Assembly (NCBI RefSeq): GCF_039851975.1
Contig: NZ_CP156660.1
Location: 1,116,001 to 1,180,000, forward strand
DNA length: 64,000 bases
DNA from: Desulfoscipio sp. XC116
GTDB lineage: Bacteria; Bacillota; Desulfotomaculia; Desulfotomaculales; Desulfallaceae
Reading direction: 5' to 3'
Below the pieces are notes generated by a model. That model made no database searches and had not been told where the DNA came from. It worked only from the letters and a program-made list of their open reading frames with translations. Below, in pieces: positions 1 to 64,000 of the stretch. The first letter of the stretch is position 1. Each line of letters opens with the position of its first letter. A program made the position numbers and the translations under genes.

Positions 1-1
1 C

Positions 2-454
2 CGGGTGGGGGCCGGACAAGTTTTGCATATTGATGAGGCCGTGGAAGTCGCAGTGCTGGCCCCCGCCGGGGAAATGCCCGCCAATGCGGCGGAGGATTTG
101 AACAATGCCTCTCTGGTAATACGCCTGGATTACGGGCAGGTATCTTTTTTGTTAACCGGAGATGCGGAGCAGGAAGCTCAGCAAAAACTGCTGGACAGCG
201 GTGCGCCGCTGCAAGCTGATGTGCTCAAAGTGCCGCACCATGGCAGCCGTTTTTTTGCACCGGAATTTTTTGACGCGGTGGCGCCGGACTACGCCGTTAT
301 TCAGGTGGGCAAAAACAACCGTTTTGGTCACCCGGCCCGGGATACGCTGGATGCGTTAGACAGTGCCGGTGCTCATGTTTTACGCAACGACCGGGACGGT
401 GCGGTGCTTATCACCACCGATGGGCGGGATGTATCGGTGCAAACAGCCAGATGA
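2..454 (+). CDS. ComEC/Rec2-type MBL-fold protein, C-terminal part (5' end outside window)
   Basis: The frame is open from the first bases, so this is the 3' end of a longer gene. The visible 150 residues are the distal half of a metallo-beta-lactamase fold as found at the C-terminus of the competence channel protein ComEC: LLTGDAE near residue 50, KVPHHGSR near 76, then a GHP motif before the last strand. In related genomes comEC lies next to holA; here holA is 7.5 kb downstream with accessory genes between. It could instead be a free-standing ComEC-like hydrolase such as the one at 13090, because the membrane domain cannot be seen. Confidence 0.8.
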   Translation, partial: RVGAGQVLHIDEAVEVAVLAPAGEMPANAAEDLNNASLVIRLDYGQVSFLLTGDAEQEAQQKLLDSGAPLQADVLKVPHHGSRFFAPEFFDAVAPDYAVIQVGKNNRFGHPARDTLDALDSAGAHVLRNDRDGAVLITTDGRDVSVQTAR

Positions 455-594
455 GAATAATTCCCGGTATTGTAAGCATTACCATTAAATGAACCGGTGG
501 CGGCACTGTCTGATTATTTCCGGTTTACATCCCGCGTTCCATGTTATACTTTTCAAACTTAAGGCTTAGCTACCTTAATCTTATATCGGATGCT

Positions 595-1953
595 TTAATT
601 GCTTAAACTGTGTATCGGCGCCGGTATGCGGCCCCCTCGTCCTATAAAGTCGGCGGCGGAGAAGCGATGCACAGGCATTACCGGCGCCCGGCCCAAAAGG
701 CCGCCGAATTCCACATGATCGCCCACCTGCTTGCCCGGAGCCGGAATGATTCGCACGGCGGTGGTTTTTTTGTTGATCATGCCGATGGCCATTTCATCGG
801 CGATAATGGCGGAAATGGTTTCCGCGGGTGTATCGCCGGGCACGGCAATCATGTCCAGACCCACCGAGCATACGCAGGTCATGGCTTCCAGCTTGTCCAG
901 GTATAGGGCTCCTTCTTCCACCGCCCGGATCATGCCTGCGTCTTCACTTACCGGTATGAAAGCGCCCGAAAGTCCGCCCACATATGATGAGGCCATGGCC
1001 CCGCCCTTTTTAACGGCATCATTTAATAAGGCCAGCGCCGCTGTTGTACCGTGAGTGCCGCAGCGCTCCAGACCCATGGCCTCCAGTATTTCAGCCACAC
1101 TGTCGCCTATTGCCGGGGTGGGGGCCAGGGAAATGTCCACAATGCCAAAGGGTACACCCAGACGCGCGGCGGCGGAGCGTCCCACCAGCTCGCCCATACG
1201 GGTGATTTTAAAGGCTGATTTTTTTACAGTTTCGGCAAGGGTGCCGAAATCGCTGCCCTTGACCCGTTCCACAGCCCGCTTGACCACCCCCGGGCCGCTT
1301 ACCCCCACGTTAATCACCGACTCGGGCTCGCCTATACCGTGAAAAGCCCCGGCCATGAAGGGGTTATCCTCGGGAACGTTGGCGAAAACCACCAGCTTGG
1401 CGCACCCCAGTCCGTCCCGGTCGGCAGTGCGCGAAGCTACGTCTTTAATCACCCGGCCCATTAAGGCTACCGCGTCCATGTTAATGCCCGCCTTGGTGGT
1501 GGCCACATTGACCGATGAACACACTCGCTCGGTAATATCCAAGGCGGCGGGAATGGAGTCCAGCAGCTTTTTATCGCCGCCGGTGATGCCCTTATGAACC
1601 AGGGCCGAAAAACCGCCGATAAAGTTCACTCCCACCTCTGCCGCCGCCCGGTCCAAGGTTTCGGCGAAAGCAAGATAGTCATCCGTGCGGCTGCTTTCAG
1701 CCACCAGTGAAATAGGGGTGACCGATATGCGCTTGTTCACTATGGGTATGCCGTATTCCCGGGCGATAGCCTCTCCTGCCGGTACCAGATTGCCGGCCAG
1801 CCGGGTGATTTTATCGTAAATCTTCCGGCAGGAGGCCCGGGAGCTGTTATCGGCACAGTCGCGCAGGCTGATACCCAGTGTGATGGTGCGGATGTCCAGG
1901 TGTTCTTGCTGGACCATGGTAATAGTTTCCATTATTTCCTGTATCGTGAGCAA
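595..1953 (-). CDS. UPF0210/PFL-family protein (DUF711)
   Basis: This 452-residue protein has the full family length and the glycine-rich blocks of UPF0210 (for example [15 protein letters not shown] near residue 225 and [16 protein letters not shown] near 298). The family is fold-related to pyruvate formate-lyase-like proteins, but its reaction is not established. The start is TTG, preceded by a strong AGGAGG. It lies 19 nt after the ACT-domain gene on the same strand, and this two-gene pairing recurs in Firmicutes and archaea, so both probably act in one sensing or enzymatic unit. Confidence 0.9.
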
Positions 1954-1972
1954 TTAAAAAGACCTCCTCTAT

Positions 1973-2275
1973 TTATAGCCTGTGCATAAATTTAAAAGCG
2001 TCTTCATGCTGGGCGTCAATGCGCACGCCCAGCTCGGTTCCCTTTGCTGCCAGGCGGTCCTTTAACATGGCCAGATCCAGGCTGCTGTTCTCGCTATCGA
2101 CAATCAGTACCATGACTAAGAACTCCTGCATAATGGTTTGACTGATATCAAGTATGTTAAAGCTGTTCGCGGCCAGTATGCCGGTGACTCCGGCAATGAT
2201 ACCCACCCGGTCGGGGCCGATGACGGTAATAATAATTCGTTTGCCCGGGTTTTCATCATTTTTCAGGTATTTCAT
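1973..2275 (-). CDS. ACT domain protein, UPF0237 family
   Basis: This 100-residue protein is a single ACT domain: IIITVIGPDRVGIIAGVTGILA near residues 13-34, the NILDISQ turn, and a second strand ending in MVLIVD. ACT domains bind small ligands, often amino acids. The ATG at 2275 is preferred over the one at 2281 because the GGGAG SD sits only 2 nt from 2281 but 8 nt from 2275. It is the first gene of the ACT-UPF0210 operon. The ligand is unknown. Confidence 0.88.
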   Translation of the reverse strand: MKYLKNDENPGKRIIITVIGPDRVGIIAGVTGILAANSFNILDISQTIMQEFLVMVLIVDSENSSLDLAMLKDRLAAKGTELGVRIDAQHEDAFKFMHRL

Positions 2276-2310
2276 CAACATCTCTCCCTACATGTTTTAT
2301 CAAATTCCAA

Positions 2311-2455
2311 GGGGAGTGTCGCAAAACTACTTTCTTGGAGTAGTGAGCGATGCTCCCTTTCCTGGATTCGGCCAATTATTCCGGTAATAATCCGGTATCT
2401 TTACCAAGAGCCGCCGCACTATGAACTATTTAGCCCGTTGTGCAACAGTCCCTCC
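2311..2455. mobile_element. MITE-like insert, copy 1
   Basis: This is a ~145-bp non-coding block with imperfect inverted ends (GGGGAGTGTCGCAAAAC at the left; the right end read on the other strand is GGGACTGTTGCACAAC). A near-identical block lies at 43050-43192. Both copies sit inside a dispersed palindromic element that is uninterrupted at 9052 and 29576. No ORF of useful length is present, so it would move only with a transposase supplied in trans. Confidence 0.65.
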
Positions 2456-2530
2456 CATTTTTACCTCAGGTGGGGCGGAATCCCCATCTGAAGCACTGAT
2501 GTTCAGCTTTAGCTGAACGAGTTCAGTTTG
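2456..2530. repeat. Dispersed palindromic element (3' part), interrupted by the MITE-like block
   Basis: It contains CTCAGGTGGGG...CCCCATCTGAAG and the palindrome GTTCAGCTTTAGCTGAAC. The same arrangement occurs at 9052-9161, 29576-29684 and 43195-43268. Two consecutive subterminal hairpins without internal coding sequence resemble the right ends (and overlapping guide RNA region) of IS200/IS605-type elements; that assignment is inference. Confidence 0.65.
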
Positions 2531-2539
2531 CCGGCAAGC

Positions 2540-3172
2540 TTAATGACAAATGGCGACAGCCCGCACGGGTGCGCCATCCGCGGCCTTTATTTTGAGCGGA
2601 AAGCAGCTCAGCGTAAATAAGCGGCCTGTTAAACCGGCCAGGTTGGTTAAATTTTCAATGATCACTATATTTTTCTGTAACAGTGTTTTATGGATAATGA
2701 AGTCCGCGGTATCCGGCCGGTCGATAGAGATGGCATCGGTACCCACACCCTTGATTCCCCGGCTTGCCAGATAACGAGCCGCTTCAAGGGATGGTACGGG
2801 AAAACCCTTAAAAAAAGCGGGCTTACCCCATTTATGATACCATCCGGTGTAAAAAATAACAAAATCGATACTTGTATCCGGTGGCAAATGAATAAAATCG
2901 ATAGATATCTCCGGCCCTTGGACCCGGGATACATCAAGTACCGCGGCTGTGCCGTAAAAATGTGCCGGTGGCAGGCTATCCAGAGTAATGCCGTCCGTTA
3001 ATATATGAGCCGGGCCGTCTATATGGGTTCCGGTATGGGAGTACATCGTGAGCGATTTTTCCCTGAAGCCGTTTTGGGCTATGCTGCGTGGCTCGGTAAT
3101 CCGAGGTGGTTCGGTGCCCGGGTATACGGGCATATCCGGGGCGATGGGATGGGTCAGGTCTATAAATTGCAT
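2540..3172 (-). CDS. Cyclase-family metal-dependent hydrolase (kynurenine formamidase-like)
   Basis: This 210-residue protein of the PF04199 cyclase family opens with the typical IDLTHPI. It carries the metal-binding pattern H46-x3-H50-x-D52-x3-H56 (SHTGTHIDGPAH), followed by GVGTDAISID. Family members hydrolyse amide or cyclic bonds, for example N-formylkynurenine; the substrate here is not evident. The ATG at 3172 follows GGAAGGTG at good spacing and matches the family N-terminus; an in-frame start 81 nt upstream adds residues unlike the family. The gene stands alone between repeat-rich spacers. Confidence 0.85.
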   Translation of the reverse strand: MQFIDLTHPIAPDMPVYPGTEPPRITEPRSIAQNGFREKSLTMYSHTGTHIDGPAHILTDGITLDSLPPAHFYGTAAVLDVSRVQGPEISIDFIHLPPDTSIDFVIFYTGWYHKWGKPAFFKGFPVPSLEAARYLASRGIKGVGTDAISIDRPDTADFIIHKTLLQKNIVIIENLTNLAGLTGRLFTLSCFPLKIKAADGAPVRAVAICH

Positions 3173-3561
3173 AGAATACACCTTCCTTGTGTCGTTATCA
3201 TGATCATAGCTCGTTTTATACGTCGATCCGCTTGGCAAGCATATTGAATACATGTGCTGTTATGATGATGCTAGCTTGTATCATATTTCGCCCGGTACGA
3301 CGGATATTCCTTGCCGGGGATAAAGTGTTTTTATTTTTAGTCAAATGCGGGGGGCATCCTTGCCAAACCATTGTTTTTTAAAAGCTTACATGGTCATGTC
3401 AATGAAAAATAAATCACAAGACCATAATATTTTTAAATAACAAGCTATTCGCAGCTATGGCGTTTTAATTAAGCTGAAAGGCCGTTTGCCGGCTTGCCCG
3501 GTCAATAAACCTGTTATATAATATTTAAGATATATTATTAAGATTAATTGAATACTTGTTT
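3173..3561. other. Intergenic spacer, divergent promoter region
   Basis: It separates the reverse-strand cyclase gene from the forward riboswitch-permease unit. The last 150 bases are AT-rich, as expected for the promoter of the riboswitch transcript. No ORF of convincing composition and no clear hairpin was seen. Confidence 0.5.
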
Positions 3562-3658
3562 CTCTCCACGGGTTAGGCAAACCTGGTAAAAGCCAGGGAC
3601 GCCAAAGTTACGGATCTAAGGGTATATCATTACCTACGATGGCCGGGCTGTAACGGTA
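3562..3658 (+). promoter_or_regulatory. Cyclic di-GMP-I (GEMM) riboswitch
   Basis: The conserved aptamer blocks occur in order: TAGGCAAACC, a GNRA-type stem-loop (CTGG TAAA AGCCAG), GGGACGCCAAAG, GGATCTAAGG, then TACCTACGATGGCCGGGCTG. These match the GEMM-I consensus closely, with one extra C in the usual GACGCAAAG block. An intrinsic terminator begins 10 nt downstream and the permease gene follows. The class binds c-di-GMP. Whether ligand turns this gene on or off cannot be decided by eye. Confidence 0.88.
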
Positions 3659-3667
3659 TCGACTGCT

Positions 3668-3717
3668 GGGGGGGGTAGTCTTTTTTTTGGGCTGCCCCCC
3701 CCTTATTTTTATCTTTT
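3668..3717 (+). terminator. Intrinsic terminator of the c-di-GMP riboswitch
   Basis: Eight G then TAGTC (3668-3680) can pair with GGGCTG and eight C (3689-3702) around a T-only loop. A U-rich tract follows. The very G-rich stem directly after the aptamer is the likely expression platform. Confidence 0.85.
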
Positions 3718-3839
3718 TTGGAGGGGGTGTTTAAAACGGTGTATTATAAGGATCTTATAAAAATTAATCTATGTAAACCTCGTTAGTTAAGTAAGTTATG
3801 CGGGTTAGTTGCTAAAATATCACATAAAGGGAGATGATT

Positions 3840-5249
3840 ATGCACACAGATAATCAAGTTATATTTGCTACCGCTGTTTTTCTGGTCACTTATGCCATTA
3901 TCGTATCCGAAAAGATTCACCGGGCTGTGGCTGCTTTTTGCGGTGCGGCATTAGTTATCATAGCGGGTATTGTCAGCGAAAAGCAAGCCGTTCACTTTGT
4001 GGATTTTAATACCATCGGACTTTTGGTAGGCATGATGATTATTGTCGGCATTACCAGGCAAACCGGAGTATTTGAATACCTGGCCGTCAAGGCTGCTAAA
4101 AAGGCCAAGGGTGAACCGGTGCATATTATGGCCGCTATGGGTTTAATTACTGCCGTGTTATCGGCTCTTTTGGATAACGTGACCACTGTGCTGCTCATTG
4201 TTCCGGTAACCTTTGCCATAGCCCGGCAGCTTCAGGTTAATGTTGTACCCTTTTTGATTGTGGAAATACTGGCATCCAATATTGGCGGTACGGCTACTTT
4301 AATTGGAGACCCACCCAACATAATGATAGGCAGTGCTACCGGTCTGGGTTTTATGGACTTTGCCGTTAATCTGGCTCCCGTAGTGGTGGTTGTTTATATT
4401 ATTACTTTATTTATCTTGAAATTGATATACAGAAAGCAAATCTTTACCGAGCCTGAGCTAATGCAAAATATCATGAATATGGATGAAAAGGCTGAGATTA
4501 AAGATCCTGCTTTGCTAAAAAAATGTGTGACTGTGCTGGGTTTAACTATTATTGGTTTTGTTTTGCATCAGTTTGTGCATTTGGAGAGTTCGGTAATCGC
4601 TATGACCGGGGCCGCGCTTTTGCTGCTGGTGACACGTATGGATCCCGAGCATGCTTTTCATGCGGTGGAGTGGCCGGTTATTTTCTTCTTTATCGGGCTT
4701 TTTGTAGTGGTAGGCGCTTTGGAAGAAGTAGGCGTTATTGAAGCTATTGCCAGGTTGGCGCTCGATGTAACGGGTGGGGAACTGTTGCCCGCCGGTATTT
4801 TAATTTTGTGGCTGTCAGCTATCGCCTCGGCCTTTGTGGATAATATTCCCTTTGTGGCCACCATGATTCCGCTGATTCAGGATATGGGCCGCCTGGGCGG
4901 TATCCAGGACTTGAATTTCCTGTGGTGGTCCCTGTCTCTGGGTGCTTGCCTTGGGGGTAACGGTACTATTATCGGTGCTTCGGCCAATGTGGTGGTTATA
5001 GGTATGGCGGAAAAAAGAGGATCACACATAACTTTTATGACGTTTTTTAAGGTGGCCTTTCCGTTGATGATTCTTTCCATTGTTGTTTCAATGCTGTATC
5101 TGTTTGCCTGGTATATGTTGCATACCACAATGGCTATGCTGGCTACTTTGGCCTTTGGCTTAGTTCTGGTGCCGGTGCTTGGCCGGTTGGGGAAAGATAA
5201 AACTTCCGCCGGCGTGCCGTATTCTGATGCTAAATTGTTTAAGAAGTAA
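3840..5249 (+). CDS. ArsB/NhaD-type (ion transporter superfamily) permease under c-di-GMP riboswitch control
   Basis: This 469-residue integral membrane protein has about 11-12 hydrophobic segments in two similar halves. Each half holds a glycine/asparagine-rich re-entrant motif typical of this superfamily: LLDNVTTVLLIVPVTFA with GGTATLIGDPPNIMIG, then FVDNIPFVATMIPLI with GGNGTIIGASANVVVIGMA. The family exports arsenite or exchanges Na+/H+ or carboxylates; the DPPN motif fits the ArsB/NhaD/P-protein branch, but the substrate is undetermined. AAAGGGAG directly abuts an ATG at 3834, so the ATG at 3840 is the better start. The leader riboswitch implies control by c-di-GMP. Confidence 0.88.
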   Translation: MHTDNQVIFATAVFLVTYAIIVSEKIHRAVAAFCGAALVIIAGIVSEKQAVHFVDFNTIGLLVGMMIIVGITRQTGVFEYLAVKAAKKAKGEPVHIMAAMGLITAVLSALLDNVTTVLLIVPVTFAIARQLQVNVVPFLIVEILASNIGGTATLIGDPPNIMIGSATGLGFMDFAVNLAPVVVVVYIITLFILKLIYRKQIFTEPELMQNIMNMDEKAEIKDPALLKKCVTVLGLTIIGFVLHQFVHLESSVIAMTGAALLLLVTRMDPEHAFHAVEWPVIFFFIGLFVVVGALEEVGVIEAIARLALDVTGGELLPAGILILWLSAIASAFVDNIPFVATMIPLIQDMGRLGGIQDLNFLWWSLSLGACLGGNGTIIGASANVVVIGMAEKRGSHITFMTFFKVAFPLMILSIVVSMLYLFAWYMLHTTMAMLATLAFGLVLVPVLGRLGKDKTSAGVPYSDAKLFKK

Positions 5250-5327
5250 TGTCTGTAAAATACTTGATTTAATGTGCGGGTATTGCGAACTGGACGAGGT
5301 ATGTTACTTCTAGTATAATGTAAACAG

Positions 5328-5376
5328 GCAGGGTTTGTGGGGGATAGTCTCCCTGCACAGACCCTGCTTATTTTAT
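5328..5376 (+). terminator. Intrinsic terminator after the permease gene
   Basis: GCAGGGTTTGTG and CACAGACCCTGC form a 12-bp stem with one G-U pair, followed by TTATTTTATT. It ends the riboswitch-permease transcript before moaA. Confidence 0.75.
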
Positions 5377-5484
5377 TAGTTCTTTTGCTGCCGGCCTATG
5401 TGGCTGCCTTTACATTGACTCTGCTGCAGCAAAGAGAGGACGCTATCAGTCGGCTAGAATTTATGAAGTTAAGAAGGTGTAAAA

Positions 5485-6465
5485 ATGCAGGACAGATTCC
5501 AACGGCAAATTAATTATCTGCGCATTTCGGTGACCGACCGGTGCAACCTGCGCTGTGTCTACTGTATGCCGGCCAGGGGAGTTCAAAACATACCCCACAG
5601 GGAAATATTGACTATAGAAGAAATCGCCGCCGTTGTTAATGCCGGTGTGCTGGCAGGTATCAGAAAAGTGCGTCTTACCGGCGGGGAGCCGCTGGTGCGC
5701 CGTGGTATTTTGGATTTGATTAAACAACTGAGTAATATTCCTGAAATAGATGATATTGCATTGACGACCAACGGAATTTTACTGGGCGATATGGCGATTG
5801 ATTTAAAGGCGGCGGGATTAAAACGGGTCAATGTAAGCCTGGATACCTTGAAACCGGCGCGTTTTCATCGTATTACCCGGGGCGGCCGACTTAATCTGGT
5901 GCGCAGCGGTATCGACACCTCCTTAAAAAACGGTCTTGAGCCGGTCAAGATAAATACCGTGGCTATCCGGGGTTTTAATGACGATGAGATAGTGGATCTG
6001 GCTAAACTTACTTTGGACAGGCCCCTGCATGTCCGGTTTATTGAATTAATGCCCATCGGTACTTCCGATGCCTGGTCCCGGGGAAAGTTTATTTCCAGTC
6101 AAGAAGTCAGGGAATTAATCACCGGAGCGCTGGGTAATTTGATAGATGAGGAGAAAATTCCGGGCAGTGGCCCGGCTCGCTACAGCCGTTTGCCCGGAGC
6201 CGAGGGTACTGTCGGCTTTATTTCGGCGTTGAGCAATCATTTTTGTGCTACCTGCAACCGGCTGCGCCTGACAGCTACCGGGCAACTGCGGCCCTGTTTG
6301 TTCAGCCGGCAAGAAATCGACTTGAAACAAGCGCTGCGAGCCGGTGCCGGCCCTGGTGAACTGGCCCGTGTTTTCCAGGAGGCTGTTATGGCCAAGCCCG
6401 ACGCTCATGACCTGGCGTCCGGCTGGCAGAAGGACGATCGCATCATGTCTCAAATCGGAGGTTGA
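5485..6465 (+). CDS. moaA: GTP 3',8-cyclase MoaA
   Basis: This 326-residue radical SAM enzyme performs the first step of molybdenum cofactor synthesis, rearranging GTP to the 8-cyclo intermediate that MoaC uses. The radical SAM cysteines are C20, C24 and C27 (CNLRCVYC), with LTGGEPL after them. A second Fe-S motif FCATCNRLRL...LRPCLF lies near residues 252-272. The protein ends in the conserved Gly-Gly needed for activity. The ATG follows AGAAGGTG. It heads the moaA-moaC-MOSC-mobB cluster; moaC begins 8 nt later. Confidence 0.96.
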   Translation: MQDRFQRQINYLRISVTDRCNLRCVYCMPARGVQNIPHREILTIEEIAAVVNAGVLAGIRKVRLTGGEPLVRRGILDLIKQLSNIPEIDDIALTTNGILLGDMAIDLKAAGLKRVNVSLDTLKPARFHRITRGGRLNLVRSGIDTSLKNGLEPVKINTVAIRGFNDDEIVDLAKLTLDRPLHVRFIELMPIGTSDAWSRGKFISSQEVRELITGALGNLIDEEKIPGSGPARYSRLPGAEGTVGFISALSNHFCATCNRLRLTATGQLRPCLFSRQEIDLKQALRAGAGPGELARVFQEAVMAKPDAHDLASGWQKDDRIMSQIGG

Positions 6466-6473
6466 TTATATTT

Positions 6474-6983
6474 ATGAACGATAATGGTTATCGGGGTTTG
6501 AATCATTTCGACAGCAGCGGCGCTGCCCGGATGGTGGACATCAGCAGCAAGGATGACACCGTGCGTGTGGCAGTGGCCCGGGGCGAGGTACTCATGCAGC
6601 CCGCCACGCTGGAGCTGATTGACCGGGGCGGGGTGGCTAAAGGTGATGTGCTGGGCGTGGCCCGGGTGGCCGGGATTATGGCGGCCAAGCAGACGGGTCG
6701 GCTTGTTCCTATGGCTCATCCCATTACGTTGACCGGAGTCAACGTGGATTTTCGTTTGCAGCCGCCTGATCGGGTGCAGATTCAGGCTCGGGTGCGCACC
6801 ACCGGCAAAACCGGGGTGGAGATGGAGGCGCTGACGGCGGTTACCGTGGCCGGGTTGACTGTTTATGATATGTGCAAAGCCGTGGATCGGGAGATGGTGC
6901 TGGGACATGTTAGACTGGTGCATAAGACCGGTGGCAAAAGCGGCACATTTGAGAGGGAAGGTGAGCAGCTGTGGGATACGTAG
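6474..6983 (+). CDS. moaC: Cyclic pyranopterin monophosphate synthase MoaC
   Basis: This 169-residue protein converts MoaA's product to cyclic pyranopterin monophosphate. Family landmarks are visible: LNHFDSSGAARMVDIS at the start, AAKQTGRLVPMAHPI near residues 65-79, GVEMEALTAVTVAGLTVYDMCKAVD, and a closing KTGGKSGTF. The ATG at 6474 lies 12 nt after GGAGG; an in-frame TTG at 6462 touches the SD and is unlikely. Its 3' end overlaps the next gene by 13 nt, pointing to translational coupling. Confidence 0.95.
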   Translation: MNDNGYRGLNHFDSSGAARMVDISSKDDTVRVAVARGEVLMQPATLELIDRGGVAKGDVLGVARVAGIMAAKQTGRLVPMAHPITLTGVNVDFRLQPPDRVQIQARVRTTGKTGVEMEALTAVTVAGLTVYDMCKAVDREMVLGHVRLVHKTGGKSGTFEREGEQLWDT

Positions 6984-7180
6984 CAGCGGTTTGCACCAGC
7001 CTCGGAAAAAGAATGCACAGAAAGAACGCCGGTATCGGCCGGTTGGCGGCGGAGCTTGGTCTGGAAAGTGACGCGCATGCCGGGTCTTGGCACAGGCGGG
7101 TTGGCCTGTTGGCTTTGGAAATGGTCTTAAACGGGGGGCAAATAAGAGTGGGCGATGAGGTGCGGGTCATTGGCGAATAA
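6971..7180 (+). CDS. Miniature MOSC-domain protein, internally deleted
   Basis: This 69-residue protein begins at GTG inside the end of moaC. Residues 1-50 match the N-terminus of molybdenum-cofactor MOSC proteins (VAAVCTSLGK, then GLESDAHAGSWHRRVGLLALE), and residues 52-67 match the C-terminus (VLNGGQIRVGDEVRV). The central ~75 residues of a normal ~145-residue MOSC protein, including the conserved cysteine that receives cofactor or sulfur, are absent, yet the frame is kept. It may be a decayed gene, or a retained small protein given its tight overlap with moaC and mobB. Confidence 0.65.
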   Translation: MGYVAAVCTSLGKRMHRKNAGIGRLAAELGLESDAHAGSWHRRVGLLALEMVLNGGQIRVGDEVRVIGE

Positions 7181-7673
7181 CAGTAATCCTCCGTTAATCT
7201 CCGTAGTGGGCTGGGCCAACACGGGCAAAACCACCTTTCTTGAGAAATTAGTGGCCGAACTGCGTGGCCGGGGGGTACGGGTGGGAGTAATCAAGCACCA
7301 CCGGGGACCGTTTGAAATGGACAAGCCGGGTAAGGACAGCTGGCGTGTGGCACAGGCCGGGGCGGTCTGTACCGCTATTGCCGGACCCGGCAAGGTCGGC
7401 CTGGTTATGGAGATGGAAGGCGACCCTGACCCCGGTGACATCGCCGCTTTAATGTGTGGTGTGGACCTGGTTTTCACCGAAGGCTATAAAGAGGGGCCAT
7501 ATCCTCAGCTGGAAGTGCGGCGGGCCGGTTACGGCGAGGCCCGGCCCGCGGCCCGGCCCGGGCAGCTGGTAGCTGTGGTGGGGGATTGCTCCCCTGGCGC
7601 GGAAAAGGTGCCTTGTTTTGCGGTAGGAGATATCCCCGCCGTGGCGAATTTTATATTAGAGAAATTTTTATAG
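7170..7673 (+). CDS. mobB: Molybdopterin-guanine dinucleotide biosynthesis protein MobB
   Basis: This ~167-residue P-loop protein has Walker A GWANTGKTTFLEKL near residue 14, the KHHRG block, DSWRVAQAGA and LVFTEGYKEGPYPQLEV, all MobB landmarks. MobB is a GTP-binding accessory to MobA in attaching GMP to molybdopterin. The TTG at 7170 is preferred because GAGGTG precedes it by 7 nt; an ATG at 7155 with a weaker SD is the alternative. It overlaps the MOSC mini-gene and completes the cofactor cluster. mobA is not in this window. Confidence 0.92.
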   Translation: MANNSNPPLISVVGWANTGKTTFLEKLVAELRGRGVRVGVIKHHRGPFEMDKPGKDSWRVAQAGAVCTAIAGPGKVGLVMEMEGDPDPGDIAALMCGVDLVFTEGYKEGPYPQLEVRRAGYGEARPAARPGQLVAVVGDCSPGAEKVPCFAVGDIPAVANFILEKFL

Positions 7674-7806
7674 ACCTCCATGCCGTTTGTACGGCACTAT
7701 CAGAGGATGAAAATTAGCTTAGTCTGTCATAGCTATGCATAAAACCCGCGGATGCCTAAGAGTGCGTCGTTGCTATGCATAAAACCTGCAACACTTGAAA
7801 GTATGC
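7672..7806. repeat. Short dispersed repeat and direct repeat in the mobB-holA spacer
   Basis: Positions 7672-7718 (AGACCTCCATGCCGTTTGTA...GGATGAAAATT) recur in similar form at 27347-27392 and, more distantly, at 27652. A second, local direct repeat GCTATGCATAAAACC occurs twice (about 7732 and 7772). No coding potential is apparent. Confidence 0.45.
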
Positions 7807-7910
7807 CATTGCGAGGAGCGAAGCGACGAAGCAATCTCCGCTTTGCAGCTCGCATTTCTTTGGGGATCTGCTTTGGAGTCCGGGATTGTTTCGCTTATGC
7901 TCGCAATGAC
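7807..7910. repeat. REP-like imperfect inverted repeat element
   Basis: The left arm CATTGCGAGGAGCGAAGCGA and right arm TCGCTTATGCTCGCAATGAC are imperfect inverted copies around a ~45-nt centre. The terminal CATTGCGAG...CTCGCAATG signature is that of a repeat scattered through many bacterial genomes. A 61-codon ORF across it is an artefact of the repeat. Confidence 0.65.
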
Positions 7911-7990
7911 AGCTGCAGGCATGCCGGAAGCAAGTAACCTTAAGCTTTTTCAGGATGTTTTATAGACTATGCGCGGCGGTGTTATATTTT

Positions 7991-9004
7991 ATGAAATATT
8001 TTATTGATTTCCTGGCCGAACTAAAAAAAGGGAATGTTGCTCCGGTTTACTTGTTTTATGGTCCGGAAGGCTATTTGCGGGAGCAGGCCGTTGAGCGCCT
8101 CAAAGAATACGTTTTGCCTCCGGGCGGGGAACAGTTGAACTTTGAGGTGTTGGACGGTTCAGTAATGTCGGGGCGAGAAATCGTTGCTGCCGCTGCTTAC
8201 GCGTCTTTTATACCGGGGCGGCGGCTGGTACTGGTGAAAAGTCCGCAAATATTCCAGGCGTCTGCGGAAAAGAATGACCGGGAGATAAAATATGTGCTGG
8301 ATTATTTAGCCGCCCCATGTCCGGGTACCTGCCTGGTATTTGATTCGGCCCAAAACGTGGACCGCCGTAAAAAGATTTATAAGGAAACAGCCCGGGCGGG
8401 GCGGACTATCGAATTTACCTTGTTAAAGCCGGCCGATCTAATCAAGTGGCTGGCCAAGCGGGCGCGGGAAGATGGCTGCGCTATCAACCGGGAGGCTGCG
8501 GAAGAATTGCTGGCCCGCTGTGGGCGGGACATGTATACTCTTTATCATGAAATGCAGAAGCTGGCTTGCTATACGGAACCGGGCAAAACTATCGGTATTG
8601 AGGTGGTGCGGCAGCTGGTCGCGGCCCGGGTGGAGGAAAATATATTTGAAGTGGTTGACGCCATTGGGGAAAAGAATTGCGTGCGGGCGTTGTCCGGTAT
8701 TCGCAATCTGCTGCTGCAAAAACAGCAGCCCCAGCAGATTATTGGTATGGTGGCCAGGCAGTTCAGACTAATATTGCAGGTGCAGGGACTGGCCCGGGCC
8801 GGTCAATCGCGGGAGCAAATCATATCTCTCCTAAAGATACACCCTTTTGTATATAAAAAAATTTATGCCCAGCGTCAAAATTTTCCGCTGGAGCAGCTGG
8901 TGAAGGCTTTAAATAAACTTACCGAGCTTGATCATAATATAAAAATCGGCCTGGTGGACTTTTATCCCGCTATGGAGACTTTTGTTTTAAAAATTTGTGC
9001 TTAA
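7991..9004 (+). CDS. holA: DNA polymerase III subunit delta HolA
   Basis: This 337-residue clamp-loader subunit opens the beta sliding clamp. It has the HolA layout: an N-terminal AAA-like domain beginning VYLFYGPEGYLREQAVERLK, the middle LLARCGRDMYTLYHEMQKLACY block, and a C-terminal helical collar ending in a KIGLVDFYPAMETFVLKIC-like tail. ATG 7991 fits the family N-terminus; an in-frame start 36 nt upstream is unsupported. The comEC-holA-rpsT order of related genomes survives here apart from the 7.5-kb insertion between comEC and holA. Confidence 0.94.
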   Translation: MKYFIDFLAELKKGNVAPVYLFYGPEGYLREQAVERLKEYVLPPGGEQLNFEVLDGSVMSGREIVAAAAYASFIPGRRLVLVKSPQIFQASAEKNDREIKYVLDYLAAPCPGTCLVFDSAQNVDRRKKIYKETARAGRTIEFTLLKPADLIKWLAKRAREDGCAINREAAEELLARCGRDMYTLYHEMQKLACYTEPGKTIGIEVVRQLVAARVEENIFEVVDAIGEKNCVRALSGIRNLLLQKQQPQQIIGMVARQFRLILQVQGLARAGQSREQIISLLKIHPFVYKKIYAQRQNFPLEQLVKALNKLTELDHNIKIGLVDFYPAMETFVLKICA

Positions 9005-9051
9005 AAATAAATTAACCACCCATGTTTTTTCGCAACCGGGTGGTAGTTTAT

Positions 9052-9161
9052 CAAATTTCGAAACTCCCGCTTCTATGAGAGGGAGTTTTTATTCTATACT
9101 TCAAGTAGGGCGGAATCCCCATCTGAAGCCCCGATGTTCAGCTTTAAGCGGAACGAATTCA
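9052..9161. repeat. Dispersed palindromic element, uninterrupted copy; likely also a convergent terminator
   Basis: It starts with ACTCCCGCTTCTATGAGAGGGAGT plus T5 (a hairpin usable as holA terminator), then the TCAAGTAGGGCGG...CCCCATCTGAAG region and a degenerated GTTCAGC palindrome. It fills the gap between holA and the end of rpsT on the other strand. The same ~105-bp unit is at 29576, and at 2300 and 43040 in interrupted form. Confidence 0.65.
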
Positions 9162-9431
9162 CTATCCCGCGATATTCTTATTAAAGAACTTGGTCAGACG
9201 GGATTTTTTACGAGCTGCGGTATTCTTATGCAGTACACCCTTGGTAACCGCCTTGTCTATGGTAACAAGTGCCCGGCGTAATTTCATTTGAGCGTCTTCC
9301 TTGTTATCGGCAACTATTGCTTCCTGGAAGCGGCGGACAGCTGTACGAACCGTGGATTTAATATGCCGGTTGCGCTCGGTGCGCTTCTTCGTAATGAGCA
9401 CTCGTTTGGCAGCAGATTTAATATTAGGCAT
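9162..9431 (-). CDS. rpsT: 30S ribosomal protein S20
   Basis: The 89-residue basic protein begins MPNIKSAAKRVLITKKR and has the S20 helical pattern (RRALVTIDKAVTKGVLHKNTAARKKSRL). It binds 16S rRNA early in small-subunit assembly. GGGAGGTG precedes the ATG at 9431 by 5 nt; an in-frame start 33 nt upstream would include the SD. It is convergent with holA, as in many Firmicutes. Confidence 0.97.
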   Translation of the reverse strand: MPNIKSAAKRVLITKKRTERNRHIKSTVRTAVRRFQEAIVADNKEDAQMKLRRALVTIDKAVTKGVLHKNTAARKKSRLTKFFNKNIAG

Positions 9432-9485
9432 TTTTTCACCTCCCAACAGCGTCAATTTTACCATGAGCTTAAAAAAAATGCAAGC

Positions 9486-9512
9486 ACCGCCTGGTATACA
9501 GGCGGTTTTTTT
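9486..9512 (+). terminator. Intrinsic terminator-type hairpin
   Basis: ACCGCCTG and CAGGCGGT form a stem with a GTATA loop followed by seven T. In the forward direction it would stop read-through before the 9557 gene. On the reverse strand the hairpin lies in the rpsT leader and is followed about 5 nt later by a T-run, so attenuation of rpsT is also possible. Confidence 0.6.
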
Positions 9513-9556
9513 GGTTAATCCTAATTATAGAATCAAGAAAAGGAGGTGAAGCATAA

Positions 9557-9898
9557 ATGACACAATGGATCGGACTGGCCATTCGCTTTGTCGTTTCAGC
9601 ACTTGTACTAATAGTTGTTAGCTGGCTGGCTCCCGGTTTCGTCGTACACGGTGGCTTTACCGGTGCATTAATCGCCGCTGCTGTGATTGCGGTGCTGGGC
9701 TATGTGGCCGAGGCGCTGTTGGGTGATAGAATTTCACCGCAGAATCGCGGCATTGTGGGTTTTATTACCGCTGCCGTGGTGATCTATCTGGCACAATTCA
9801 TTATACCCAATATGCTCAGCGTCAGCCTGGTGGGTGCGTTAATTTCGGCTTTCGTAGTCGGTCTTATTGACGCCGTGGTGCCCACGGTACTGCGCTAA
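9557..9898 (+). CDS. YvlD/phage-holin-4-like small membrane protein
   Basis: This 113-residue protein has four predicted membrane helices (about 7-26, 33-53, 65-83 and 88-108) and the family feature of alternating short hydrophilic turns. It belongs to the group annotated as phage holin superfamily 4/YvlD. Despite the name, these proteins are chromosomal and are linked to envelope stress in Bacillus; no phage genes are nearby. AAGGAGGTG precedes the ATG. The exact role is unknown. Confidence 0.8.
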   Translation: MTQWIGLAIRFVVSALVLIVVSWLAPGFVVHGGFTGALIAAAVIAVLGYVAEALLGDRISPQNRGIVGFITAAVVIYLAQFIIPNMLSVSLVGALISAFVVGLIDAVVPTVLR

Positions 9899-9968
9899 CG
9901 CGTCGGCTATTGGTGCAAACGAGCTTGTCAAGCTTGTGGGTGCCTTATGTAATTGTTATCCACATGCT

Positions 9969-10022
9969 TGTCCAACAGCTAAACCCCCGCCGCTAAAACG
10001 GTGGGGGTTTAGCTGTTGGACA
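9969..10022. repeat. Long near-perfect inverted repeat
   Basis: Arms 9969-9991 and 10000-10022 match at 22 of 23 positions (the exception is a G-U wobble) around an 8-nt loop. The arm centre is CTAAACCCCC. No T-run follows on either strand, so it is not a standard terminator, though it may end the YvlD-like transcript. It lies in a 296-bp spacer that otherwise shows nothing clear. Confidence 0.7.
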
Positions 10023-10194
10023 GGCGTGGTAAGGAACGCGCCATCCCTGTGCTTTCCGGGTGCTTACCAGGTGGTAATAATCACTCCGGTTCGGGCATAG
10101 TATAAGACAAGTCATTATCATAAAGAAAGGGTGTGGCGCTGCATGATGCGGTACTGCAGTCGGATAACACCGAGTTAATAAGGGGGGAGATTTA

Positions 10195-11277
10195 ATGCAC
10201 CCCGCATATCATTATCGCTATCGCCGGTACAGGCCGCGTACCGGGCTTGGTCCGGTCAAATATGTGATACTGATCCTGGCGCTGCTAATACTGATAAGCA
10301 ATTGCCTGGTTGTTTTGTCTCCCGGTCTAAGCGGGGCCGGGCATGGGTTATTGAATATTTTGTTGTCGTGGAGTGACCGCGATCCCCGTGGTATTATGCG
10401 GGTGGCCGTTCCGGTCCTGGCCTGGTCGGGGAGCCGGGAGGATGTCCCCCAGGCGGTCGGGCCGGGTGTCCTGGCAACTCCGCTGGCGCGGATGTTTCGC
10501 CCCGACCCGCAGCGTCCGCTGCATATTCTAGCCTATCAGATGCCTTTTTTAGCCGAAGCAGTCGGGGATGAACCGGTGGCCCCGGTAATGTCACCTGAAA
10601 TGGTGTCTGAAATTGAACCGTTGCCTGATGAGGAAGCGGTGGTAAACGCTCCGTCTCTTTCGGAGGAAAGTCTGGTGGCTATTTATAACACTCACACTGG
10701 TGAGACCTATGCTCTGACGGACGGTATGGAGCGGCTTACCGGTAAGCGGGGCGGGGTAGTGAAGGTGGCCGAAGCCCTGGAGGAGGAGTTGGAAAAAAAA
10801 TACGGGGTACGGGTAGCCCGCTCCGATACTATTAACGATGCCAACTACAACAGCTCTTACACTAAATCTCAGGAAACTTTGCAGAAACTGTTGGAGGATA
10901 ATCCGGCGGTGCAGGTGGTGCTGGATATTCACCGCGACGCGGGCAAGCCGCGGAAAGACAGCCTGGTTACGGTGGACGGGCAGCAGGTGGCCCCGGTGTT
11001 GATAGTCGTTGGCTCCGATGCCCGGTCACCTTTCCCCGCCTGGCGGCAAAACTATACTTTTGCGAAAGAATTAGCGGCTGAAATCGACAAAGAGAGTCCC
11101 GGGCTGTGCCTGGGAGTCCGCATCCTGGAGGGACGGTATAACCAGTTTCTGCATCCCCGGGCTGTGCTGCTGGAAGTGGGCAGCGTCAGTAATTCTACGG
11201 AGGAAGCGGTACTTGCCGCACGCATGCTGGCCGGTCCCGTAGCGGAAATGGTTAAGCGCAATTTAGATAGCGAGTAA
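10195..11277 (+). CDS. spoIIP: Stage II sporulation protein P (SpoIIP)
   Basis: This 360-residue membrane-anchored cell-wall hydrolase works in the SpoIIDMP complex that drives engulfment. One membrane helix lies at about residues 22-42. The catalytic domain begins IYNTHTGETY near 162 and continues with NSSYTKSQETL, VVLDIHRDAG and a C-terminal VLLEVGSVSNS, holding the family zinc-ligand histidines and glutamate. GGGGGGAG precedes the ATG. Between rpsT and lepA it occupies the same place as in Bacillus; the usual neighbour gpr is missing. Confidence 0.94.
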   Translation: MHPAYHYRYRRYRPRTGLGPVKYVILILALLILISNCLVVLSPGLSGAGHGLLNILLSWSDRDPRGIMRVAVPVLAWSGSREDVPQAVGPGVLATPLARMFRPDPQRPLHILAYQMPFLAEAVGDEPVAPVMSPEMVSEIEPLPDEEAVVNAPSLSEESLVAIYNTHTGETYALTDGMERLTGKRGGVVKVAEALEEELEKKYGVRVARSDTINDANYNSSYTKSQETLQKLLEDNPAVQVVLDIHRDAGKPRKDSLVTVDGQQVAPVLIVVGSDARSPFPAWRQNYTFAKELAAEIDKESPGLCLGVRILEGRYNQFLHPRAVLLEVGSVSNSTEEAVLAARMLAGPVAEMVKRNLDSE

Positions 11278-11335
11278 GCATAAAAAAACCTAATATGGTG
11301 AAAATAAGTAATAAAAGCAAGCAAACGGTGATGTT

Positions 11336-11674
11336 ATGCAAATACCAAGTAAATCCTTGCTGGTTAGTTTGGGTATATGTATCGGCCTGGTTTTTTTTGG
11401 CGCAAATATTGCTCTAACCAACTATAACCGCCTGGTGGCGCCTGAAGAGCCTTTAACACTGCTTAATTGGCGTACGGCGGGCGAAGAGCTGGAAGTATGC
11501 CTGCTGGGCGAAAATCTATCCTTGTCGCTGGACGGCTGCAACTGGCCGGATAGCGACGAACTCTATCAAATGTTTGAACAGGCCGGTGCATTATACCGCA
11601 TTGGGCGGGATGAAATAAACCGCCGGCTGGCCCCGGTGCAGCAAAAAATACGTGAGAGTATTGACTGGCCATAA
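11336..11674 (+). CDS. YqxA-like (DUF3679) small membrane protein
   Basis: This 112-residue protein has one N-terminal membrane helix (about residues 8-27) and an extracellular tail with a short strand pattern ELEVCLLGENLSL near 51-63. It sits directly after spoIIP and upstream of lepA. In Bacillus that place is held by yqxA, a protein of the same length and plan; recognition rests mainly on position, size and weak similarity. Function is unknown, possibly sporulation-linked. Confidence 0.6.
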   Translation: MQIPSKSLLVSLGICIGLVFFGANIALTNYNRLVAPEEPLTLLNWRTAGEELEVCLLGENLSLSLDGCNWPDSDELYQMFEQAGALYRIGRDEINRRLAPVQQKIRESIDWP

Positions 11675-11733
11675 TAGATATAATAGTCACGGTTGACCGT
11701 CGCTGAATTATAACTGTATGCGGTCGATTACTG

Positions 11734-11770
11734 CGCTTTTTACCCGGTAAATCGAGTAAAAAGCGTTTTT
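11734..11770 (+). terminator. Intrinsic terminator after the spoIIP unit
   Basis: CGCTTTTTAC (11734-11743) pairs perfectly with GTAAAAAGCG (11756-11765), followed by five T. Confidence 0.8.
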
Positions 11771-11917
11771 CTTATTATTTAGGCCTGTAAAGGCAGGAAT
11801 TAGTCACGCGGACAGCTAAATGTATATATAGTTAATATCCTTACAATTCAGCAGGTGTTATTATTAATTGATCTCTAACAGGCATGGTATTGGACATATG
11901 AAAGGGGTAACAAACAA

Positions 11918-12721
11918 ATGACGCAAATTAAAAGCCCACTGGATATTTACAAACTGCTGCCCAAATCCAATTGCCGGCAATGCGGTGTGCGAACCTGCCT
12001 GGCTTTTGCCGATGCGGTATTTAAAGGCAATAAAAGTATTGCTGAATGTCCCCACATGGAAGGCGGCGACAATCAAAAGATAGATGGTCAAGTTGTCAGG
12101 CCGCGGGGAATTACGCAGCAGCAGGAACAAATGCTGGAACAATTAAAAAGAGACCTCGCCGGCGTGGATTTATCCGCCGTGGCCCCAAGATTGGGCGGGT
12201 CTTATGCGGACGGCAAATTGACTATAAAAATCCTGGGCAAGGACTTTCATGTTGATGCCGCCGGTAACGTTACATCAGCTATCCATGTCAATACTTGGGT
12301 GACGGTGCCGCTGCTTAATTATATAATAACTGGTAAGGGGAAAAATCCTTCCGGCAGCTGGGTTGCGTTCAGAGAACTGCGCAATGGACACATCAGACAG
12401 CCGCTTTTTGAGCAGCGCTGTGAAAAACCACTGCAGAAGATGGCTGAGCACGATGTTGATCTTTTTGAACACTTGCTTGCTGTCTTTGGCAAGCCGGTCA
12501 GGGATATCTTTTCTTCAGATATGGCGTACATACTGTATACTTTGCCTAAAATGCCCATACTGATTAGTTGCTGGATGCCGGAGGAAGCGGGGATGGAGGC
12601 CCGGGTCAATCTATTCTTTGACCAGGCGGCCCAGGAGAATCTCGATATAGATTCCATTCATATGCTCTGCAGCGGTATTGTCACGATGTTTGAAAAAATA
12701 ACCGCTAGACATGGCAAGTGA
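11918..12721 (+). CDS. DUF3786 protein with N-terminal Fe-S cluster domain
   Basis: The N-terminus carries C19-x2-C22-x4-C27-x16-C44 (CRQCGVRTC...C), the four-cysteine [4Fe-4S] motif found in RnfB and corrinoid Fe-S proteins. The remaining ~200 residues match the DUF3786 pattern with TWVTVPLLNYIITGKG and a late ISCWMPEEAGMEARVNLFFD. Such proteins occur in anaerobes with corrinoid-dependent metabolism, but the reaction is unknown. AAAGGGG precedes the ATG. It is transcribed alone between two terminators. Confidence 0.82.
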   Translation: MTQIKSPLDIYKLLPKSNCRQCGVRTCLAFADAVFKGNKSIAECPHMEGGDNQKIDGQVVRPRGITQQQEQMLEQLKRDLAGVDLSAVAPRLGGSYADGKLTIKILGKDFHVDAAGNVTSAIHVNTWVTVPLLNYIITGKGKNPSGSWVAFRELRNGHIRQPLFEQRCEKPLQKMAEHDVDLFEHLLAVFGKPVRDIFSSDMAYILYTLPKMPILISCWMPEEAGMEARVNLFFDQAAQENLDIDSIHMLCSGIVTMFEKITARHGK

Positions 12722-12825
12722 ATGATGTCGGAAACATTGACCGGTGCGTGACTATAAATATGTTGTTGTAATTAACTTTGTAAAGTTGATATGTAAATTT
12801 GACGTTTGATGTTATAATAACTGTT

Positions 12826-12852
12826 AGCCGGCTATTTTAGCCGGTTGTTTTT
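12826..12852 (+). terminator. Intrinsic terminator upstream of the DUF3006 gene
   Basis: AGCCGGCT and AGCCGGTT pair (one wobble) around ATTTT, followed by GTTTTT. It is only 24 nt before the DUF3006 start, so the DUF3006-MBL pair may have an attenuated or very close promoter. Confidence 0.55.
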
Positions 12853-12875
12853 ATACTGAAGTGGAGCGTGATTAA

Positions 12876-13076
12876 ATGTTGGTAATTGATCGTTTTGAAG
12901 GTGAGTATGCGTTGATAGAGTATAAAAGAAGGATATTTCATATTCCCAAGGTGTTGGTGCCCAAGACTGCCAGGCCCGGCGATGTGGTGAACATCCAAGT
13001 TACGGTGGATCAGGAAGCTACCGGGCAAAGAAAAGAGTCCATAGCCCGCCTGGCCGATAAAGTGTTTACCGATTAG
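12876..13076 (+). CDS. DUF3006 protein
   Basis: The small 66-residue protein has the DUF3006 pattern: an opening VIDRFEGEYALIEY, a central PKVLVPKTARPGDVVNI and a closing acidic/basic segment. DUF3006 genes commonly precede ComEC-like extracellular MBL-fold proteins, as here (13-nt gap), so the two are probably co-translated. No biochemical role is known. Confidence 0.85.
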   Translation: MLVIDRFEGEYALIEYKRRIFHIPKVLVPKTARPGDVVNIQVTVDQEATGQRKESIARLADKVFTD

Positions 13077-13089
13077 GAGACGCTGACTT

Positions 13090-14286
13090 ATGCCGCAAAA
13101 TAAAAGCAAAAAACGCGGGCTATTATGCACTATTGTCATGGCTGTATTTATATTATTGGCCGCCGGCTGTAACAACGGGCCTGTAGTACCCGCCGGCTCT
13201 TCCGGTCCTGAGCCGAACCAACCGGGTACTGAGCAGGCTGATGCGGTACGGCCTTCCGACGATACATCATCCGGCCGGTTAAAAGTACATTTTATTGATG
13301 TCGGTCAGGGTGACAGTATTTTAGTGCAGTTACCCAATAAGCAAAACATGCTCATTGACGCCGGCGATAACGATGACGGCGATACAGTGATTAATTACCT
13401 TACCGAGGCCGGGGTAAAGCGAATTGACTATCTTGTCGGCACTCATCCCCACGCGGACCATATTGGTGGAATGGATATGGTAATTAAGAAATTTACCATT
13501 GGGCAGGTATTTATGCCCCGGGTAACTGCCACTACCCAAACATTTGAGGATGTGCTTAAAGCCGTAGATGATAAGGAATTAAAGGTTACCGCCGCTAAAG
13601 CAGGCCTCAAGCTGGTGGATGACGGTTCGGTCCGGGCGGTAATGTTGGCTCCGCAGAACACTAAATACGAGGATATGAACGATTACTCGGCGGTAATTAA
13701 GATAACTTTCGGTGAGGTTAGTTTCCTTTGCACGGGTGACGCCGGGGAGCAATCGGAAGCGGAAATGCTGGCGGGCGGTGCATCTGTGCAAGCTGATGTG
13801 CTTAAAGTAGGCCATCATGGCAGCCGTTCATCAACTTCAGAATCTTTTTTGCAAGCGGTGCGGCCCGGGTACGCGGTTATCTGTGCCGGCGCCGGTAATG
13901 ACTATGGCCACCCGCATAAAGAAACTTTGGACAAGCTGCAGGGGATCAAAATATATCGAACCGACCTTGACGGTACGGTTGTCTTTGTCTCCGACGGACG
14001 AGAGATTAGTGTAACCACCGGTAAGCAAAACCCCGGCTTATCCCGACAGCCGGACAAGGCCGGGCCGAACAGCGGTCCGGATGGCGGCGGCGCGCCCGTA
14101 TCGAATAACGAACAAGTTTACGTGGATGCTGATGGCCGAGGTCTGATTAAAGGCAATATTAACTCCAAGGGCGAAAAGATTTACCATATGCCGGGTGGGA
14201 CTTATTACGGGCATACCAAGCCCGAGCAGTGGTTTAAAACAGAAGCGGAGGCCGTGGATGCCGGATTCAGGCCGGCGAAGGAGTAG
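13090..14286 (+). CDS. Secreted ComEC/Rec2-like MBL-fold lipoprotein
   Basis: This 398-residue protein starts with a lipoprotein signal peptide (basic residues 4-9, hydrophobic core, lipobox LLAAGC with cysteine near 27) and a low-complexity linker. The metallo-hydrolase domain follows with VHFIDVGQGDSILV, the metal motif THPHADHIGG, CTGDAGEQSE and VGHHGSRSSTS. A distinct ~50-residue tail, VDADGRGLIKGNIN...MPGGTYYGHTKPEQWF, resembles the short cell-surface 'sunset'-type repeat. It is probably an extracellular phosphodiesterase or nuclease; DNA uptake is not implied because the ComEC membrane domain is missing. Confidence 0.88.
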   Translation: MPQNKSKKRGLLCTIVMAVFILLAAGCNNGPVVPAGSSGPEPNQPGTEQADAVRPSDDTSSGRLKVHFIDVGQGDSILVQLPNKQNMLIDAGDNDDGDTVINYLTEAGVKRIDYLVGTHPHADHIGGMDMVIKKFTIGQVFMPRVTATTQTFEDVLKAVDDKELKVTAAKAGLKLVDDGSVRAVMLAPQNTKYEDMNDYSAVIKITFGEVSFLCTGDAGEQSEAEMLAGGASVQADVLKVGHHGSRSSTSESFLQAVRPGYAVICAGAGNDYGHPHKETLDKLQGIKIYRTDLDGTVVFVSDGREISVTTGKQNPGLSRQPDKAGPNSGPDGGGAPVSNNEQVYVDADGRGLIKGNINSKGEKIYHMPGGTYYGHTKPEQWFKTEAEAVDAGFRPAKE

Positions 14287-14361
14287 TCAAAGGTCCTTTT
14301 CACGTTTACCGGCAAATGCTATAATATGATGAGTTGACCTATTAAGGAGAGAGGAATTCCT

Positions 14362-16176
14362 TTGGAAAGCAGACAGGATCTTATTCGTAATTTTTGTATC
14401 ATTGCTCATATTGATCACGGCAAGTCCACTTTGGCGGACAGACTACTGGAGTATACCGGAGCTCTGACCCAGCGGGAAATGGCCGAGCAGGTGCTGGATA
14501 ATATGGAATTGGAGCGGGAGCGGGGCATTACCATTAAATTGCAAGCTGTGCGCTTGAACTACCGGGCTAAAGATGGGCGGGATTATGTATTGAATTTAAT
14601 CGATACGCCGGGACACGTTGACTTTACTTATGAGGTCTCCCGCAGCCTGGCTTCCTGCGAGGGAGCCCTGCTGGTAGTGGATGCCGCCCAGGGTATTGAA
14701 GCCCAAACGCTGGCCAATGTCTACCTGGCTATCGATCATGACCTGGAAGTAATCCCCGTGATTAATAAAATAGATTTACCGGCGGCCGACCCCGAGCGGG
14801 TTAAAAGTGAAATAGAAGAGGTTATCGGGCTGGATGCTCAAGACGCTGTACTGGCGTCGGCCAAGACAGGGGAAGGGGTAGAGGAAATCCTGGAGCAAAT
14901 TGTACAAAAAATTCCCCCGCCCCGGGGTGATGAAAATGCTCCGCTGCAGGCACTGATTTTTGACTCTCATTATGACTCCTATAAAGGTGTTATTTGTTAC
15001 TTTAGGGTTATGGAAGGCAAGATTAAAAAAGGCCTGCCCATTAAAATGATGGCTACCGGCAAAGAGTTTGAAGTTAACGAGGTGGGGGTGTTCAGACCGG
15101 CCCCCGGTTTAGTGGACGAACTGCGGGCCGGCGAGGTGGGTTTTCTGGCGGCCAGTATTAAGAATGCCCGTGACTCCCGGGTGGGGGATACCATTACGGA
15201 TGCCCGCCGCCCCGCCGCCGAGCCGCTGCCGGGCTATCGCCGGATCAAGCCGATGGTCTACTGCGGGCTGTACCCCGTGGAATCAAATGACTATGGTGAC
15301 TTGCGGGATGCCCTGGATAAACTTAAGCTTAATGATGCGTCACTGGTTTATGAGGCTGAAACCTCCGAGGCGCTGGGGTTTGGTTTCCGTTGCGGCTTTC
15401 TGGGGCTTTTGCATATGGAGATTATCCAGGAAAGGCTGGAGCGGGAATACGGGCTGAGTCTCATTACCACTGCGCCCAGCGTGGTATACCGGGTTAATAC
15501 CACCGCCGGCGAAACGCTGGAGATTGATAACCCCAGCCTGATGCCGCCCAGCGGCAAAATAGAATCGTTGGAGGAGCCCTTTGTAGCGGCCACTATTATG
15601 GTGCCCCAGGACTTCGTGGGAGCGGTGATGGAAATCAGCCAGGAGCGCCGGGGTGTTTATAAAGACATGGTTTACATGAGCCAGAGCCGGGTGATGGTTA
15701 AATACGACCTGCCCCTGAGCGAAATTATATTTGACTTTTTCGACCAGCTTAAATCACGTACCAGAGGATATGCCTCTCTTGACTATGACTGGTCGGGCTA
15801 CCGGCAGTCCAAACTGGTTAAAATGGATATTTTAGTAAACGAGGAGCCTCTGGACGCTTTAAGCTTTATTGTGCACCAGGAAAAGTCCTACCAGCGGGGC
15901 CGGGCACTGGTGGAAAAACTGCGAAGCCTGATTCCCCGCCATCTGTTTGAAGTGCCCATCCAGGCCGCCATAGGCAACAAGGTGGTGGCCCGGGAAACGG
16001 TGCGGGCCCGCCGCAAGGATGTGCTGGCCAAGTGCTACGGAGGTGACATCACCCGTAAGCGTAAGCTGCTGGAAAAGCAAAAAGAGGGCAAAAGGCGGAT
16101 GAAGCAGGTGGGCAATGTGGAAATACCCCAGGAAGCCTTTATGGCCGTGCTGAACATCGGCGAAGAAAACAAGTAA
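14362..16176 (+). CDS. lepA: Elongation factor 4 (LepA)
   Basis: This 604-residue translational GTPase has full family length. The G-domain motifs are clear: AHIDHGKST (G1), RGITIK (G2), DTPGHVDF (G3), NKIDLP (G4). The LepA-specific C-terminal domain ends with [28 protein letters not shown]. It acts on ribosomes in back-translocation or biogenesis. The start is TTG at 14362 after AAGGAGAGAGG; no ATG is placed better. hemW follows after 4 nt. Confidence 0.97.
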
Positions 16177-16180
16177 TAAT

Positions 16181-17374
16181 ATGGGATGTGCGATGGGAAA
16201 AAATAATGTCAATGCGGCGCTGCTGAACAGCTTGCCTGTTGCTCTGTATATACACGTGCCGTTTTGTGTGCGCAAATGCAGGTACTGTGATTTTGTTTCA
16301 TATGCGTATAATGAATCGAACGCCCGCCATTATATTACCGGCCTGCGCCGGGAAATGGGGCTGCGGGTGAGAGATAAGCCTGAAAAGCGGTGGCATTTGT
16401 CCACCGTTTTTATCGGTGGGGGTACGCCTACTTGTTTATCAACCGCCATGCTTCTGGAGATAATAGCTTTAATAAAAGAATATTTCATTTTATCGCCGGG
16501 CGTGGAATTTACTATGGAAGCCAACCCCGGCACGGTGGACGCGGACAAACTGTCGGCGCTGCGCCGGGCCGGGGTCAACCGGCTCAGTCTGGGGGCTCAG
16601 GCTTGCACCGAGGCTACGCTGGGCACTTTGGGACGTGTACATACGCACGAGCAGACGGTGATGGCGGTGCGGCGGGCTAGAGAGGCGGGCTTCCTCAATA
16701 TCAACCTGGACCTTATCTTTGAGGTGCCGGGCCAGACGCTTACCGAGTGGCAGTGTTGCCTTGAGCAGGTAGCCGCTTTGCAGCCGGAGCACGTATCCGC
16801 TTACGGCCTGCAGTTGGAGGAGGGCACACCTTTAAAAGAATTGGTGGATAGCGGAGCTTTGGCGCCCTGTCCCGAAGAAACCGGTTTAGCCATGTACCGG
16901 GCGGCTGTGGATATATTAAAAACAACCGGTTGGGAACAATATGAGATTTCTAATTTTGCCCGGCCCGGGCGGCAGTGCCGTCATAATCTGGTCTACTGGT
17001 ATAATGAGGGTTATCTGGGTCTGGGGCCGGCGGCCCACTCCCGCATCGGGGGAAAACGTACTGCCAACGAGACCGGCCTGACAGAATACGCGGCCAAATT
17101 GCGGGACGGGGCGCTGCCGGTGGCCTGGTCCGAACAAATCAGCCTAAAAAACGATATCTTTGAAACTATTTTTCTGGGGCTGCGTATGACTTGCGGGCTG
17201 AACTTGGAGCGTTTCAGGCAGCGGTTTGGCGCATCGCTTGAAGAAATTTATCCCGGTGTGCCGGAAATGCTGATAGATAAAGGTTTGTTGGAACCGCGGG
17301 GCAAGTGCCTGCGCTTAACCGCAGCCGGCCTGGCGGTGGCCAATGTGGTAATGAGCGAGTTTGCTCCTTCCTGA
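16181..17374 (+). CDS. hemW: Radical SAM heme chaperone HemW
   Basis: This 397-residue protein has the radical SAM cysteines C29, C33 and C36 (CVRKCRYCDF). The fourth cysteine of true coproporphyrinogen oxidase HemN is replaced by Asp-Phe, which marks it as HemW, a heme-binding chaperone. Other landmarks are FIGGGTPTCLS, RLSLGAQA and YEISNFARPG. The SD is weak, and an in-frame ATG at 16193 is an alternative start. The lepA-hemW-hrcA order matches Bacillus. Confidence 0.93.
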   Translation: MGCAMGKNNVNAALLNSLPVALYIHVPFCVRKCRYCDFVSYAYNESNARHYITGLRREMGLRVRDKPEKRWHLSTVFIGGGTPTCLSTAMLLEIIALIKEYFILSPGVEFTMEANPGTVDADKLSALRRAGVNRLSLGAQACTEATLGTLGRVHTHEQTVMAVRRAREAGFLNINLDLIFEVPGQTLTEWQCCLEQVAALQPEHVSAYGLQLEEGTPLKELVDSGALAPCPEETGLAMYRAAVDILKTTGWEQYEISNFARPGRQCRHNLVYWYNEGYLGLGPAAHSRIGGKRTANETGLTEYAAKLRDGALPVAWSEQISLKNDIFETIFLGLRMTCGLNLERFRQRFGASLEEIYPGVPEMLIDKGLLEPRGKCLRLTAAGLAVANVVMSEFAPS

Positions 17375-17380
17375 ATATTC

Positions 17381-17409
17381 TTGACAAATGAAACCACTAG
17401 TGCTATGTT
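17381..17409 (+). promoter_or_regulatory. Sigma-A-type promoter of hrcA operon
   Basis: TTGACA (17381-17386), a 17-nt spacer and TATGTT (17404-17409) stand directly before the CIRCE element. Confidence 0.8.
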
Positions 17410-17420
17410 TTTATTAGGTG

Positions 17421-17447
17421 TTAGCACTCAATATGGGAGAGTGCTAA
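17421..17447 (+). promoter_or_regulatory. CIRCE operator (HrcA binding site)
   Basis: TTAGCACTC, a 9-nt spacer and GAGTGCTAA: a perfect consensus CIRCE inverted repeat between the promoter and hrcA. HrcA represses here until heat or misfolded proteins engage GroE, giving autoregulation of the whole hrcA-grpE-dnaK-dnaJ cluster. Confidence 0.97.
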
Positions 17448-17463
17448 CAAGGAGGTGTCGCAA

Positions 17464-18510
17464 ATGACCCTTGATACCAGGAAAAAGAATATTTTAATGG
17501 CTATCGTGCAGGATTACATTGCCACTGCGGAGCCGGTGGGCTCCCGGACCATTGCCAGAAAATATAAACTGGGGGTGAGTTCGGCAACTATTCGCAATGA
17601 AATGGCCGACCTGGAAGAGATGGGTTATATTGAGCAGCCCCATACCTCTGCCGGAAGAGTGCCCTCTGACCAGGGGTACAGGTATTATGTGGATCATTTA
17701 ATGCAGCGTGAGGAGTTCAGTTCGGAAGAAGCCAAATTAATACTGAACGGCTATTTGACCAAGAAACAAGAAGTCGGTGACGTGCTTAGGAGTACCGGGC
17801 AGTTATTGTCACAGATTACCAATTATGCCGGGGTGGTAATGACTACTTGTTACGGTAAGGGTAGGTTTAAGCATATTCAGCTGGTTCATATGGGTGAAAG
17901 GCAATCTATGGTGGTGGTGGTAACCGATGCCGGGGCTGTGTATCATCGGATTATTGATATCCCGGAGAACATTGATGCCGCCGACTTGGATACTATTTCC
18001 CTTGTATTGAATCATAAGCTGCAGGGTAAAACAATTGAAAATATTCGTTTGACATTGATTAAAGAAATCTATTTTGAACTGGCCAAACAAAAACATATTT
18101 TGAATATGGCGATGGATGTGGTTCAGGAAGGGTTATCTCTGGAAACCGGGGAAAAAATATATTTGGGCAGTATATTTAATATTTTAAACCAACCCGAGTT
18201 TCATAACATAGAAAAGGTAAAAATATTGCTTAGCCTGCTGGAAAATGAACAGGAGCTGGCCAATATCATGGCTGATGTTTTCCGGGAGGAAGGCGTGACG
18301 GTGCGCATCGGCGAAGAGATGGTGGACGGCAGGATGAGAGATTACAGCCTGGTTGTGGGTACGTACCGCATGGAGGGCAAACCGGTGGGGAGTGTCGGCC
18401 TGTTGGGACCTACCAGAATGGATTATGCCCGGGCGTTTGCCGTAGTGGAATATATGACGGATAACCTTTCGCTGGTTATGGAAAGGCTGATGCGCTGGCG
18501 GGGTAAATAA
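17464..18510 (+). CDS. hrcA: Heat-inducible transcription repressor HrcA
   Basis: This 348-residue protein has an N-terminal winged helix (ILMAIVQDYIATAEPVGSRTI, then VSSATIRNEMADLEEMGYIEQPHTSAGRVPSDQGYRYYVD), followed by the GAF-like dimerisation domain. It binds the CIRCE site 17 nt upstream of its start. The ATG at 17464 sits 8 nt after GGAGG and is preferred over the in-frame GTG at 17455. Confidence 0.97.
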   Translation: MTLDTRKKNILMAIVQDYIATAEPVGSRTIARKYKLGVSSATIRNEMADLEEMGYIEQPHTSAGRVPSDQGYRYYVDHLMQREEFSSEEAKLILNGYLTKKQEVGDVLRSTGQLLSQITNYAGVVMTTCYGKGRFKHIQLVHMGERQSMVVVVTDAGAVYHRIIDIPENIDAADLDTISLVLNHKLQGKTIENIRLTLIKEIYFELAKQKHILNMAMDVVQEGLSLETGEKIYLGSIFNILNQPEFHNIEKVKILLSLLENEQELANIMADVFREEGVTVRIGEEMVDGRMRDYSLVVGTYRMEGKPVGSVGLLGPTRMDYARAFAVVEYMTDNLSLVMERLMRWRGK

Positions 18511-18615
18511 ACAGGTATTAGGTTATATTTATTATTTATTGTATTTATTAATAAGACCACACTATGAGCATAAAAAAACATTTAACTTTGTTTGTGGTGA
18601 CCAAGGAGTGATGGT

Positions 18616-19317
18616 ATGGGTAAAACATATTATACCAAGGTCGACGGGGAATCCGTTCGGTGCGCGGACACTGCCTGCGCGGCGCCGGGTGAGCATTTTG
18701 CTGATGATTTAAAGCAGACGGACTGCCGGGCAAACAGCGAGGCGGATAACTTCAGCGGCCCCGAAACCGTCCCTGAGGATCGGGAGATTGGTGACGCGGA
18801 GGTTCGTGCACAAGGGGAGTCGCCGGAAGAGCCTGCGGAGCAGCCGGTGGACATACAGCGGCTGAAAGAAGAGCTGGCCGGGCAAAAGGCCAAGGCTGAG
18901 GACTATGTAAACCGTCTGGTACGTTTGCAGGCTGATTTTGATAATTACCGCAAGCGTACAGTGAAGGAAAAGGAAGACTTTTTTAAATACGCCTCGGCTT
19001 CCCTATGTGAGGCGCTGCTGCCGGTGCTGGATAATTTCCAGTTGGCTCTGGCCGCCAAAGAGCAGGACCCGGCTCAAGTGGCCGAGGGGGTGGCCATGAT
19101 CTTTCGGCAGCTGCAGGATGTACTGCAAAAAGAGGGACTTGCGCCGATAGCGGCAGTGGGTGAGCAATTCGACCCTACCCGGCACGAGGCGGTTATGCAA
19201 GAAATAACGGATGAATATGCCGAAAATACTGTAACAGCGGAATTGCGCCGGGGGTATTATCTAAAAGATAAACTGCTGCGCCCTGCGATGGTTAAGGTGG
19301 CTAAATCCGAAAATTAG
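18616..19317 (+). CDS. grpE: Nucleotide exchange factor GrpE
   Basis: The 233-residue co-chaperone releases ADP from DnaK. An acidic, low-complexity N-terminal extension of ~75 residues precedes the long dimerisation coiled coil (about 80-125, LVRLQADFDNYRKRTVKEKEDF). The C-terminal beta domain carries FDPTRHEAVMQE and GYYLKDKLLRPAMVKVAK. It lies 105 nt after hrcA and 30 nt before dnaK. Confidence 0.95.
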   Translation: MGKTYYTKVDGESVRCADTACAAPGEHFADDLKQTDCRANSEADNFSGPETVPEDREIGDAEVRAQGESPEEPAEQPVDIQRLKEELAGQKAKAEDYVNRLVRLQADFDNYRKRTVKEKEDFFKYASASLCEALLPVLDNFQLALAAKEQDPAQVAEGVAMIFRQLQDVLQKEGLAPIAAVGEQFDPTRHEAVMQEITDEYAENTVTAELRRGYYLKDKLLRPAMVKVAKSEN

Positions 19318-19347
19318 TTGACAGCAAAATATTAGGAGGCGATAGAT

Positions 19348-21213
19348 ATGGCTAAAGTACTGGGTATTGACTTGGGTACCACCAATTCCTGTATGGCTGT
19401 TATGGAAGGCGGCGAAGGGGTGGTTATACCAAACGCCGAAGGTGGGCGTACCACCTCTTCCGTGGTGGGATTTTCCAAAACAGGTGAGCGGTTGGTGGGA
19501 CAAGTGGCCAAAAACCAGGCGGTCAGCAACCCCGACCGCACCATAAGCTCTATAAAAAGGTATATGGGCTCCGATCATAAAGTAAATATAGATGGTAAGG
19601 ATTATACTCCCCAGGAGATATCCGCTATGATACTGCAGAAGATGAAAGCTGACGCGGAAAGCTATCTGGGTGAAAAGGTAACCCAGGCTGTGATAACCGT
19701 ACCGGCCTACTTTACCGACGCGCAGCGTCAGGCTACCAAAGATGGCGGTAAAATTGCCGGTCTTGAGGTGCTCAGGATTATTAACGAGCCTACGGCGGCA
19801 GCGCTGGCCTATGGTCTGGATAAAGGCGATGAACAAACCATATTGGTATTTGACCTGGGCGGCGGCACTTTTGACGTGTCAATTTTGGAGCTGGGTGACG
19901 GAGTGTTTGAGGTTAAGGCTACCAGCGGCAACAACCGGCTGGGCGGCGATGATTTTGACCAGCGCGTTGTGGAGTACCTTGCCGGTGAATTTAAAAAGGA
20001 TACCGGTATTGATTTAAAAGGTGACCGGATGGCCATGCAGCGTCTTAAAGACGCGGCGGAAAAAGCCAAGGTGGAACTAAGCGGCGTGATGTCCGCCAAT
20101 ATCAATCTGCCTTTTATTACGGCCGACGCCGGCGGTCCCAAACACCTGGATATTAATCTTACCCGGGCCAAGTTCAATGAACTGACGGCGGATTTGGTGG
20201 AAAAGACTATGGGACCTACCAGGCAAGCGATGACAGACGCCGGTCTAAAGCCCCAGGATATTAATAAAGTTTTGCTGGTGGGCGGTTCCACCCGTATACC
20301 GGCAGTACAGGAAGCCATTAAGAAATACCTCCAGAAAGAACCCCACAAGGGTATTAATCCGGACGAATGTGTGGCCATTGGCGCGGCTATCCAGGGCGGT
20401 GTGCTGGCCGGTGAAGTTAAGGATGTGCTCCTGCTTGACGTTACTCCGCTTTCCCTGGGTATTGAAACCTTGGGCGGCGTGTTTACCGGATTGATTGAGC
20501 GTAATACCACTATTCCTACCTCTAAGAGCCAAGTATTTTCCACCGCCGCCGACGGTCAGACTACGGTGGAAATCCATGTGCTGCAGGGTGAGCGTTCCAT
20601 GGCGGCCAATAATAAAACGCTGGGGCGGTTCCAGCTGTCCGGTATACCGCCGGCACCCCGGGGGGTACCGCAAATTGAGGTCAGCTTTGATATAGACGTT
20701 AACGGCATCGTCAATGTATCAGCCAAGGACAAAGGTACGGGCAACAGCCAGAGCATTACTATTTCAGGTGGCTCGGGTCTTAGCGACGAGGAAATTGATA
20801 AGATGGTTAAAGACGCCGAGAAGAATGCTGCGGATGACGAACGGCGCAAAGAACTGGTGGAACTGCGCAATCAGGCCGACAGTATGATTTACCAGGCTGA
20901 GAAGACTATTAAAGACCTGGGTGATAAGGCCGACAAAGATAAAGTTGAACAGGTCAACCAGGCCGCCGAACGGCTTAAAGAGGCTGTCAAGGGTGATGAT
21001 ATCGACGCTATTAAGGCCGCCACTGAAGAATTAACCAAACCGCTGTATGAGCTGTCCGCCGTGCTGTATCAACAGCAGCAGGCCGGGGCCGATCAGGCCG
21101 GCGGCGCCGGTGCGGGCTGTGGTGCAGGCGGTTGCGGTGCGGCACCTGGGGAGAACAAAGAAAACGTGGTGGATGCCGAGTATGAGGTAGACGAGGATAA
21201 AAAGGATAAATAA
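19348..21213 (+). CDS. dnaK: Chaperone protein DnaK (Hsp70)
   Basis: This 621-residue Hsp70 opens [15 protein letters not shown] and has the phosphate-2 and adenosine motifs ([28 protein letters not shown]), the linker [19 protein letters not shown] and a substrate-binding domain. The C-terminal tail is unusual: before the acidic end ([15 protein letters not shown]) lies a short Gly/Ala stretch with two cysteines ([14 protein letters not shown]). AGGAGGCG precedes the ATG. It is in the CIRCE operon with grpE upstream and dnaJ downstream. Confidence 0.98.
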
Positions 21214-21294
21214 AGCTTATTTGTTTTAGTAACAGGATTTTAGTGCGTTGCGTAGAATAATTTAAGGTTGTGTGATATAAAATAACTGCCGCTG

Positions 21295-21320
21295 CGGGAG
21301 GGCTGTTCGAAGCCCTCCCG
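21295..21320 (+). other. Hairpin between dnaK and dnaJ
   Basis: CGGGAGGGCT and AGCCCTCCCG form a perfect 10-bp stem with a GTTCGA loop. No T-run follows. It may stabilise the dnaK 3' end or set lower dnaJ expression. Confidence 0.6.
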
Positions 21321-21351
21321 GTGGTGTTTGAAGTATGAGGTGGTGGATGCC

Positions 21352-22476
21352 GTGGCAAAGCGGGATTATTATGAGGTGCTGGGGGTTTCCCGGGACGCTT
21401 CACCGGATGAGATTAAGAAAGCTTTTCGTAAGTTGGCCCGCCAGTATCACCCCGACGCCAACAAGCAGGATCAAAACGCTGCGGAAAAGTTTAAAGAAAT
21501 AGGCGAGGCCTATGAAGTGTTAAGTAATGCCGAAAAACGGGAGGCTTACGATCGTTTCGGTCACGCGGCTACAGACGGCCAGTTCAATGGTGGCTTCAGC
21601 GGCTTTGGCGGCGCTGATTTCGGTGGTATTGGCGATATATTTGATATGTTTTTCGGCGGTGGCGGGCGTCAGCGGCGGCATGGCCCCGAGCCGGGTGCTG
21701 ATTTGCGGGTTGATATGGAGATTACCTTTGAGGAGGCTGCCTTTGGCTTAGAAAAGGAAATTAAAATACCTCGCATCGAAGACTGCGGCACTTGTGGCGG
21801 CAGTGGGGCGGCGCCGGGCACCACAAAGAAAAACTGTGATGTTTGTAAGGGTACGGGGCAGGTTCAGTATGCCCAGAACACTCCGTTCGGACGTATTGTG
21901 CAGTCCCGCGCTTGTGACCGCTGTCGCGGCACAGGGGTAATTATCGAAAAGCCTTGTTCCACTTGCCGGGGTTCCGGTAAAGTGCGGCGCAGCAGGACCT
22001 TAAAAGTAAAAATTCCCGCCGGAGTGGATACCGGCTCCAGGCTGCGTTTGACCGGCGAGGGAGAAGCCGGCCTGCGCGGCGGGCCGCCGGGCGATTTGTT
22101 TGTTTATATTCATGTGCGGCCTCACGCCACGTTCAAACGTGATGGCAATAATGTCATAATTGATGTATCAATCAATTTTGTTCAGGCATCTTTAGGCGAT
22201 GAAATCAGTGTACCCACTTTAGAGGGTCAGGCCAAGCTGAAAGTACCGGAAGGAACGCAGTCGGGCACGGTGCTGCGCATGAAAAGCAAGGGCATTCCCG
22301 ATGTGCGGGGCTATGGCCGCGGGGACCAGCATGTGCGCATTAGCGTCGTTACACCTACCCGGCTGACCGGTAAACAAAAGGATTTGCTGCGTGAATTTGC
22401 CCGTATTGAGGGTCAAAAACCGCATAGTGGAGAGAAAGGATTTTTTGAAAAAATGAAGGACGCCTTTTCCGGGTAG
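21352..22476 (+). CDS. dnaJ: Chaperone protein DnaJ (Hsp40)
   Basis: This 374-residue class I J-protein starts at GTG 21352, giving the standard [17 protein letters not shown]. It has the J-domain HPD signature (YHPDANKQ), a Gly/Phe segment (about 70-110), four CxxCxGxG zinc motifs ([32 protein letters not shown]) and the C-terminal substrate domains. An in-frame TTG 24 nt upstream is less well placed. It stimulates DnaK ATPase. Confidence 0.97.
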
Positions 22477-22709
22477 CAGCCGAAAGGGTGTGCCGGGTGG
22501 TCCTGGGCGACTTAGTAAATAGATTGGATTAAAGTAACAATGGATTTAAGGCGGGTATGGTATTTAAAACTGCTGCCTTTTGCGTGTTGCCTTATTTTCC
22601 GGATCACAGCCCGTTATGTAAAGTATGGCTGTTTATGATTGTATGGGAAGTCACGTTATTATTTGTCCGGAAATTTATGAAAACCAAGTTTGACCCGGGG
22701 GGTTTTGGT

Positions 22710-23651
22710 TTGAGATGGCTGGAGATTGCGGTTGCCGCTCCCGCTGAGCTCGTGGAAGCGGTGGCCAATGTATTTAACGAAAATGGCTCGGGCGGGGTTG
22801 TGATAGAAGACCCCGCCTTAATTGTAGATTTGCTTGCCAAAGGTACTGCCGAAACAGTGGCCCCCGCCTTAAAGCCGCCGCCAAGCGGGCAGGCTGTGGT
22901 GAAGGGGTATTTTTGCTGTGATTGTTCCCTTGCGGATCGGCTGGGGACTTTATCCCGCAGGTTCACCGATTTGTCCGTGAGTTGGCAGACCAGGGAAATC
23001 AGGGAGCAGGATTGGGCTACTGCTTGGCAGGAGTATTACAAGCCGGTGCGGGTGGGTAAGAATATTGTTATAAAACCATCTTGGGAGGATTACATTGCCC
23101 GGGTGGGGGAAACCGTCATTGAACTGGATCCCGGCATGGCCTTTGGCTGCGGAACTCACGCTACCACGGCCATGTGTCTGGCTTTACTTGAAGAATTGGC
23201 GCCGGGCTGTGCAGTGGTTTATGATGTTGGTACGGGGTCGGGCATATTGTCTGTGGCGGCCGCGCTGCTGGGTGCCCGGCAGGTGATCGCTGTGGATATA
23301 GATGAGCCGGCGGTGCGGGCGGCCCGTGAAAACGTCGAGCGTAACGGTGTAGCCGACCGGGTTGCGGTAGTGCGGGGCAACCTGTTGGATAACATGACGG
23401 GTGGTCGGGCCGATCTGGTGGTGGCCAATATTATTGCCGATGTGATTATCCGCCTGGCCCCGGATGCCGCAGCGGCGCTAAAACCCGGCGGCAGGCTGAT
23501 CGCCTCGGGAATTATCAATGACCGGGCCGGTGAGGTGCGTCAGGCCCTGGGTGATGTCGGGCTTGAGCCTGTAAAGGAGCTAACCGGGGGCGAGTGGGTG
23601 GCCATGGTTTATCGCAGGCCCGACCTTTCGGTGCCGGGTACCGGGTGTTGA
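22710..23651 (+). CDS. prmA: Ribosomal protein L11 methyltransferase PrmA
   Basis: This ~313-residue SAM methyltransferase trimethylates L11. Motifs: LEIAVAAPAELVEAVANVF at the N-terminal substrate domain, ELDPGMAFGCGTHATT, VYDVGTGSGILSVAA (motif I), VAVDIDE and DLVVANIIADVI. A TTG at 22710, 7 nt after a G-run SD, matches the usual MxWLEI start; an ATG at 22677 is possible, and the ORF extends to 22557 without family similarity. The last codons (VPGTGC) and stop lie inside a GTTGAAA repeat shared with ybeY. Confidence 0.93.
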   Translation: MRWLEIAVAAPAELVEAVANVFNENGSGGVVIEDPALIVDLLAKGTAETVAPALKPPPSGQAVVKGYFCCDCSLADRLGTLSRRFTDLSVSWQTREIREQDWATAWQEYYKPVRVGKNIVIKPSWEDYIARVGETVIELDPGMAFGCGTHATTAMCLALLEELAPGCAVVYDVGTGSGILSVAAALLGARQVIAVDIDEPAVRAARENVERNGVADRVAVVRGNLLDNMTGGRADLVVANIIADVIIRLAPDAAAALKPGGRLIASGIINDRAGEVRQALGDVGLEPVKELTGGEWVAMVYRRPDLSVPGTGC

Positions 23652-23668
23652 AAGTTGAAAGTTGAAAG
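23631..23668 (+). repeat. GTTGAAA tandem repeat unit, copy at prmA 3' end
   Basis: The sequence CCGGGTGTTGAAAGTTGAAA with further GTTGAAA units provides the last codons and stop of prmA. An almost identical block ends ybeY at 39605-39646. Three GTTGAAA heptamers are visible here, followed by divergence. Confidence 0.7.
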
Positions 23669-23757
23669 GTTGGCCGGGGATGCTCATGCCGGATGATAAA
23701 AAGTTCTATAAGTTTGCCAGGCTAAAGAGTTAGCCGCTTTTAAGGTTGTGATCAGAA

Positions 23758-24516
23758 ATGCCCAGGTTTTTTGTGCCGCCGGAACAGGTGCGAGGTGACA
23801 GCGTTACCGTTACAGGTCCGGAGGTTAACCATATTAAAAGAGTATTACGACTGGGCCCGGGGGATATAATTACTTTACTGGACGGTCTCGGTAATTTTTA
23901 TGAAAGCCGCATTGAAGGCTCGGCGGGAGACGTTATCATGTGCAGGGTGCTCCGGAGGGGTGCGGCCGGCGGTGAACCTCCCCTGCGGGTGGTGTTGGTG
24001 CAGGGATTGGCCAAGGGCGATCGGATGGATACTGTCGTTCAAAAGGGAACTGAACTGGGGGCGGCGGCTTTTTGGCCCGTGCTTTGCAAACGCAGTGTGG
24101 TGCGCCTGGACGCATCCAAAAAGGCTGCCCGGCTGCAGCGCTGGCAGCGCATCGCGGCCGGGGCCGCCAAACAGTGCCGCCGGGCGCTGGTTCCCGAGGT
24201 GCTGCAGCCGTTGGATTGGTCTGCGGCCCTTAACATTATACCGCCCGGCGCACTGGTTTTGGTCCCCTGGGAAAATGAGACAGGTTGTACGCTTAAAGAA
24301 GTATTGCAAAGCCGGTCCAGGCCGGATGAGGTTTATTTGTTAATCGGCCCCGAAGGCGGTCTGGAGGATAATGAAGTTGAAGAAGCCCGCCTGCGGGGGG
24401 GCATCCCCGTTACACTGGGGCCGCGCATACTGCGTACGGAAACGGCCGGTCCGGCTGTAGTGGCCATGATATTATACCAGTGGGGCGATTTGGGGGGTAA
24501 TCTTTTACATGTCTGA
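23758..24516 (+). CDS. rsmE: 16S rRNA (uracil-1498-N3)-methyltransferase RsmE
   Basis: This 252-residue SPOUT-family enzyme begins MPRFFVPPEQV and has GPEVNHIKRVLRL near residue 20. The knotted SAM-binding region is LLIGPEGGLEDNEVEEA followed by LGPRILRTETAGPAVVAMIL. It methylates U1498 of 16S rRNA. Its 3' end overlaps mtaB by 8 nt, so the two are co-translated; prmA-rsmE-mtaB is a common gene order. Confidence 0.96.
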   Translation: MPRFFVPPEQVRGDSVTVTGPEVNHIKRVLRLGPGDIITLLDGLGNFYESRIEGSAGDVIMCRVLRRGAAGGEPPLRVVLVQGLAKGDRMDTVVQKGTELGAAAFWPVLCKRSVVRLDASKKAARLQRWQRIAAGAAKQCRRALVPEVLQPLDWSAALNIIPPGALVLVPWENETGCTLKEVLQSRSRPDEVYLLIGPEGGLEDNEVEEARLRGGIPVTLGPRILRTETAGPAVVAMILYQWGDLGGNLLHV

Positions 24517-25888
24517 AAAGAAGGTGGCCTTGACCACTTTGGGCTGCAAGGTCAACCAGTATGAGTCGGCGGCACTGGAGGAATTATTCCGGCGGCGTGG
24601 TTACCGGGTGGTGGACTTTGACAGCCCGGCGGATGTTTACATAATTAATACCTGTACGGTGACCCACCTGGGAGATCGCAAATCCAGGCAGCTCATTCGG
24701 CGGGCCGGCAGAACCAATCCCGAGGCCGTGGTGGCGGTAACGGGCTGCTATGCTCAAACGGCGCCCGATGAGGTGCTGAAAGTGGAGGGTGTCGATTTGG
24801 TGGTGGGTGCCGGGCACCGGGCGGATATTGTGGATCTGGTGGAAAGCGTGTCCAAAGGAAACCAAATAAAGGCGGTTGAGGACATTGCCCGGTGCCGGGA
24901 GTTCGAAGAGCTGCCCGGCGAATCGCACCAGGGCCGGGTGCGGGCGTTTCTAAAAATTCAGGAGGGCTGCGAAAACTACTGTGCTTACTGTATTATTCCC
25001 TATGCCCGGGGACCTCTGCGCAGCCGCGCACCGGAAAACGTGCTGGACGGGGTGCGCAGTCTGGTGGCGCGCGGCTTTAAAGAAGTGGTACTCACCGGTA
25101 TTCATACCGGTGCTTACGGTCGTGATAAACACGAAGGTGTCAACTTGGTTCGGTTGCTGGCTTCGCTGGCTAATGTGCCGGGTCTGGTCAGACTGCGGCT
25201 CAGTTCTTTGGAGCCAAATGATATTACTCCGGAATTGTTGGATTTGATGGCGGAGGGGCCGCCGTTTTGCCGGCATCTGCACATCCCCCTGCAAAGCGGG
25301 GATGATTATATTTTAAAGAGAATGAGGCGGCGCTACGATACGAACTTTTTTCGCAGGCTGGCAGCGGGCGTGCGTGACAAATTGCCCGAGGCGGGTATAA
25401 CCACCGATATTATGGTGGGCTTTCCCGGTGAAGAGGACGAACATTTTAGGAATGGCTGTGCTTTTGTCCGGGAGATGCGGTTTTCGGCTCTGCATGTGTT
25501 TAAATATTCTCCGCGCCGGGGTACGCCGGCGGCGGAATTTCCCGGACAGGTGGATCCCCGGGTTAAGGAAATGCGCAGTCGGGAGCTAATAAACATTGGT
25601 TATGCACTGGCCCGTTCTTTTGCCGCCCGGCATTTGGACAAAATCTTACCCGTGCTGGTGGAGCAGGCCGTCGATGTAGGCGAAGACTCTTCCCGGCGAG
25701 TGGACCAAAGCTCTTCAGGCGGTGATGCGGCGGAATTACCCGCCGCCGGGGAAGTATATGAAGGCCTGACCGATAATTATATACGCGTGTTTTTCCCGGC
25801 CCGGGAAAAATGGCGGGGACAACTGGCTGATGTAAAAGTAACCGCACTTAGTGGCGCCGGGCTAAAAGGAAGAATAATTTATAAATAA
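24509..25888 (+). CDS. mtaB: tRNA t6A37 methylthiotransferase MtaB
   Basis: This 459-residue radical SAM methylthiotransferase makes ms2t6A37 in tRNA. The N-terminal domain has TLGCKVNQYES, INTCTVTHLGD and VTGCYAQ, supplying the three auxiliary-cluster cysteines. The radical SAM site is GCENYCAYCIIPYARG. A C-terminal TRAM-like segment (about residues 380-455) contains a longer, polar insertion (GEDSSRRVDQSSSGGD). KVNQYES rather than NxxDSE places it in the MtaB branch, not MiaB. Confidence 0.96.
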   Translation: MSEKKVALTTLGCKVNQYESAALEELFRRRGYRVVDFDSPADVYIINTCTVTHLGDRKSRQLIRRAGRTNPEAVVAVTGCYAQTAPDEVLKVEGVDLVVGAGHRADIVDLVESVSKGNQIKAVEDIARCREFEELPGESHQGRVRAFLKIQEGCENYCAYCIIPYARGPLRSRAPENVLDGVRSLVARGFKEVVLTGIHTGAYGRDKHEGVNLVRLLASLANVPGLVRLRLSSLEPNDITPELLDLMAEGPPFCRHLHIPLQSGDDYILKRMRRRYDTNFFRRLAAGVRDKLPEAGITTDIMVGFPGEEDEHFRNGCAFVREMRFSALHVFKYSPRRGTPAAEFPGQVDPRVKEMRSRELINIGYALARSFAARHLDKILPVLVEQAVDVGEDSSRRVDQSSSGGDAAELPAAGEVYEGLTDNYIRVFFPAREKWRGQLADVKVTALSGAGLKGRIIYK

Positions 25889-25976
25889 GGCAGGATTTAG
25901 AGGTGTTGTGTTGAAATGTAATATCATGCCTTAAATCACCGTTATGCTTATGTTTTTAGGGAGGAGGTGGAAGAAA

Positions 25977-26321
25977 GTGCAGGATTGTATTTTCTGTAAG
26001 ATAATTAAGAGGGAAATCCCGGCTGATATTGTGTACGAGGATGACCATGTACTGGCGTTCAAGGATATTCAACCGGCCGCCCCCACCCACCTTTTATTTA
26101 TACCCAAGAAGCATATTCCCACGTTTTTTGATTTGCAGCCCGAGGACAGCCACATTCTGGGGGAACTGCAAAAAGCCGTTGCCAATGTGGCAAAAGACAT
26201 GGGACTTTCGGAGCGGGGATTTAGGCTTGTTTCCAATTGCATGAAGGATGCCGGTCAGTTGGTTTGGCATATACACTATCATTTTATGGCCGGTAGGACC
26301 TTCCAATGGCCGCCGGGGTAA
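25977..26321 (+). CDS. Histidine triad (HIT) nucleotide-binding protein
   Basis: This 114-residue Hint-type protein has CIFCKIIKREIPADIVYEDD at the start and the triad HIHYHFMAG near the C-terminus, where the central histidine is nucleophilic for purine nucleotide phosphoramidates. The GTG at 25977 follows GAGGAGGTGG and fits the family; an in-frame ATG at 25944 precedes the SD. It is placed between mtaB and rpsU, as in several related genomes. Confidence 0.93.
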   Translation: MQDCIFCKIIKREIPADIVYEDDHVLAFKDIQPAAPTHLLFIPKKHIPTFFDLQPEDSHILGELQKAVANVAKDMGLSERGFRLVSNCMKDAGQLVWHIHYHFMAGRTFQWPPG

Positions 26322-26441
26322 TTGACTGCCCGGAAAGCATATTGTATAATATTATGGTGTGGCAATTTCTATTTGGAGGTTGTTTTTTAGTTTGATTTTA
26401 GAGCAAGTTTTACGGTTTAAGCGGAGGGGAGGGAAGAGTCA

Positions 26442-26633
26442 GTGGCAGAAGTTAGAGTAGGCAAGAATGAAACCCTGGACAGTGCCCTCCGGCGTTTTAA
26501 ACGCACCTGTCAAAAGGCAGGGGTTCTCGCTGAAGCCAGAAAACATGAACACTACGAAAAGCCCAGCGTAAAGAGAAAGAAAAAATCAGAAGCTGCTCGT
26601 AAGCGCAAGGCCAAATTTTCCAGATCCTTTTAA
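26442..26633 (+). CDS. rpsU: 30S ribosomal protein S21
   Basis: The 63-residue, very basic protein starts at GTG and reads [21 protein letters not shown], with [17 protein letters not shown] at the end, diagnostic for S21. It assists initiation on the small subunit. A G-rich SD (GGAGGGGAGGG) lies upstream. Confidence 0.96.
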
Positions 26634-26680
26634 TTTTATGTTATCCACAGACCTTGCGCGGTCTTAATTAACAAACGTAT

Positions 26681-26712
26681 ATGCCCGGTGCTTAAATAGC
26701 GCCGGGCATTTA
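26681..26712 (+). terminator. Terminator-type hairpin after rpsU
   Basis: ATGCCCGGTGC pairs with GCGCCGGGCAT (one wobble) around TTAAATA, then TTTAAAAT follows. Confidence 0.65.
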
Positions 26713-26848
26713 AAATATCTTGATTTCCCAGCTTATTATAGTTTACGAGCATACGATAATGATAAAGCAGATTCCTGGAGTAAAATCTTTGTGTAAATGT
26801 ATTGTTGGGTACAACCCATGATTAACTGTGCAATGGAGGTGGTTTCCG

Positions 26849-27340
26849 ATGTTGCCGGAACTGGTTCCGTGGTTGGCCGCCTTGGCCTTTTTGCTGGGTA
26901 TTTTGGCGCTGGTGCTGGAAATATTTATATTGGGCTTCGGTGTGGCCGGCCTGGTGGGTATTATATTAATCGGCTGGGGTATAGTGCTGTTAAGTGTAGA
27001 TGTTGCTCTTACTTTTAAGTCCCTTGTGATTGCCCTTACGGCCAGTATAATTATATTTATTATTGGTATTAAGGTTATGTCCAGGTTTAATCTCTGGCAG
27101 CGGCTTACTCTGGTTAGCAGGCAGCGTAATGATGAAGGGTACAGGGCGTCCAGGGCGGAATTGGCGGATTATGCCGGCCGGGAGGGTATTACCTTGACTC
27201 CGCTGCGCCCGTCCGGGGCTGCTCAGGTAGGCGAAGAACGCCTGGATGTGGTCAGTGAGGGAGGATTTATTCCGTCCGGGGCCAAGATCAAGGTGGTGCG
27301 CGTGGAGGGCATTCGTATAGTAGTGCGGGCGTGGGAGTGA
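26849..27340 (+). CDS. NfeD-family membrane protein
   Basis: This 163-residue protein has three to four membrane helices (about residues 3-28, 32-52, 58-80) and a cytosolic OB-fold tail (REGITLTPLRPSGAAQVGEERLDVVSEGGFI...VRVEGIRIVV), the NfeD hallmark. NfeD proteins assist flotillin assemblies, and floA follows 520 bp downstream. GGAGGTGG precedes the ATG at 26849; an in-frame GTG 21 nt upstream would put the SD inside the gene. Confidence 0.9.
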   Translation: MLPELVPWLAALAFLLGILALVLEIFILGFGVAGLVGIILIGWGIVLLSVDVALTFKSLVIALTASIIIFIIGIKVMSRFNLWQRLTLVSRQRNDEGYRASRAELADYAGREGITLTPLRPSGAAQVGEERLDVVSEGGFIPSGAKIKVVRVEGIRIVVRAWE

Positions 27341-27861
27341 ATTTAAAAGACATCCGTGCCGTTTGCACCGCACCATCAGAAAATGAAAATTGACCCGGCA
27401 CCAGCTAAACGGTACTATTATTGGGGCGGCATATGTAACGGCGGGGCCGGGGTGAAGGCGGGCAGTGGGGCTAAACGGCACCGTTATTGGGATAGCATGC
27501 TTTCTATTACGCCGAGGAGCGGTAAATCCTTTGCGGAATAGAATATATAGATCGCTGCGGTGTATTGCAAACTGTGTTAAGGGTAATAGTATAATTTACC
27601 GGTTGCGGTTATGGAAAGAAATCAGTCGGGTAAAGATATATTAATATATATAGACATCCATGCCGCTGTCGCTACACCGGCGGAAGATAAAAATTTTATT
27701 TTCAGGATAGAATACAACTTTTGGTATGGCTGTCTATAGTAAATTATTAACTGCAATATATCGGAGCTGTAACTCAAACATTGTGTCTATATATAGATTT
27801 ATAGGCCCATAATGATATGCCGGAAGTTTAGTGAACAATAATAATTATGAGGGGGTATTTA
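27341..27861. other. Repeat-containing spacer between nfeD and floA
   Basis: The 520 bp hold two copies of the dispersed repeat also seen at 7672 (27347-27392, close; 27652-27697, diverged) and a local direct repeat GCTAAACGG-n-ACC-n-TTATTGGG (about 27406 and 27471). No convincing ORF is present. It breaks what is usually a tight nfeD-floA operon, so floA may have its own promoter in the AT-rich 27700-27850 part. Confidence 0.5.
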
Positions 27862-28866
27862 ATGCTTGCCGGTGTTACTTTTTTAATTTTAGTGGTACTG
27901 ATTATACTGGCCGTAGTGATTTTATTCAGCTTTATCCCGGTGGGATTGTGGATTTCCGCTCTGGCTGCCGGTGTGCGGGTGGGTATTGTCACCCTTATCG
28001 GCATGCGTTTGCGCCGGGTGCTTCCGTCTCGTATCGTTAATCCGCTGATTAAAGCTTACAAAGCCGGACTGGATATAACAGTGGATCAGCTGGAAGCCCA
28101 TTATCTGGCCGGCGGCAACGTGGACCGAGTGGTGGATGCGCTGATTGCTTCGGAACGGGCTAATATCAATTTGCTCTTTGAGCGGGCAGCCGCCATTGAT
28201 TTGGCGGGCCGCAATGTTTTGGAGGCCGTACAGATGAGCGTCAACCCCAAGGTTATCCAGACACCTCTGGTATCCGCGGTGGCCAAGGATGGTATCGAAG
28301 TGAAGGTAATGGCCCGGGTAACGGTGCGGGCAAATATTGACCGGCTGGTGGGCGGTGCCGGTGAGGAAACCGTTTTGGCCAGGGTGGGTGAGGGAGTAGT
28401 ATCTACTGTGGGCTCAATGGACAATCACAAAGAGGTGCTGGAAAACCCCGATTCTATTTCCCGCACTGTGCTGGGAAAAGGACTCGATGCGGGTACTGCC
28501 TTTGAAATACTGTCGATTGATATTGCCGACGTTGATGTGGGCCGGAACATCGGTGCCACACTGCAAATGGATCAAGCCGAGGCCGATAAGAATATTGCCC
28601 AGGCTAAGGCTGAAGAACGGCGTGCTATGGCGGTGGCTCGGGAACAGGAAATGCGGGCGGCCGTGGAGGAAATGCGGGCCAAGGTGGTGGAGGCCGAGGC
28701 CGAAGTGCCAAAGGCCCTGGCCGATGCATTCCGACAGGGCAATCTGGGGGTTATGGATTATTATAATATGCAAAATATACTGGCCGACACCGGTATGCGG
28801 CAGAATATATCCAAGATGGGTGACAATAAGGAGGATAAGGAAGGCGGTAGTTATCCTTCCAAATGA
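27862..28866 (+). CDS. floA: Flotillin-like protein FloA
   Basis: This ~334-residue protein organises functional membrane microdomains. It has an N-terminal hairpin membrane segment (about residues 3-40), an SPFH/band-7 domain ([40 protein letters not shown] split over about 120-160) and an Ala/Glu-rich coiled coil (about 240-290, [23 protein letters not shown]). The ATG at 27862 lies 6 nt after GAGGGGG. The C-terminal [13 protein letters not shown] is polar. Confidence 0.95.
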
Positions 28867-28930
28867 CAGCCCATCAAGTGATTCCCGGAAAGCTTGTCAA
28901 AACTCCATTGGGTGCGGGGAGGTTTAGCCC

Positions 28931-29575
28931 TTGTCGTCAATTATTATTATTTTGATCATCGCCTATGTGATTATGAGCAAATTCATGGGCCGGGATGGCC
29001 GTAACATGCCGGAAAGGTCTGCCGGCCGTCTCCCGGAGGATATCGAACAATCCTTTCCTGATTACGCAGCTTCGCGCAGTGACGACGGCCCGCTGACCGG
29101 ACCGTGGAATACATCCCCACGCAGTAGCGACGGTCCGTTGCCCGGCCCGTGGAATACATCCGCCGGCGGCGGTGAGGATGGCCCGCTGCCCGGCCCGTGG
29201 GAACCGGACTCTCCTCCCGCCGCTGAAGATAAACCGCGGTCAGCGCCGGAGCCGGAAGATGAGCCGCGGACCCCGCGGCGAGAGCGGGAACAAGCTTACT
29301 CCGCCGGTGTCCCGGCCTCGGAATTGGGCGAGAAAGCTTACGCCGGGCCTCGTAAACCTTCTCGGGCAGCGGCGGCGGAAGGGATGGCCTGCTCCACTGA
29401 TCATGCGAGTGCTGCTTCGCTCCAGCCATCCCCGGCGGCTCCGCGGCAGCGGCATGCCGGTAACCCTCTGGCAGTTGCATTGCGCAGTAAAAAAGCTCTG
29501 GTAGGGAGTATGATCATTGGTGAATTATTAAACTCCCGTGGCGGAAGGATTAAAAGAAAGCCGGGGCAATTTTGA
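28931..29575 (+). CDS. Hypothetical membrane-anchored protein with DGPLPGPW repeats
   Basis: This 214-residue protein is not assigned to a family. The N-terminus is one membrane helix (SSIIIILIIAYVIMSKF). Three short direct repeats follow (DGPLTGPWNTS, DGPLPGPWNTS, DGPLPGPWE, about residues 51-92), then a long Pro/Glu/Arg-rich disordered part and a conserved-looking C-terminus (NPLAVALRSKKALVGSMIIGELLNSRGGR). The start is TTG after GGGGAGG. Its position after floA suggests a scaffold or adaptor of the flotillin system; this is inference. Confidence 0.7.
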   Translation: MSSIIIILIIAYVIMSKFMGRDGRNMPERSAGRLPEDIEQSFPDYAASRSDDGPLTGPWNTSPRSSDGPLPGPWNTSAGGGEDGPLPGPWEPDSPPAAEDKPRSAPEPEDEPRTPRREREQAYSAGVPASELGEKAYAGPRKPSRAAAAEGMACSTDHASAASLQPSPAAPRQRHAGNPLAVALRSKKALVGSMIIGELLNSRGGRIKRKPGQF

Positions 29576-29684
29576 TTAAATTCCAAGACTTCCACTTCTA
29601 TAAATGGGAGTTCCTATTTTTACTTCAGGTGGGGTAGAATCCCCATCTGAAGCCCCGATGTTCAGCTTTAGCTGAATGAGTTTA
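29576..29684. repeat. Dispersed palindromic element, uninterrupted copy
   Basis: Directly after the stop codon comes CCAAGACTTCCACTTCTAT and GGGAGTTC, then CTTCAGGTGGGG...CCCCATCTGAAG and GTTCAGCTTTAGCTGAAT. It is the clearest full copy; the versions at 2300 and 43040 carry the MITE-like insert in place of the first hairpin. Confidence 0.7.
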
Positions 29685-29778
29685 CTGCATTATCAATAAT
29701 TGCCGGTGATATTTTTAAAGTGCCGGGTATTGGTCAATTATCCGAATAATTAGGACCGTTAGCGGCACCAAAACACAA

Positions 29779-29816
29779 GCCGGTACTTCCTTCTTTGGGA
29801 TACAAGGAAGACCGGC
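29779..29816 (-). terminator. Terminator of the CoA-transferase operon
   Basis: GCCGGT...TTCCTT and AAGGAA...ACCGGC pair with a small internal mismatch. On the reverse strand a T-containing tract (TTGTGTTTT) follows. It lies just after the end of the CoA-transferase beta gene. Confidence 0.6.
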
Positions 29817-29825
29817 CATATGGTT

Positions 29826-30638
29826 TTACTTCATTTTTTTCTTGATAAAATAACCCTCCGGATCTATCTCTTCACGTACCAGCCTGATTTCTTCCAAGGT
29901 CGGCGGCTCAAACTGGTATACATTATCGTCGACCAGCAGTTCAAAACCTGTGTTTTCCTGTACGCTTTGCACCGTTTCCCCGGGCATGGTCGCTAAAAGC
30001 TTCATGCGGTGTGTTTTAGCGTCAAACCCCAGCAGTGCGCGGGTGGTAATGACCCGGTATGGTCCCTTGCCTGCCAGACCCGCCTTTTTACGGGCATCGG
30101 GGCTGCCATCCAAAAAGCCGGGACTGGTCAGGTAGCTTAGTTTTTCTTTAAAACGCCTCTTTTCGTGAACCATGATAATCATAATTCGCTCGCAGGAGGC
30201 GGCCACATCACTGGCGCCGCCGCTGCCGGGCAGGCGAACCTTGGGGGTCTGGTAGTTTTGAGGAAACTCCCCGATCATGGTGGAGTTCAGGTTGCCGTAG
30301 GCATCTATCTCAGCACCGCCGATGAAGCCGTAATCGCAGAAACCTCGCTGGGCCAATTCAAAGGCGGAATTAAGCCCCTGCAGGTACATAGCCTTGCTGG
30401 TGGTGCGTGAGTCACCCACGGAAAGCGGCAGCCCCCTGGTTAGCCGCGGTCCCACCGCTCCGGACTCAAACACCGGTATAATGCCCGCAGCGTGGGTTAG
30501 CTGGGCCAGGGTTATGGCTACCATTGGTAATCCGGTGCCCGCAAATACTACCTTATTATTTTCCAGTGTTCGGGCCCCGGCTACCACGATCATTTCCTGG
30601 GGGGAAAAATCGTCGGCGTAGTAATCCAGAATTTCCAT
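29826..30638 (-). CDS. CoA-transferase family I, beta subunit (glutaconate CoA-transferase B-like)
   Basis: This 270-residue subunit has the family I beta pattern: VVFAGTGLPMVAITLAQLTHA near residue 30, then PVFESGAVGP near 55-64 with the catalytic-type glutamate, and a C-terminal LLVDDNVYQFEPPTLEEIRLVREEIDPEG. Such heterodimers move CoA between short-chain or dicarboxylic acids. The split alpha/beta form is closest to glutaconate-type transferases; the substrate is not evident. GGGAGG precedes the ATG, and the alpha gene ends 1 nt upstream. Confidence 0.88.
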   Translation of the reverse strand: MEILDYYADDFSPQEMIVVAGARTLENNKVVFAGTGLPMVAITLAQLTHAAGIIPVFESGAVGPRLTRGLPLSVGDSRTTSKAMYLQGLNSAFELAQRGFCDYGFIGGAEIDAYGNLNSTMIGEFPQNYQTPKVRLPGSGGASDVAASCERIMIIMVHEKRRFKEKLSYLTSPGFLDGSPDARKKAGLAGKGPYRVITTRALLGFDAKTHRMKLLATMPGETVQSVQENTGFELLVDDNVYQFEPPTLEEIRLVREEIDPEGYFIKKKMK

Positions 30639-30639
30639 A

Positions 30640-31704
30640 TTACATACCTCCCCGGGTGCCCGGCTGTTTTATCTGCCCGGCCGGTGTCTTTAAATCCGCC
30701 CTTGTTACGCCCTGAATGAGACGGAAGTCTCTAATTTCAATTTGTTGAATATACTGCAGCTGTTTATACGGTATTTGGCTTAAAAATTCTGCTGTGTTCC
30801 GAGCTCCGAAAATATAACGGTCATAATAATTTTCCAGAAGTTTATGGTCACCTTTTCGAAAAGCTTCCCCGGCCACATGCAATTCTTTGATATGTTGATC
30901 ATCAAAATAATAATGACTGTGGCAGTTGCCGGGGTAGGCGCCAAAGGGTACTTCCACTACTGCGTCCACGGAAAAATAAGGTATGTTCACACGGTTGGGG
31001 TCATTGACGATATCTTCATGCTCTGCTATCCGCTCGCAGGTCAATATGGTATAACCCGAAGCCATAGCTATTTCAGGGCAGGTAAACAGCGGCCCTTGGA
31101 TTCTACAGTTGCCGTAGATATCAGCTTCTTGTACATGTACCAGCGCCACATGGGGGTGAGCGGCGGGCAGCAATGCCACCGGTTCGCCTGTGAACGGACA
31201 GTCCATCAATTGCGAGCGGTTGGCTTGCATAACATCGCTGCCCAGCGGGCTGCGGCAGGGGATGAACGGTATGCCCATGGCGCCGGCTCTAAACCTGGCG
31301 GACATATTGAAGTTGCTCCAGTCTTCCAATTCAACTTGACCGCTTTCCGCCAAATACCGGAAAAGAGGCGATAAGCCAAATGATTCATGTGCCCAATAAG
31401 CTAATTCCAGTCGTCTGATTGAACACTGGGCCGGGTTGAGAACCATTGCGCCGGCCAGATATTCCACGGCCAGGCCGGCGGATTGAAACGAAAGGGTTAA
31501 ATCCTTTTTCCCCTGCCTAATGATTTCGTGAATTGCGGCCACGGGCTGGCGGCTGTTGACAAAACCGGCTATACCAATGTTGTGGCCGTCTTTGACAAAT
31601 GTGCCGATGGCTTCGGCCAGTCCCATACGCTTGTCCTTTTTAGATTTATCCTTGTTAACAAGAACTTCCCTGGCCTCATCCGGCGTAAATCCAGTCCAGT
31701 ACAT
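30640..31704 (-). CDS. CoA-transferase family I, alpha subunit (glutaconate CoA-transferase A-like)
   Basis: This 354-residue alpha subunit has a family I N-terminus with GHNIGIAGFVNSRQPVAAIHEIIRQGKKDL, then YWAHESFGLSP, MGIPFIPCRSPLGSD and HVQEADIYGNCRIQGP. GGAGGG precedes the ATG. It is the first gene of a two-gene operon with the beta subunit 1 nt behind. The operon probably serves organic acid activation in fermentative or syntrophic metabolism. Confidence 0.88.
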   Translation of the reverse strand: MYWTGFTPDEAREVLVNKDKSKKDKRMGLAEAIGTFVKDGHNIGIAGFVNSRQPVAAIHEIIRQGKKDLTLSFQSAGLAVEYLAGAMVLNPAQCSIRRLELAYWAHESFGLSPLFRYLAESGQVELEDWSNFNMSARFRAGAMGIPFIPCRSPLGSDVMQANRSQLMDCPFTGEPVALLPAAHPHVALVHVQEADIYGNCRIQGPLFTCPEIAMASGYTILTCERIAEHEDIVNDPNRVNIPYFSVDAVVEVPFGAYPGNCHSHYYFDDQHIKELHVAGEAFRKGDHKLLENYYDRYIFGARNTAEFLSQIPYKQLQYIQQIEIRDFRLIQGVTRADLKTPAGQIKQPGTRGGM

Positions 31705-31863
31705 AAATCCCTCCGTTTTGTGTGTAATTTCAATGTTAGCACAACTATTATAGCATATAACGCCGGTTAATTAGTTTTATAACATCTAAAAATACAAAAT
31801 ACATAAAAGTGAATATTTCGACAAAAATTTCCATGCGTAAAGGCAAGCTCTAAGCGCGTAGCG

Positions 31864-32493
31864 TTAGGCAACGGTGATAACTTTTTGCAGCCCTATAAGC
31901 CAGTTGTTAATTTCGAACATATTGGAGACATCCCCCAACAGCAGTTTTTCTTTAAGGTGATAATATTCCAGGCAAGTGCCGCAGGAAAGCACGGCGGTGC
32001 CCGCGGCATGTAATTGTTCAAGCTGTTCACGCACAGAAGTGCCTTCACAGGTTAAAAACACCCCGGTATTTAAAAACAACAGCGCCGCGGGCGGCGGAGT
32101 CATGGCGGCCAGGGTGGTGAACAAGCTTTTCATCAGCACCTGTCCCAGATCCGGCGAGCCTTGGCCAAGTATGTTTGAGGTAATGAAATAAACCGGCCCG
32201 CCAGTGGGTGTTGCAGAAGTTTGGGTGTGGGTCGTATTTTCATTGGTTTGATCGTTCGCTGGCGTAGTGCCGTTGCGGGCTATGGTTAAATGGTAAGCGT
32301 TGTCTTTTTGCTGTTCACTGACCTGGTAACCTGCGTTCTTGGCGAACAGCATAACGTTTTGCCGGGCAATGTCGTTATCTACAATAGTGGTGATGATGAC
32401 GGCGTCAGTGTCCGCTTCTTCCAGCGCCTTTTTTGTGTTGATTACCGGGTGCGGGCAGGCCAGCCCGCGGCAGTCCACTAATTTGCGATTCAT
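31864..32493 (-). CDS. yedF: Sulfurtransferase-like selenium metabolism protein YedF
   Basis: This 209-residue protein has an N-terminal TusA/SirA-type domain (VDCRGLACPHPVINTKKALEE, with the active cysteine in CPHP), a low-complexity linker of Thr/Asn (about 78-100), and a C-terminal DsrE-like domain (FITSNILGQGSPDLGQVLMKSLF ... VLSCGTCLEYY). This fused form occurs beside selD in selenium-using bacteria, as here (63-nt gap). It probably handles reactive selenium or sulfur for SelD; the exact step is not established. Confidence 0.92.
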   Translation of the reverse strand: MNRKLVDCRGLACPHPVINTKKALEEADTDAVIITTIVDNDIARQNVMLFAKNAGYQVSEQQKDNAYHLTIARNGTTPANDQTNENTTHTQTSATPTGGPVYFITSNILGQGSPDLGQVLMKSLFTTLAAMTPPPAALLFLNTGVFLTCEGTSVREQLEQLHAAGTAVLSCGTCLEYYHLKEKLLLGDVSNMFEINNWLIGLQKVITVA

Positions 32494-32556
32494 TATAAAC
32501 CTCCTTGGGATGCTGATAGCGGAATTATATTAAACATTATTAAAGCTCAGTTGTCC

Positions 32557-33597
32557 CTATATTACACTGATCAGCCTATCTTGGGGCGGCAGCACCCGCC
32601 CTATCACAGCGGAAGGTACGCCCCGGTTTGTCAGGTCCTCGACAAGCCGGTCGGCCAATGTATCGGCCACGGCTATAAGCAGCCCGCCCGATGTTTGGGG
32701 GTCGAACATGATCATTTGTTCTTCGGGTCTGAGCGAATTGTCTAAGGTTACTTTATTACCCAGGTGTTCTTTATTGTCATAAGCGCCGGCTGGTATTATA
32801 CCCATGCCGGCCATTTCTTTTGTTTCCGGCAGCAGCGGCAGCGCGGAAAAGCGGATTTCCAGACAGACCTGGCTGGCCGCGGCCATTTCGGCGGCATGTC
32901 CCAGCAGGCCAAAGCCGGTGATATCCGTACAGGCGCTGGCTTTATGCCGCTGCATGGCCGCGGATGCCTCCTTATTTAAGGCGGACATGCATTGTACCGC
33001 CTGCCTGACCGTTTCAGGCGACAGCAGGTCGGCTTTAATAGCGGTATTAATAATACCGGTGCCCAGAGGTTTGGTTAATACCAGACGGTCGCCGGGCCGA
33101 GCGGCGGCATTGGAAATAATGTTTGCCGGCGGCGCTATGCCGGTTACCGCCAGGCCATATTTAGGCTCATCGTCACGCACCGTATGCCCCCCGGCTATAA
33201 TACCGCCTGCTTCCACTACTTTATCTGCTCCGCCTTTTAAGATTTCCCCCAGTACGGCGGGGGGCAGGCAGTCGGGGAAGCAAACGATATTCAGGGCCAA
33301 AAGCGGCCGGCCTCCCATAGCATAAACATCACTTAAGGCATTGGCCGCGGCAATTTGGCCGAATAAATAAGGGTCATCTACCATAGGTGTAAAAAAATCA
33401 ACGGTTTGTATTAAAGCCTGGTGATCATTTAGGCGGTAAACGGCTGCATCATCTGAAGTATTTAATCCCACCATAAGGCGCGGGTCTTGAGCTACGGGTA
33501 AATGCCGCAGTACCTGCGACAGGGTGTGAGGCCCTATTTTAGCCGCTCACCCGGAGGTCTTGGCCAGGCTGGTAAGCTTTATTTGTTTTCCGGTCAT
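32557..33597 (-). CDS. selD: Selenide, water dikinase SelD, itself a selenoprotein (in-frame UGA)
   Basis: SelD makes selenophosphate for selenocysteine and selenouridine. Without recoding, the ORF starts only at 33474, losing the active-site loop. Reading upstream in the same frame from an ATG at 33597 (AGGAGG before it) gives KTSG-U-AAKIGPH, where UGA at 33549-33547 falls exactly where SelD has catalytic Cys/Sec followed by the conserved lysine. The full product is 346 residues, normal for SelD. Downstream motifs include NTSDDAAVYRL, TVDFFTPMVDDPY, NALSDVYAMGG and ITGFGLLGHAAEM. yedF follows; the other selenoprotein gene is divergent. Confidence 0.92.
33506..33518 (-). promoter_or_regulatory. 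Candidate SECIS hairpin in selD
   Basis: On the coding strand CGCAG-GTA-CTGCG forms a 5-bp stem, beginning 28 nt after the UGA; its apical G lies about 34 nt downstream, inside the range seen for bacterial SECIS elements. An alternative stem AGGG/CCCT lies closer to the UGA. Confidence 0.55.
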
Positions 33598-34005
33598 TAT
33601 CTGATCGGCCTCCTTTCTTATAGCATGTCACTTATCGGAGATTAAAATAGGCGGACATATTTTAGCCTGACTAGCTTGGCGTAAGCTTTCAGCTTCCGTA
33701 AGTGGGAGTAGAACGCCAACCAAGTCATGCATTTGCGGTTCTAAAATTCATGGGGAGTTGAATCTCCCTCTGAATTTTAGAACTTGCTTTAATGTTAGCA
33801 TGTCAGTCGAATATTCTTTTTATATTTTAATGATTCCTTTATATAATACATAAAATAATTTTATACAACAGCCGGGATGTACAAAAAACGCTTATTTTAT
33901 ATTTGGGACGGCTATAAAAACCCGGCAAAAGGTATACATTAAAGGTAGCCTTATGATAAAATTTGTGGGTGTATTAGTTTAACGATATATAAGGAGGTAG
34001 GAACA
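33598..34005. other. Divergent spacer in the selenium locus, with a long hairpin
   Basis: The 408 bp hold the leaders of selD and of the thioredoxin-like selenoprotein. At 33738-33783, GTTCTAAAATTCA and TGAATTTTAGAAC form a perfect 13-bp stem enclosing an inner GGGGAG/CTCCCT stem. The preceding CTTCCGTAAGTGGGAGT resembles the start of the dispersed palindromic element, so this may be a distant relative. The last ~170 bp are AT-rich, probably promoter. Confidence 0.55.
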
Positions 34006-34347
34006 TTGCAGCCAATTCAAGTAATTGTTTTTGGACTTAACGCTCCGGTACCCCATATCGGCTGAGGTCCCAGTCCATCCGCAGGTTGCGGGTCGGAAAA
34101 AACCATGAAACAAGAGGCCGAGGATTTGGGCGTTGCTTTAAAGGGAAGCTTTGGCGACGAGGTTGACGTAAAATTTGTAGATGTATCAACGGACGCACTA
34201 AAGGAGTACCCTAAAATTGAATCTATTTTGCCCCGTGTGCGTTTACCGCTTACGGTAATTAATGAGGAGCCCCGCTTCCACGGCGGCATATCCGCCGATG
34301 TTATTTCGGATGCCCTGCGGGACATGGCAAAAGGGCAGAGTAATTAA
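34006..34347 (+). CDS. Thioredoxin-fold selenoprotein with in-frame UGA (unassigned family)
   Basis: A TTG at 34006, 8 nt after AAGGAGG, opens a 113-residue frame with UGA at 34063-34065 as codon 20: VIVFGLNAPVPHIG-U-GPSPSAGCGSEKTMKQEAEDL. After the UGA the frame stays open and protein-like to 34347. The pattern is strand, Sec loop with a second Cys nine residues on, helix, strand VDVKFVDVS, helix, then LPLTVINEEPRF with the cis-proline typical of thioredoxin folds. A canonical SECIS hairpin follows the UGA. It is divergent from selD. Conventional calling would start at ATG 34105 and lose the active site. The family is not named. Confidence 0.85.
34079..34091 (+). promoter_or_regulatory. SECIS hairpin of the thioredoxin-like selenoprotein
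   Basis: CCGCA-GGT-TGCGG: a perfect 5-bp stem with a GGU apical loop, 13 nt after the UGA. It closely resembles the upper SECIS helix of E. coli fdhF (GGU in the loop, similar spacing), the feature SelB binds. Confidence 0.8.
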
Positions 34348-34400
34348 CTTAACAAACCGTATGGATGTACTGGCATATTTAACCGGACAGTCGTTATTTT

Positions 34401-34443
34401 TCCCCTCTTAGCCGCATAAATTAGTGGCGAGGAGGGATTTTTT
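34401..34443 (+). terminator. Terminator hairpin that embeds the yqfC Shine-Dalgarno
   Basis: TCCCCTC-TTA-GCCGC (34401-34415) pairs with GTGGC-GAGGAGGGA (34424-34437), followed by T6, and the yqfC ATG comes immediately after. The 3' arm is the only SD of yqfC, so the hairpin both terminates upstream transcripts and can mask the ribosome site. Confidence 0.7.
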
Positions 34444-34728
34444 ATGGCCTGGAAGGATTTGAAAAATAAGGTAAAACGGCAGCTTTCAGACTATCTGGAA
34501 TTGCCGGGGGATATTATGCTTGATTTGCCTAAAATTGTACTGGTTGGCAACCTGCAAGTATTTATTGAAAATCATCGCGGTGTTCAGGAATATAGCCCCT
34601 GTTTGGTACGTGTGGTTGTCAGAGACAAAGTTATTGAGGTGACCGGTGAAAACTTGACCCTGCGCAATATCGTGCCCGATGAAATTTGTGTGGAAGGACA
34701 AATTTCCGGTGTTGCTTTTTTAAACTAG
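34444..34728 (+). CDS. yqfC: Sporulation protein YqfC
   Basis: The 94-residue protein has the YabP/YqfC-type pattern: LPGDIMLDLPKIVLVGNLQVFIENHRGV, then VVVRDKVIEVTGENLTLRNIVPDEICVEGQISGVAF. It is a mother-cell sporulation protein of unknown biochemistry. It begins the yqfC-yqfD-phoH-pgpH-ybeY block, and yqfD starts 11 nt later. Confidence 0.93.
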   Translation: MAWKDLKNKVKRQLSDYLELPGDIMLDLPKIVLVGNLQVFIENHRGVQEYSPCLVRVVVRDKVIEVTGENLTLRNIVPDEICVEGQISGVAFLN

Positions 34729-34739
34729 GGGGGTAAAAA

Positions 34740-36050
34740 ATGTTTTTTAAGATATTAAATTATCTGGATGGCTATGTGACCATAACGCTCCCCGAGGTAT
34801 GCTTGGAGAAGTTTATTAACTTGGCAACCACCCGGGGTATCTGTCTTTGGGGAATTACCAACGCGGTCGGGAAGCAAGTAGAGCTCAATGTGCGTCTGAG
34901 GGATGTACAACCCTTACGTCATGTGGCCCGCATGACCCGCTGCCGGTTTCATATTTTGCGCCGGTCCGGCTTACCCTTTATTATCGGCAGGCTGCGGCGG
35001 CGTCAGGCATTACTGGGTGGGGCGTTATTCTTTGTTATTGCGCTGTACGCACTGTCCTCTTTCGTATGGTTTATTGATATAACTGGTAATAAATCAGTCA
35101 CTGAAGATAGTATAGCCCGCGTTGTTCGCCAAGCCGGCCTGTATCGCGGGGCGCCCAAGTGGTCCATAGACACGGCCGGGCTGGAACAAATTATCATCCA
35201 GCGAGTGAGCGGCTTGGCCTGGGTTGGTGTGAGTGTCGATGGGACAAGGGTAATGATTGAGGTGGTGGAAAAAGTACTGCCACCTGAAAACGGGGAACAT
35301 CCCGTGGATATAGTTGCTCAAAAAGATGGGCTGGTTAAAGAAATACTGGTTTTGTCCGGTCATCCGTTGGTTGAAGAAGGGGACACCGTTACCAGCGGTC
35401 AGGTTTTGATATCGGCGGCTATACCGCCCCCCGATATTGAGGAGGAGTCTGAAAGCAGTGCCGATGCAGTTGAAGAGGATGAACGGCAGCCGCCGGTGCG
35501 ATATGTACAGGCCCGGGGTATTGTTAGGGCTCGCGTATGGTATGATCGCTACAATGAAGTAAAGCTTGAAGAACAGGTAACCAGGCCTACCGGGCAAGAA
35601 ATTACCAAACTTTGCATGAAAATTGGGGGTAAGGAAATAATCTTAATGGGCCGGCAGAAAGTACCCTATGCCCATTATGCCGAGCATACGAATATTAAAA
35701 GGTTGCCCGCATGGAGGAATATCAATGTGCCTGTCGAACTTATAACGGTTAAATATATAGAGCAGGATATCAATATTAATAAATTAAGTCGGGCTGAGGC
35801 CCGCCGCCTGGCTGAAAAAAAGGCGATGGAAGAGTTGCGTTCGCAAATGCCTGACGATGCTAAAATATTGGAAACAGAGTCGCGGGAAGTCAAAACCGTA
35901 AGCGAAGAGGATATTGTCCGTGTCCGGGTGTTTGTGGAAACACTTGAGGAAATAGGCGTGGAGAAACCTCATCAAGCAAATGGAGGAGGTCCTGGTATAG
36001 TTGGCGGAGAATGTACAGACCCAGGCAACGGAAACCAGAATAATAATTGA
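34740..36050 (+). CDS. yqfD: Sporulation protein YqfD
   Basis: This 436-residue protein has one central membrane helix (about residues 92-112, LLGGALFFVIALYALSSFVW), followed by a POTRA-like segment (ITGNKSVTEDSIARVVRQAGLYRG) and an extracytoplasmic C-terminal domain. A Glu/Asp-rich linker (about 230-250) is present. Null mutants in Bacillus affect sporulation, but the molecular role is unknown. Its end overlaps phoH by 50 nt, unusually long. Confidence 0.92.
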   Translation: MFFKILNYLDGYVTITLPEVCLEKFINLATTRGICLWGITNAVGKQVELNVRLRDVQPLRHVARMTRCRFHILRRSGLPFIIGRLRRRQALLGGALFFVIALYALSSFVWFIDITGNKSVTEDSIARVVRQAGLYRGAPKWSIDTAGLEQIIIQRVSGLAWVGVSVDGTRVMIEVVEKVLPPENGEHPVDIVAQKDGLVKEILVLSGHPLVEEGDTVTSGQVLISAAIPPPDIEEESESSADAVEEDERQPPVRYVQARGIVRARVWYDRYNEVKLEEQVTRPTGQEITKLCMKIGGKEIILMGRQKVPYAHYAEHTNIKRLPAWRNINVPVELITVKYIEQDININKLSRAEARRLAEKKAMEELRSQMPDDAKILETESREVKTVSEEDIVRVRVFVETLEEIGVEKPHQANGGGPGIVGGECTDPGNGNQNNN

Positions 36051-36996
36051 TGACATTGGTGCTGCCGCGGAGATATTTGGTAAGCATGATGAAAATTTAT
36101 CGCTGGTGGAAAACTCTCTGGGTGTAAAGTTGGTGGCCCGGGGTGAAGAGTTAGTCATTATGGGGCAACGGGAGCAGGTCGAAAAAACACGGTCAATAAT
36201 TGAACAATTGCAGGAGTATTACCAGGCCGGCAACCGATTAACCAGGCACGAAATTAATTATGCCATCAGATCTGTAAACGCCGGCAATACCAAGGCGCTA
36301 ACTGGCTTGGCCCGCGATGTGGTGCTGGTGACAGCCAGAGGTAAAAAAATCAAGCCCAAAACAGTTGGTCAGCAGCGGTATATAGAAGAACTGCATAAGC
36401 ATGATGTGGTATTTGCTCTGGGACCCGCCGGCACGGGCAAAACATATCTGGCGGTGGTAATGGCTGTGAGGGCGCTGCGCAACCGGGCTGTGAACAGGAT
36501 TGTATTGACCAGGCCGGCGGTGGAAGCAGGCGAAAAGCTGGGCTTTTTACCCGGCGACCTGCAGGAAAAGGTAGACCCTTACCTGCGCCCGTTGTATGAC
36601 AGTCTTTATGATGTACTGGGTGTCGAAAACACACAAAAATACCTGGAACGACAGGTGATCGAGATTGCTCCCCTGGCTTACATGCGGGGCCGAACACTGG
36701 ATGATTCATTTGTTATTTTGGACGAAGCGCAAAATACAACTCCCGAACAAATGAAAATGTTCCTCACCCGCTTGGGCTTTGGATCGCAGGCCGTAATTAC
36801 CGGTGACGAAACTCAGGTTGATCTGCCCAGAGGACAACAATCGGGATTGGTGCACGCTCGCCGGGTACTTGATGATATCGAAGGGATAGCCTTCCATCAT
36901 TTTACCGGAGAGGATATTGTCAGACATCCCCTGGTGCAGCAAATTGTCCGAGCTTATGAGGAAAAAGGGATTCCGGGGGAAAAGACTGAGGTGTGA
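36001..36996 (+). CDS. phoH: PhoH-family ATPase
   Basis: This 331-residue PhoH protein has an N-terminal KH-like region, then an ATPase domain with Walker A GPAGTGKTYLAVVMAV near residue 140, the motifs VLTRPAVEAGEKLGFLPGDLQEKVDPYLRPLYD, Walker B FVILDEAQNTTPEQMKMFLTR and TGDETQVDLPRGQQSGL (listed in order). PhoH is linked to RNA metabolism and often neighbours ybeY, as here. The start is TTG 36001 inside yqfD, after a GGAGG. Confidence 0.94.
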   Translation: MAENVQTQATETRIIIDDIGAAAEIFGKHDENLSLVENSLGVKLVARGEELVIMGQREQVEKTRSIIEQLQEYYQAGNRLTRHEINYAIRSVNAGNTKALTGLARDVVLVTARGKKIKPKTVGQQRYIEELHKHDVVFALGPAGTGKTYLAVVMAVRALRNRAVNRIVLTRPAVEAGEKLGFLPGDLQEKVDPYLRPLYDSLYDVLGVENTQKYLERQVIEIAPLAYMRGRTLDDSFVILDEAQNTTPEQMKMFLTRLGFGSQAVITGDETQVDLPRGQQSGLVHARRVLDDIEGIAFHHFTGEDIVRHPLVQQIVRAYEEKGIPGEKTEV

Positions 36997-37001
36997 TTTT
37001 A

Positions 37002-39182
37002 ATGTTTTCTCTGGGTACGGTAAAAAGAAAACTTGCGGATAGTTTCAGCCGGCTGGCCGGCAAGCGTAAAGTGCGCAGGGGGCTGGCCGCGTGTTTATTT
37101 TTTGTACTGCTGACTTTGCTTATATCCGTTGATTTTATGCCCCAAAAGGTCAATTTAGCGGTGGGACAAGTTTCGCCCACCAATGTTTTTGCGCCGCGCA
37201 GCATTATATTCCAAGATAAGTTAAAAACCGAAGAGGCTCGAAATCTGGCGGCCAATCAGGTGGAAAAACAGTATATCACCGACCCCCGGGTGAGCCTGGA
37301 TGTACAGCAAAACATAGCAACGCTGGTAAACAATCTGGATGAAATACAATCAGATACTGAAATTAATAATAATGAAAAAGCGGCACAACTAAAAAATAAA
37401 ATCCCGTTCAGTTTATCTGAAGATGTATTGGAAATACTGGTTCAGCCCAATCCGGGCAGCCTGGAGCGGGTGAAGAACAGTTTAGCCTCCATGATTGCGC
37501 AGGTTATGGAAGTAAGAGAAGGCGTAACTCAGGAAAATATTAATGATGTGGAAAGTATGCTGGTAAGCGAGATTAATAATCTACAGTTAAATAACTCTTA
37601 TAAAACACTGGCTTCGGAAATGGTAAGCTATTATTTGCGCCCCAATAAATTTTTTGACATTGAGAAAACCCAACGCTTGCAGCAGACAGCCCGTGAAGCG
37701 GTGCCCCCGGTGATGGTGACCATCAAGGAAAGGGAAAAAATAATTGGTGTGGGGGAAATAGTTACCGAGGAACATATTGCTAAATTGGAGGCACTGGGAC
37801 TTTCTCGTCCTATTTTACCCATCTCTTCCATTTTGGGTTCGGCTTTGCTGGTGGCATTGTTGATGTCTGTGGTGCTTTTTTATCTTTACCAGCAAAACAG
37901 AGAAATATATAACCATGCCGGTCATTTATACCTGATGGGCATTATAGTGCTGGGTATCCTTGGTGTATCCAAGGCCATTATTGCTATAAATGTAACCCAG
38001 TGGCCTGAATTTGCCGCCCTGCTTGCTTACGTTGCCCCCGTGGCTGCGGCTGGTATGACGATTGCTATTTTGCTTGATTCCCGGTTGGCCGTGCTGGTAG
38101 TGGCGATCATCAGCTTTTTGCTGGCGCTTATGACCGGGGGCCAGATCAGATTTGCCGCGGTGGCCCTCATCGGAGGCTTTACCGGTGTTTACGGGGTGAG
38201 CAAGCTCAGCCAGCGGGGTGATATGGCCCGGGCCGGCTTTTATACGGCGGCGGCTAATGTAGTGGCTATCTTTGCCATGGGATTGATTGGCGATACGCCT
38301 ATTGGGCTTATCATTACCTCGAGCTTGATACTGGGCACTGTAAATGGTATACTTTCGTCTATTTTGACTAATGGCGCCATACCTTATCTGGAAAGCGCCT
38401 TTGGTATTACGTCATCCGTGCGCCTGCTGGAGTTGTCCAATCCGGGCAACCCGCTTTTGCGGCGCTTGCAAATTGAGGCGCCCGGCACCTATCACCACAG
38501 TTTGCTGGTGGGCAACCTGGCCGAAGCGGCTGCGGACGCAGTGGGCGGGGATACCCTTTTGGTTCGGGTGGCGGCATACTACCACGATATTGGTAAAATG
38601 AAGCGCCCATTTTTCTTTATTGAAAACCAAATGGGAGAAAACCCCCATGATAAAATAGCGCCCACCCTTAGTACACTGATTCTGACCTCTCATGTGAAAG
38701 ACGGGGTGGAACTGGCCCGCGAACACAAATTGCCCCAGGGGATCGCTGAAATAATCGAGCAGCATCATGGCAATGGTTTGTGCAGCTTCTTTTACCATAA
38801 GGCTGTGGAAAATAGTAAAAATGAAAACGTTACCGAGGATGATTTTCGGTACGAAGGACCCAAGCCGCAAACCAAGGAGGCGGCCATTGTGATGCTGGCC
38901 GATGCGGTGGAGGCGGCGGTTCGCTCTATGCCGAATCGCACTCCCGGCCGGGTGGAGGGAATGGTGCGCAAGATCATCAAGGATAAGCTTATGGACGGTC
39001 AGCTTGACGAGTGTGATCTTACGTTAAAGGATCTGGACATCATTGCCGGATCATTTATCAGGGTACTGTCAGGTATATTCCACAGCAGAATAGAGTACCC
39101 GGATATGACCAAGGAAATAGAGAGAAGGAGAATCAAACATGCCGGTACTCGTAAACAATCTGCAGGAAAAGGTACCAGTTGA
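37002..39182 (+). CDS. pgpH: Cyclic-di-AMP phosphodiesterase PgpH (7TM-HD protein, YqfF)
   Basis: This 726-residue membrane protein has one N-terminal helix (about 28-46), a large extracytoplasmic domain (to ~275), seven membrane helices (about 280-455), then an HD domain with HHSLLVGNLAEAAADAVG, VRVAAYYHDIGKMKRP, TSHVKDGVELAREH and IEQHHGNG, which hold the metal ligands. PgpH hydrolyses c-di-AMP. ATG 37002 lies 8 nt after GAGGTG. Its 3' end overlaps ybeY by 44 nt. Confidence 0.94.
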   Translation: MFSLGTVKRKLADSFSRLAGKRKVRRGLAACLFFVLLTLLISVDFMPQKVNLAVGQVSPTNVFAPRSIIFQDKLKTEEARNLAANQVEKQYITDPRVSLDVQQNIATLVNNLDEIQSDTEINNNEKAAQLKNKIPFSLSEDVLEILVQPNPGSLERVKNSLASMIAQVMEVREGVTQENINDVESMLVSEINNLQLNNSYKTLASEMVSYYLRPNKFFDIEKTQRLQQTAREAVPPVMVTIKEREKIIGVGEIVTEEHIAKLEALGLSRPILPISSILGSALLVALLMSVVLFYLYQQNREIYNHAGHLYLMGIIVLGILGVSKAIIAINVTQWPEFAALLAYVAPVAAAGMTIAILLDSRLAVLVVAIISFLLALMTGGQIRFAAVALIGGFTGVYGVSKLSQRGDMARAGFYTAAANVVAIFAMGLIGDTPIGLIITSSLILGTVNGILSSILTNGAIPYLESAFGITSSVRLLELSNPGNPLLRRLQIEAPGTYHHSLLVGNLAEAAADAVGGDTLLVRVAAYYHDIGKMKRPFFFIENQMGENPHDKIAPTLSTLILTSHVKDGVELAREHKLPQGIAEIIEQHHGNGLCSFFYHKAVENSKNENVTEDDFRYEGPKPQTKEAAIVMLADAVEAAVRSMPNRTPGRVEGMVRKIIKDKLMDGQLDECDLTLKDLDIIAGSFIRVLSGIFHSRIEYPDMTKEIERRRIKHAGTRKQSAGKGTS

Positions 39183-39627
39183 CGATGAGCTTGAACAACT
39201 CCTTACCCGGGTAGTCGTACAGGCTTTGGGCAGTAACGGTATGCCGGAAAACGCCGAGGTAAGCATAGTGTTTGTAGACGATGATTATATAGCCGGCTTG
39301 AACCGGCAGTACCGTGGCATTGACGGTCCCACGGACGTGCTCAGCTTTGCTATGCTGGAGGGCCCCGCCATGCCCGGGGATGAAGATGAGCCCATGCTGG
39401 GAGATGTGGTGATATCCCTGGAGGCTGCCCGGCGTCAGGCCGGAGAGTACGGCCATGGTTTTGCCAGAGAAGTGGCCTATTTAACAGTACACGGGGTCCT
39501 GCACTTACTGGGCTATGATCACGAAATTCAGTCCGATAAACAAAGCATGCGTACTCAGGAGGAAAACATTCTAACCCAAGCAGGACTCCCCGCCCCTCCC
39601 CCTCTGGTACCCGGCACCGGGTGTTGA
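39139..39627 (+). CDS. ybeY: Endoribonuclease YbeY
   Basis: The 162-residue zinc-dependent enzyme matures 16S rRNA and takes part in ribosome quality control. Landmarks: VDDDYIAGLNRQYRGIDGPTDVLSFAM, GDVVISLEAARRQA and the zinc motif HGVLHLLGYDH (H-x3-H-x5-H). The start lies inside pgpH after GAGAAGGAG. The tail PPPLVPGTGC is encoded by the GTTGAAA repeat block, as is the end of prmA, so the C-terminus has been remodelled. Confidence 0.95.
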   Translation: MPVLVNNLQEKVPVDDELEQLLTRVVVQALGSNGMPENAEVSIVFVDDDYIAGLNRQYRGIDGPTDVLSFAMLEGPAMPGDEDEPMLGDVVISLEAARRQAGEYGHGFAREVAYLTVHGVLHLLGYDHEIQSDKQSMRTQEENILTQAGLPAPPPLVPGTGC

Positions 39628-39646
39628 AAGTTGAAAGTTGAAAGTT
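39605..39646 (+). repeat. GTTGAAA tandem repeat unit, copy at ybeY 3' end
   Basis: GGTACCCGGCACCGGGTGTT followed by four GTTGAAA-type heptamers; it contains the last codons and stop of ybeY. Compare 23631-23668 at prmA. The GGTACC...GGTGCC-like flank is partly palindromic. The rest of the spacer to 39913 shows nothing recognisable. Confidence 0.7.
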
Positions 39647-39913
39647 GAGCTCCGCTTATTGGCTTCCTGCTGTTACGGCCATATTTAGCGCCGGGTCTCG
39701 ACAACTGGGATATTGAAATATGGTAATTAGATTTACTGCTAAAACCTCCTTGTATAAGGTATGGAAAAAAACCGCTGACGGTATTGAAGTTCAGCTTTGG
39801 CAGCGGCGGCGGTGATGGGTAGTAATGCTGTGGCGGGGAAATCTTCGTTGGGTTGCTGTCAGGCGGTTTGCAATGATTAAAGCCGGTAGGGGCGGTAGAA
39901 GAGGTGATGGCGG

Positions 39914-40273
39914 TTGCTACGCCTGATGCGCAGCTTTCGCTGGGCTGTGTGCGGTATATGTTATGCTGTAAAAACCCAGCCAAACATGAAGATACACCTG
40001 TTGTCGGCGGCGTTGGTACTGGGTGTCGGCCTGTTTTTAAAAATGTCACCGTTGGAATTGGCCGTGCTTTCATTAACTGTATTTATGGTGCTGGCTGCTG
40101 AAATGTTTAACACAGCTTTAGAGGCGGCGGTGGATCTGGTGTCTCCCCGGCGTCATCCATTGGCCCGGATAGCCAAAGACGTGGCGGCCGGGGCTGTGAT
40201 GCTTACTGCTATAAATGCGCTGGTTGTTGCTTATTTACTAATATGGCCTCGTTTGCGGGAATTGTTGAGGTGA
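39914..40273 (+). CDS. dgkA: Diacylglycerol/undecaprenol kinase family protein
   Basis: This ~119-residue membrane enzyme has three helices and the family motifs SFRWAVCGICYAVKTQPNMKIH near residues 7-28, AEMFNTALEAAVDLVSPRRHP near 61-81 and ARIAKDVAAGAVML. In Gram-positive bacteria it phosphorylates undecaprenol. The likely start is TTG 39914 after GAGGTGATGG. It sits between ybeY and cdd exactly as in Bacillus. Confidence 0.92.
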   Translation: MLRLMRSFRWAVCGICYAVKTQPNMKIHLLSAALVLGVGLFLKMSPLELAVLSLTVFMVLAAEMFNTALEAAVDLVSPRRHPLARIAKDVAAGAVMLTAINALVVAYLLIWPRLRELLR

Positions 40274-40278
40274 TGCAA

Positions 40279-40665
40279 ATGAAACCCGAACAACTTATTG
40301 CCCTTGCTTTAGAGGCCCGACAAAATGCCTACGCGCCTTATTCCAACTTTGCGGTGGGCGCGGCGCTGCTTACGGCTAAGGGCGAGGTATATACCGGCTG
40401 CAATGTGGAAAACTCATCTTACGGGCTTACAGTTTGCGCTGAACGGATAGCGCTGTTTACTGCTGTAGCCGGAGGCGAGCGTAAGTTTTCCGCCTTGGCG
40501 GTCGCGGCTGATACCGAAGAATACTGCAGTCCCTGTGGGGCCTGCCGCCAGGTACTGGCTGAATTCGGCGGTGATACCAAGGTATATCTGGCCAACCGGC
40601 ACGGCGCCTACCGGGAAACGACTGTCGCCGAACTGCTGCCGATGGCTTTTGCATTGGGTCAATGA
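40279..40665 (+). CDS. cdd: Cytidine deaminase
   Basis: This ~128-residue homotetrameric-type enzyme deaminates cytidine and deoxycytidine. It has RQNAYAPYSNFAVGAALLT, GCNVENSSYGLTVCAERIA with the catalytic glutamate next to the zinc cysteine, and PCGACRQVLAEF with the other two zinc cysteines. ATG 40279 is 6 nt after GAGGTG. It is 5 nt after the dgkA stop and followed by era. Confidence 0.96.
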   Translation: MKPEQLIALALEARQNAYAPYSNFAVGAALLTAKGEVYTGCNVENSSYGLTVCAERIALFTAVAGGERKFSALAVAADTEEYCSPCGACRQVLAEFGGDTKVYLANRHGAYRETTVAELLPMAFALGQ

Positions 40666-40719
40666 TTAGTTAGGTTAATTGTCGGTTTGATATTGCGAAA
40701 GGAACGGTAAATCGTTGAT

Positions 40720-41616
40720 ATGAATGATCCGGGTTTCAAATCAGGTTTCGTAACCATTGTAGGACGAACGAATGTAGGCAAATCCACATTGTTGAACAAT
40801 ATGCTGGGCCAGAAATTAACCATTATGTCCGATAAGCCGCAGACAACCCGCCATAAAATACAATGTGTGCTCACGGGTTCGGACTACCAGGCCGTTTTTA
40901 TCGATACGCCGGGTATTCATAAACCCAAGCACAAATTGGGTGAACATCTGGTGGGAATGGCGTTAAATACCTTACGGGAAGTAGATGTAGTGCTGATGTT
41001 GGCGGAAGCGGCCATGCCCGGTCCGGGTGATCGCTACATGCTGGAACAGCTAAAGAAAGTCACCGGCCCGGTATTGCTGGCCATTAATAAAATTGACCTG
41101 GTTAAACCGGACGAACTAATACCTATTGTGGCAGCTTTTCAAAAAGCCGGTGATTTCGCGGAGATTGTGCCTGTTTCGGCGCTTACCGGTGAAAACGTGC
41201 GGCATCTGCGGCAAACAGTAATCAATTATCTGCCCGCAGGGCCTCAATACTATCCCGCCGATATGGTGGCGGACCGGCCCGAGCGGTTTATCATGGCTGA
41301 GCTGATCAGGGAAAAGGTGCTGCATTTAACCAGCCAGGAAGTGCCTCACTCCGTAGCGGTAGTGGTGGATGAGATAGAACAAAGATCTCAGGATTTAGTG
41401 GCCGTGCGGGCAATTATTTATACCGAGCGGGAGAGCCAAAAGGGTATACTGATCGGCAAGGGCGGCAGTATGCTCAAAGAAGTGGGTAAACAGGCTCGCG
41501 GAGAAATGGAAGCGCTGCTGGGCTCGCGTATTTTTTTAGAACTATGGGTTAAGGTAAAGAAAGACTGGCGCAACCGGGATGTAGATATGCGTAATTTCGG
41601 ATTGCTGGAGGAATAA
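40720..41616 (+). CDS. era: GTPase Era
   Basis: The 298-residue GTPase acts in 16S rRNA maturation. G-motifs: GRTNVGKSTL (G1), DTPGIHKP (G3) and NKIDLV (G4), with the Era SDKPQTTRHKI switch. A KH domain follows, with GILIGKGGSMLKEVGKQAR and a FLELWVKVKKDWR end. A promoter and M-box leader begin right after its stop. Confidence 0.97.
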   Translation: MNDPGFKSGFVTIVGRTNVGKSTLLNNMLGQKLTIMSDKPQTTRHKIQCVLTGSDYQAVFIDTPGIHKPKHKLGEHLVGMALNTLREVDVVLMLAEAAMPGPGDRYMLEQLKKVTGPVLLAINKIDLVKPDELIPIVAAFQKAGDFAEIVPVSALTGENVRHLRQTVINYLPAGPQYYPADMVADRPERFIMAELIREKVLHLTSQEVPHSVAVVVDEIEQRSQDLVAVRAIIYTERESQKGILIGKGGSMLKEVGKQARGEMEALLGSRIFLELWVKVKKDWRNRDVDMRNFGLLEE

Positions 41617-41622
41617 AATCTT

Positions 41623-41651
41623 TTGACAATCCTGCATGTAAGTAATAATAT
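41623..41651 (+). promoter_or_regulatory. Sigma-A-type promoter of the M-box/corA transcript
   Basis: TTGACA (41623-41628), a 17-nt spacer and TAATAT (41646-41651), ending ~25 nt before the M-box aptamer. Confidence 0.75.
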
Positions 41652-41676
41652 ATACATGGAATAACAATTAAATATT

Positions 41677-41820
41677 GTTCTTCGTTAGGTGAGGCTACTA
41701 TACAGACACAGGCCACTGCCCGGAAATGTCGAGAGACAGTAACGGGTCAGCAGATATTATCGAATTAAGGTTTTATCTAATGTGGCTGAGATTACTTCTC
41801 TAGCTGTATAGAGCCAAAAC
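41677..41820 (+). promoter_or_regulatory. M-box magnesium riboswitch (ykoK leader)
   Basis: The hallmark blocks occur in order: CTTCGTTAGGTGAGGCTACT, ACAGGCCACTGCCC, GTCGAGAGACAG, ACGGGTCAGCAGA, GAATTAAGG, and a closing TAGCTGTATAGAGCC that pairs with the 5' end. This class senses Mg2+. The downstream gene is the Mg2+ channel corA, with a terminator in between. Confidence 0.93.
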
Positions 41821-41851
41821 TGGCACGATTGAAGAAGGCGAATGTTTTGTT

Positions 41852-41885
41852 GGTCTTCATTTTATGTTGAAGGCCTTTTATATTG
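41852..41885 (+). terminator. Terminator of the M-box expression platform
   Basis: GGTCTTCA (41852-41859) pairs with TGAAGGCC (41868-41875) with one wobble, followed by TTTTATATTGCTTTTT. Confidence 0.7.
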
Positions 41886-41907
41886 CTTTTTAAAGGGGGT
41901 GACCTGC

Positions 41908-42009
41908 ATGGAAGAATCTCCTCACCGACGAAGTTTATTTGTAAATGATGGTCAAAAACTGAATAACTTCCGTGGAGGTGACCCGCATGATCAAAACTTA
42001 TTTCTATGA
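41908..42009 (+). CDS. Putative 33-residue leader peptide overlapping corA
   Basis: An ATG at 41908 follows AAGGGGGTGACCTGC, a strong SD. The frame MEESPHRRSLFVND... runs 33 codons to TGA at 42007-42009, which is 20 nt inside corA. The context GGTGACCTGCATG is almost identical to that of corA itself (GGTGACCCGCATG, 41975-41989). It may be a translationally coupled leader or a relic of a duplicated initiation region. Confidence 0.5.
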   Translation: MEESPHRRSLFVNDGQKLNNFRGGDPHDQNLFL

Positions 42010-42961
42010 TGCCACCCGGAGACGGCTAGTCCATGATGTGGATTTAACAAATAAAGATATGATTCAACACGAGGATGATTTGCTCTGGGTGGATTTGTAT
42101 GATTTTCAAGATGAACGTGAACTAAATTACCTGGCCGGTATTTTTGATTTTCACTACCTGGCGGTGGAGGACTGCATGCAGCAAAGTCCTCGGGCCAAGG
42201 TTGATGCCTATGATAAATATTATTTTTTTATGCTGAATGCTCTGCGTTATAAGGAAGACAGTGATGAAGAAATTATGCTGGAGCAGCTTAATGTTTTTTT
42301 GAGCTCTAATTATGTGGTGACCGTGCACCGCAGAACACTGCCCACTCTGGGCCGGATGGCCAGGGGGTGCCTGTCCAACAGGACCAAGTGTATGGAGCAA
42401 GGCTCCGATATGTTTCTATATCATATACTGGACGGTATTACCGACGAATATTTTCCCATTCTTGATCGTATCGACCAGCGGGTTGATGAATTGGAGGATC
42501 AGCTGTACGAGCAGCCCAGCAAGGAGATCACCGAGGAATTCCTGGCTCTGAAAAGGACTATTTTATCCATGCGCAGGGCTATTTTACCGCAGAAAAGGAT
42601 GTTTTCGAGTATCAACGGCCAGTTTGTGTTCCAGGTTTCCAAGGAAAGCGAACCTTATTACCTGGATCTGGTGGATCATATCGAGCGCATTATCGACTCT
42701 ATTGACGGTTTCAGGGATTTATTGGACGGTGCGCTGGAGACGTACTATTCCATTATCAGCGCCCGTACTAACGAATCTATTCGCGTGTTGGCTGTTATAT
42801 CCTTCATTTTCATGCCTTTGACCTTTGTCACCGGCTTTTTCGGCATGAATGTGCCGCTGCCCGAGCAGCACAGCGCCTGGTCCACCGTCGCCATTGCTGC
42901 GGGGCTTTTAGGGGTGACGGTATGGATGTTTGTGGTGTTTAAAATGAAAAAGTGGATATAA
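41987..42961 (+). CDS. corA: Magnesium transporter CorA
   Basis: The ~324-residue channel has a large N-terminal cytosolic alpha/beta domain, a long helix bundle (about 150-265), then two C-terminal membrane helices with the selectivity signature YGMN-type FGMN (FFGMNVPLPEQ) between them, and a basic KMKKWI end. ATG 41987 is 8 nt after GGAGG. The M-box leader implies expression at low Mg2+. Co2+ or Ni2+ transport is possible for the family. Confidence 0.94.
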   Translation: MIKTYFYDATRRRLVHDVDLTNKDMIQHEDDLLWVDLYDFQDERELNYLAGIFDFHYLAVEDCMQQSPRAKVDAYDKYYFFMLNALRYKEDSDEEIMLEQLNVFLSSNYVVTVHRRTLPTLGRMARGCLSNRTKCMEQGSDMFLYHILDGITDEYFPILDRIDQRVDELEDQLYEQPSKEITEEFLALKRTILSMRRAILPQKRMFSSINGQFVFQVSKESEPYYLDLVDHIERIIDSIDGFRDLLDGALETYYSIISARTNESIRVLAVISFIFMPLTFVTGFFGMNVPLPEQHSAWSTVAIAAGLLGVTVWMFVVFKMKKWI

Positions 42962-42973
42962 AGATAAAAGAGA

Positions 42974-43004
42974 CGGACCTGTTTGAATATCAGGTCTTTA
43001 ATGC
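42974..43004 (+). terminator. Weak terminator after corA
   Basis: GACCTG and CAGGTC flank TTTGAATAT and are followed by TTTAATG. The short stem and weak T-tract make this tentative. Confidence 0.45.
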
Positions 43005-43049
43005 AATGCGATATTTAAACAAGTTTGTCCTTTTTTACTGAATTTCAAG

Positions 43050-43192
43050 AGGGGGTGTCGCAAAACTACTTTCTTAGAGTAGTAAGCGATACTCCCTTTT
43101 CTAAGTTCAGCCAATTATTCCGATAATAATTTGGTATCTTTATAAAAAGCTGCGGCACTATGAACTATTTAGCCTGTTGTGCAACAGCCCCT
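43050..43192. mobile_element. MITE-like insert, copy 2
   Basis: It has the same ~143-bp block as 2311-2455: GGGGGTGTCGCAAAACTACT at the left, internal CCAATTATTCCGATAATAAT, and GTTGTGCAACAGCCCC at the right. Differences are scattered substitutions, so the copies are not a recent duplication. It again interrupts the palindromic element. Confidence 0.65.
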
Positions 43193-43194
43193 TC

Positions 43195-43268
43195 CTATTT
43201 TTACTTCGGGTGGGGTAGAATCCCTTACCTGAAGTCCCGATGTTCAGTTTTAGATGAACGAGTTTACG
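43195..43268. repeat. Dispersed palindromic element (3' part), interrupted copy
   Basis: TACTTCGGGTGGGGTAGAAT...CTGAAG, then GTTCAGTTTTAGATGAAC: a slightly decayed copy of the element at 29576, directly after the MITE-like block. The spacer from 42962 to 43547 otherwise holds the regulatory motif at 43344. Confidence 0.6.
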
Positions 43269-43343
43269 GGTAACCTCGTTATAATAAACATGCTGGCGGC
43301 TGCTGTTGAGTCTTTGGGGCGCTTGCTGTGGTTTATACCGGGT

Positions 43344-43385
43344 TTCACAATTTCCCATATTTATTTGATAATTGTTCCGCATTTA
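43344..43385 (+). promoter_or_regulatory. Shared upstream motif, copy 1 (before the response regulator)
   Basis: TTTCCCATATTTATTTGATA and ATTGTTCCGCATTT. The same ~35-bp sequence is before the secreted repeat protein (45599) and in part before the adaptor gene (46587). A likely operator for the adjacent response regulator. Confidence 0.6.
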
Positions 43386-43547
43386 AATTGTAATTTTACA
43401 GTAACATTTAACATTGCTTAGTAAAACCGGACTTTTTTGCGGGGTCTGGCTTTTTGTAATTTATTATATAATGATATTTACTATACCGATTGTTTTCCCG
43501 GCAATTAAAAAAATTTGCCTGTTCATTATTAAAGAGGGGGCTTGCAA

Positions 43548-44216
43548 TTGTATCGCATTTTTCTGGTGGAAGACGAAATAAATCTATGTCAGATACTAAC
43601 TACGTATTTAACTAAGGAGGGTTGGGAGGTGCGTCCCTTTACCGATGGACAATCGGCACAGCGGGTTATTGAAGAACACCCGCATCTTTGGATCTTAGAT
43701 ATTATGCTTCCTGATATAGACGGCTACCAGTTATTGCGCCGTATCAAGGAGGCGTCGCCGGATGTTCCGGTTATCTTTATATCTGCTCGTGATGCTGATT
43801 TAGATCGCATAATAGGCCTGGAGATGGGCGGTGATGATTACCTGGCCAAGCCGTTTTTGCCCCGGGAATTAGTACTGCGTGTACACCGCTTACTGGAGCG
43901 GGTTTATAAATCCAGAGAAGAGCATAAACCGACCATTGATTTACATCCCTATACTTTGGACGAAGAAAAGCGTTTGGCCCTTCAAGGATTTCGTAACATT
44001 GAATTAACGTCAAAGGAATACGACATTGTTCTGTTTTTTGCCAAACATAGGGGACAGGCTTTATCCCGGGATCAAATTATTAATCATGTGTGGGGAGAGG
44101 ATTATGTGGGCACCGACCGCTCGGTAGATGATTTGGTAAGGCGTTTGCGCAGAAAGATGCCGGATTTACGCATTGAAACAATATATGGCTTCGGATACAG
44201 GATGACAGCCAAATGA
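43548..44216 (+). CDS. OmpR-family response regulator
   Basis: This ~222-residue regulator has a receiver domain with YRIFLVEDE (acidic pair), the phosphoacceptor aspartate in LWILDIMLPDIDGYQL, FISARDAD and the lysine in YLAKPFLPREL, then a winged-helix domain (ELTSKEYDIVLFFAKHRGQALSRDQIINHVWGEDY, split over about 150-185) ending IETIYGFGYRM. The TTG at 43548, 7 nt after GAGGGGG, is better placed than the one at 43542. Its stop overlaps the kinase start (ATGA). Confidence 0.93.
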   Translation: MYRIFLVEDEINLCQILTTYLTKEGWEVRPFTDGQSAQRVIEEHPHLWILDIMLPDIDGYQLLRRIKEASPDVPVIFISARDADLDRIIGLEMGGDDYLAKPFLPRELVLRVHRLLERVYKSREEHKPTIDLHPYTLDEEKRLALQGFRNIELTSKEYDIVLFFAKHRGQALSRDQIINHVWGEDYVGTDRSVDDLVRRLRRKMPDLRIETIYGFGYRMTAK

Positions 44217-45598
44217 AAAAACTATCGCTTACAGTTAAAATTTGGCTGGCCCTGTCTTTGGTTAGTCTGATGCTCTACTTAATTACTATACTTGTTATGC
44301 CTTCACTTATAAGAAGTTTTTTTACAGATGCCTTGATGGAACCGCATAAGGCGCTACCGCCACCGCCCCCTCCTCCGGGACAAAATATTATTAAAGATAA
44401 GTTACCCTCTTATTTTAGCTTTCGCGGTATAAATATCCGTAGTTTAATTATCCTGGATGATGGAACCACCATACCGACACAAGCTAAACAAATAGTCACC
44501 ACACCTCTTATTCATGAAATCAGGCAAAAGGCGGAATCCCAGCAAAAAACCAGGCAAATATATGAGTATATTGATGATCAAGGGAGTATTCGCTATGTAG
44601 TACAAAAAAATATGATCTATGGGCGTCCTTTTTATCAAATATCATTCTTTAGAAAGTCGGAAGAAGATACGTTTATAACAAATTTATTACTTAACTTTAT
44701 GGTATTTGCCGGTATAAGCTTGATAATCAGCTGGTTTTGTTCACTTTTTATTGCCCGTTATTTGACCCGGCCTTTAATTCAGATGAAACAACATGTACAA
44801 CGTATAGCCAATCGCAACTGGCATGAACCTCTTGCCTTTAAACAGGGGGATGAAATTGGCCAACTGGCCGGTTCCATAGAAACCATGCGCCGGCAGCTTG
44901 TTCGGCAAGATGAAGCGCAGCAATCCATATTGCAAAATATCTCTCACGAGCTAAAAACACCGGTTATGGTGATTCGCAGCTATGCCCAGGCTATGCGGGA
45001 CGGGGTTTATCCCAAAGGCGACCCGGCCGGTAGTATACAGGTAATTGACGAGGAAGGCGCGCGCCTGGAAAAGCTGATCAAGCAATTGCTTTATTTAACC
45101 CGGCTTGACTATCTGGTTACCCGGGAGCCGGTTCACCGGCAAATACAATTGGATAGGTTGGTTGAAAAAACAGTGCAGCTTTTGTATCTACAGCGTCCTG
45201 AAATAAGCCGTCGACTGGATCTTAAGCCGGTAGCTATTGCGGGAAATGAAGAAACTTTAAGGGTGATGATTGAGAATCTGTTGGAAAACCACCTTCGTTA
45301 TGCTGTCTCACATATTGAAGTCACCCTGGGTTTGAATAGTGATCAAAGTGAAATATGGCTTTGCTTTTGGAATGACGGCTCAAAAATTGAGCCTCATATC
45401 TATGAGCAGTTGTTCCAGCCCTTCCACAAAGGCCGGGAGGGAAAATTCGGTCTGGGATTGACTATTGTCCAACGCATCGTGAAAATGTACGGGTGGCAAA
45501 TTGATTTATCCAATGAGAAAGATGGTGTATCTTCAAAGGTGAAAATACCTTTAGGTCCCTCCGATTCGGTGCCGGACAATACCTCTGATAAATTTTAA
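44213..45598 (+). CDS. Sensor histidine kinase (HAMP type)
   Basis: This 461-residue kinase has two membrane helices (about 10-30 and 158-180) flanking a ~125-residue extracytoplasmic sensor domain that contains a proline run (LPPPPPPPGQ) near residue 48. A HAMP linker follows, then the H-box NISHELKTPVMVIRSYAQ with the phosphorylated histidine, the N-box MIENLLENHLRYAV and a G-box FGLGLTIVQRIV. It is coupled to the response regulator by a 4-nt overlap. The signal is unknown; the exporter downstream suggests antibiotic or envelope stress. Confidence 0.93.
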   Translation: MKKLSLTVKIWLALSLVSLMLYLITILVMPSLIRSFFTDALMEPHKALPPPPPPPGQNIIKDKLPSYFSFRGINIRSLIILDDGTTIPTQAKQIVTTPLIHEIRQKAESQQKTRQIYEYIDDQGSIRYVVQKNMIYGRPFYQISFFRKSEEDTFITNLLLNFMVFAGISLIISWFCSLFIARYLTRPLIQMKQHVQRIANRNWHEPLAFKQGDEIGQLAGSIETMRRQLVRQDEAQQSILQNISHELKTPVMVIRSYAQAMRDGVYPKGDPAGSIQVIDEEGARLEKLIKQLLYLTRLDYLVTREPVHRQIQLDRLVEKTVQLLYLQRPEISRRLDLKPVAIAGNEETLRVMIENLLENHLRYAVSHIEVTLGLNSDQSEIWLCFWNDGSKIEPHIYEQLFQPFHKGREGKFGLGLTIVQRIVKMYGWQIDLSNEKDGVSSKVKIPLGPSDSVPDNTSDKF

Positions 45599-45637
45599 TT
45601 TTTCCCATATTTCTTTGATAATTGTCCCACATTTGCT
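45599..45637 (+). promoter_or_regulatory. Shared upstream motif, copy 2
   Basis: TTTTTCCCATATTTCTTTGA and TAATTGTCCCACATTT lie ~60 bp before the secreted repeat protein; it matches copy 1 at about 30 of 34 positions. Confidence 0.6.
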
Positions 45638-45695
45638 TTGTATATTGTAAATGTGGTTGGCCACCTAAAACATATTGTTGGGAGGAATTAATTAA

Positions 45696-46535
45696 ATGAG
45701 CGGCTGGAAAACGAAAGTATTCTCAATTGTATTAGGATTGTCGGTGTTGGTACCTACTGCATCTTTTGCGGCTGATACCGTTGCAGACCCGGCGGATTTG
45801 CCATCTAACGCAAAATTCATCTACCATCAACAACTTGACGGTGAACAAGGTCTGTTAGCTGAGGACAATATTTTGGATCTGGTCGGCAAATATGCGCCGG
45901 ACAGTATGGAAGATTGGCAAAGTGTTATTGCCGAACGCGAGCAATTAATAAGCGAATTAAAAGAACAAGTGCCTGAGCGGCGGCCCGAGTTGTCTGATGA
46001 GGTAAAAGAAAAGTTACAGGCTGTCCGGGAACAAGTTGAAAACGGCACCATGACTCAGAAGCAGGCGGCTGAGGAGCTTAAAGAGTTAGGTTTGGAAAAA
46101 ATGGGTACGATTAAGCAGCGGCCTGAATTATCTGATGAGGTAAAAGAAAAGTTACAGGCTGTCCGGGAGCAAGTTGAAAACGGCACCATGACTCAGGAGC
46201 AGGCGGCTGAGGAGCTTAAAGAGCTAGGTTTGGAAAAAATGGGTACGATTAAGCAGCGGCCTGAATTATCTGATGAGGTAAAAGAAAAGTTACAGGCTAT
46301 CCGGGAACAAGTTGAAAACGGTACCATGACCCCTGAGCAAGCCAGTGAGGAATTTGAAGAACTTGGCCTGCGGGGAAAATTGAATTTAACCAATTTAGAC
46401 AATATTATGGCTCAGCTGGATGAGGCTGTGGAATCAGGTGATGAGTCCACTATTAAAGACGTTTTAGCACAGCTGCTGGAACAAATGAAAGATAGAAACC
46501 AACAGCTTGCTGCCAGATTATCAGAAAAAAATTAA
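45696..46535 (+). CDS. Secreted protein with three 46-residue tandem repeats
   Basis: This 279-residue protein has a signal peptide (KTKVFSIVLGLSVLVPTASFA, cleavage near residue 25). After a unique segment (about 26-92) come three repeats of 46 residues with a core RPELSDEVKEKLQAVREQV plus a NGTMTQEQAAEELKELGL part, almost identical in repeats 1 and 2. A final helical segment is Gln-rich. The helix-loop-helix repeats recall short ligand- or metal-binding helical hairpins, but no family is recognised. It is probably regulated by the flanking two-component system and is terminated before the exporter genes. Confidence 0.8.
   Translation: MSGWKTKVFSIVLGLSVLVPTASFAADTVADPADLPSNAKFIYHQQLDGEQGLLAEDNILDLVGKYAPDSMEDWQSVIAEREQLISELKEQVPERRPELSDEVKEKLQAVREQVENGTMTQKQAAEELKELGLEKMGTIKQRPELSDEVKEKLQAVREQVENGTMTQEQAAEELKELGLEKMGTIKQRPELSDEVKEKLQAIREQVENGTMTPEQASEEFEELGLRGKLNLTNLDNIMAQLDEAVESGDESTIKDVLAQLLEQMKDRNQQLAARLSEKN
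45981..46388 (+). repeat. 138-bp in-frame tandem repeats
   Basis: Period 138 bp (units begin at 45981, 46119 and 46257). Units 1 and 2 differ at few positions and unit 3 diverges in its last third. The high DNA identity points to recent amplification or ongoing homogenisation. Confidence 0.9.
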
Positions 46536-46549
46536 GGCTCTGGAAAGAC

Positions 46550-46577
46550 GGACTCTCTTAGGAGGGTCCTTTTTTTT
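46550..46577 (+). terminator. Intrinsic terminator after the repeat protein
   Basis: GGACTCTC and GAGGGTCC (one wobble) around TTAG, followed by seven T. Confidence 0.85.
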
Positions 46578-46586
46578 ATAACTATA

Positions 46587-46622
46587 TTTCACAATTTCCC
46601 ATATTTTTTTATATTTATTTGT
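46587..46622 (+). promoter_or_regulatory. Shared upstream motif, copy 3 (partial)
   Basis: TTTCACAATTTCCCATATTT, identical over its first 20 bases to the region at 43344, then diverging to AT-rich sequence. It lies ~105 bp before the adaptor gene. Confidence 0.5.
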
Positions 46623-46724
46623 TTTTTTGTTTATATGCTTGTACTAGGTTATGAAAATGTGCTTTTCTATAGCCCTAAAAAACATTGTTATTAAAAAAGC
46701 ATTAAGATCCGGGGGAGGAACGTT

Positions 46725-48212
46725 ATGCCAAAGGTATCAGATTTTATTTCCAAACAATTAAATAAGAAAGTTGTGATTGCCGTATTAGCAATTGTTTTAA
46801 TTGCGCTGGCTGGTTTTTATTATCTGAGGGGAGTTAAAAAGGCGGAGGGCGGTTATATTGCCGAAGCCGTGCAAAAAGGTACTGTTTCCAGTACAATCTC
46901 GGCCAATGGCATCGTCGAGCCGGTGGATACGGTATCTTTGAGTTTTAAAAATTCGGAAGTGATAAACAAGATACATGTAAAGCTGGGTGATCACGTGACC
47001 ACCGGACAGTTGTTGGCTGAACAAGATACAGCAAACTTGCAGGCCCAGCTAACCCAGGCTTCGGCAAGTTTAAAATCAGCCGTTGCTAATCTTGCTATAC
47101 AAAGGAATAGTGCCCGTCCTGAAGAGATAGCCCAGGCGGAAGCTAATGTCAGCGCGGCCCGGGCGAGTTATGAACTGGCCGAAGCAAATTGGGAGCGTAA
47201 TAAACAATTGCTTCAGCAGGAATATATATCTCAGGCTGAATTTGACCAAATAAATAATGAATACGTAAACGCCGAAGCCCAATTAAAGCAAGCCGAGGAA
47301 TCTTTGAAATTGCTTAAGGCGGGTAATCGTCCGGAGGAAATTGAGGCGGCGTCGGCGCAGGTGGACAGCAACAGAGCGCAGCTGCAAATGGCTGAAAAAG
47401 AACTGGCCGAATCAAAAATATTCAGCCCTATCGAAGGTATTGTAAGTGCTATAAACGGAGCGGAAGGACAGCGGGCCACGGCCAACAATAATAATACCAG
47501 CGGGGGCGGTTTTGTGGATATAATATCGGAAGTCCTGCAGGTTAAAGCGCAGGTTAATGAGTCCGATATCGGCAAGCTGAAAGTTGGCCAGCAGGCGGAA
47601 TTTACGGTTAATTCCTTTCCGGAGAAAACCTTTACCGGCAGGGTGAGCAGTATTTCTCCCCAGGCCTATGCGGAATCCAACGTCCAGCTTTACGATGCTA
47701 TTATTCAATTAGATAAAAACCAAACCGGGTTAATGGCCGGTATGCCTGCAAACGTGAATATTATTGTCGAAAGACAGGAAAATGCCCTCACCATACCTAA
47801 AGGCGCTGTTACTTATGCGCTTAGCTTTCAAAATAAAATGAGGCAAAGCGGTGATCAGAAGGATAAATCCACTGTAGGCAGTGAGAATAACGGTCGTGCG
47901 AGCAGTACAAGGCCGGGCGGGGATACGCGTACCGGCCTTAATGGCGCCGCTGGTGATGCAGTTAAGGGGAATACACTAAAACAGCAGGATGTTGTCATTG
48001 TGCTGGATGAATCCAAAAAACCCGTGGTTCGGCAAGTGGTGTTGGGGTTATCGGACCTGAGCAGATATGAAGTTATAGAAGGCCTTAGCATGGGTGAAAA
48101 GGTGGTTGTTGGAGTTCTTGGCCAGAATACCGGGAATCTCAGCGGTCAAAGCGGTAATCCGCTTATGCCGGGTGCCGGTGGCGCGGTACGTATTGGTGGA
48201 CCGGGGCGCTGA
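46725..48212 (+). CDS. MacA/HlyD-type efflux adaptor protein
   Basis: This 495-residue membrane fusion protein has an N-terminal anchor helix (about 16-34), a split lipoyl/barrel-sandwich (ISANGIVEPVDTVSLSFKNS with KLGDHVTTGQLLAEQD), a coiled-coil hairpin (about 95-215) with a repeated ARPEEIAQAEA/NRPEEIEAASA motif, and a beta-barrel. A polar, low-complexity insert (about 375-420) and a Gly-rich tail are unusual. The start is ATG after GGGGGAGG. It works with the ATPase and permease that follow. Confidence 0.92.
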   Translation: MPKVSDFISKQLNKKVVIAVLAIVLIALAGFYYLRGVKKAEGGYIAEAVQKGTVSSTISANGIVEPVDTVSLSFKNSEVINKIHVKLGDHVTTGQLLAEQDTANLQAQLTQASASLKSAVANLAIQRNSARPEEIAQAEANVSAARASYELAEANWERNKQLLQQEYISQAEFDQINNEYVNAEAQLKQAEESLKLLKAGNRPEEIEAASAQVDSNRAQLQMAEKELAESKIFSPIEGIVSAINGAEGQRATANNNNTSGGGFVDIISEVLQVKAQVNESDIGKLKVGQQAEFTVNSFPEKTFTGRVSSISPQAYAESNVQLYDAIIQLDKNQTGLMAGMPANVNIIVERQENALTIPKGAVTYALSFQNKMRQSGDQKDKSTVGSENNGRASSTRPGGDTRTGLNGAAGDAVKGNTLKQQDVVIVLDESKKPVVRQVVLGLSDLSRYEVIEGLSMGEKVVVGVLGQNTGNLSGQSGNPLMPGAGGAVRIGGPGR

Positions 48213-48309
48213 CGAAATGTCAGCGGCATCGGCTTATGTATGCGGTGTGGTCTTGAACATTATGTCTAGGTGTACAGCCGTTACTATAAAAATCAGGTGG
48301 TGATGGAAC

Positions 48310-49065
48310 GTGTCCGGTAAAGCAGCTATCGCAATGGAAAATATTAAAAAAATATATAACATGGGAGAAACGAAGCTGCATGCGTTAAAAGGGATCAGTA
48401 TTACTATTCAAAATGGGGAAATGGTTGCTGTCATGGGTTCTTCCGGCTCGGGCAAGAGCACGCTGCTGAATATTATGGGCTGTTTAGACAGGCCTACTGA
48501 AGGAACATACTATCTTGACGATGAAAATGTCTCCAAGTTGGGTAAAAATCAGCTCGCCGCTATCCGCAACAAGAGGATCGGTTTTGTATTTCAAGGCTTT
48601 AACCTGTTGGGAAATGTGTCCGTGCTGGACAATATTCAGTTGCCGATGATCTATGCCGGAGCGGCCAAGAGGGAAATGGCGGGCAGAGCCAAGGATGCGC
48701 TGGCCTGGGTCGGGCTGTCTAATTATATGAACCACAATCCCGGCCAAATGTCGGGCGGCCAGCAGCAAAGGGTGGCTATTGCCCGGGCACTGGTAAACAA
48801 TCCTTCTTTAATACTTGCGGATGAACCCACAGGTGCTCTTGATTCAAAAACAAGCATAGAGATTATTTCTATGCTTCAGAGACTGAACATGGAAAAGGGC
48901 ATTACTGTGGTGATGGTTACCCATGAAAAAGATATTGCCCTTTATTGCCGTCGCTTAATCAAAGTTAAGGACGGTCAACTTATAAGCGACGCCCCGGTTG
49001 CAAATCAAAGAGATGCTGCTGAAGATTTGTCGGCATTTGCGGAGGAAAGGGGTGTTTTAAATTAA
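48310..49065 (+). CDS. MacB/LolD-type ABC transporter ATP-binding protein
   Basis: This 251-residue ATPase has Walker [14 protein letters not shown]-loop [18 protein letters not shown], signature [15 protein letters not shown], Walker [14 protein letters not shown] and H-loop MVTHEKDIA. The family powers MacB-like export of antibiotics, peptides or lipoproteins. The start is GTG 48310. Its stop overlaps the proposed AUU start of the permease by 5 nt. Confidence 0.95.
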
Positions 49066-50275
49066 CTTTACAAGCAATTTCGCAGTAGCGATAAACGGCC
49101 TAAAGACAAATAAATTAAGGTCCGTCCTGACCATGCTCGGTATCATTATCGGCGTTTCCGCCGTTATTATTATGATTTCCGTCGGACAGGGCGCCAGCAA
49201 TAAGATTTCCAGCCAGATCGCCAGCATGGGGTCAAATCTGTTGATGGTTTCCCCCAACTTTGGACAGGGACCTGTACGGGGGGCCGGGGGGAGTGTAAAT
49301 ACTATGACGTTGGATGATGCCCAAGCCATTGCCGAGCTAAATATGGTTACTTATGTGGCCCCGGAATTAAGTACCGGCGCGACTATGGAATACACCAATC
49401 AAACCTGGACGTCTCAGACTGTCGGCACTACCCCGGAGATGCAGATGATTAAAGACTGGCCGCTAAGCGCAGGTTCCTTTTTTACCAAGGATGATGTGCA
49501 AGGAGCGTCTATGGTGGCGGTTCTAGGCAGCACGGTGGCAGAGAACCTTTTTCCCTCCGGCGTCAACCCGGTGGGATCAACCATAAGAATTAATAAGCTC
49601 CCCTTTACCGTAGTGGGAGTGCTTACTGCCAAAGGGGCCGCTATGATGGGCCAGGATCAGGATGACTTGGTATATATACCGGTCAGCGCAGCTCAAAGAA
49701 GGTTGATGGGTGTAAATTATATTCGCTTGATCAATGTGCAGACCCAGTCGCCGGAAAGTATGAATTATGTTCAGGGCAGCATAGAAGCGCTGTTGAGGGA
49801 GAGGCACCGCCTGGTTGGCGGCGAGGATGATTTCCAGGTGCGAAATTTGACTTCCGTTCTGGAAACCGCTGAGAGCACTACTGCCGTTATGACACTGCTT
49901 TTGGCCAGTGTGGCGGCTGTTTCCCTACTGGTGGGAGGTATCGGCACGATGAATATCATGTTGGTTTCCGTTACCGAAAGGACCAGAGAGATTGGCCTGC
50001 GTATGGCGGTAGGAGCTACCGATAGTAACATACGCAATCAATTCTTGATTGAAGCTCTGGTGCTTTGTTTGTTGGGCGGCCTGGCGGGGATATTCACCGG
50101 CATAGCCGGGTCTCATATCATATCCCAAATATTTGGATGGCCTACATCGGTTACGCTATTTTCCGTACTGTTGTCCGTGGGTTTTTCAGCGGTGATTGGC
50201 GTATTTTTCGGTTATTATCCGGCCAACAAAGCCGCCAAAATGGACCCTATTGAAGCGTTGCGTTTTGAAAAGTAA
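49061..50275 (+). CDS. MacB-type ABC transporter permease, probable AUU start
   Basis: This 404-residue FtsX/MacB permease has four membrane helices (about 25-45, 280-305, 335-360, 370-395), with a large periplasmic-type domain between the first two. The first ATG (49133) would cut off the conserved amphipathic start and part of helix 1. In frame upstream lies [23 protein letters not shown], typical of the family, back to ATT at 49061, 8 nt after AAAGGGG and overlapping the ATPase stop. No ATG, GTG or TTG exists in that stretch. Downstream motifs include GIGTMNIMLVSVTERTREIG and a final KMDPIEALRFE. Confidence 0.88.
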   Translation: MNFTSNFAVAINGLKTNKLRSVLTMLGIIIGVSAVIIMISVGQGASNKISSQIASMGSNLLMVSPNFGQGPVRGAGGSVNTMTLDDAQAIAELNMVTYVAPELSTGATMEYTNQTWTSQTVGTTPEMQMIKDWPLSAGSFFTKDDVQGASMVAVLGSTVAENLFPSGVNPVGSTIRINKLPFTVVGVLTAKGAAMMGQDQDDLVYIPVSAAQRRLMGVNYIRLINVQTQSPESMNYVQGSIEALLRERHRLVGGEDDFQVRNLTSVLETAESTTAVMTLLLASVAAVSLLVGGIGTMNIMLVSVTERTREIGLRMAVGATDSNIRNQFLIEALVLCLLGGLAGIFTGIAGSHIISQIFGWPTSVTLFSVLLSVGFSAVIGVFFGYYPANKAAKMDPIEALRFEK

Positions 50276-50278
50276 TGT

Positions 50279-50839
50279 TTACTCCAGCCCTTCCCAGCGG
50301 GAGGCCAGATCGTTTTCGATTGCAAACAAATCCAGCACTCGCCCTATTGTATGGTGTACTATATCTGTAATGGTGGTCGGGTGGTGGTAAAACGCGGGCA
50401 CCGGGGGCATGATAACCGCTCCCGCCCGGGCCAGTTTAAGCATATTTTCCAGATGTATTTCATGCAGAGGAGTTTCTCTGGGCAGCAGTATCAGGCGGCG
50501 CTTTTCTTTTAAAGTGACGTCGGCGGCGCGGCTGACCAGATTATCAGCATATCCGTTGGCAATGGCGGAAAGCGTCTTCATGCTGCAAGGTGCAATGACC
50601 ATACCATCGTGTCTGAATGATCCGCTTGCTATGGGGGCCGCCAGGTTGTTCGCACTGTAAACATGAGATGCCAGAGCGTCGATGGCGCTGGCCCGGTAGT
50701 CTGTTTCCAGCTCAATGGTGTGCCGGGCCCAGTCGCTCAGCACCAGGTGGGTCTCTACATTGGCCCGGGCCAGTTCTCTTAACAAAGTGATGCCGTAAAC
50801 CGCACCGGTGGCACCGGTAATTGCTGCAACTATATGCAT
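50279..50839 (-). CDS. ubiX: UbiX-type flavin prenyltransferase
   Basis: This 186-residue protein has the UbiX pattern: VAAITGATGAVYGITLLREL at the N-terminus, SGSFRHDGMVIAPCSMKTLSAIANGYADNL near 72-100, LLPRETPLHEIHLENMLKLARAGAVIMPP and FYHHP. It makes prenylated FMN for UbiD-type decarboxylases, none of which is in this window. It is convergent with the exporter operon (3-nt gap). Confidence 0.93.
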   Translation of the reverse strand: MHIVAAITGATGAVYGITLLRELARANVETHLVLSDWARHTIELETDYRASAIDALASHVYSANNLAAPIASGSFRHDGMVIAPCSMKTLSAIANGYADNLVSRAADVTLKEKRRLILLPRETPLHEIHLENMLKLARAGAVIMPPVPAFYHHPTTITDIVHHTIGRVLDLFAIENDLASRWEGLE

Positions 50840-51032
50840 GCCAAACCTCGCTTTTTTTAATTAAATTTATGCAATGACCATCGCGGATTTATTGATATTA
50901 TACTTTCAATACGTTGACTGTATATCGTCAGTGCTGCATGTTATAATTTTACGTGAAACCTGGCGGTATCGCAATGTGTATTTGCAGCATAGTCAACGAA
51001 TAGTTCCATCCATTGTGGTGGGGAGGATGTAC

Positions 51033-51794
51033 ATGAAACTTTACAAGGTTCTTGCGGTGGTGCTGAATTCGCGGGAAATGCGTGACGCTCATCGTATTTT
51101 AACTCTTTTTTCTCAGGAACAGGGTAAAATACGAGTTGTCGCTCACGGGGTGGCCAAACCTACCAGCCGCAAACGGGGGGCGGTACAGCCCTTTTCGGTA
51201 ACTGATTTTTTGTTGCGGCAGGGACGGGAGTTGGATAGCATCAGCCAGTGCGAGGGGCGGGAATTTTTCCCCGGATTATGGACGGATCTGGATAAAATGC
51301 TGTATGCCGGACATCTGGCTGAACTGGTGGATGCTTTGACGGTGGATGGGGACCCTCATGAGGCCGTCTTTATACATATTATTAAAACATTGCGGGTGTT
51401 GGATAAAACAATTGACCCGGAATTGGTGGCGCGTTGGTTTGAACTGCGCTTGATGGATTTGCTGGGCTATTTGCCTGCCTTGGACTGTTGTGCCAACTGC
51501 GGCGGCGAGGTAAATAGCCTTACCGCCAGGTTCAGCGCCCAGGCCGGTGGTTTGGTTTGCTCTCGCTGCGCTGTCGGTGTGGAGGGCATACCCTGTAATA
51601 AGGGAACCGTGGCCTTAATGCACACTTTGCTGAACTGGGACATATATAAAATAAATAGACTGCGCGTGGCGCAGCCGATCCGGTTGCAAATGCGCTCTAT
51701 CATGCGCGAATACTTACAGTGGCATATGGAAAAACGTTCACGCACACTGCAGTTTATGGATAAACTCAATAGTTTCAGTCCGGTGCATAATTAA
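51033..51794 (+). CDS. recO: DNA repair protein RecO
   Basis: This 253-residue protein has an N-terminal OB fold (KVLAVVLNSREMRDAHRILTLFSQEQGKIRVVAHGVAKP, split), a helical middle and a four-cysteine zinc site (CCANCGG ... CSRCAVG, about residues 151-180). It loads RecA with RecR. ATG 51033 is 6 nt after GGGGAGG; the longer upstream frame has no family similarity. It lies downstream of era in the usual order, but with corA and the exporter inserted between. Confidence 0.95.
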   Translation: MKLYKVLAVVLNSREMRDAHRILTLFSQEQGKIRVVAHGVAKPTSRKRGAVQPFSVTDFLLRQGRELDSISQCEGREFFPGLWTDLDKMLYAGHLAELVDALTVDGDPHEAVFIHIIKTLRVLDKTIDPELVARWFELRLMDLLGYLPALDCCANCGGEVNSLTARFSAQAGGLVCSRCAVGVEGIPCNKGTVALMHTLLNWDIYKINRLRVAQPIRLQMRSIMREYLQWHMEKRSRTLQFMDKLNSFSPVHN

Positions 51795-51967
51795 GTGTTC
51801 TTAAAGGTAAAATTAAGTTAATTAAGATTTTGCCATAAGATCTGTCATTCTATCGGCAAGTATTGCAGTAAGTTTTGGCGATAGAGTATTTTAATAAAAT
51901 TAAGTGCAAATTAGTAGAAGAGTAATAGAAGAGATTTTTATACTATATTTACAAGGGGGACTGTTTT

Positions 51968-52450
51968 ATGAGTAGCGAACTGGAAAAAATTGATTTGATA
52001 AGAGCCAGAACCGGGATTACCTATCGGGAAGCCAAGCAAGCTCTTGATGATGCCGGTGGTGACGTGGTGCGGGCGTTAATCAACCTGGAAGAAGCGGACC
52101 GGTCATTTACCGATAAGGAACAATGCGAGTTTACCGAAAGAGTACAGGGCCGTGCCCAGGATATCATGGAGCACGTTAAGACAATGCTGCAGCGGGGGCA
52201 GGATACCAGAATCAAAGTTAAACAAGGTGATCGCACCGTCTTTGAGATGCCGGCTACAATGGGCGCAGTTGGCGTATTGGCGGCGCTGGCCAGCAGTGAA
52301 CTGGCCATACTGGGGGCGTTGGGCACGGCCACTGCGATGGCTAAAAAATACACATTGGAGATAGAGCACCGGGCTAAAAAAGGAGAAAGCCAGTCCGAAC
52401 AGCCCGGCTCTGACGATACTTTTACCTTTAAGAACCCGCCGATGCAATAA
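51968..52450 (+). CDS. DUF4342 protein with UBA-like N-terminus
   Basis: This 160-residue protein begins with a UBA/EF-Ts-like helical unit (IDLIRARTGITYREAKQALDDAGGDVVRALINLEE, about 8-43), followed by the DUF4342 domain: RIKVKQGDRTVFEMPATMGAVGVLAALASSELAILGAL, then a second amphipathic segment and a polar tail. The glycine/alanine-rich part could associate with membranes. The family is common in Clostridia next to glyQS or recO; its function is unknown. Confidence 0.85.
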   Translation: MSSELEKIDLIRARTGITYREAKQALDDAGGDVVRALINLEEADRSFTDKEQCEFTERVQGRAQDIMEHVKTMLQRGQDTRIKVKQGDRTVFEMPATMGAVGVLAALASSELAILGALGTATAMAKKYTLEIEHRAKKGESQSEQPGSDDTFTFKNPPMQ

Positions 52451-52463
52451 TAGGCCAATGTAA

Positions 52464-52492
52464 TTGACTTTAATGGCTAAATTTGATAAATT
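52464..52492 (+). promoter_or_regulatory. Sigma-A-type promoter of the glyQS leader
   Basis: TTGACT (52464-52469), a 17-nt spacer and TAAATT (52487-52492), ~30 nt before the T-box. Confidence 0.6.
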
Positions 52493-52518
52493 TATTTGGT
52501 AAAATAAATTTATCTTTT

Positions 52519-52755
52519 GGCGACGAGGGAAAAAGTAGCCATGGCGACGTCGTTCAGAGAGCCGGTGGTTGGTGCAAACCGGTGACAGCTATGGTGAAAG
52601 GGGTTTCCGAGCCGCAGGAGGAAAATCGGTGCGCCAAGCTCCGGTGAGTAAAGCCTGCCCACAAAGAGCGGGCCGTCGGCATTCGACGGCCAATCAGGGT
52701 GGAACCGCGGGAAATGCCTCCCGTCCCTGCTTTATGCCGGGTCGGGGGGCTTTAA
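52519..52755 (+). promoter_or_regulatory. T-box leader with terminator, upstream of glyQS
   Basis: The T-box sequence AGGGTGGAACCGCGG lies at 52696-52710; stem I shows AGTA and the distal GGTTGGTGCAAACC loop. The terminator is CCTCCCGTCCC (52717-52727) against GGGTCGGGGGG with a T-rich tract after it. Uncharged glycine tRNA should pair with the T-box bulge (TGGA) and prevent termination. The specifier codon could not be placed with confidence by eye; glycine is inferred from the genes. Confidence 0.93.
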
Positions 52756-52803
52756 TATTTTTTTATATATATGCTGATTTATTAATGGGAGGTTGGTTGT
52801 ATT

Positions 52804-53682
52804 TTGAATTTTCAGGAGTTGATTTTGGCCCTCAATACATTCTGGGCCAAGCAAAAATGCATCATTCAGCAGCCCTATGATGTGGAAAAGGGGGCCGGTA
52901 CCATGAACCCGGCCACATTTTTGCGGGCTTTGGGTCCCGAACCCTGGCGGGTGGCTTATGTAGAGCCTTCCCGGCGCCCCACGGACGGTCGGTATGGGGA
53001 AAATCCCAACCGGCTGCAGCATTATTATCAGTATCAGGTGATCTTAAAGCCATCGCCGGATAATGTCGTAGACATTTATCTGGGCAGTTTGCAAGCCATC
53101 GGTATTGACCCGCGCAAACATGATATCCGGTTCGTGGAGGACAATTGGGAATCGCCCACGCTTGGGGCCTGGGGCCTGGGCTGGGAAGTTTGGCTGGACG
53201 GTATGGAAATTACGCAGTTTACCTATTTTCAGCAGTGCGGCGGTATTGACTGCCGGCCGGTCAGCGCGGAAATTACTTACGGTCTGGAACGCCTGGCCAT
53301 GTATATACAAGAAAAGGACAATGTGTACGATATAGAATGGGTGGATGGCGTCAGTTATGGTGACGTGCACCATCGCGGGGAAGTGGAACATTCCCGTTAT
53401 AACTTTGAGGAAGCGGACACCGACATGCTGTTCAAGTTATTCGATATGTACGAGTGCGAGGCTGAGCGAGTGGTGGCTAAAGGCCTGGTGCTGCCCGCTT
53501 ATGATTTCGTTTTGAAGTGTTCACACAGCTTTAATCTGTTGGATGCCCGGGGAGCTATCAGCGTTACCGAACGGACCGGTTTTATCCATCGGGTGCGCAA
53601 TCTGGCCCGGGCCTGCGCGCAAAAATATGTGGAACAGCGGGAGGAAATGGGATATCCCCTGCTGCGGAAGGAGGGTGCCTGA
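52804..53682 (+). CDS. glyQ: Glycyl-tRNA synthetase alpha subunit
   Basis: This 292-residue class II catalytic subunit has [39 protein letters not shown] at the N-terminus (split), [24 protein letters not shown] as motif 2 and [12 protein letters not shown] as motif 3. The start is TTG 52804 after GGGAGG. glyS begins 1 nt after its stop. Expression is set by the glycine T-box. Confidence 0.97.
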
Positions 53683-53683
53683 T

Positions 53684-55777
53684 ATGGCCAGGGATTTTGT
53701 ATTGGAAATTGGTGTGGAGGAACTGCCGGCCCGTTTTTTGGCTCCGGCGCTTGCCGAGCTGGAAAGGCTTGCCGGGCAAGCTTTACAGGACAATAGGCTG
53801 GCCTATCGGGAAATTATCACCTGCGGTACTCCCCGTCGGATTACAGTTTTTGTTCGAGATGTGTCGGAAAACCAGCAATCTCTGCTTCAGGAGGTTAAAG
53901 GCCCGGCAGTGAAGGTGGCTTTCAATGCCGAAGGTGAACCCACCCGGGCCGCTCTGGGCTTTGCTAAAAGTAACGGTGTGCAGGTAGAGGAACTGGTGCG
54001 TAAATCAGTGGGGCCGGTGGAATATGTTTTTGCCGTCAAGCAAGAGGCGGGCCGGTCCGCTGTTAACGTGCTGACGGAATTGGTTCCGACGCTCATTGGC
54101 GGTCTGCATTTCCCCAAACCTATGCGCTGGGGTGACCTGGATATGCGTTTTGCCCGTCCCATTCGCTGGCTGCTTTGCCTATTTGGCGGTGAGGTGCTGC
54201 CCTTTAGTTTGTCCGGTTTACAGTCCGACCGCTATACATACGGCCATAGATTTTTGAGCAGCGGTCGATTGGCTGTTGCCGAGGCCGGCGCTTACTTTGA
54301 GTTGATGCGCGGGACACACGTAATTGTAGATATAGACGAGCGCCGGGAACTTATCCGCCGGCAGGTAAACGAGGCCGCGGCCCGTGAGGGCGGGCAGGCG
54401 GAAATTGATGCCGACCTTTTGGATGAGGTTGCCAACATAGTAGAGTATCCCACTGCCCTATGCGGCAGTTTTGATGAAGATTATTTGCAGATGCCGGAGG
54501 AAGTATTAATTACCCCCATGCGGGAGCACCAGCGTTATTTCCCGGTACGGGGCGCGGACGGGAGTCTGCTGTCCCGGTTTGTTGCCGTGGGCAACAGCGG
54601 CAGCGATCAAGAAAGTATTGATATCATTCGGGCCGGTAATGAAAAGGTGCTGCGGGCCCGCCTTGCCGATGCCGTCTTTTTCTGGCACGAGGATCTCAAA
54701 ACAAACCTGGCGGATCGGGTGGAAGGGCTGCAAAAAGTAGTGTTTCAGGAAAGCCTGGGCACAATATATGAAAAGGTGCAGCGGATTACCACTCTGGCTG
54801 ATTTACTTGCCGTCCGGTTGGGCGCCGGCCTTCAGGAGCGGGGAGACACCACCCGGGCCGCTTATCTGGCCAAGGCGGATCTTTTAACCAACATGGTTTA
54901 CGAATTTCCCGAACTGCAGGGGATTATGGGCCGGGAATACGCTTTGCGCCAGGATGAGCCGCATACCGTGGCCCGGGCGATATATGAACATTATCTGCCT
55001 CGTTTTGCGGGCGATGATCTGCCCGAAACGCTGCCGGGCCGGGCTTTAAGTATTGCTGATAAAGCCGATACTTTAGTGGGCTGCTTCGGTGTGGGCATTA
55101 TGCCAACCGGGTCACAGGACCCTTATGCTTTGCGGCGCCAAGCCCTGGGGATTTGCCATATCATTTTGGACGGTGAGCTGGTGCTGTCATTGAAAGAGAT
55201 TATAGAACAGGCTTACCGGGGCTACGCAGGACGGGTGCAGATGAAACTAACGCTGGAACAGGTCATCGCTGAACTGGAGGAATTCTTCCGGCAGCGTCTG
55301 CGCGGTTTGTTTATTGACCGGGGACTGCCTTACGACACCGTGGACGCAGTGCTGGCGGCCGGCATTAATGATCCGGCGGGGACCTGGCTGCGGGGGCGGG
55401 CTTTGGAAAAATTCCGCACCGACCCGGCCTTTGAAGCATTGCTTACCGCTTTTACCAGGGCACACAACCTGGCTAAAAAGGCGGCTCATGACCGGGTGGA
55501 CCCGGCGTTGTTCGACTCGGCGGCTGAGCGGGAGCTATATCAGGCTTTTCAATCGGTATCCGCATCCGCCGGCGTCAAGATAAGGGAACGGGCTTATGGC
55601 GCGGCGCTGTCTATAATTGCGCAGCTGCAAAAGCCGGTAGACCGCTTTTTCAATGATGTAATGGTGATGGTAAATGATGAGCGGGTCAGGGACAATCGCC
55701 TGGCCCTTTTACAAAAAATTTCCGCCTTTATTGGCGGTATGGCAGACTTAAGTAAAATGGTAACATCAAATAAGTAA
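53684..55777 (+). CDS. glyS: Glycyl-tRNA synthetase beta subunit
   Basis: This 697-residue tRNA-binding subunit begins FVLEIGVEELPARFLAPAL and has KPMRWGDLDMRFARPIRWLL, TPMREHQRYFPVRG, an HD-like region KADLLTNMVYEFPELQGIMGREYA and a C-terminal anticodon-binding-type domain (FDSAAERELYQAFQ). ATG 53684 follows GGAGGG; the frame extends upstream inside glyQ without family similarity. Confidence 0.97.
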   Translation: MARDFVLEIGVEELPARFLAPALAELERLAGQALQDNRLAYREIITCGTPRRITVFVRDVSENQQSLLQEVKGPAVKVAFNAEGEPTRAALGFAKSNGVQVEELVRKSVGPVEYVFAVKQEAGRSAVNVLTELVPTLIGGLHFPKPMRWGDLDMRFARPIRWLLCLFGGEVLPFSLSGLQSDRYTYGHRFLSSGRLAVAEAGAYFELMRGTHVIVDIDERRELIRRQVNEAAAREGGQAEIDADLLDEVANIVEYPTALCGSFDEDYLQMPEEVLITPMREHQRYFPVRGADGSLLSRFVAVGNSGSDQESIDIIRAGNEKVLRARLADAVFFWHEDLKTNLADRVEGLQKVVFQESLGTIYEKVQRITTLADLLAVRLGAGLQERGDTTRAAYLAKADLLTNMVYEFPELQGIMGREYALRQDEPHTVARAIYEHYLPRFAGDDLPETLPGRALSIADKADTLVGCFGVGIMPTGSQDPYALRRQALGICHIILDGELVLSLKEIIEQAYRGYAGRVQMKLTLEQVIAELEEFFRQRLRGLFIDRGLPYDTVDAVLAAGINDPAGTWLRGRALEKFRTDPAFEALLTAFTRAHNLAKKAAHDRVDPALFDSAAERELYQAFQSVSASAGVKIRERAYGAALSIIAQLQKPVDRFFNDVMVMVNDERVRDNRLALLQKISAFIGGMADLSKMVTSNK

Positions 55778-55917
55778 TATGCTTATAATATGCTGTAAAT
55801 TTAATTAAAAAAATTTTTTAAATAGTAAGAGGAAATTTAAACTGTGCATATAATATATATTATTTATAAGAGTAAAGGTTAATAGTATGGCATATTTGCT
55901 CTGCAAGGGGCGATGAT

Positions 55918-56559
55918 ATGGAACTTACCAAAAGGCAGGAAACTATCCTGGAAATTGTTAAAAGGGAAGGCCCCATTACCGGTGAACAAATCGCTGAACG
56001 GCTGAGTCTGACCAGGGCCACGTTGCGCCCGGATATGGCTATTTTAACTATGTCCGGTATGTTGGAGGCCCGTCCCCGGGTGGGTTATTTCTACAGTGGC
56101 AAGAAACCCGAGCGGGCGCTGGCTGAGAAACTGCATAAGATACCGATCAATGAAATTAAATCGGTGCCCGTGGTGGTTCCTGAACAGTGCACTGTATACG
56201 ATGCCGTGGTTACCATGTTCATAGAAGATGTGGGCACAATGTTTGTTGTTCGGGAGGGAGGCTTGCTGGAAGGGGTGCTTTCCCGCAAGGATCTGCTAAA
56301 AACTACCCTGGGCGGGCAGGATATACACAAACTGCCCGTGGGTGTGATTATGACCAGAATGCCCAATGTTGTTTATGTGGAATCCGATGAATCAGTTTGG
56401 GAAGCTGCCCGCAGGTTGATTATGCATGAGGTGGATGCTCTGCCGGTGGTGCGCCGGGTTAAAAGAGATGACGGTCGAACGGATCTGGAAGTTGTCGGGC
56501 GGTTTAGCAAAACCAATATCACCAGGCTGTTTGTTGAATTGGGCGAAGGTGATTATTAA
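55918..56559 (+). CDS. ccpN: CcpN-type transcriptional regulator (HTH plus two CBS domains)
   Basis: This 213-residue protein has an N-terminal helix-turn-helix (KREGPITGEQIAERLSLTRATLRPDMAIL, about 16-45) and two CBS modules (about 82-140 and 147-210) that bind adenine nucleotides. In Bacillus, CcpN represses gluconeogenic genes and stands before the PPDK regulator gene, as here. Control of ppdK or related genes is a reasonable inference. A short SD (AAGGGG) precedes the ATG. Confidence 0.92.
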   Translation: MELTKRQETILEIVKREGPITGEQIAERLSLTRATLRPDMAILTMSGMLEARPRVGYFYSGKKPERALAEKLHKIPINEIKSVPVVVPEQCTVYDAVVTMFIEDVGTMFVVREGGLLEGVLSRKDLLKTTLGGQDIHKLPVGVIMTRMPNVVYVESDESVWEAARRLIMHEVDALPVVRRVKRDDGRTDLEVVGRFSKTNITRLFVELGEGDY

Positions 56560-57409
56560 GGAGGCGGTATCCATATCCGCGATAAATAATAAATTAAGAC
56601 CGGTTATCTATATTATTTCGGATTCCATTGGCGAGACAGCCGAGCTGGTGGCCAGGGCAGCAGCCAGTCAGTTTAACGGCGGCGAGATAGAGATCCGCCG
56701 GGTTCCCTATGTTAATGATCCGTCGGAAATCCCGGAAATTGTGGAAGAGGCCGGTCATTTTAATAGCTTGATTGCGTATACACTGGTGCTGCCCGAGCTT
56801 AGGGAGACTTTGATTGACGAGGCCAAAAAACACCGGATTTTAACGGTAGATATCATGAGTCCCATGCTGGATGCCTTAACCTGTCTGGAAGACTGCCAGC
56901 CCAAGCTTGAGCCGGGGCTGGTGCGCAAAATGGACCGGGAGTACTTTCGCAAGGTAGAGGCTATCGAGTTTGCCGTAAAATACGACGATGGCAAAGACCC
57001 CCGCGGTATTTTGCGGGCTGACCTGGTAGTTATCGGTGTGAGCCGCACTTCCAAGACACCTTTATGCATGTACCTGGCCCACAAGCGGATAAAGGCGGCC
57101 AATGTGCCGCTGGTGCCGGAAGTGGCTCCGCCCGAGGAGCTTTTCAATCTGGCCCAGCATAAGGTGGTCGGCCTCACTATTCGCCCCAGCCAGCTTAATG
57201 AAATCAGGCGGGAGCGTCTCAAAGCGCTGGGCCTTACTTCCAATGCCGATTATGCCAGTATGGAGCGCATTTTGAAAGAATTGGAATACTCGGAAAATAC
57301 AATGAAAAAAGTTGGTTGCCCGATAATTGACGTAACCAATAAAGCCATTGAAGAAACCGCCAGTCGTGTGCTGGAAATATACTACAGGGGGGAAAGGCAT
57401 GGCAAGTAG
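56549..57409 (+). CDS. Pyruvate, phosphate dikinase regulatory protein (DUF299 kinase/phosphorylase)
   Basis: This ~280-residue bifunctional kinase/pyrophosphorylase switches PPDK by phosphorylating or dephosphorylating its catalytic-site threonine. Landmarks: VIYIISDSIGETAELVARAA at the N-terminus, the P-loop-like GVSRTSKTPLCMYLA near residue 155 and KVVGLTIRPSQLNEIRRER. The GTG at 56549 is the only standard start near the domain, but it lies upstream of the strong AAGGAGG (56558-56564), which is spaced 8 nt before ATA at 56573. That AUA may be the true start. Its end overlaps ppdK by 11 nt. Confidence 0.9.
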   Translation: MIIKEAVSISAINNKLRPVIYIISDSIGETAELVARAAASQFNGGEIEIRRVPYVNDPSEIPEIVEEAGHFNSLIAYTLVLPELRETLIDEAKKHRILTVDIMSPMLDALTCLEDCQPKLEPGLVRKMDREYFRKVEAIEFAVKYDDGKDPRGILRADLVVIGVSRTSKTPLCMYLAHKRIKAANVPLVPEVAPPEELFNLAQHKVVGLTIRPSQLNEIRRERLKALGLTSNADYASMERILKELEYSENTMKKVGCPIIDVTNKAIEETASRVLEIYYRGERHGK

Positions 57410-60044
57410 TAAATGGGTTTACTCTTTTGAAGAAGGTCGGGCGGATATGAAAAATTTGCTCGGTGGCAAGGGTGCCAATTTGGCAGAAATGACCAATATA
57501 GGATTACCGGTTCCTCCCGGTATTGTCATTACCACTGATGCCTGCAACCAATTTTACGTGGAAAACAGGCAGTTTCCACCCGGCATGGAAGATCAGGTGC
57601 GCGATAAAATTAAAACCCTGGAGGAAAAAATCGGCAAGCGTTTTGGCGATCCGGACAATCCTCTGCTGGTAAGTGTGCGTTCCGGGGCACCCATTTCCAT
57701 GCCCGGTATGATGGATACTGTATTGAATCTGGGTTTAAACGATGAAACTGTCAAGGGACTGGCCCGGGCTGCCGGGGATGAACGGTTTGCCATGGACTGC
57801 TACCGTCGCTTTTTAAATATGTTTGGCGACGTGGTATTGGGTATTGAACATGTTAAATTCGAGCGCATCCTGGAAACCCAAAAGGACTTGGCTAATGTTC
57901 AATATGATAATCAATTGACTGCCGAACAATGGAAAGTCGTGGTTGAAGAATATAAAAAGCTTATTGAACGGGAAACCGGCAGCCCGTTTTCCCAGGAACC
58001 AATGGAGCAATTGTTTAAATCTATTTACGCCGTGTTTAACTCCTGGAATAATGACCGGGCCATTGTATACCGTAAAGTGAATAAAATACCGGATAGTCTG
58101 GGTACCGCCGTAAACGTGCAAGTTATGGTGTTTGGCAACCTGGGTGATGATTGCGGTACCGGTGTGGCCTTCACCCGTAACCCGTCGACCGGCGTTAACG
58201 AGCTGTACGGTGAATACCTGATTAATGCCCAGGGCGAGGATGTGGTGGCCGGTATCCGGACTCCGCAGCCCATTGCTACTTTAAAAGATGAAATGCCGGG
58301 TGTATACAAGCAATTTGCCGATACCTGTGTTCTGTTGGAAAAGCACTATCGCAACATGCAGGATATTGAGTTTACCATTGAACGGGGCAAATTGTGCATG
58401 CTGCAGACCCGTAACGGCAAGCGTACCGCTCAGGCCGCTATTAAAATAGCGGTCGATATGGTTAACGAAGGTCTGATTACCAAGGAAGAGGCTGTATTGA
58501 GGGTGGAGCCGGCCCATCTGGACCATCTGCTGCACCGTCGTATTGACCCCGATGCCAGGCTGGAAGTGATTGCCAGGGGGTTGCCTGCATCGCCCGGGGC
58601 CGCCAGTGGCCAGGTGGTGTTTGACGCCGACGAAGCCGAAAAAATGGGGCAGGACGGACAAAAGGTAATTTTAGTGCGCACGGAAACTACACCGGATGAT
58701 ATCCACGGTATTGTACAGGCCCAAGGTATCCTTACTTCCCGGGGCGGCATGACCAGCCACGCCGCGGTGGTGGCCCGGGGTATGGGCAAGCCCTGTGTGT
58801 GCGGCTGTGAAGCTATTCGTATCGACTATATTAATCAAGAGTTTTTCGTTAACGGAATGACCGTTAAAAAAGGCGATATTGTCTCTATAGACGGGGCTAC
58901 CGGCCAGGTTATGCTGGGTGAGGTGCCCATGATTGATCCCGAGCTCAGCGGCGAATTCCAGCAGCTGCTCGCTTGGGCCGATGAAATTCGCACTTTGGGT
59001 GTGCGCGCTAATGCCGACACGCCGCATGATGCCGCCAAAGCCAGAGAATTTGGTGCCGAGGGTATCGGACTTACCCGCACCGAGCATATGTTTATGGCCC
59101 AGGACCGCTTGCCGATAGTACAGCAAATGATCCTGGCTGATACTGACGAGGAAAGGGATAAAGCTCTGGCCAAGCTGCTGCCCATGCAGGAAGAAGACTT
59201 TTACGGTATTTTGAAGGCCATGGAAAGTCTGCCGGTGACTATCAGGCTGCTGGACCCGCCTTTGCATGAGTTCCTGCCCAACGCCGAGGAGTTGATGGTG
59301 GAAATCACCACTTTGCGGCTGACCGGTGGGGATGTTGGAGAAATCAAGCAAAGGGAGGAACTGCTTAAAAAAGTGCGGGCGCTGGCCGAACTCAACCCCA
59401 TGCTGGGACACAGGGGCTGCCGCTTGGGTATCACTTTCCCGGCTGTTTACGCCATGCAGGCCCGGGCCGTCTTTCAGGCCGTGGCGCGGCTGGTGCGGGA
59501 AGGCTGCCGGGTAATCCCCGAAGTGGAGATACCGCTGATTATTGATATCAACGAGCTGTCCTTCCTGCGTACAATAGTGGAGCAAATGGCTGCCGATGTA
59601 ATGAAGGAAACGGGTGTGCAGTTTGAATACACCGTGGGCACCATGATTGAAGTGCCCCGGGCCGCGCTGTTGGCCGATGAAGTAGCCGGGGCGGCTGATT
59701 TCTTCTCCTTTGGCACCAACGACTTGACCCAGACTACTTTGGGCTTCTCCCGGGATGATGCCGAGGGTAAGTTCCTGCAGGACTATGTGTCTAAAAAAAT
59801 ATTGAAGGAAAATCCCTTTGTAGTGCTGGACCGCAACGGCGTGGGTAAATTAATGCAGACCGCGGTGCAGTTGGGTCGCAGTGTAAAACCTGATTTGTTG
59901 ATAGGTATCTGCGGGGAGCATGGCGGAGAACCTTCATCCGTTGAGTTCTGTCACCTGATCGGTTTGGATTACGTGAGCTGTTCGCCGTTCAGGGTGCCTA
60001 TCGCCCGTCTGGCGGCGGCGCAGGCGGCTGTTAAGGCGAAATAA
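57399..60044 (+). CDS. ppdK: Pyruvate, phosphate dikinase
   Basis: This 881-residue enzyme interconverts pyruvate, ATP and phosphate with PEP, AMP and pyrophosphate. The N-terminal ATP-grasp domain has KWVYSFEEG and LLGGKGANLAEMTN. The swivelling domain carries the phospho-histidine motif RGGMTSHAAVVARGMGKPCV, and the TIM barrel ends with GICGEHGGEP and CSPFRVPIARLAAAQAAVKAK. The regulated threonine is in GGMTSHA. ATG 57399 follows GGGGGG. The last ~35 bp recur in degenerate form in the downstream accessory segment. Confidence 0.97.
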   Translation: MASSKWVYSFEEGRADMKNLLGGKGANLAEMTNIGLPVPPGIVITTDACNQFYVENRQFPPGMEDQVRDKIKTLEEKIGKRFGDPDNPLLVSVRSGAPISMPGMMDTVLNLGLNDETVKGLARAAGDERFAMDCYRRFLNMFGDVVLGIEHVKFERILETQKDLANVQYDNQLTAEQWKVVVEEYKKLIERETGSPFSQEPMEQLFKSIYAVFNSWNNDRAIVYRKVNKIPDSLGTAVNVQVMVFGNLGDDCGTGVAFTRNPSTGVNELYGEYLINAQGEDVVAGIRTPQPIATLKDEMPGVYKQFADTCVLLEKHYRNMQDIEFTIERGKLCMLQTRNGKRTAQAAIKIAVDMVNEGLITKEEAVLRVEPAHLDHLLHRRIDPDARLEVIARGLPASPGAASGQVVFDADEAEKMGQDGQKVILVRTETTPDDIHGIVQAQGILTSRGGMTSHAAVVARGMGKPCVCGCEAIRIDYINQEFFVNGMTVKKGDIVSIDGATGQVMLGEVPMIDPELSGEFQQLLAWADEIRTLGVRANADTPHDAAKAREFGAEGIGLTRTEHMFMAQDRLPIVQQMILADTDEERDKALAKLLPMQEEDFYGILKAMESLPVTIRLLDPPLHEFLPNAEELMVEITTLRLTGGDVGEIKQREELLKKVRALAELNPMLGHRGCRLGITFPAVYAMQARAVFQAVARLVREGCRVIPEVEIPLIIDINELSFLRTIVEQMAADVMKETGVQFEYTVGTMIEVPRAALLADEVAGAADFFSFGTNDLTQTTLGFSRDDAEGKFLQDYVSKKILKENPFVVLDRNGVGKLMQTAVQLGRSVKPDLLIGICGEHGGEPSSVEFCHLIGLDYVSCSPFRVPIARLAAAQAAVKAK

Positions 60045-60428
60045 GCATTGAGACGAGTGCAGGATGCATGGCGCGTAAGACTTGCGACGTAATTGATTGA
60101 GAGAATTTTAATATCACATAAACAGGGTGCTGGCAACTCGGATTTTGGGTGTCAGCACCTTGCTTTTATATGAAGAACGTCTGTTTTCGGTGGCCAGAAT
60201 ATAAAAAAACATGCATTATGGCACACTTTTTGATGCGGAGAAGTGAGAATTGGCTTATATTCTAGTGCTTTCAGAGTTTAAGTTTTAAAGCCGAAAATGA
60301 GATTGCTCTGCTTGCAGCCATTATACTGTAATTTATTTGATTCTATATTGTTAATGGATAATGTAAATGCATTGAATATGTATATAAAACGTGATACAAT
60401 GCATATGATAATTGAGGAGGTGAGTATT
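60045..60428. other. Spacer after ppdK with terminator
   Basis: The only clear element is the terminator at 60126-60160 (own entry). The remainder to the antitoxin gene is AT-rich with possible promoter-like sequences; the upstream extension of the antitoxin frame to 60297 has no support. Confidence 0.5.
60126..60168 (+). terminator. Intrinsic terminator after ppdK
   Basis: GGTGCTG and CAGCACC form a 7-bp stem with a ~20-nt loop, followed by TTGCTTTTATA. Confidence 0.7.
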
Positions 60429-60719
60429 GTGGCTAAATCAGAAACATTGCATATTCGAGTTGAATCTGCCGTTAAGGCTGGTGTTGAGGCTACGCTTAAA
60501 ACATTAGGCCTTTCAACTACCGAAGCTATAAATATATTTCTTCATCAGGTTATTCTCGCCGGAGGGTTGCCCTTTGAGGTCAAAAACCCTCAGTACAACG
60601 CCGAAACGCTTGCGGCTATTCAGGAAGCCCGTGATATCATAGCTGGAAAAGTACCTGCAAAAAGCTATAATAGTGTAGCAGAGCTGATGGAGGACTTGAA
60701 CAGCGATGATGAAGATTAA
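60429..60719 (+). CDS. RelB/DinJ-family antitoxin
   Basis: This 96-residue protein starts at GTG 60429, 8 nt after AGGAGG. The ribbon-helix-helix N-terminus reads ETLHIRVESAVKAGVEATLKTLGLSTTEAINIFLHQVILAGGLPFE, split over about 5-50, the DinJ pattern. The C-terminus is acidic (MEDLNSDDED) and should wrap the toxin. It overlaps the YafQ-like toxin by 14 nt, a typical antitoxin-toxin operon. Confidence 0.92.
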   Translation: MAKSETLHIRVESAVKAGVEATLKTLGLSTTEAINIFLHQVILAGGLPFEVKNPQYNAETLAAIQEARDIIAGKVPAKSYNSVAELMEDLNSDDED

Positions 60720-60984
60720 CAGAACCTCTCGTTTCAAAAAGGAATATCGGCAAATGCTGAAGAGAGGCTGCGATTCCAAACTGTTTGAGTATGTAGTCGG
60801 CGAAATAGCAAATGGTCGTCCATTGGCAGAAAAATATAGTGACCACGCTTTGAAAGGCAGCTTTGAAGGGTTTCGAGAGTGCCATATACAACCGGACTGG
60901 TTGCTGATTTATATTGCCGAAAATGACGTTTTGACTCTGACTCTTACGCGGACAGGCACTCATGCGGATTTGTTTAAGAAATAA
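60706..60984 (+). CDS. YafQ-family mRNA interferase toxin
   Basis: This 92-residue RelE-fold toxin has the YafQ pattern: RFKKEYRQMLKRGCD, then the HALKGSFEGFRECHIQPDWLLIY block holding the catalytic His/Asp residues, and a C-terminal LTRTGTHADLF with the last active-site histidine. All expected residues are present, so it is probably functional. It is the first module of the accessory segment downstream of ppdK. Confidence 0.92.
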   Translation: MMKINRTSRFKKEYRQMLKRGCDSKLFEYVVGEIANGRPLAEKYSDHALKGSFEGFRECHIQPDWLLIYIAENDVLTLTLTRTGTHADLFKK

Positions 60985-61057
60985 GATTAAATCTGCATGA
61001 GTGTTCTATGAATTGTAATTGTCGGCCAAGGAGGCTTGTATTTTGTGAGGTGTCATT

Positions 61058-61495
61058 ATGAGAATAAGACAAATAAATGAAAAGGATTTATGTGGTCTGC
61101 TGGAATTGTATACTCGGTTGCATAATAATTCTTTGCCAGAAATGGGTAAAGATTTACAAGAACTTTGGTCTGAGATTGTACATGACAAAAACCATCACAT
61201 TATTGTTGCTGTGGATGATAGTAAAATAGTTTCGTCCTGTGTACTTATCATTGTACCGAATCTTACTCACGGTCAAAAACCATACGCTCTTATAGAAAAT
61301 GTTATTACAAATGAGCTTCATAGAGGCCAAGGGTTAGCCTCAGATTGTCTTGAGTATGCGGGACAAATTGCAAAACAACATGGTTGTTACAAAATTATGT
61401 TAATGACCGGGAGCAAAAAGGAAAGTACCTTGAACTTCTATAGAAGAGCAGGATATAATTCAGAGGATAAAACTGCATTTGTTCAGTGGCTGTAA
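61058..61495 (+). CDS. GNAT-family N-acetyltransferase
   Basis: This 145-residue protein has the GNAT core: MRIRQINEKDLCGLLELYTRLH at the start, ENVITNELHRGQGLASDCLEYA with the acetyl-CoA pyrophosphate loop (RGQGLA, about residues 88-93), and MLMTGSKKESTLNFYRRAGY. The substrate is unknown. Intact, it stands alone in the accessory segment and is followed by ppdK-end-like repeat A. Confidence 0.9.
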   Translation: MRIRQINEKDLCGLLELYTRLHNNSLPEMGKDLQELWSEIVHDKNHHIIVAVDDSKIVSSCVLIIVPNLTHGQKPYALIENVITNELHRGQGLASDCLEYAGQIAKQHGCYKIMLMTGSKKESTLNFYRRAGYNSEDKTAFVQWL

Positions 61496-61541
61496 TTCCG
61501 CAAAATGTGTAAAATCCTGCTTGTTAAAAGCCAATTTGATA

Positions 61542-61612
61542 AAGTGTTCTGTAATGTGAAAAAATGAGATTGTTGGTATTTGATAGCGGGGGCCCAGGCG
61601 GCGATCAAAGGC
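61542..61612 (+). repeat. ppdK-end-like junction repeat A
   Basis: It begins AAGTGTTCTGTAATGTGAAA and continues to GATAGCGGGGGCCCAGGCGG. Read in frame, its last part gives IAGAQAAIKG followed by stop, mirroring the PpdK C-terminus (LAAAQAAVKAK stop). Related copies are at 62014 and 62691. Confidence 0.7.
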
Positions 61613-61639
61613 TAAAATATAAGCCGTTGTAAATCATCA

Positions 61640-61683
61640 AGCGGGCATGCAGCCTAAGAATAACTGCATGCCCGCTATATTTT
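61640..61683 (+). terminator. Intrinsic terminator
   Basis: AGCGGGCATGCAG and CTGCATGCCCGCT form a perfect 13-bp stem with an 11-nt loop, followed by ATATTTTTATA. Confidence 0.85.
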
Positions 61684-61707
61684 TATACGTGGGAGGGAGC
61701 GTATATT

Positions 61708-61965
61708 GTGAGCAGCGAGATTATTAATCAATGGAACAACGCCGCACAACTATATTTTTCTTCACAGGAAGATTCTGAGTTTGCCCAAGTAAATAAAAAT
61801 GTGGTACGTCGTCGTTTTAGTAAACTTAAAAATGAAAAAGTATTAGATCTTGGATGCGGATATGGATATTATACTGACTATTTTAGAGTGATTGGAGGTC
61901 GTGTTGTTGGCTGTGATGGTTCAGAGAAGATGTTATCAACTCAATGGCTCTATGTTACGGATTAG
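61708..61965 (+). pseudogene. Truncated class I SAM methyltransferase
   Basis: The GTG-started frame shows the N-terminal third of a methyltransferase: INQWNNAAQLYFSSQEDSEF, then motif I VLDLGCGYGYYTDYF and GCDGSEKML, where the protein should continue for 120 or more residues. Instead it runs into a foreign tail (STQWLYVTD stop) that begins a GGTGGCTC-rich stretch resembling the end of an insertion sequence. The gene is therefore broken by an insertion/deletion event. Confidence 0.75.
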
Positions 61966-62012
61966 GTGGCTCTATTTCAGAAGATTTGGTGGCTCCGCCA
62001 CCACGTAATATT
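61940..62012. other. Possible insertion-sequence end remnant
   Basis: AATGGCTCTATGTTACGGAT, then TAGGTGGCTCTATTTCAGAA, then TGGTGGCTCCGCCACCACG: three GGCTC-type short repeats with spacing like the multiple terminal repeats of IS21-type elements. No transposase is present. The assignment is tentative. Confidence 0.35.
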
Positions 62013-62013
62013 C

Positions 62014-62100
62014 AAGTGTTCCATAATATGAAAAAATGAGATTGGTCTTTTTTGATAGCTGCCACACAGGCGGCTGTTAATGCAAAGTGAGCAATCAAAC
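62014..62100 (+). repeat. ppdK-end-like junction repeat B
   Basis: AAGTGTTCCATAATATGAAA...GATAGCTGCCACACAGGCGG, with in-frame IAATQAAVNAK then TGA, followed by GCAATCAAAC; ppdK itself ends AAAQAAVKAK, TAA, GCATTGAGAC. The similarity thus continues past the stop codon. Confidence 0.75.
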
Positions 62101-62208
62101 AAGCTAGACAAGCTAAAAAAAGAAATAGAAAAGGAGAAACGGAAAAATAATTGACAGAATATATAATATCAAATATGATATTATATGTAAAGGCAGAGGA
62201 GATATTTC

Positions 62209-62457
62209 ATGCAGATTGAATATAGTAAACAGCCGAAAAAGTATCTTAAAAAGGCTGATGCAAACACAAGAGCGAAACTGGAAAAAGCAATTGAAGGGCT
62301 TAAAGAGTTGGAAGGGAATATTCAAAAAATCAAAGGCACTGATTTATACAGGCTTAAAATTGAGCATTACCGCATAGGATTTTCAGTTGATATTAATAAT
62401 AATATCATACTTGTTGAAGCCATACATCCACGTGGAGAGTTTTACAAGCATATATAA
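62209..62457 (+). CDS. RelE/ParE-superfamily toxin
   Basis: This 82-residue basic protein has the RelE-like fold pattern: IEYSKQPKKYLKKADANTRAKLEKAIEGL (helical hairpin), then IQKIKGTDLYRLKIEHYRIGFSVDINNNIILVEAIHPRGEFYK, split over about 38-80, with the typical YRLKxxxYRI strand pair. AGAGGAG precedes the ATG. The toxin comes first and the antitoxin 11 nt later, the reverse of the classical relBE order, as in HigBA-type loci. Confidence 0.88.
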   Translation: MQIEYSKQPKKYLKKADANTRAKLEKAIEGLKELEGNIQKIKGTDLYRLKIEHYRIGFSVDINNNIILVEAIHPRGEFYKHI

Positions 62458-62474
62458 GTAAGGAGGTCGTGAGT

Positions 62475-62690
62475 ATGACAAGGAATGAATTTGAAAAAAA
62501 ATTGAAAGCCATTCCCGAAGTCGAACCGGACGCCGAAGATTTAGAGCTTTTAAGGATAGCGGGACGGACGGAATACAATGGAAAAATATCTCTTCGTCTT
62601 CCGAAATCCCTTCATAAAGAACTTGTTGAGGATGCGAAAAAAGAGGGTATTTCTCTGAATCAGTTTATACTTTACAAGCTGGCAAAGTAA
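62475..62690 (+). CDS. HicB-like ribbon-helix-helix antitoxin
   Basis: This 71-residue protein has an acidic N-terminal half (about 8-30, KLKAIPEVEPDAEDLELL) that may cover the toxin, and a C-terminal ribbon-helix-helix of the HicB C-terminal type (GKISLRLPKSLHKELVEDA then SLNQFILYKLA). ATG 62475 is 8 nt after AAGGAGG; the in-frame GTG at 62469 is too close. The stop codon directly abuts junction repeat C. Confidence 0.85.
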   Translation: MTRNEFEKKLKAIPEVEPDAEDLELLRIAGRTEYNGKISLRLPKSLHKELVEDAKKEGISLNQFILYKLAK

Positions 62691-62775
62691 AAGTGTTCCA
62701 TAATATGAAAAAACGCGATGGTCTATTTTGATAGCCGCAGCCCAGGCGGCTGTTAACAATAAGGACCGATCGAAG
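62691..62775 (+). repeat. ppdK-end-like junction repeat C
   Basis: AAGTGTTCCATAATATGAAA...GATAGCCGCAGCCCAGGCGG; in frame IAAAQAAVNNK without a stop at the ppdK position. AGCCGC and GCGGCT flank AGCCCAG as a small hairpin. It starts one base after the antitoxin stop. The gap to 63117 also holds a terminator (62846) and a promoter/operator (62968). Confidence 0.7.
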
Positions 62776-62845
62776 TAAGTATTATGCCCGAGGCTCCAAG
62801 GTCCTTATATACCAAGGATTTGAGAGATTTAGCATAAAATAAAGT

Positions 62846-62887
62846 AAGGGTATTGTCTTTTAGAAATTTTAAGAGACAATACCCTTT
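62846..62887. terminator. Bidirectional intrinsic terminator
   Basis: AAGGGTATTGTCT and AGACAATACCCTT form a 13-bp stem with a ~14-nt AT-rich loop; a T-run follows in the forward direction. Confidence 0.8.
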
Positions 62888-62967
62888 TTGCTTGCTGCAA
62901 TTGTTCCCTCCACGTAAAACTGTGCAGCAATTAAACTAATAGGAGACAATTTAAGAATAATTTTGTC

Positions 62968-62996
62968 TTGACTTAACCTGTCACCTGTAATATATA
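62968..62996 (+). promoter_or_regulatory. Promoter of the ArsR-like regulator operon
   Basis: TTGACT (62968-62973), a 17-nt spacer and TATATA (62991-62996). The -10 box lies in the centre of the palindrome at 62976-63013. Confidence 0.75.
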
Positions 62997-63013
62997 TATT
63001 ACAGGTGACAGGT
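62976..63013. promoter_or_regulatory. Perfect 38-bp palindromic operator
   Basis: Both strands read ACCTGTCACCTGTAATATA then TATATTACAGGTGACAGGT: every position is symmetric. It contains nested half-sites ACCTGT and CACCTGT, and a further ACCTGTC...GCAGGT pair follows at 63027-63041. Its overlap with the promoter and its place before an ArsR-like gene point to autorepression. Confidence 0.8.
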
Positions 63014-63117
63014 ATCAATATTTAATACCTGTCTGGCAGGTCTAATGCTTTATGAGTGCTGGGTTACTAAAATCCCGAAGAAGCATGCGATGCCGAAGTT
63101 TAAAGGAGGGATAGGAA

Positions 63118-63501
63118 ATAAATGATAACAATAATTTAAAACCAGCGTCACCTTCAGGTGACGATTTAATCAAAATATTGGAGGCACTGGCAAATCCCCA
63201 CAGAATACAAATCATTGCTTTATTGAAAGGCAGGCGTATCCATGTCAGTCAGCTTGCCCGTGAGGCCAAGATTAGCAGACCGCTGTTATACATGCATCTA
63301 AAACGATTAGAGACCGCTGGATTAGTAACTAGTAAATTGGAATTGGCAAATGACGGAAAAGCTATGAATTATTATGAAGTGACACCTTTTGCATTCCACT
63401 TAAATCCAGAGAGCATAGCGGAAGCCGTAAAAACGCTCACTATTAAAAGAACTGGTAGCACCACCCCAGACGATGCTATCAACGAAAAGGGGGATAATTA
63501 A
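63118..63501 (+). CDS. ArsR-like winged-helix transcriptional regulator, probable AUA start
   Basis: This ~127-residue regulator has an ArsR-type winged helix: ILEALANPHRIQIIALLKG, HVSQLAREAKISRPLLYMHLKRLETAGLV, then the wing (ELANDGKAMNYYEVTPF). No metal-binding cysteines are present. The frame is open upstream of a TTG at 63178, which has no SD; GGAGGG (63105-63110) is spaced 7 nt before ATA at 63118, giving NDNNNLKPASPSGDDLIK ahead of the domain. The stop overlaps the next start. It probably binds the palindrome ~105 bp upstream. Confidence 0.82.
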   Translation: MNDNNNLKPASPSGDDLIKILEALANPHRIQIIALLKGRRIHVSQLAREAKISRPLLYMHLKRLETAGLVTSKLELANDGKAMNYYEVTPFAFHLNPESIAEAVKTLTIKRTGSTTPDDAINEKGDN

Positions 63502-63761
63502 TGAACGAAGAAGTTATTTCACAAATTGGCGGAATGGTCTTTGTGCTTGTACTGCTTGTACCACTGGCTGTGGTATTAGTATGGCAGGGTTTCAGAACTT
63601 GGCAAAAGAGGATATCGAGTAAGGCAGAAATCGCAAGGGATGAGGCCTATCGCAAGCTTGCAGAAGAAGCTATCTTGGTACAAACGAAAATATCGGAAGA
63701 GCTATCCGATTTACGCGTTCGCGTAGCTTCTATAGAAAAAATGCTTAGGGAGGTTGACTGA
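63501..63761 (+). CDS. Small membrane protein with cytosolic coiled coil
   Basis: This 86-residue protein has one N-terminal membrane helix (about 11-31, GMVFVLVLLVPLAVVLVWQGF), followed by a charged heptad-like helix (about 42-85) suited to a coiled coil. It overlaps the regulator stop by 1 nt (AATGA), so they are co-translated. No family name is recognised; it may pass a membrane signal to the regulator or work with the next membrane protein. Confidence 0.75.
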   Translation: MNEEVISQIGGMVFVLVLLVPLAVVLVWQGFRTWQKRISSKAEIARDEAYRKLAEEAILVQTKISEELSDLRVRVASIEKMLREVD

Positions 63762-63845
63762 AGCTATAACCGCAGAAAAATCGTTAATAATCTAGCGTTA
63801 ATAGATAGTCCGGCTCAAAAATTATAAAGGTGAAGGGGGAACAAA

Positions 63846-64000
63846 ATGGATCTCTTTATTGGAGGATTAACTATATTCGCTGTTCTTTTAGTGATAACCG
63901 GTGTTACACTGCTTATCGGTAAATTTAGAAAAGATAAATTAAAAATAAGGCAAAAGAATTGGTGGCTCATTACTCATATGACTTTTGTCATTATTTATTT
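63846..64000 (+). CDS. Membrane protein, 5' part only (runs past the window end)
   Basis: An ATG at 63846 after AAGGGGG opens a frame that stays open to the window end: MDLFIGGLTIFAVLLVITGV, then TLLIGKFRKDKLKIRQKNWW and the start of a second hydrophobic stretch. At least two membrane helices are expected. It lies 84 nt after the coiled-coil protein and probably belongs to the same operon. The family cannot be judged from 51 residues. Confidence 0.65.
   Translation, partial: MDLFIGGLTIFAVLLVITGVTLLIGKFRKDKLKIRQKNWWLITHMTFVIIY

Follow-up and report, generated by a model that had tools for sequence, protein, structure and literature searches.

Positions 34006 to 34347 of the window, the 64,000-nucleotide stretch of Desulfoscipio sp. 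XC116 DNA analysed here, very likely hold a genuine bacterial selenoprotein gene, the 113-residue product of which would be a small thioredoxin-fold protein that receives selenocysteine (Sec) through SelB and a SECIS-like hairpin. Five features are established at the level of sequence: the reading frame, the alternation of UGA and Cys among relatives, selection on the codons upstream of the UGA, a covarying hairpin and the association of paralogues with ars genes. Sec insertion at the UGA at 34063-34065 and a redox or metalloid role of the selenoprotein are inferred, and the fold is modelled.

The gene lies on the forward strand and comprises 113 codons with the UGA read through, from a TTG start (34006-34008) to a TAA stop (34345-34347); its recoded translation (TGA=U) has 113 residues. 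The original prediction placed an AAGGAGG 8 nt before this TTG and a frame open from there across the UGA to 34347. Both are read directly in the DNA, with the Shine-Dalgarno-like AAGGAGG at 33991-33997 (forward strand), and the same arrangement of AAGGAGG and TTG occurs in two relatives from the same genus (L002 and L003). It was also predicted that standard gene callers begin at 34105 and lose the active site. Indeed, on this frame the plain list of open reading frames (ORFs) holds only 34105-34347 (forward strand), an ORF of 80 amino acids without strand 1, Sec20 or Cys28. Inspection by eye revealed no evident Shine-Dalgarno sequence upstream of the ATG at 34105. Selection on codons was estimated from the 14 closest members (91 pairs). 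The pN/pS ratio is 0.12 over the ten codons upstream of the UGA, indicating purifying selection, 0.23 over the 13 codons between the UGA and the caller's ATG, and 0.22 downstream of that ATG.

The genome that contains the window encodes SelB (386 bits; cut-off 242) and tRNA-Sec (67.1 bits; cut-off 47). SelB exceeds its cut-off in 96 of 100 relatives and tRNA-Sec in 95 of 100, versus 2 and 5, respectively, of 14 control genomes. Since nearly all relatives have both, this co-occurrence is necessary for the selenoprotein assignment but does not discriminate. The gene is divergent from selD, as had been claimed; selD occupies 32557-33597 on the reverse strand (TIGR00476, 409 bits with TGA translated as U; cut-off 125). 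Beside it, also on the reverse strand, is yedF (31864-32493; TIGR03527, 195 bits against a cut-off of 110), which encodes a selenium-metabolism sulfurtransferase-like protein. The window selD itself has an in-frame UGA at 33549-33547 (reverse strand), corresponding to Sec17 in the context MTGKQIKLTSLAKTSG-U-AAKIG. The plain ORF list begins selD at 33474, with loss of the active site. An imperfect large inverted repeat (33738-33783; GTTCTAAAATTCA ... TGAATTTTAGAAC) is intergenic between selD and the selenoprotein gene, and its first 30 bases are single-copy in the genome.

UGA/Cys alternation and the hairpin

The recoded window protein has matches in 38 of 100 related genomes (its own genome counted), and most full-length matches have a single in-frame TGA. 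A further, named genome collection, in which many of the genomes are the same, yielded 48 matching loci, and a profile search of the phylum matched 56 of 299 genomes, with Sec and Cys forms both present. Plasmid and phage records contained no match of the window protein. Matches shorter than 92 residues were dropped, among them the Sec- and Cys-less L062-L064, L053, L059 and L116 and the UGA-containing L051 and L057, and removal of exact duplicates took 118 rows to 90 full-length members. Two alignments were used, A1 with 53 rows and A3 with 90. Members were classed as Sec when a UGA fell among the first 40 residues of the match, and this UGA was scored as the Sec codon.

The 90 distinct full-length members comprise 62 with a UGA in the active-site loop and 28 without. 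In A3, the column of the window U holds U or Cys in 90 of 90 rows. The UGA falls exactly in this column in 48 Sec members, one residue off in 10 and elsewhere in the loop in 4; the off-column rows (14 of 62), which weigh slightly against the selenoprotein reading, carry Cys in the window column. All 28 Cys forms have Cys in that column, encoded by TGC in 18 and by TGT in 10. No UGA was found outside the active-site loop in the 118 cores, and a search with every stop read as X found neither TAA nor TAG at the Sec site of any intact member. The site column of this all-stops search contains 34 TGA, 56 Cys, 10 gaps, 2 Gly and 1 Arg, a mixture that results from the aligner shifting a neighbouring Cys or other residue into the column for some UGA members. 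Internal TAA or TAG codons among its matches correspond to gene ends, to the early ends of L045 and L051, to the frameshifted L053 and to a fragment beside L023. One Cys member, L147, has a TAA or TAG ahead of its alignable part. The relatives thus neither all start past the UGA nor lack Cys at the UGA position; they extend upstream with the N-terminal strand and carry either UGA or Cys at this position, in favour of the original prediction.

The proposed working pair of Sec20 and Cys29 requires correction in its second half. Sec20 stands, but residue 29 is Gly, and the role of conserved second thiol falls to Cys28 (codon 34087-34089, forward strand, within the 3' arm of the hairpin), which is at least 90% conserved in both A1 and A3. 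A Cys lies 6 to 14 residues past the U in 58 of the 62 Sec members and is absent from that interval in four. The spacing is U-x7-C-G or U-x8-C-G in 36 of 62 (the window protein has U-x7-C), UxxC occurs in 1 of 62 and CxxU in 4 of 62, and 9 of 62 have a vicinal Cys-Sec. Sec20 and Cys28, and not a UxxC motif, are therefore likely the working pair. Three distant Sec members (L152, L154 and L157), which belong to the four with the UGA elsewhere in the loop, carry a Cys shortly ahead of the UGA but lack one 6 to 14 residues past it, and their Sec may be at the second-thiol position instead. Two other distant Sec members, L060 and L061, from two genomes of one family, have the shortened loop GWEGU. 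L062, L063 and L064, from three genomes of family f3, retain the C-terminal half of the fold, with neither Sec nor Cys at the site.

A hairpin of the form CCGCA-GGU-UGCGG had been reported 13 nt past the UGA, and it is present, with CCGCA at 34079-34083, GGT at 34084-34086 and TGCGG at 34087-34091. The complete SECIS-like hairpin, AUCCGCA-GGU-UGCGGGU (34077-34093, forward strand), has a 7 bp stem and a GGU loop that begins 18 nt past the UGA, and the folding energy of 34066-34100 is -12.5 kcal/mol. The bSECIS model, as given in the sections of PMC13188914 used here, has an apical loop of 3-9 nt with G within the first two positions, an upper stem of 4-16 bp, a loop 16-37 nt past the UGA and an energy of -7.5 kcal/mol or lower. 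The window hairpin lies within each of these ranges, consistent with its description as a canonical SECIS. Compared with shuffled sequence of its own composition, however, it is only mildly unusual (z of -1.7 and -2.0), so by itself it proves little. It is comparative evidence that carries the case: UGA or Cys in 90 relatives, compensatory changes in the stem and the difference in hairpins between Sec and Cys forms.

Covariation was assessed in 46 of the 62 Sec members (43 distinct) that share the motif [AT][GCS]C[GS]; the other 16 lack the motif in the stretch searched. In the 43 distinct Sec rows, 84.7% of the cells of the five-pair stem are paired, versus 73.9% in shuffles, and the stem covariation score is 0.349 versus 0.154. 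For each measure 0 of 500 shuffles was as high, and both values are above those of all slid versions of the structure. Two of the five covariation measures are not above shuffles, namely double-sided pair changes (3, a value reached by 112 of 500 shuffles) and additional pair types (8, reached by 102 of 500); a slide of +3 surpasses the true structure on both. At stem pair 7-15, 32 rows have G-C, 8 have A-U, 2 have G-U and 1 is unpaired. Pair 5-17 is disrupted in 15 of 43 rows, and one group of members has the stem in a shifted register. Codons are coupled across the stem: an Ala codon accompanies the Cys codon TGC in 34 of 36 cases, and a Thr codon accompanies TGT in 9 of 10 (Fisher p 4.7e-7, uncorrected for relatedness). 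A strong hairpin (score of at least 9) is found downstream of the site in 43 of 62 Sec members and in 3 of the 28 Cys forms (p 1e-8 by Mann-Whitney test, without correction for relatedness), leaving 19 of 62 Sec members under that score. Folding energy alone separates the two forms weakly, with -7.5 kcal/mol or lower in 61 of 62 and 24 of 28, respectively (p 0.03).

Two other readings of the UGA have to be weighed against these results. If the UGA at 34063 were an ordinary stop, the gene would encode the 80-residue protein from ATG 34105 and the upstream frame would be accidental. The standard ORF list shows just this one ORF on the frame, and the window hairpin alone is not strongly unusual. 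Nonetheless, this reading is very improbable, given that the ten codons upstream of the UGA are conserved as protein by their low pN/pS (0.12), that the 28 Cys relatives run through the site as a single frame, that AAGGAGG precedes TTG 34006 whereas no ribosome-binding site is evident before ATG 34105, and that the 80-residue product would be without strand 1 of the fold. Bacterial ribosomes can read through UGA, and a near-cognate tRNA could insert, for example, Trp instead of Sec. That is extremely improbable here: all 28 non-UGA relatives have Cys in the column and none has Trp, the hairpin with its G-containing loop 18 nt downstream covaries and is rarer in the Cys forms, and the genome has SelB, tRNA-Sec and a selD that itself contains a UGA. 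The preferred reading is that SelB, together with the SECIS-like hairpin, would direct Sec insertion at the UGA.

Fold and relation to known families

The predicted thioredoxin fold is borne out by fold searches and by an AlphaFold model of the window protein. The model has the order E-H-E-H-H-E-E-H (pLDDT 78.3, pTM 0.68) and is least confident around Sec, where residues 16-20 and 23-29 of the loop are below pLDDT 50. The cis-Pro-type LPLTVIN of the original prediction likewise finds support; Pro81 of RLPLTVIN (codon 34246-34248, forward strand) is at the cis-Pro-type position of the fold, immediately precedes the model strand 82-85 and is invariant in the 53 and in the 90 members.

The closest known relative is DUF1462 (Pfam PF07315; YuzD). 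PDB entry 1xg8, a DUF1462 structure of S. aureus SA0789/SA0798, is the best PDB match in profile searches (E 4.5e-4 with A1 and 7.8e-6 with A3) and the best solved neighbour of the model by both Foldseek (E 5.1e-4) and VIA-align. The VIA alignment of the model with 1xg8 gave a Z of 11.1 and an rmsd of 2.9 over 100 aligned residues, with 18% identity. The Pfam DUF1462 model matches 5 of 53 members, at 17.5, 19.1, 20.5, 24.5 and 24.9 bits against a gathering cut-off of 25, and the two borderline scores of 24.5 and 24.9 bits belong to L060 and L061, the two most divergent members. The window protein has no match to PF07315 up to E 1. The thioredoxin-type fold is common to both families. In HMMER alignments, the CASC cysteines of 1xg8 coincide with the AGC end of the loop of the selenoprotein family, which leaves Sec20 without a clear equivalent in that structure. 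The selenoprotein family is best regarded as sister to DUF1462, the two most divergent members lying on the boundary. DUF1462 and ArsD are both placed in the thioredoxin-like clan, according to the part of PMC3091736 used here.

ArsD, an arsenic metallochaperone with a three-cysteine As(III) site and ArsA as partner, resembles the selenoprotein family in its thioredoxin-like fold, in a cysteine cluster after strand 1 that ends in CGP, and in the company of ars operons, which some paralogues of the family share. The motifs differ, being Cys-Cys-x4-Cys in ArsD and U-x7-C, or C-U with a later C-C, in the selenoprotein family. ArsD crystal structures rank 4 by Foldseek and 47 by VIA (Z 8.3). Membership of the ArsD family (PF06953) was rejected; hhalign gave a probability of 3% against five ArsD proteins, and the window protein has no ArsD match. 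The ArsD-related vicinal cysteine protein VcpD (NF047871) matches 11 of 90 members weakly (best E 8.5e-6), over the N-terminal half where coordinates are shown. It too was rejected: 4 of 10 members matched, with scores of 16-23 bits where the cut-off is 90, and the window protein has no match. A genome search with VcpD found no match in any genome and none in the controls, and is therefore uninformative.

Thioredoxin-type selenoproteins with UxxC (among them Trx, Grx, SaoT and HUIPC) have the thioredoxin fold, a Sec in the loop after strand 1 and a bacterial SECIS in common with the family. The window protein shares their fold in the model but has U-x7-C in place of the UxxC or CxxU of the thioredoxin and glutaredoxin selenoproteins. 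Of the Sao selenoproteins (organometal system), SaoL and SaoC have CU motifs according to the review table (PMC13188914, as far as used here). A permease encoded beside some paralogues bears a distant resemblance to SaoE (121 bits; cut-off 325), and no Sao model is among the matches of the 53 members at E 0.1 or of the 90 members at E 0.01. The sole Pfam match of the window protein, DUF6671 (E 0.077), is chance-like and was rejected, and NCBIfam has no match to the window protein. Over the 90 members, NCBIfam at E 0.01 returned only VcpD (11 members), HUIPC (1; E 0.0011), a YruB glutaredoxin model (1) and one chance-like match.

Table 1 of a 2026 review, in the part of PMC13188914 used here, covers 119 selenoprotein families and subfamilies, and comparison by name and with its Pfam and NCBIfam models gave no matching entry. 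No model of NCBIfam release 20 covers the family, and no paper recognisable as describing it was found in the open-access literature. On sequence grounds, this is very probably a large thioredoxin-fold selenoprotein family with unusual spacing of U and C that is new relative to the catalogues searched; the window gene itself is not a new mechanism. With neither an NCBIfam model nor a catalogue entry, the Sec genes risk annotation as fragments of ~80 amino acids without the active site.

Gene neighbourhoods and possible function

Orthologues of the window gene are located between yedF-selD and yqfC-yqfD-phoH. In the window, the right flank consists of yqfC (34444-34728, forward strand) and yqfD (34740-36050), which exceed the cut-offs of TIGR02856 and TIGR02876, respectively, and of a phoH-like gene (36001-36996; PhoH model 214 bits, below the cut-off of 380). 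This flank is conserved, and 9 of 10 orthologue rows have a SelD-cluster neighbour. A second group of members lies between a putative ligA and gatC, both read from sequence. Many other paralogues are in ars operons with ArsR, Acr3, thioredoxin-type ArsC and ArsM as neighbours, and some adjoin an OsmC-like gene and genes for lipoamide dehydrogenase, lipoate ligase and a GcvH-like lipoyl carrier. For every neighbour cluster but OsmC, NCBIfam confirmed the identity of one representative; ligA, gatC, hisC and OsmC were named by reading the sequence alone.

Setting aside the selD-side and ligA-side groups leaves 43 members, a set assigned by hand that includes fragments and degraded copies; 13 of them (from 10 genomes) are within 5 kb of an Acr3-like gene, where 0.31 would be expected. 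With Acr3 matches over the cut-off only, 11 of the 43 (8 genomes) are within 5 kb, against 0.17 expected. None of 13 selD-side orthologues and none of 7 ligA-side members has Acr3 within 5 kb, counts that come from an incomplete Acr3 list (expected 0.20), whereas the 43-member counts come from the full list. The window genome has no Acr3 match and no ArsD match. Given this absence and the distance of selD-side orthologues from Acr3, the arsenic clue may not apply to the window copy. In four loci (L090, L097, L099 and L105), a thioredoxin-fold protein with Sec or Cys is grouped with lipoamide dehydrogenase and a lipoyl carrier resembling GcvH. Further genes there are Acr3-like (L090, L099 and L105), ArsR-like (L090, L097 and L105), OsmC-like (L090, L097 and L099) and lipoate ligase (L097 and L105) genes. 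It is possible that these groups are a lipoyl-driven redox or arsenic module.

In the proposed mechanism, Sec20 and, eight residues further, Cys28 would lie in the long loop that joins strand 1 to helix 1. The most likely chemistry for Sec20 would be that of a nucleophile or a soft-metal ligand, with Cys28 as the resolving or co-ligand thiol, and the product would act as a thiol/selenol redoxin or as a soft-metalloid-binding protein. A redox role of the window protein is plausible, and soft-metalloid binding is a serious alternative given the paralogues in ars operons.

The family may consist of redoxins that draw electrons from a lipoyl/lipoamide-dehydrogenase chain or thioredoxin reductase and relay them to partners such as arsenate reductase or an OsmC-type peroxidase. 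The thioredoxin fold and the invariant Pro point in this direction, as do neighbours that include thioredoxin-type ArsC, a GcvH-like carrier, lipoamide dehydrogenase, lipoate ligase and an OsmC-like gene, the last named from its sequence alone. The rarity among Sec members of UxxC (1 of 62) and CxxU (4 of 62), and the four without a Cys 6 to 14 residues past the U, argue against it, and we hold this reading at somewhat short of an even chance. More tentatively, the family could be ArsD-like, the Sec/Cys site binding As(III) or another soft metalloid and passing it to an exporter, with the window copy as a housekeeping offshoot. The excess of members near Acr3 (13 and 11 of 43) is consistent with such a role, together with the ArsR, Acr3, ArsC and ArsM neighbour clusters, the Foldseek and VIA ranks of ArsD structures (4 and 47), the vicinal Cys-Sec of 9 of 62 Sec members and the weak VcpD matches. 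Against it stand the 3% probability in the profile comparison with five ArsD proteins, VcpD scores (16-23 bits) far from the cut-off of 90 and a window genome without an Acr3 match. The adjacency of yedF and selD, both confirmed in the window, and the SelD-cluster neighbour in 9 of 10 orthologue rows raise a third idea, that the window copy serves selenium metabolism, for example by delivering Se to SelD. This is unlikely, as the flank of yqfC, yqfD and phoH-like genes is equally conserved, so that vertical inheritance explains the selD adjacency equally well, and another group of members lies between the putative ligA and gatC. For the window copy, we lean slightly towards redoxin chemistry over soft-metalloid binding. 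The Sec-containing paralogues in ars operons would offer a testable link of selenium with arsenic biology.

Sec/Cys switching and tandem UGA codons

A quick tree of the family (111 columns, many forks unresolved) requires a minimum of 15 changes between Sec and Cys, 5 of which are forced by starred branches. Three loci (L047:501-836, L050:483-833 and L084:1402-1737) have UGA-UGA in the active-site loop and form a clade with a support of 94 that spans two genomes. The pN/pS ratio in this clade is 0.25 before and 0.31 after the tandem codons. There is one hairpin, the loop of which begins 18 nt past the second UGA and 21 nt past the first. Nothing on adjacent UGA or Sec codons in bacteria was found in the open-access literature.

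As a tentative overall picture, one that we consider possible rather than probable, the family would be a new Sec-based metalloid-handling or redox module of anaerobic Bacillota that spread by paralogy through ars operons with repeated switching between Sec and Cys, and one clade would insert two adjacent Sec residues from tandem UGA-UGA under one hairpin in the same genes that end at UGA. This clade would be a natural test of one SECIS serving two adjacent UGA codons. L050 and L084 terminate in TGA TGA as a true stop; with UGA-UGA also in the active site, one codon pair would have two meanings per message.
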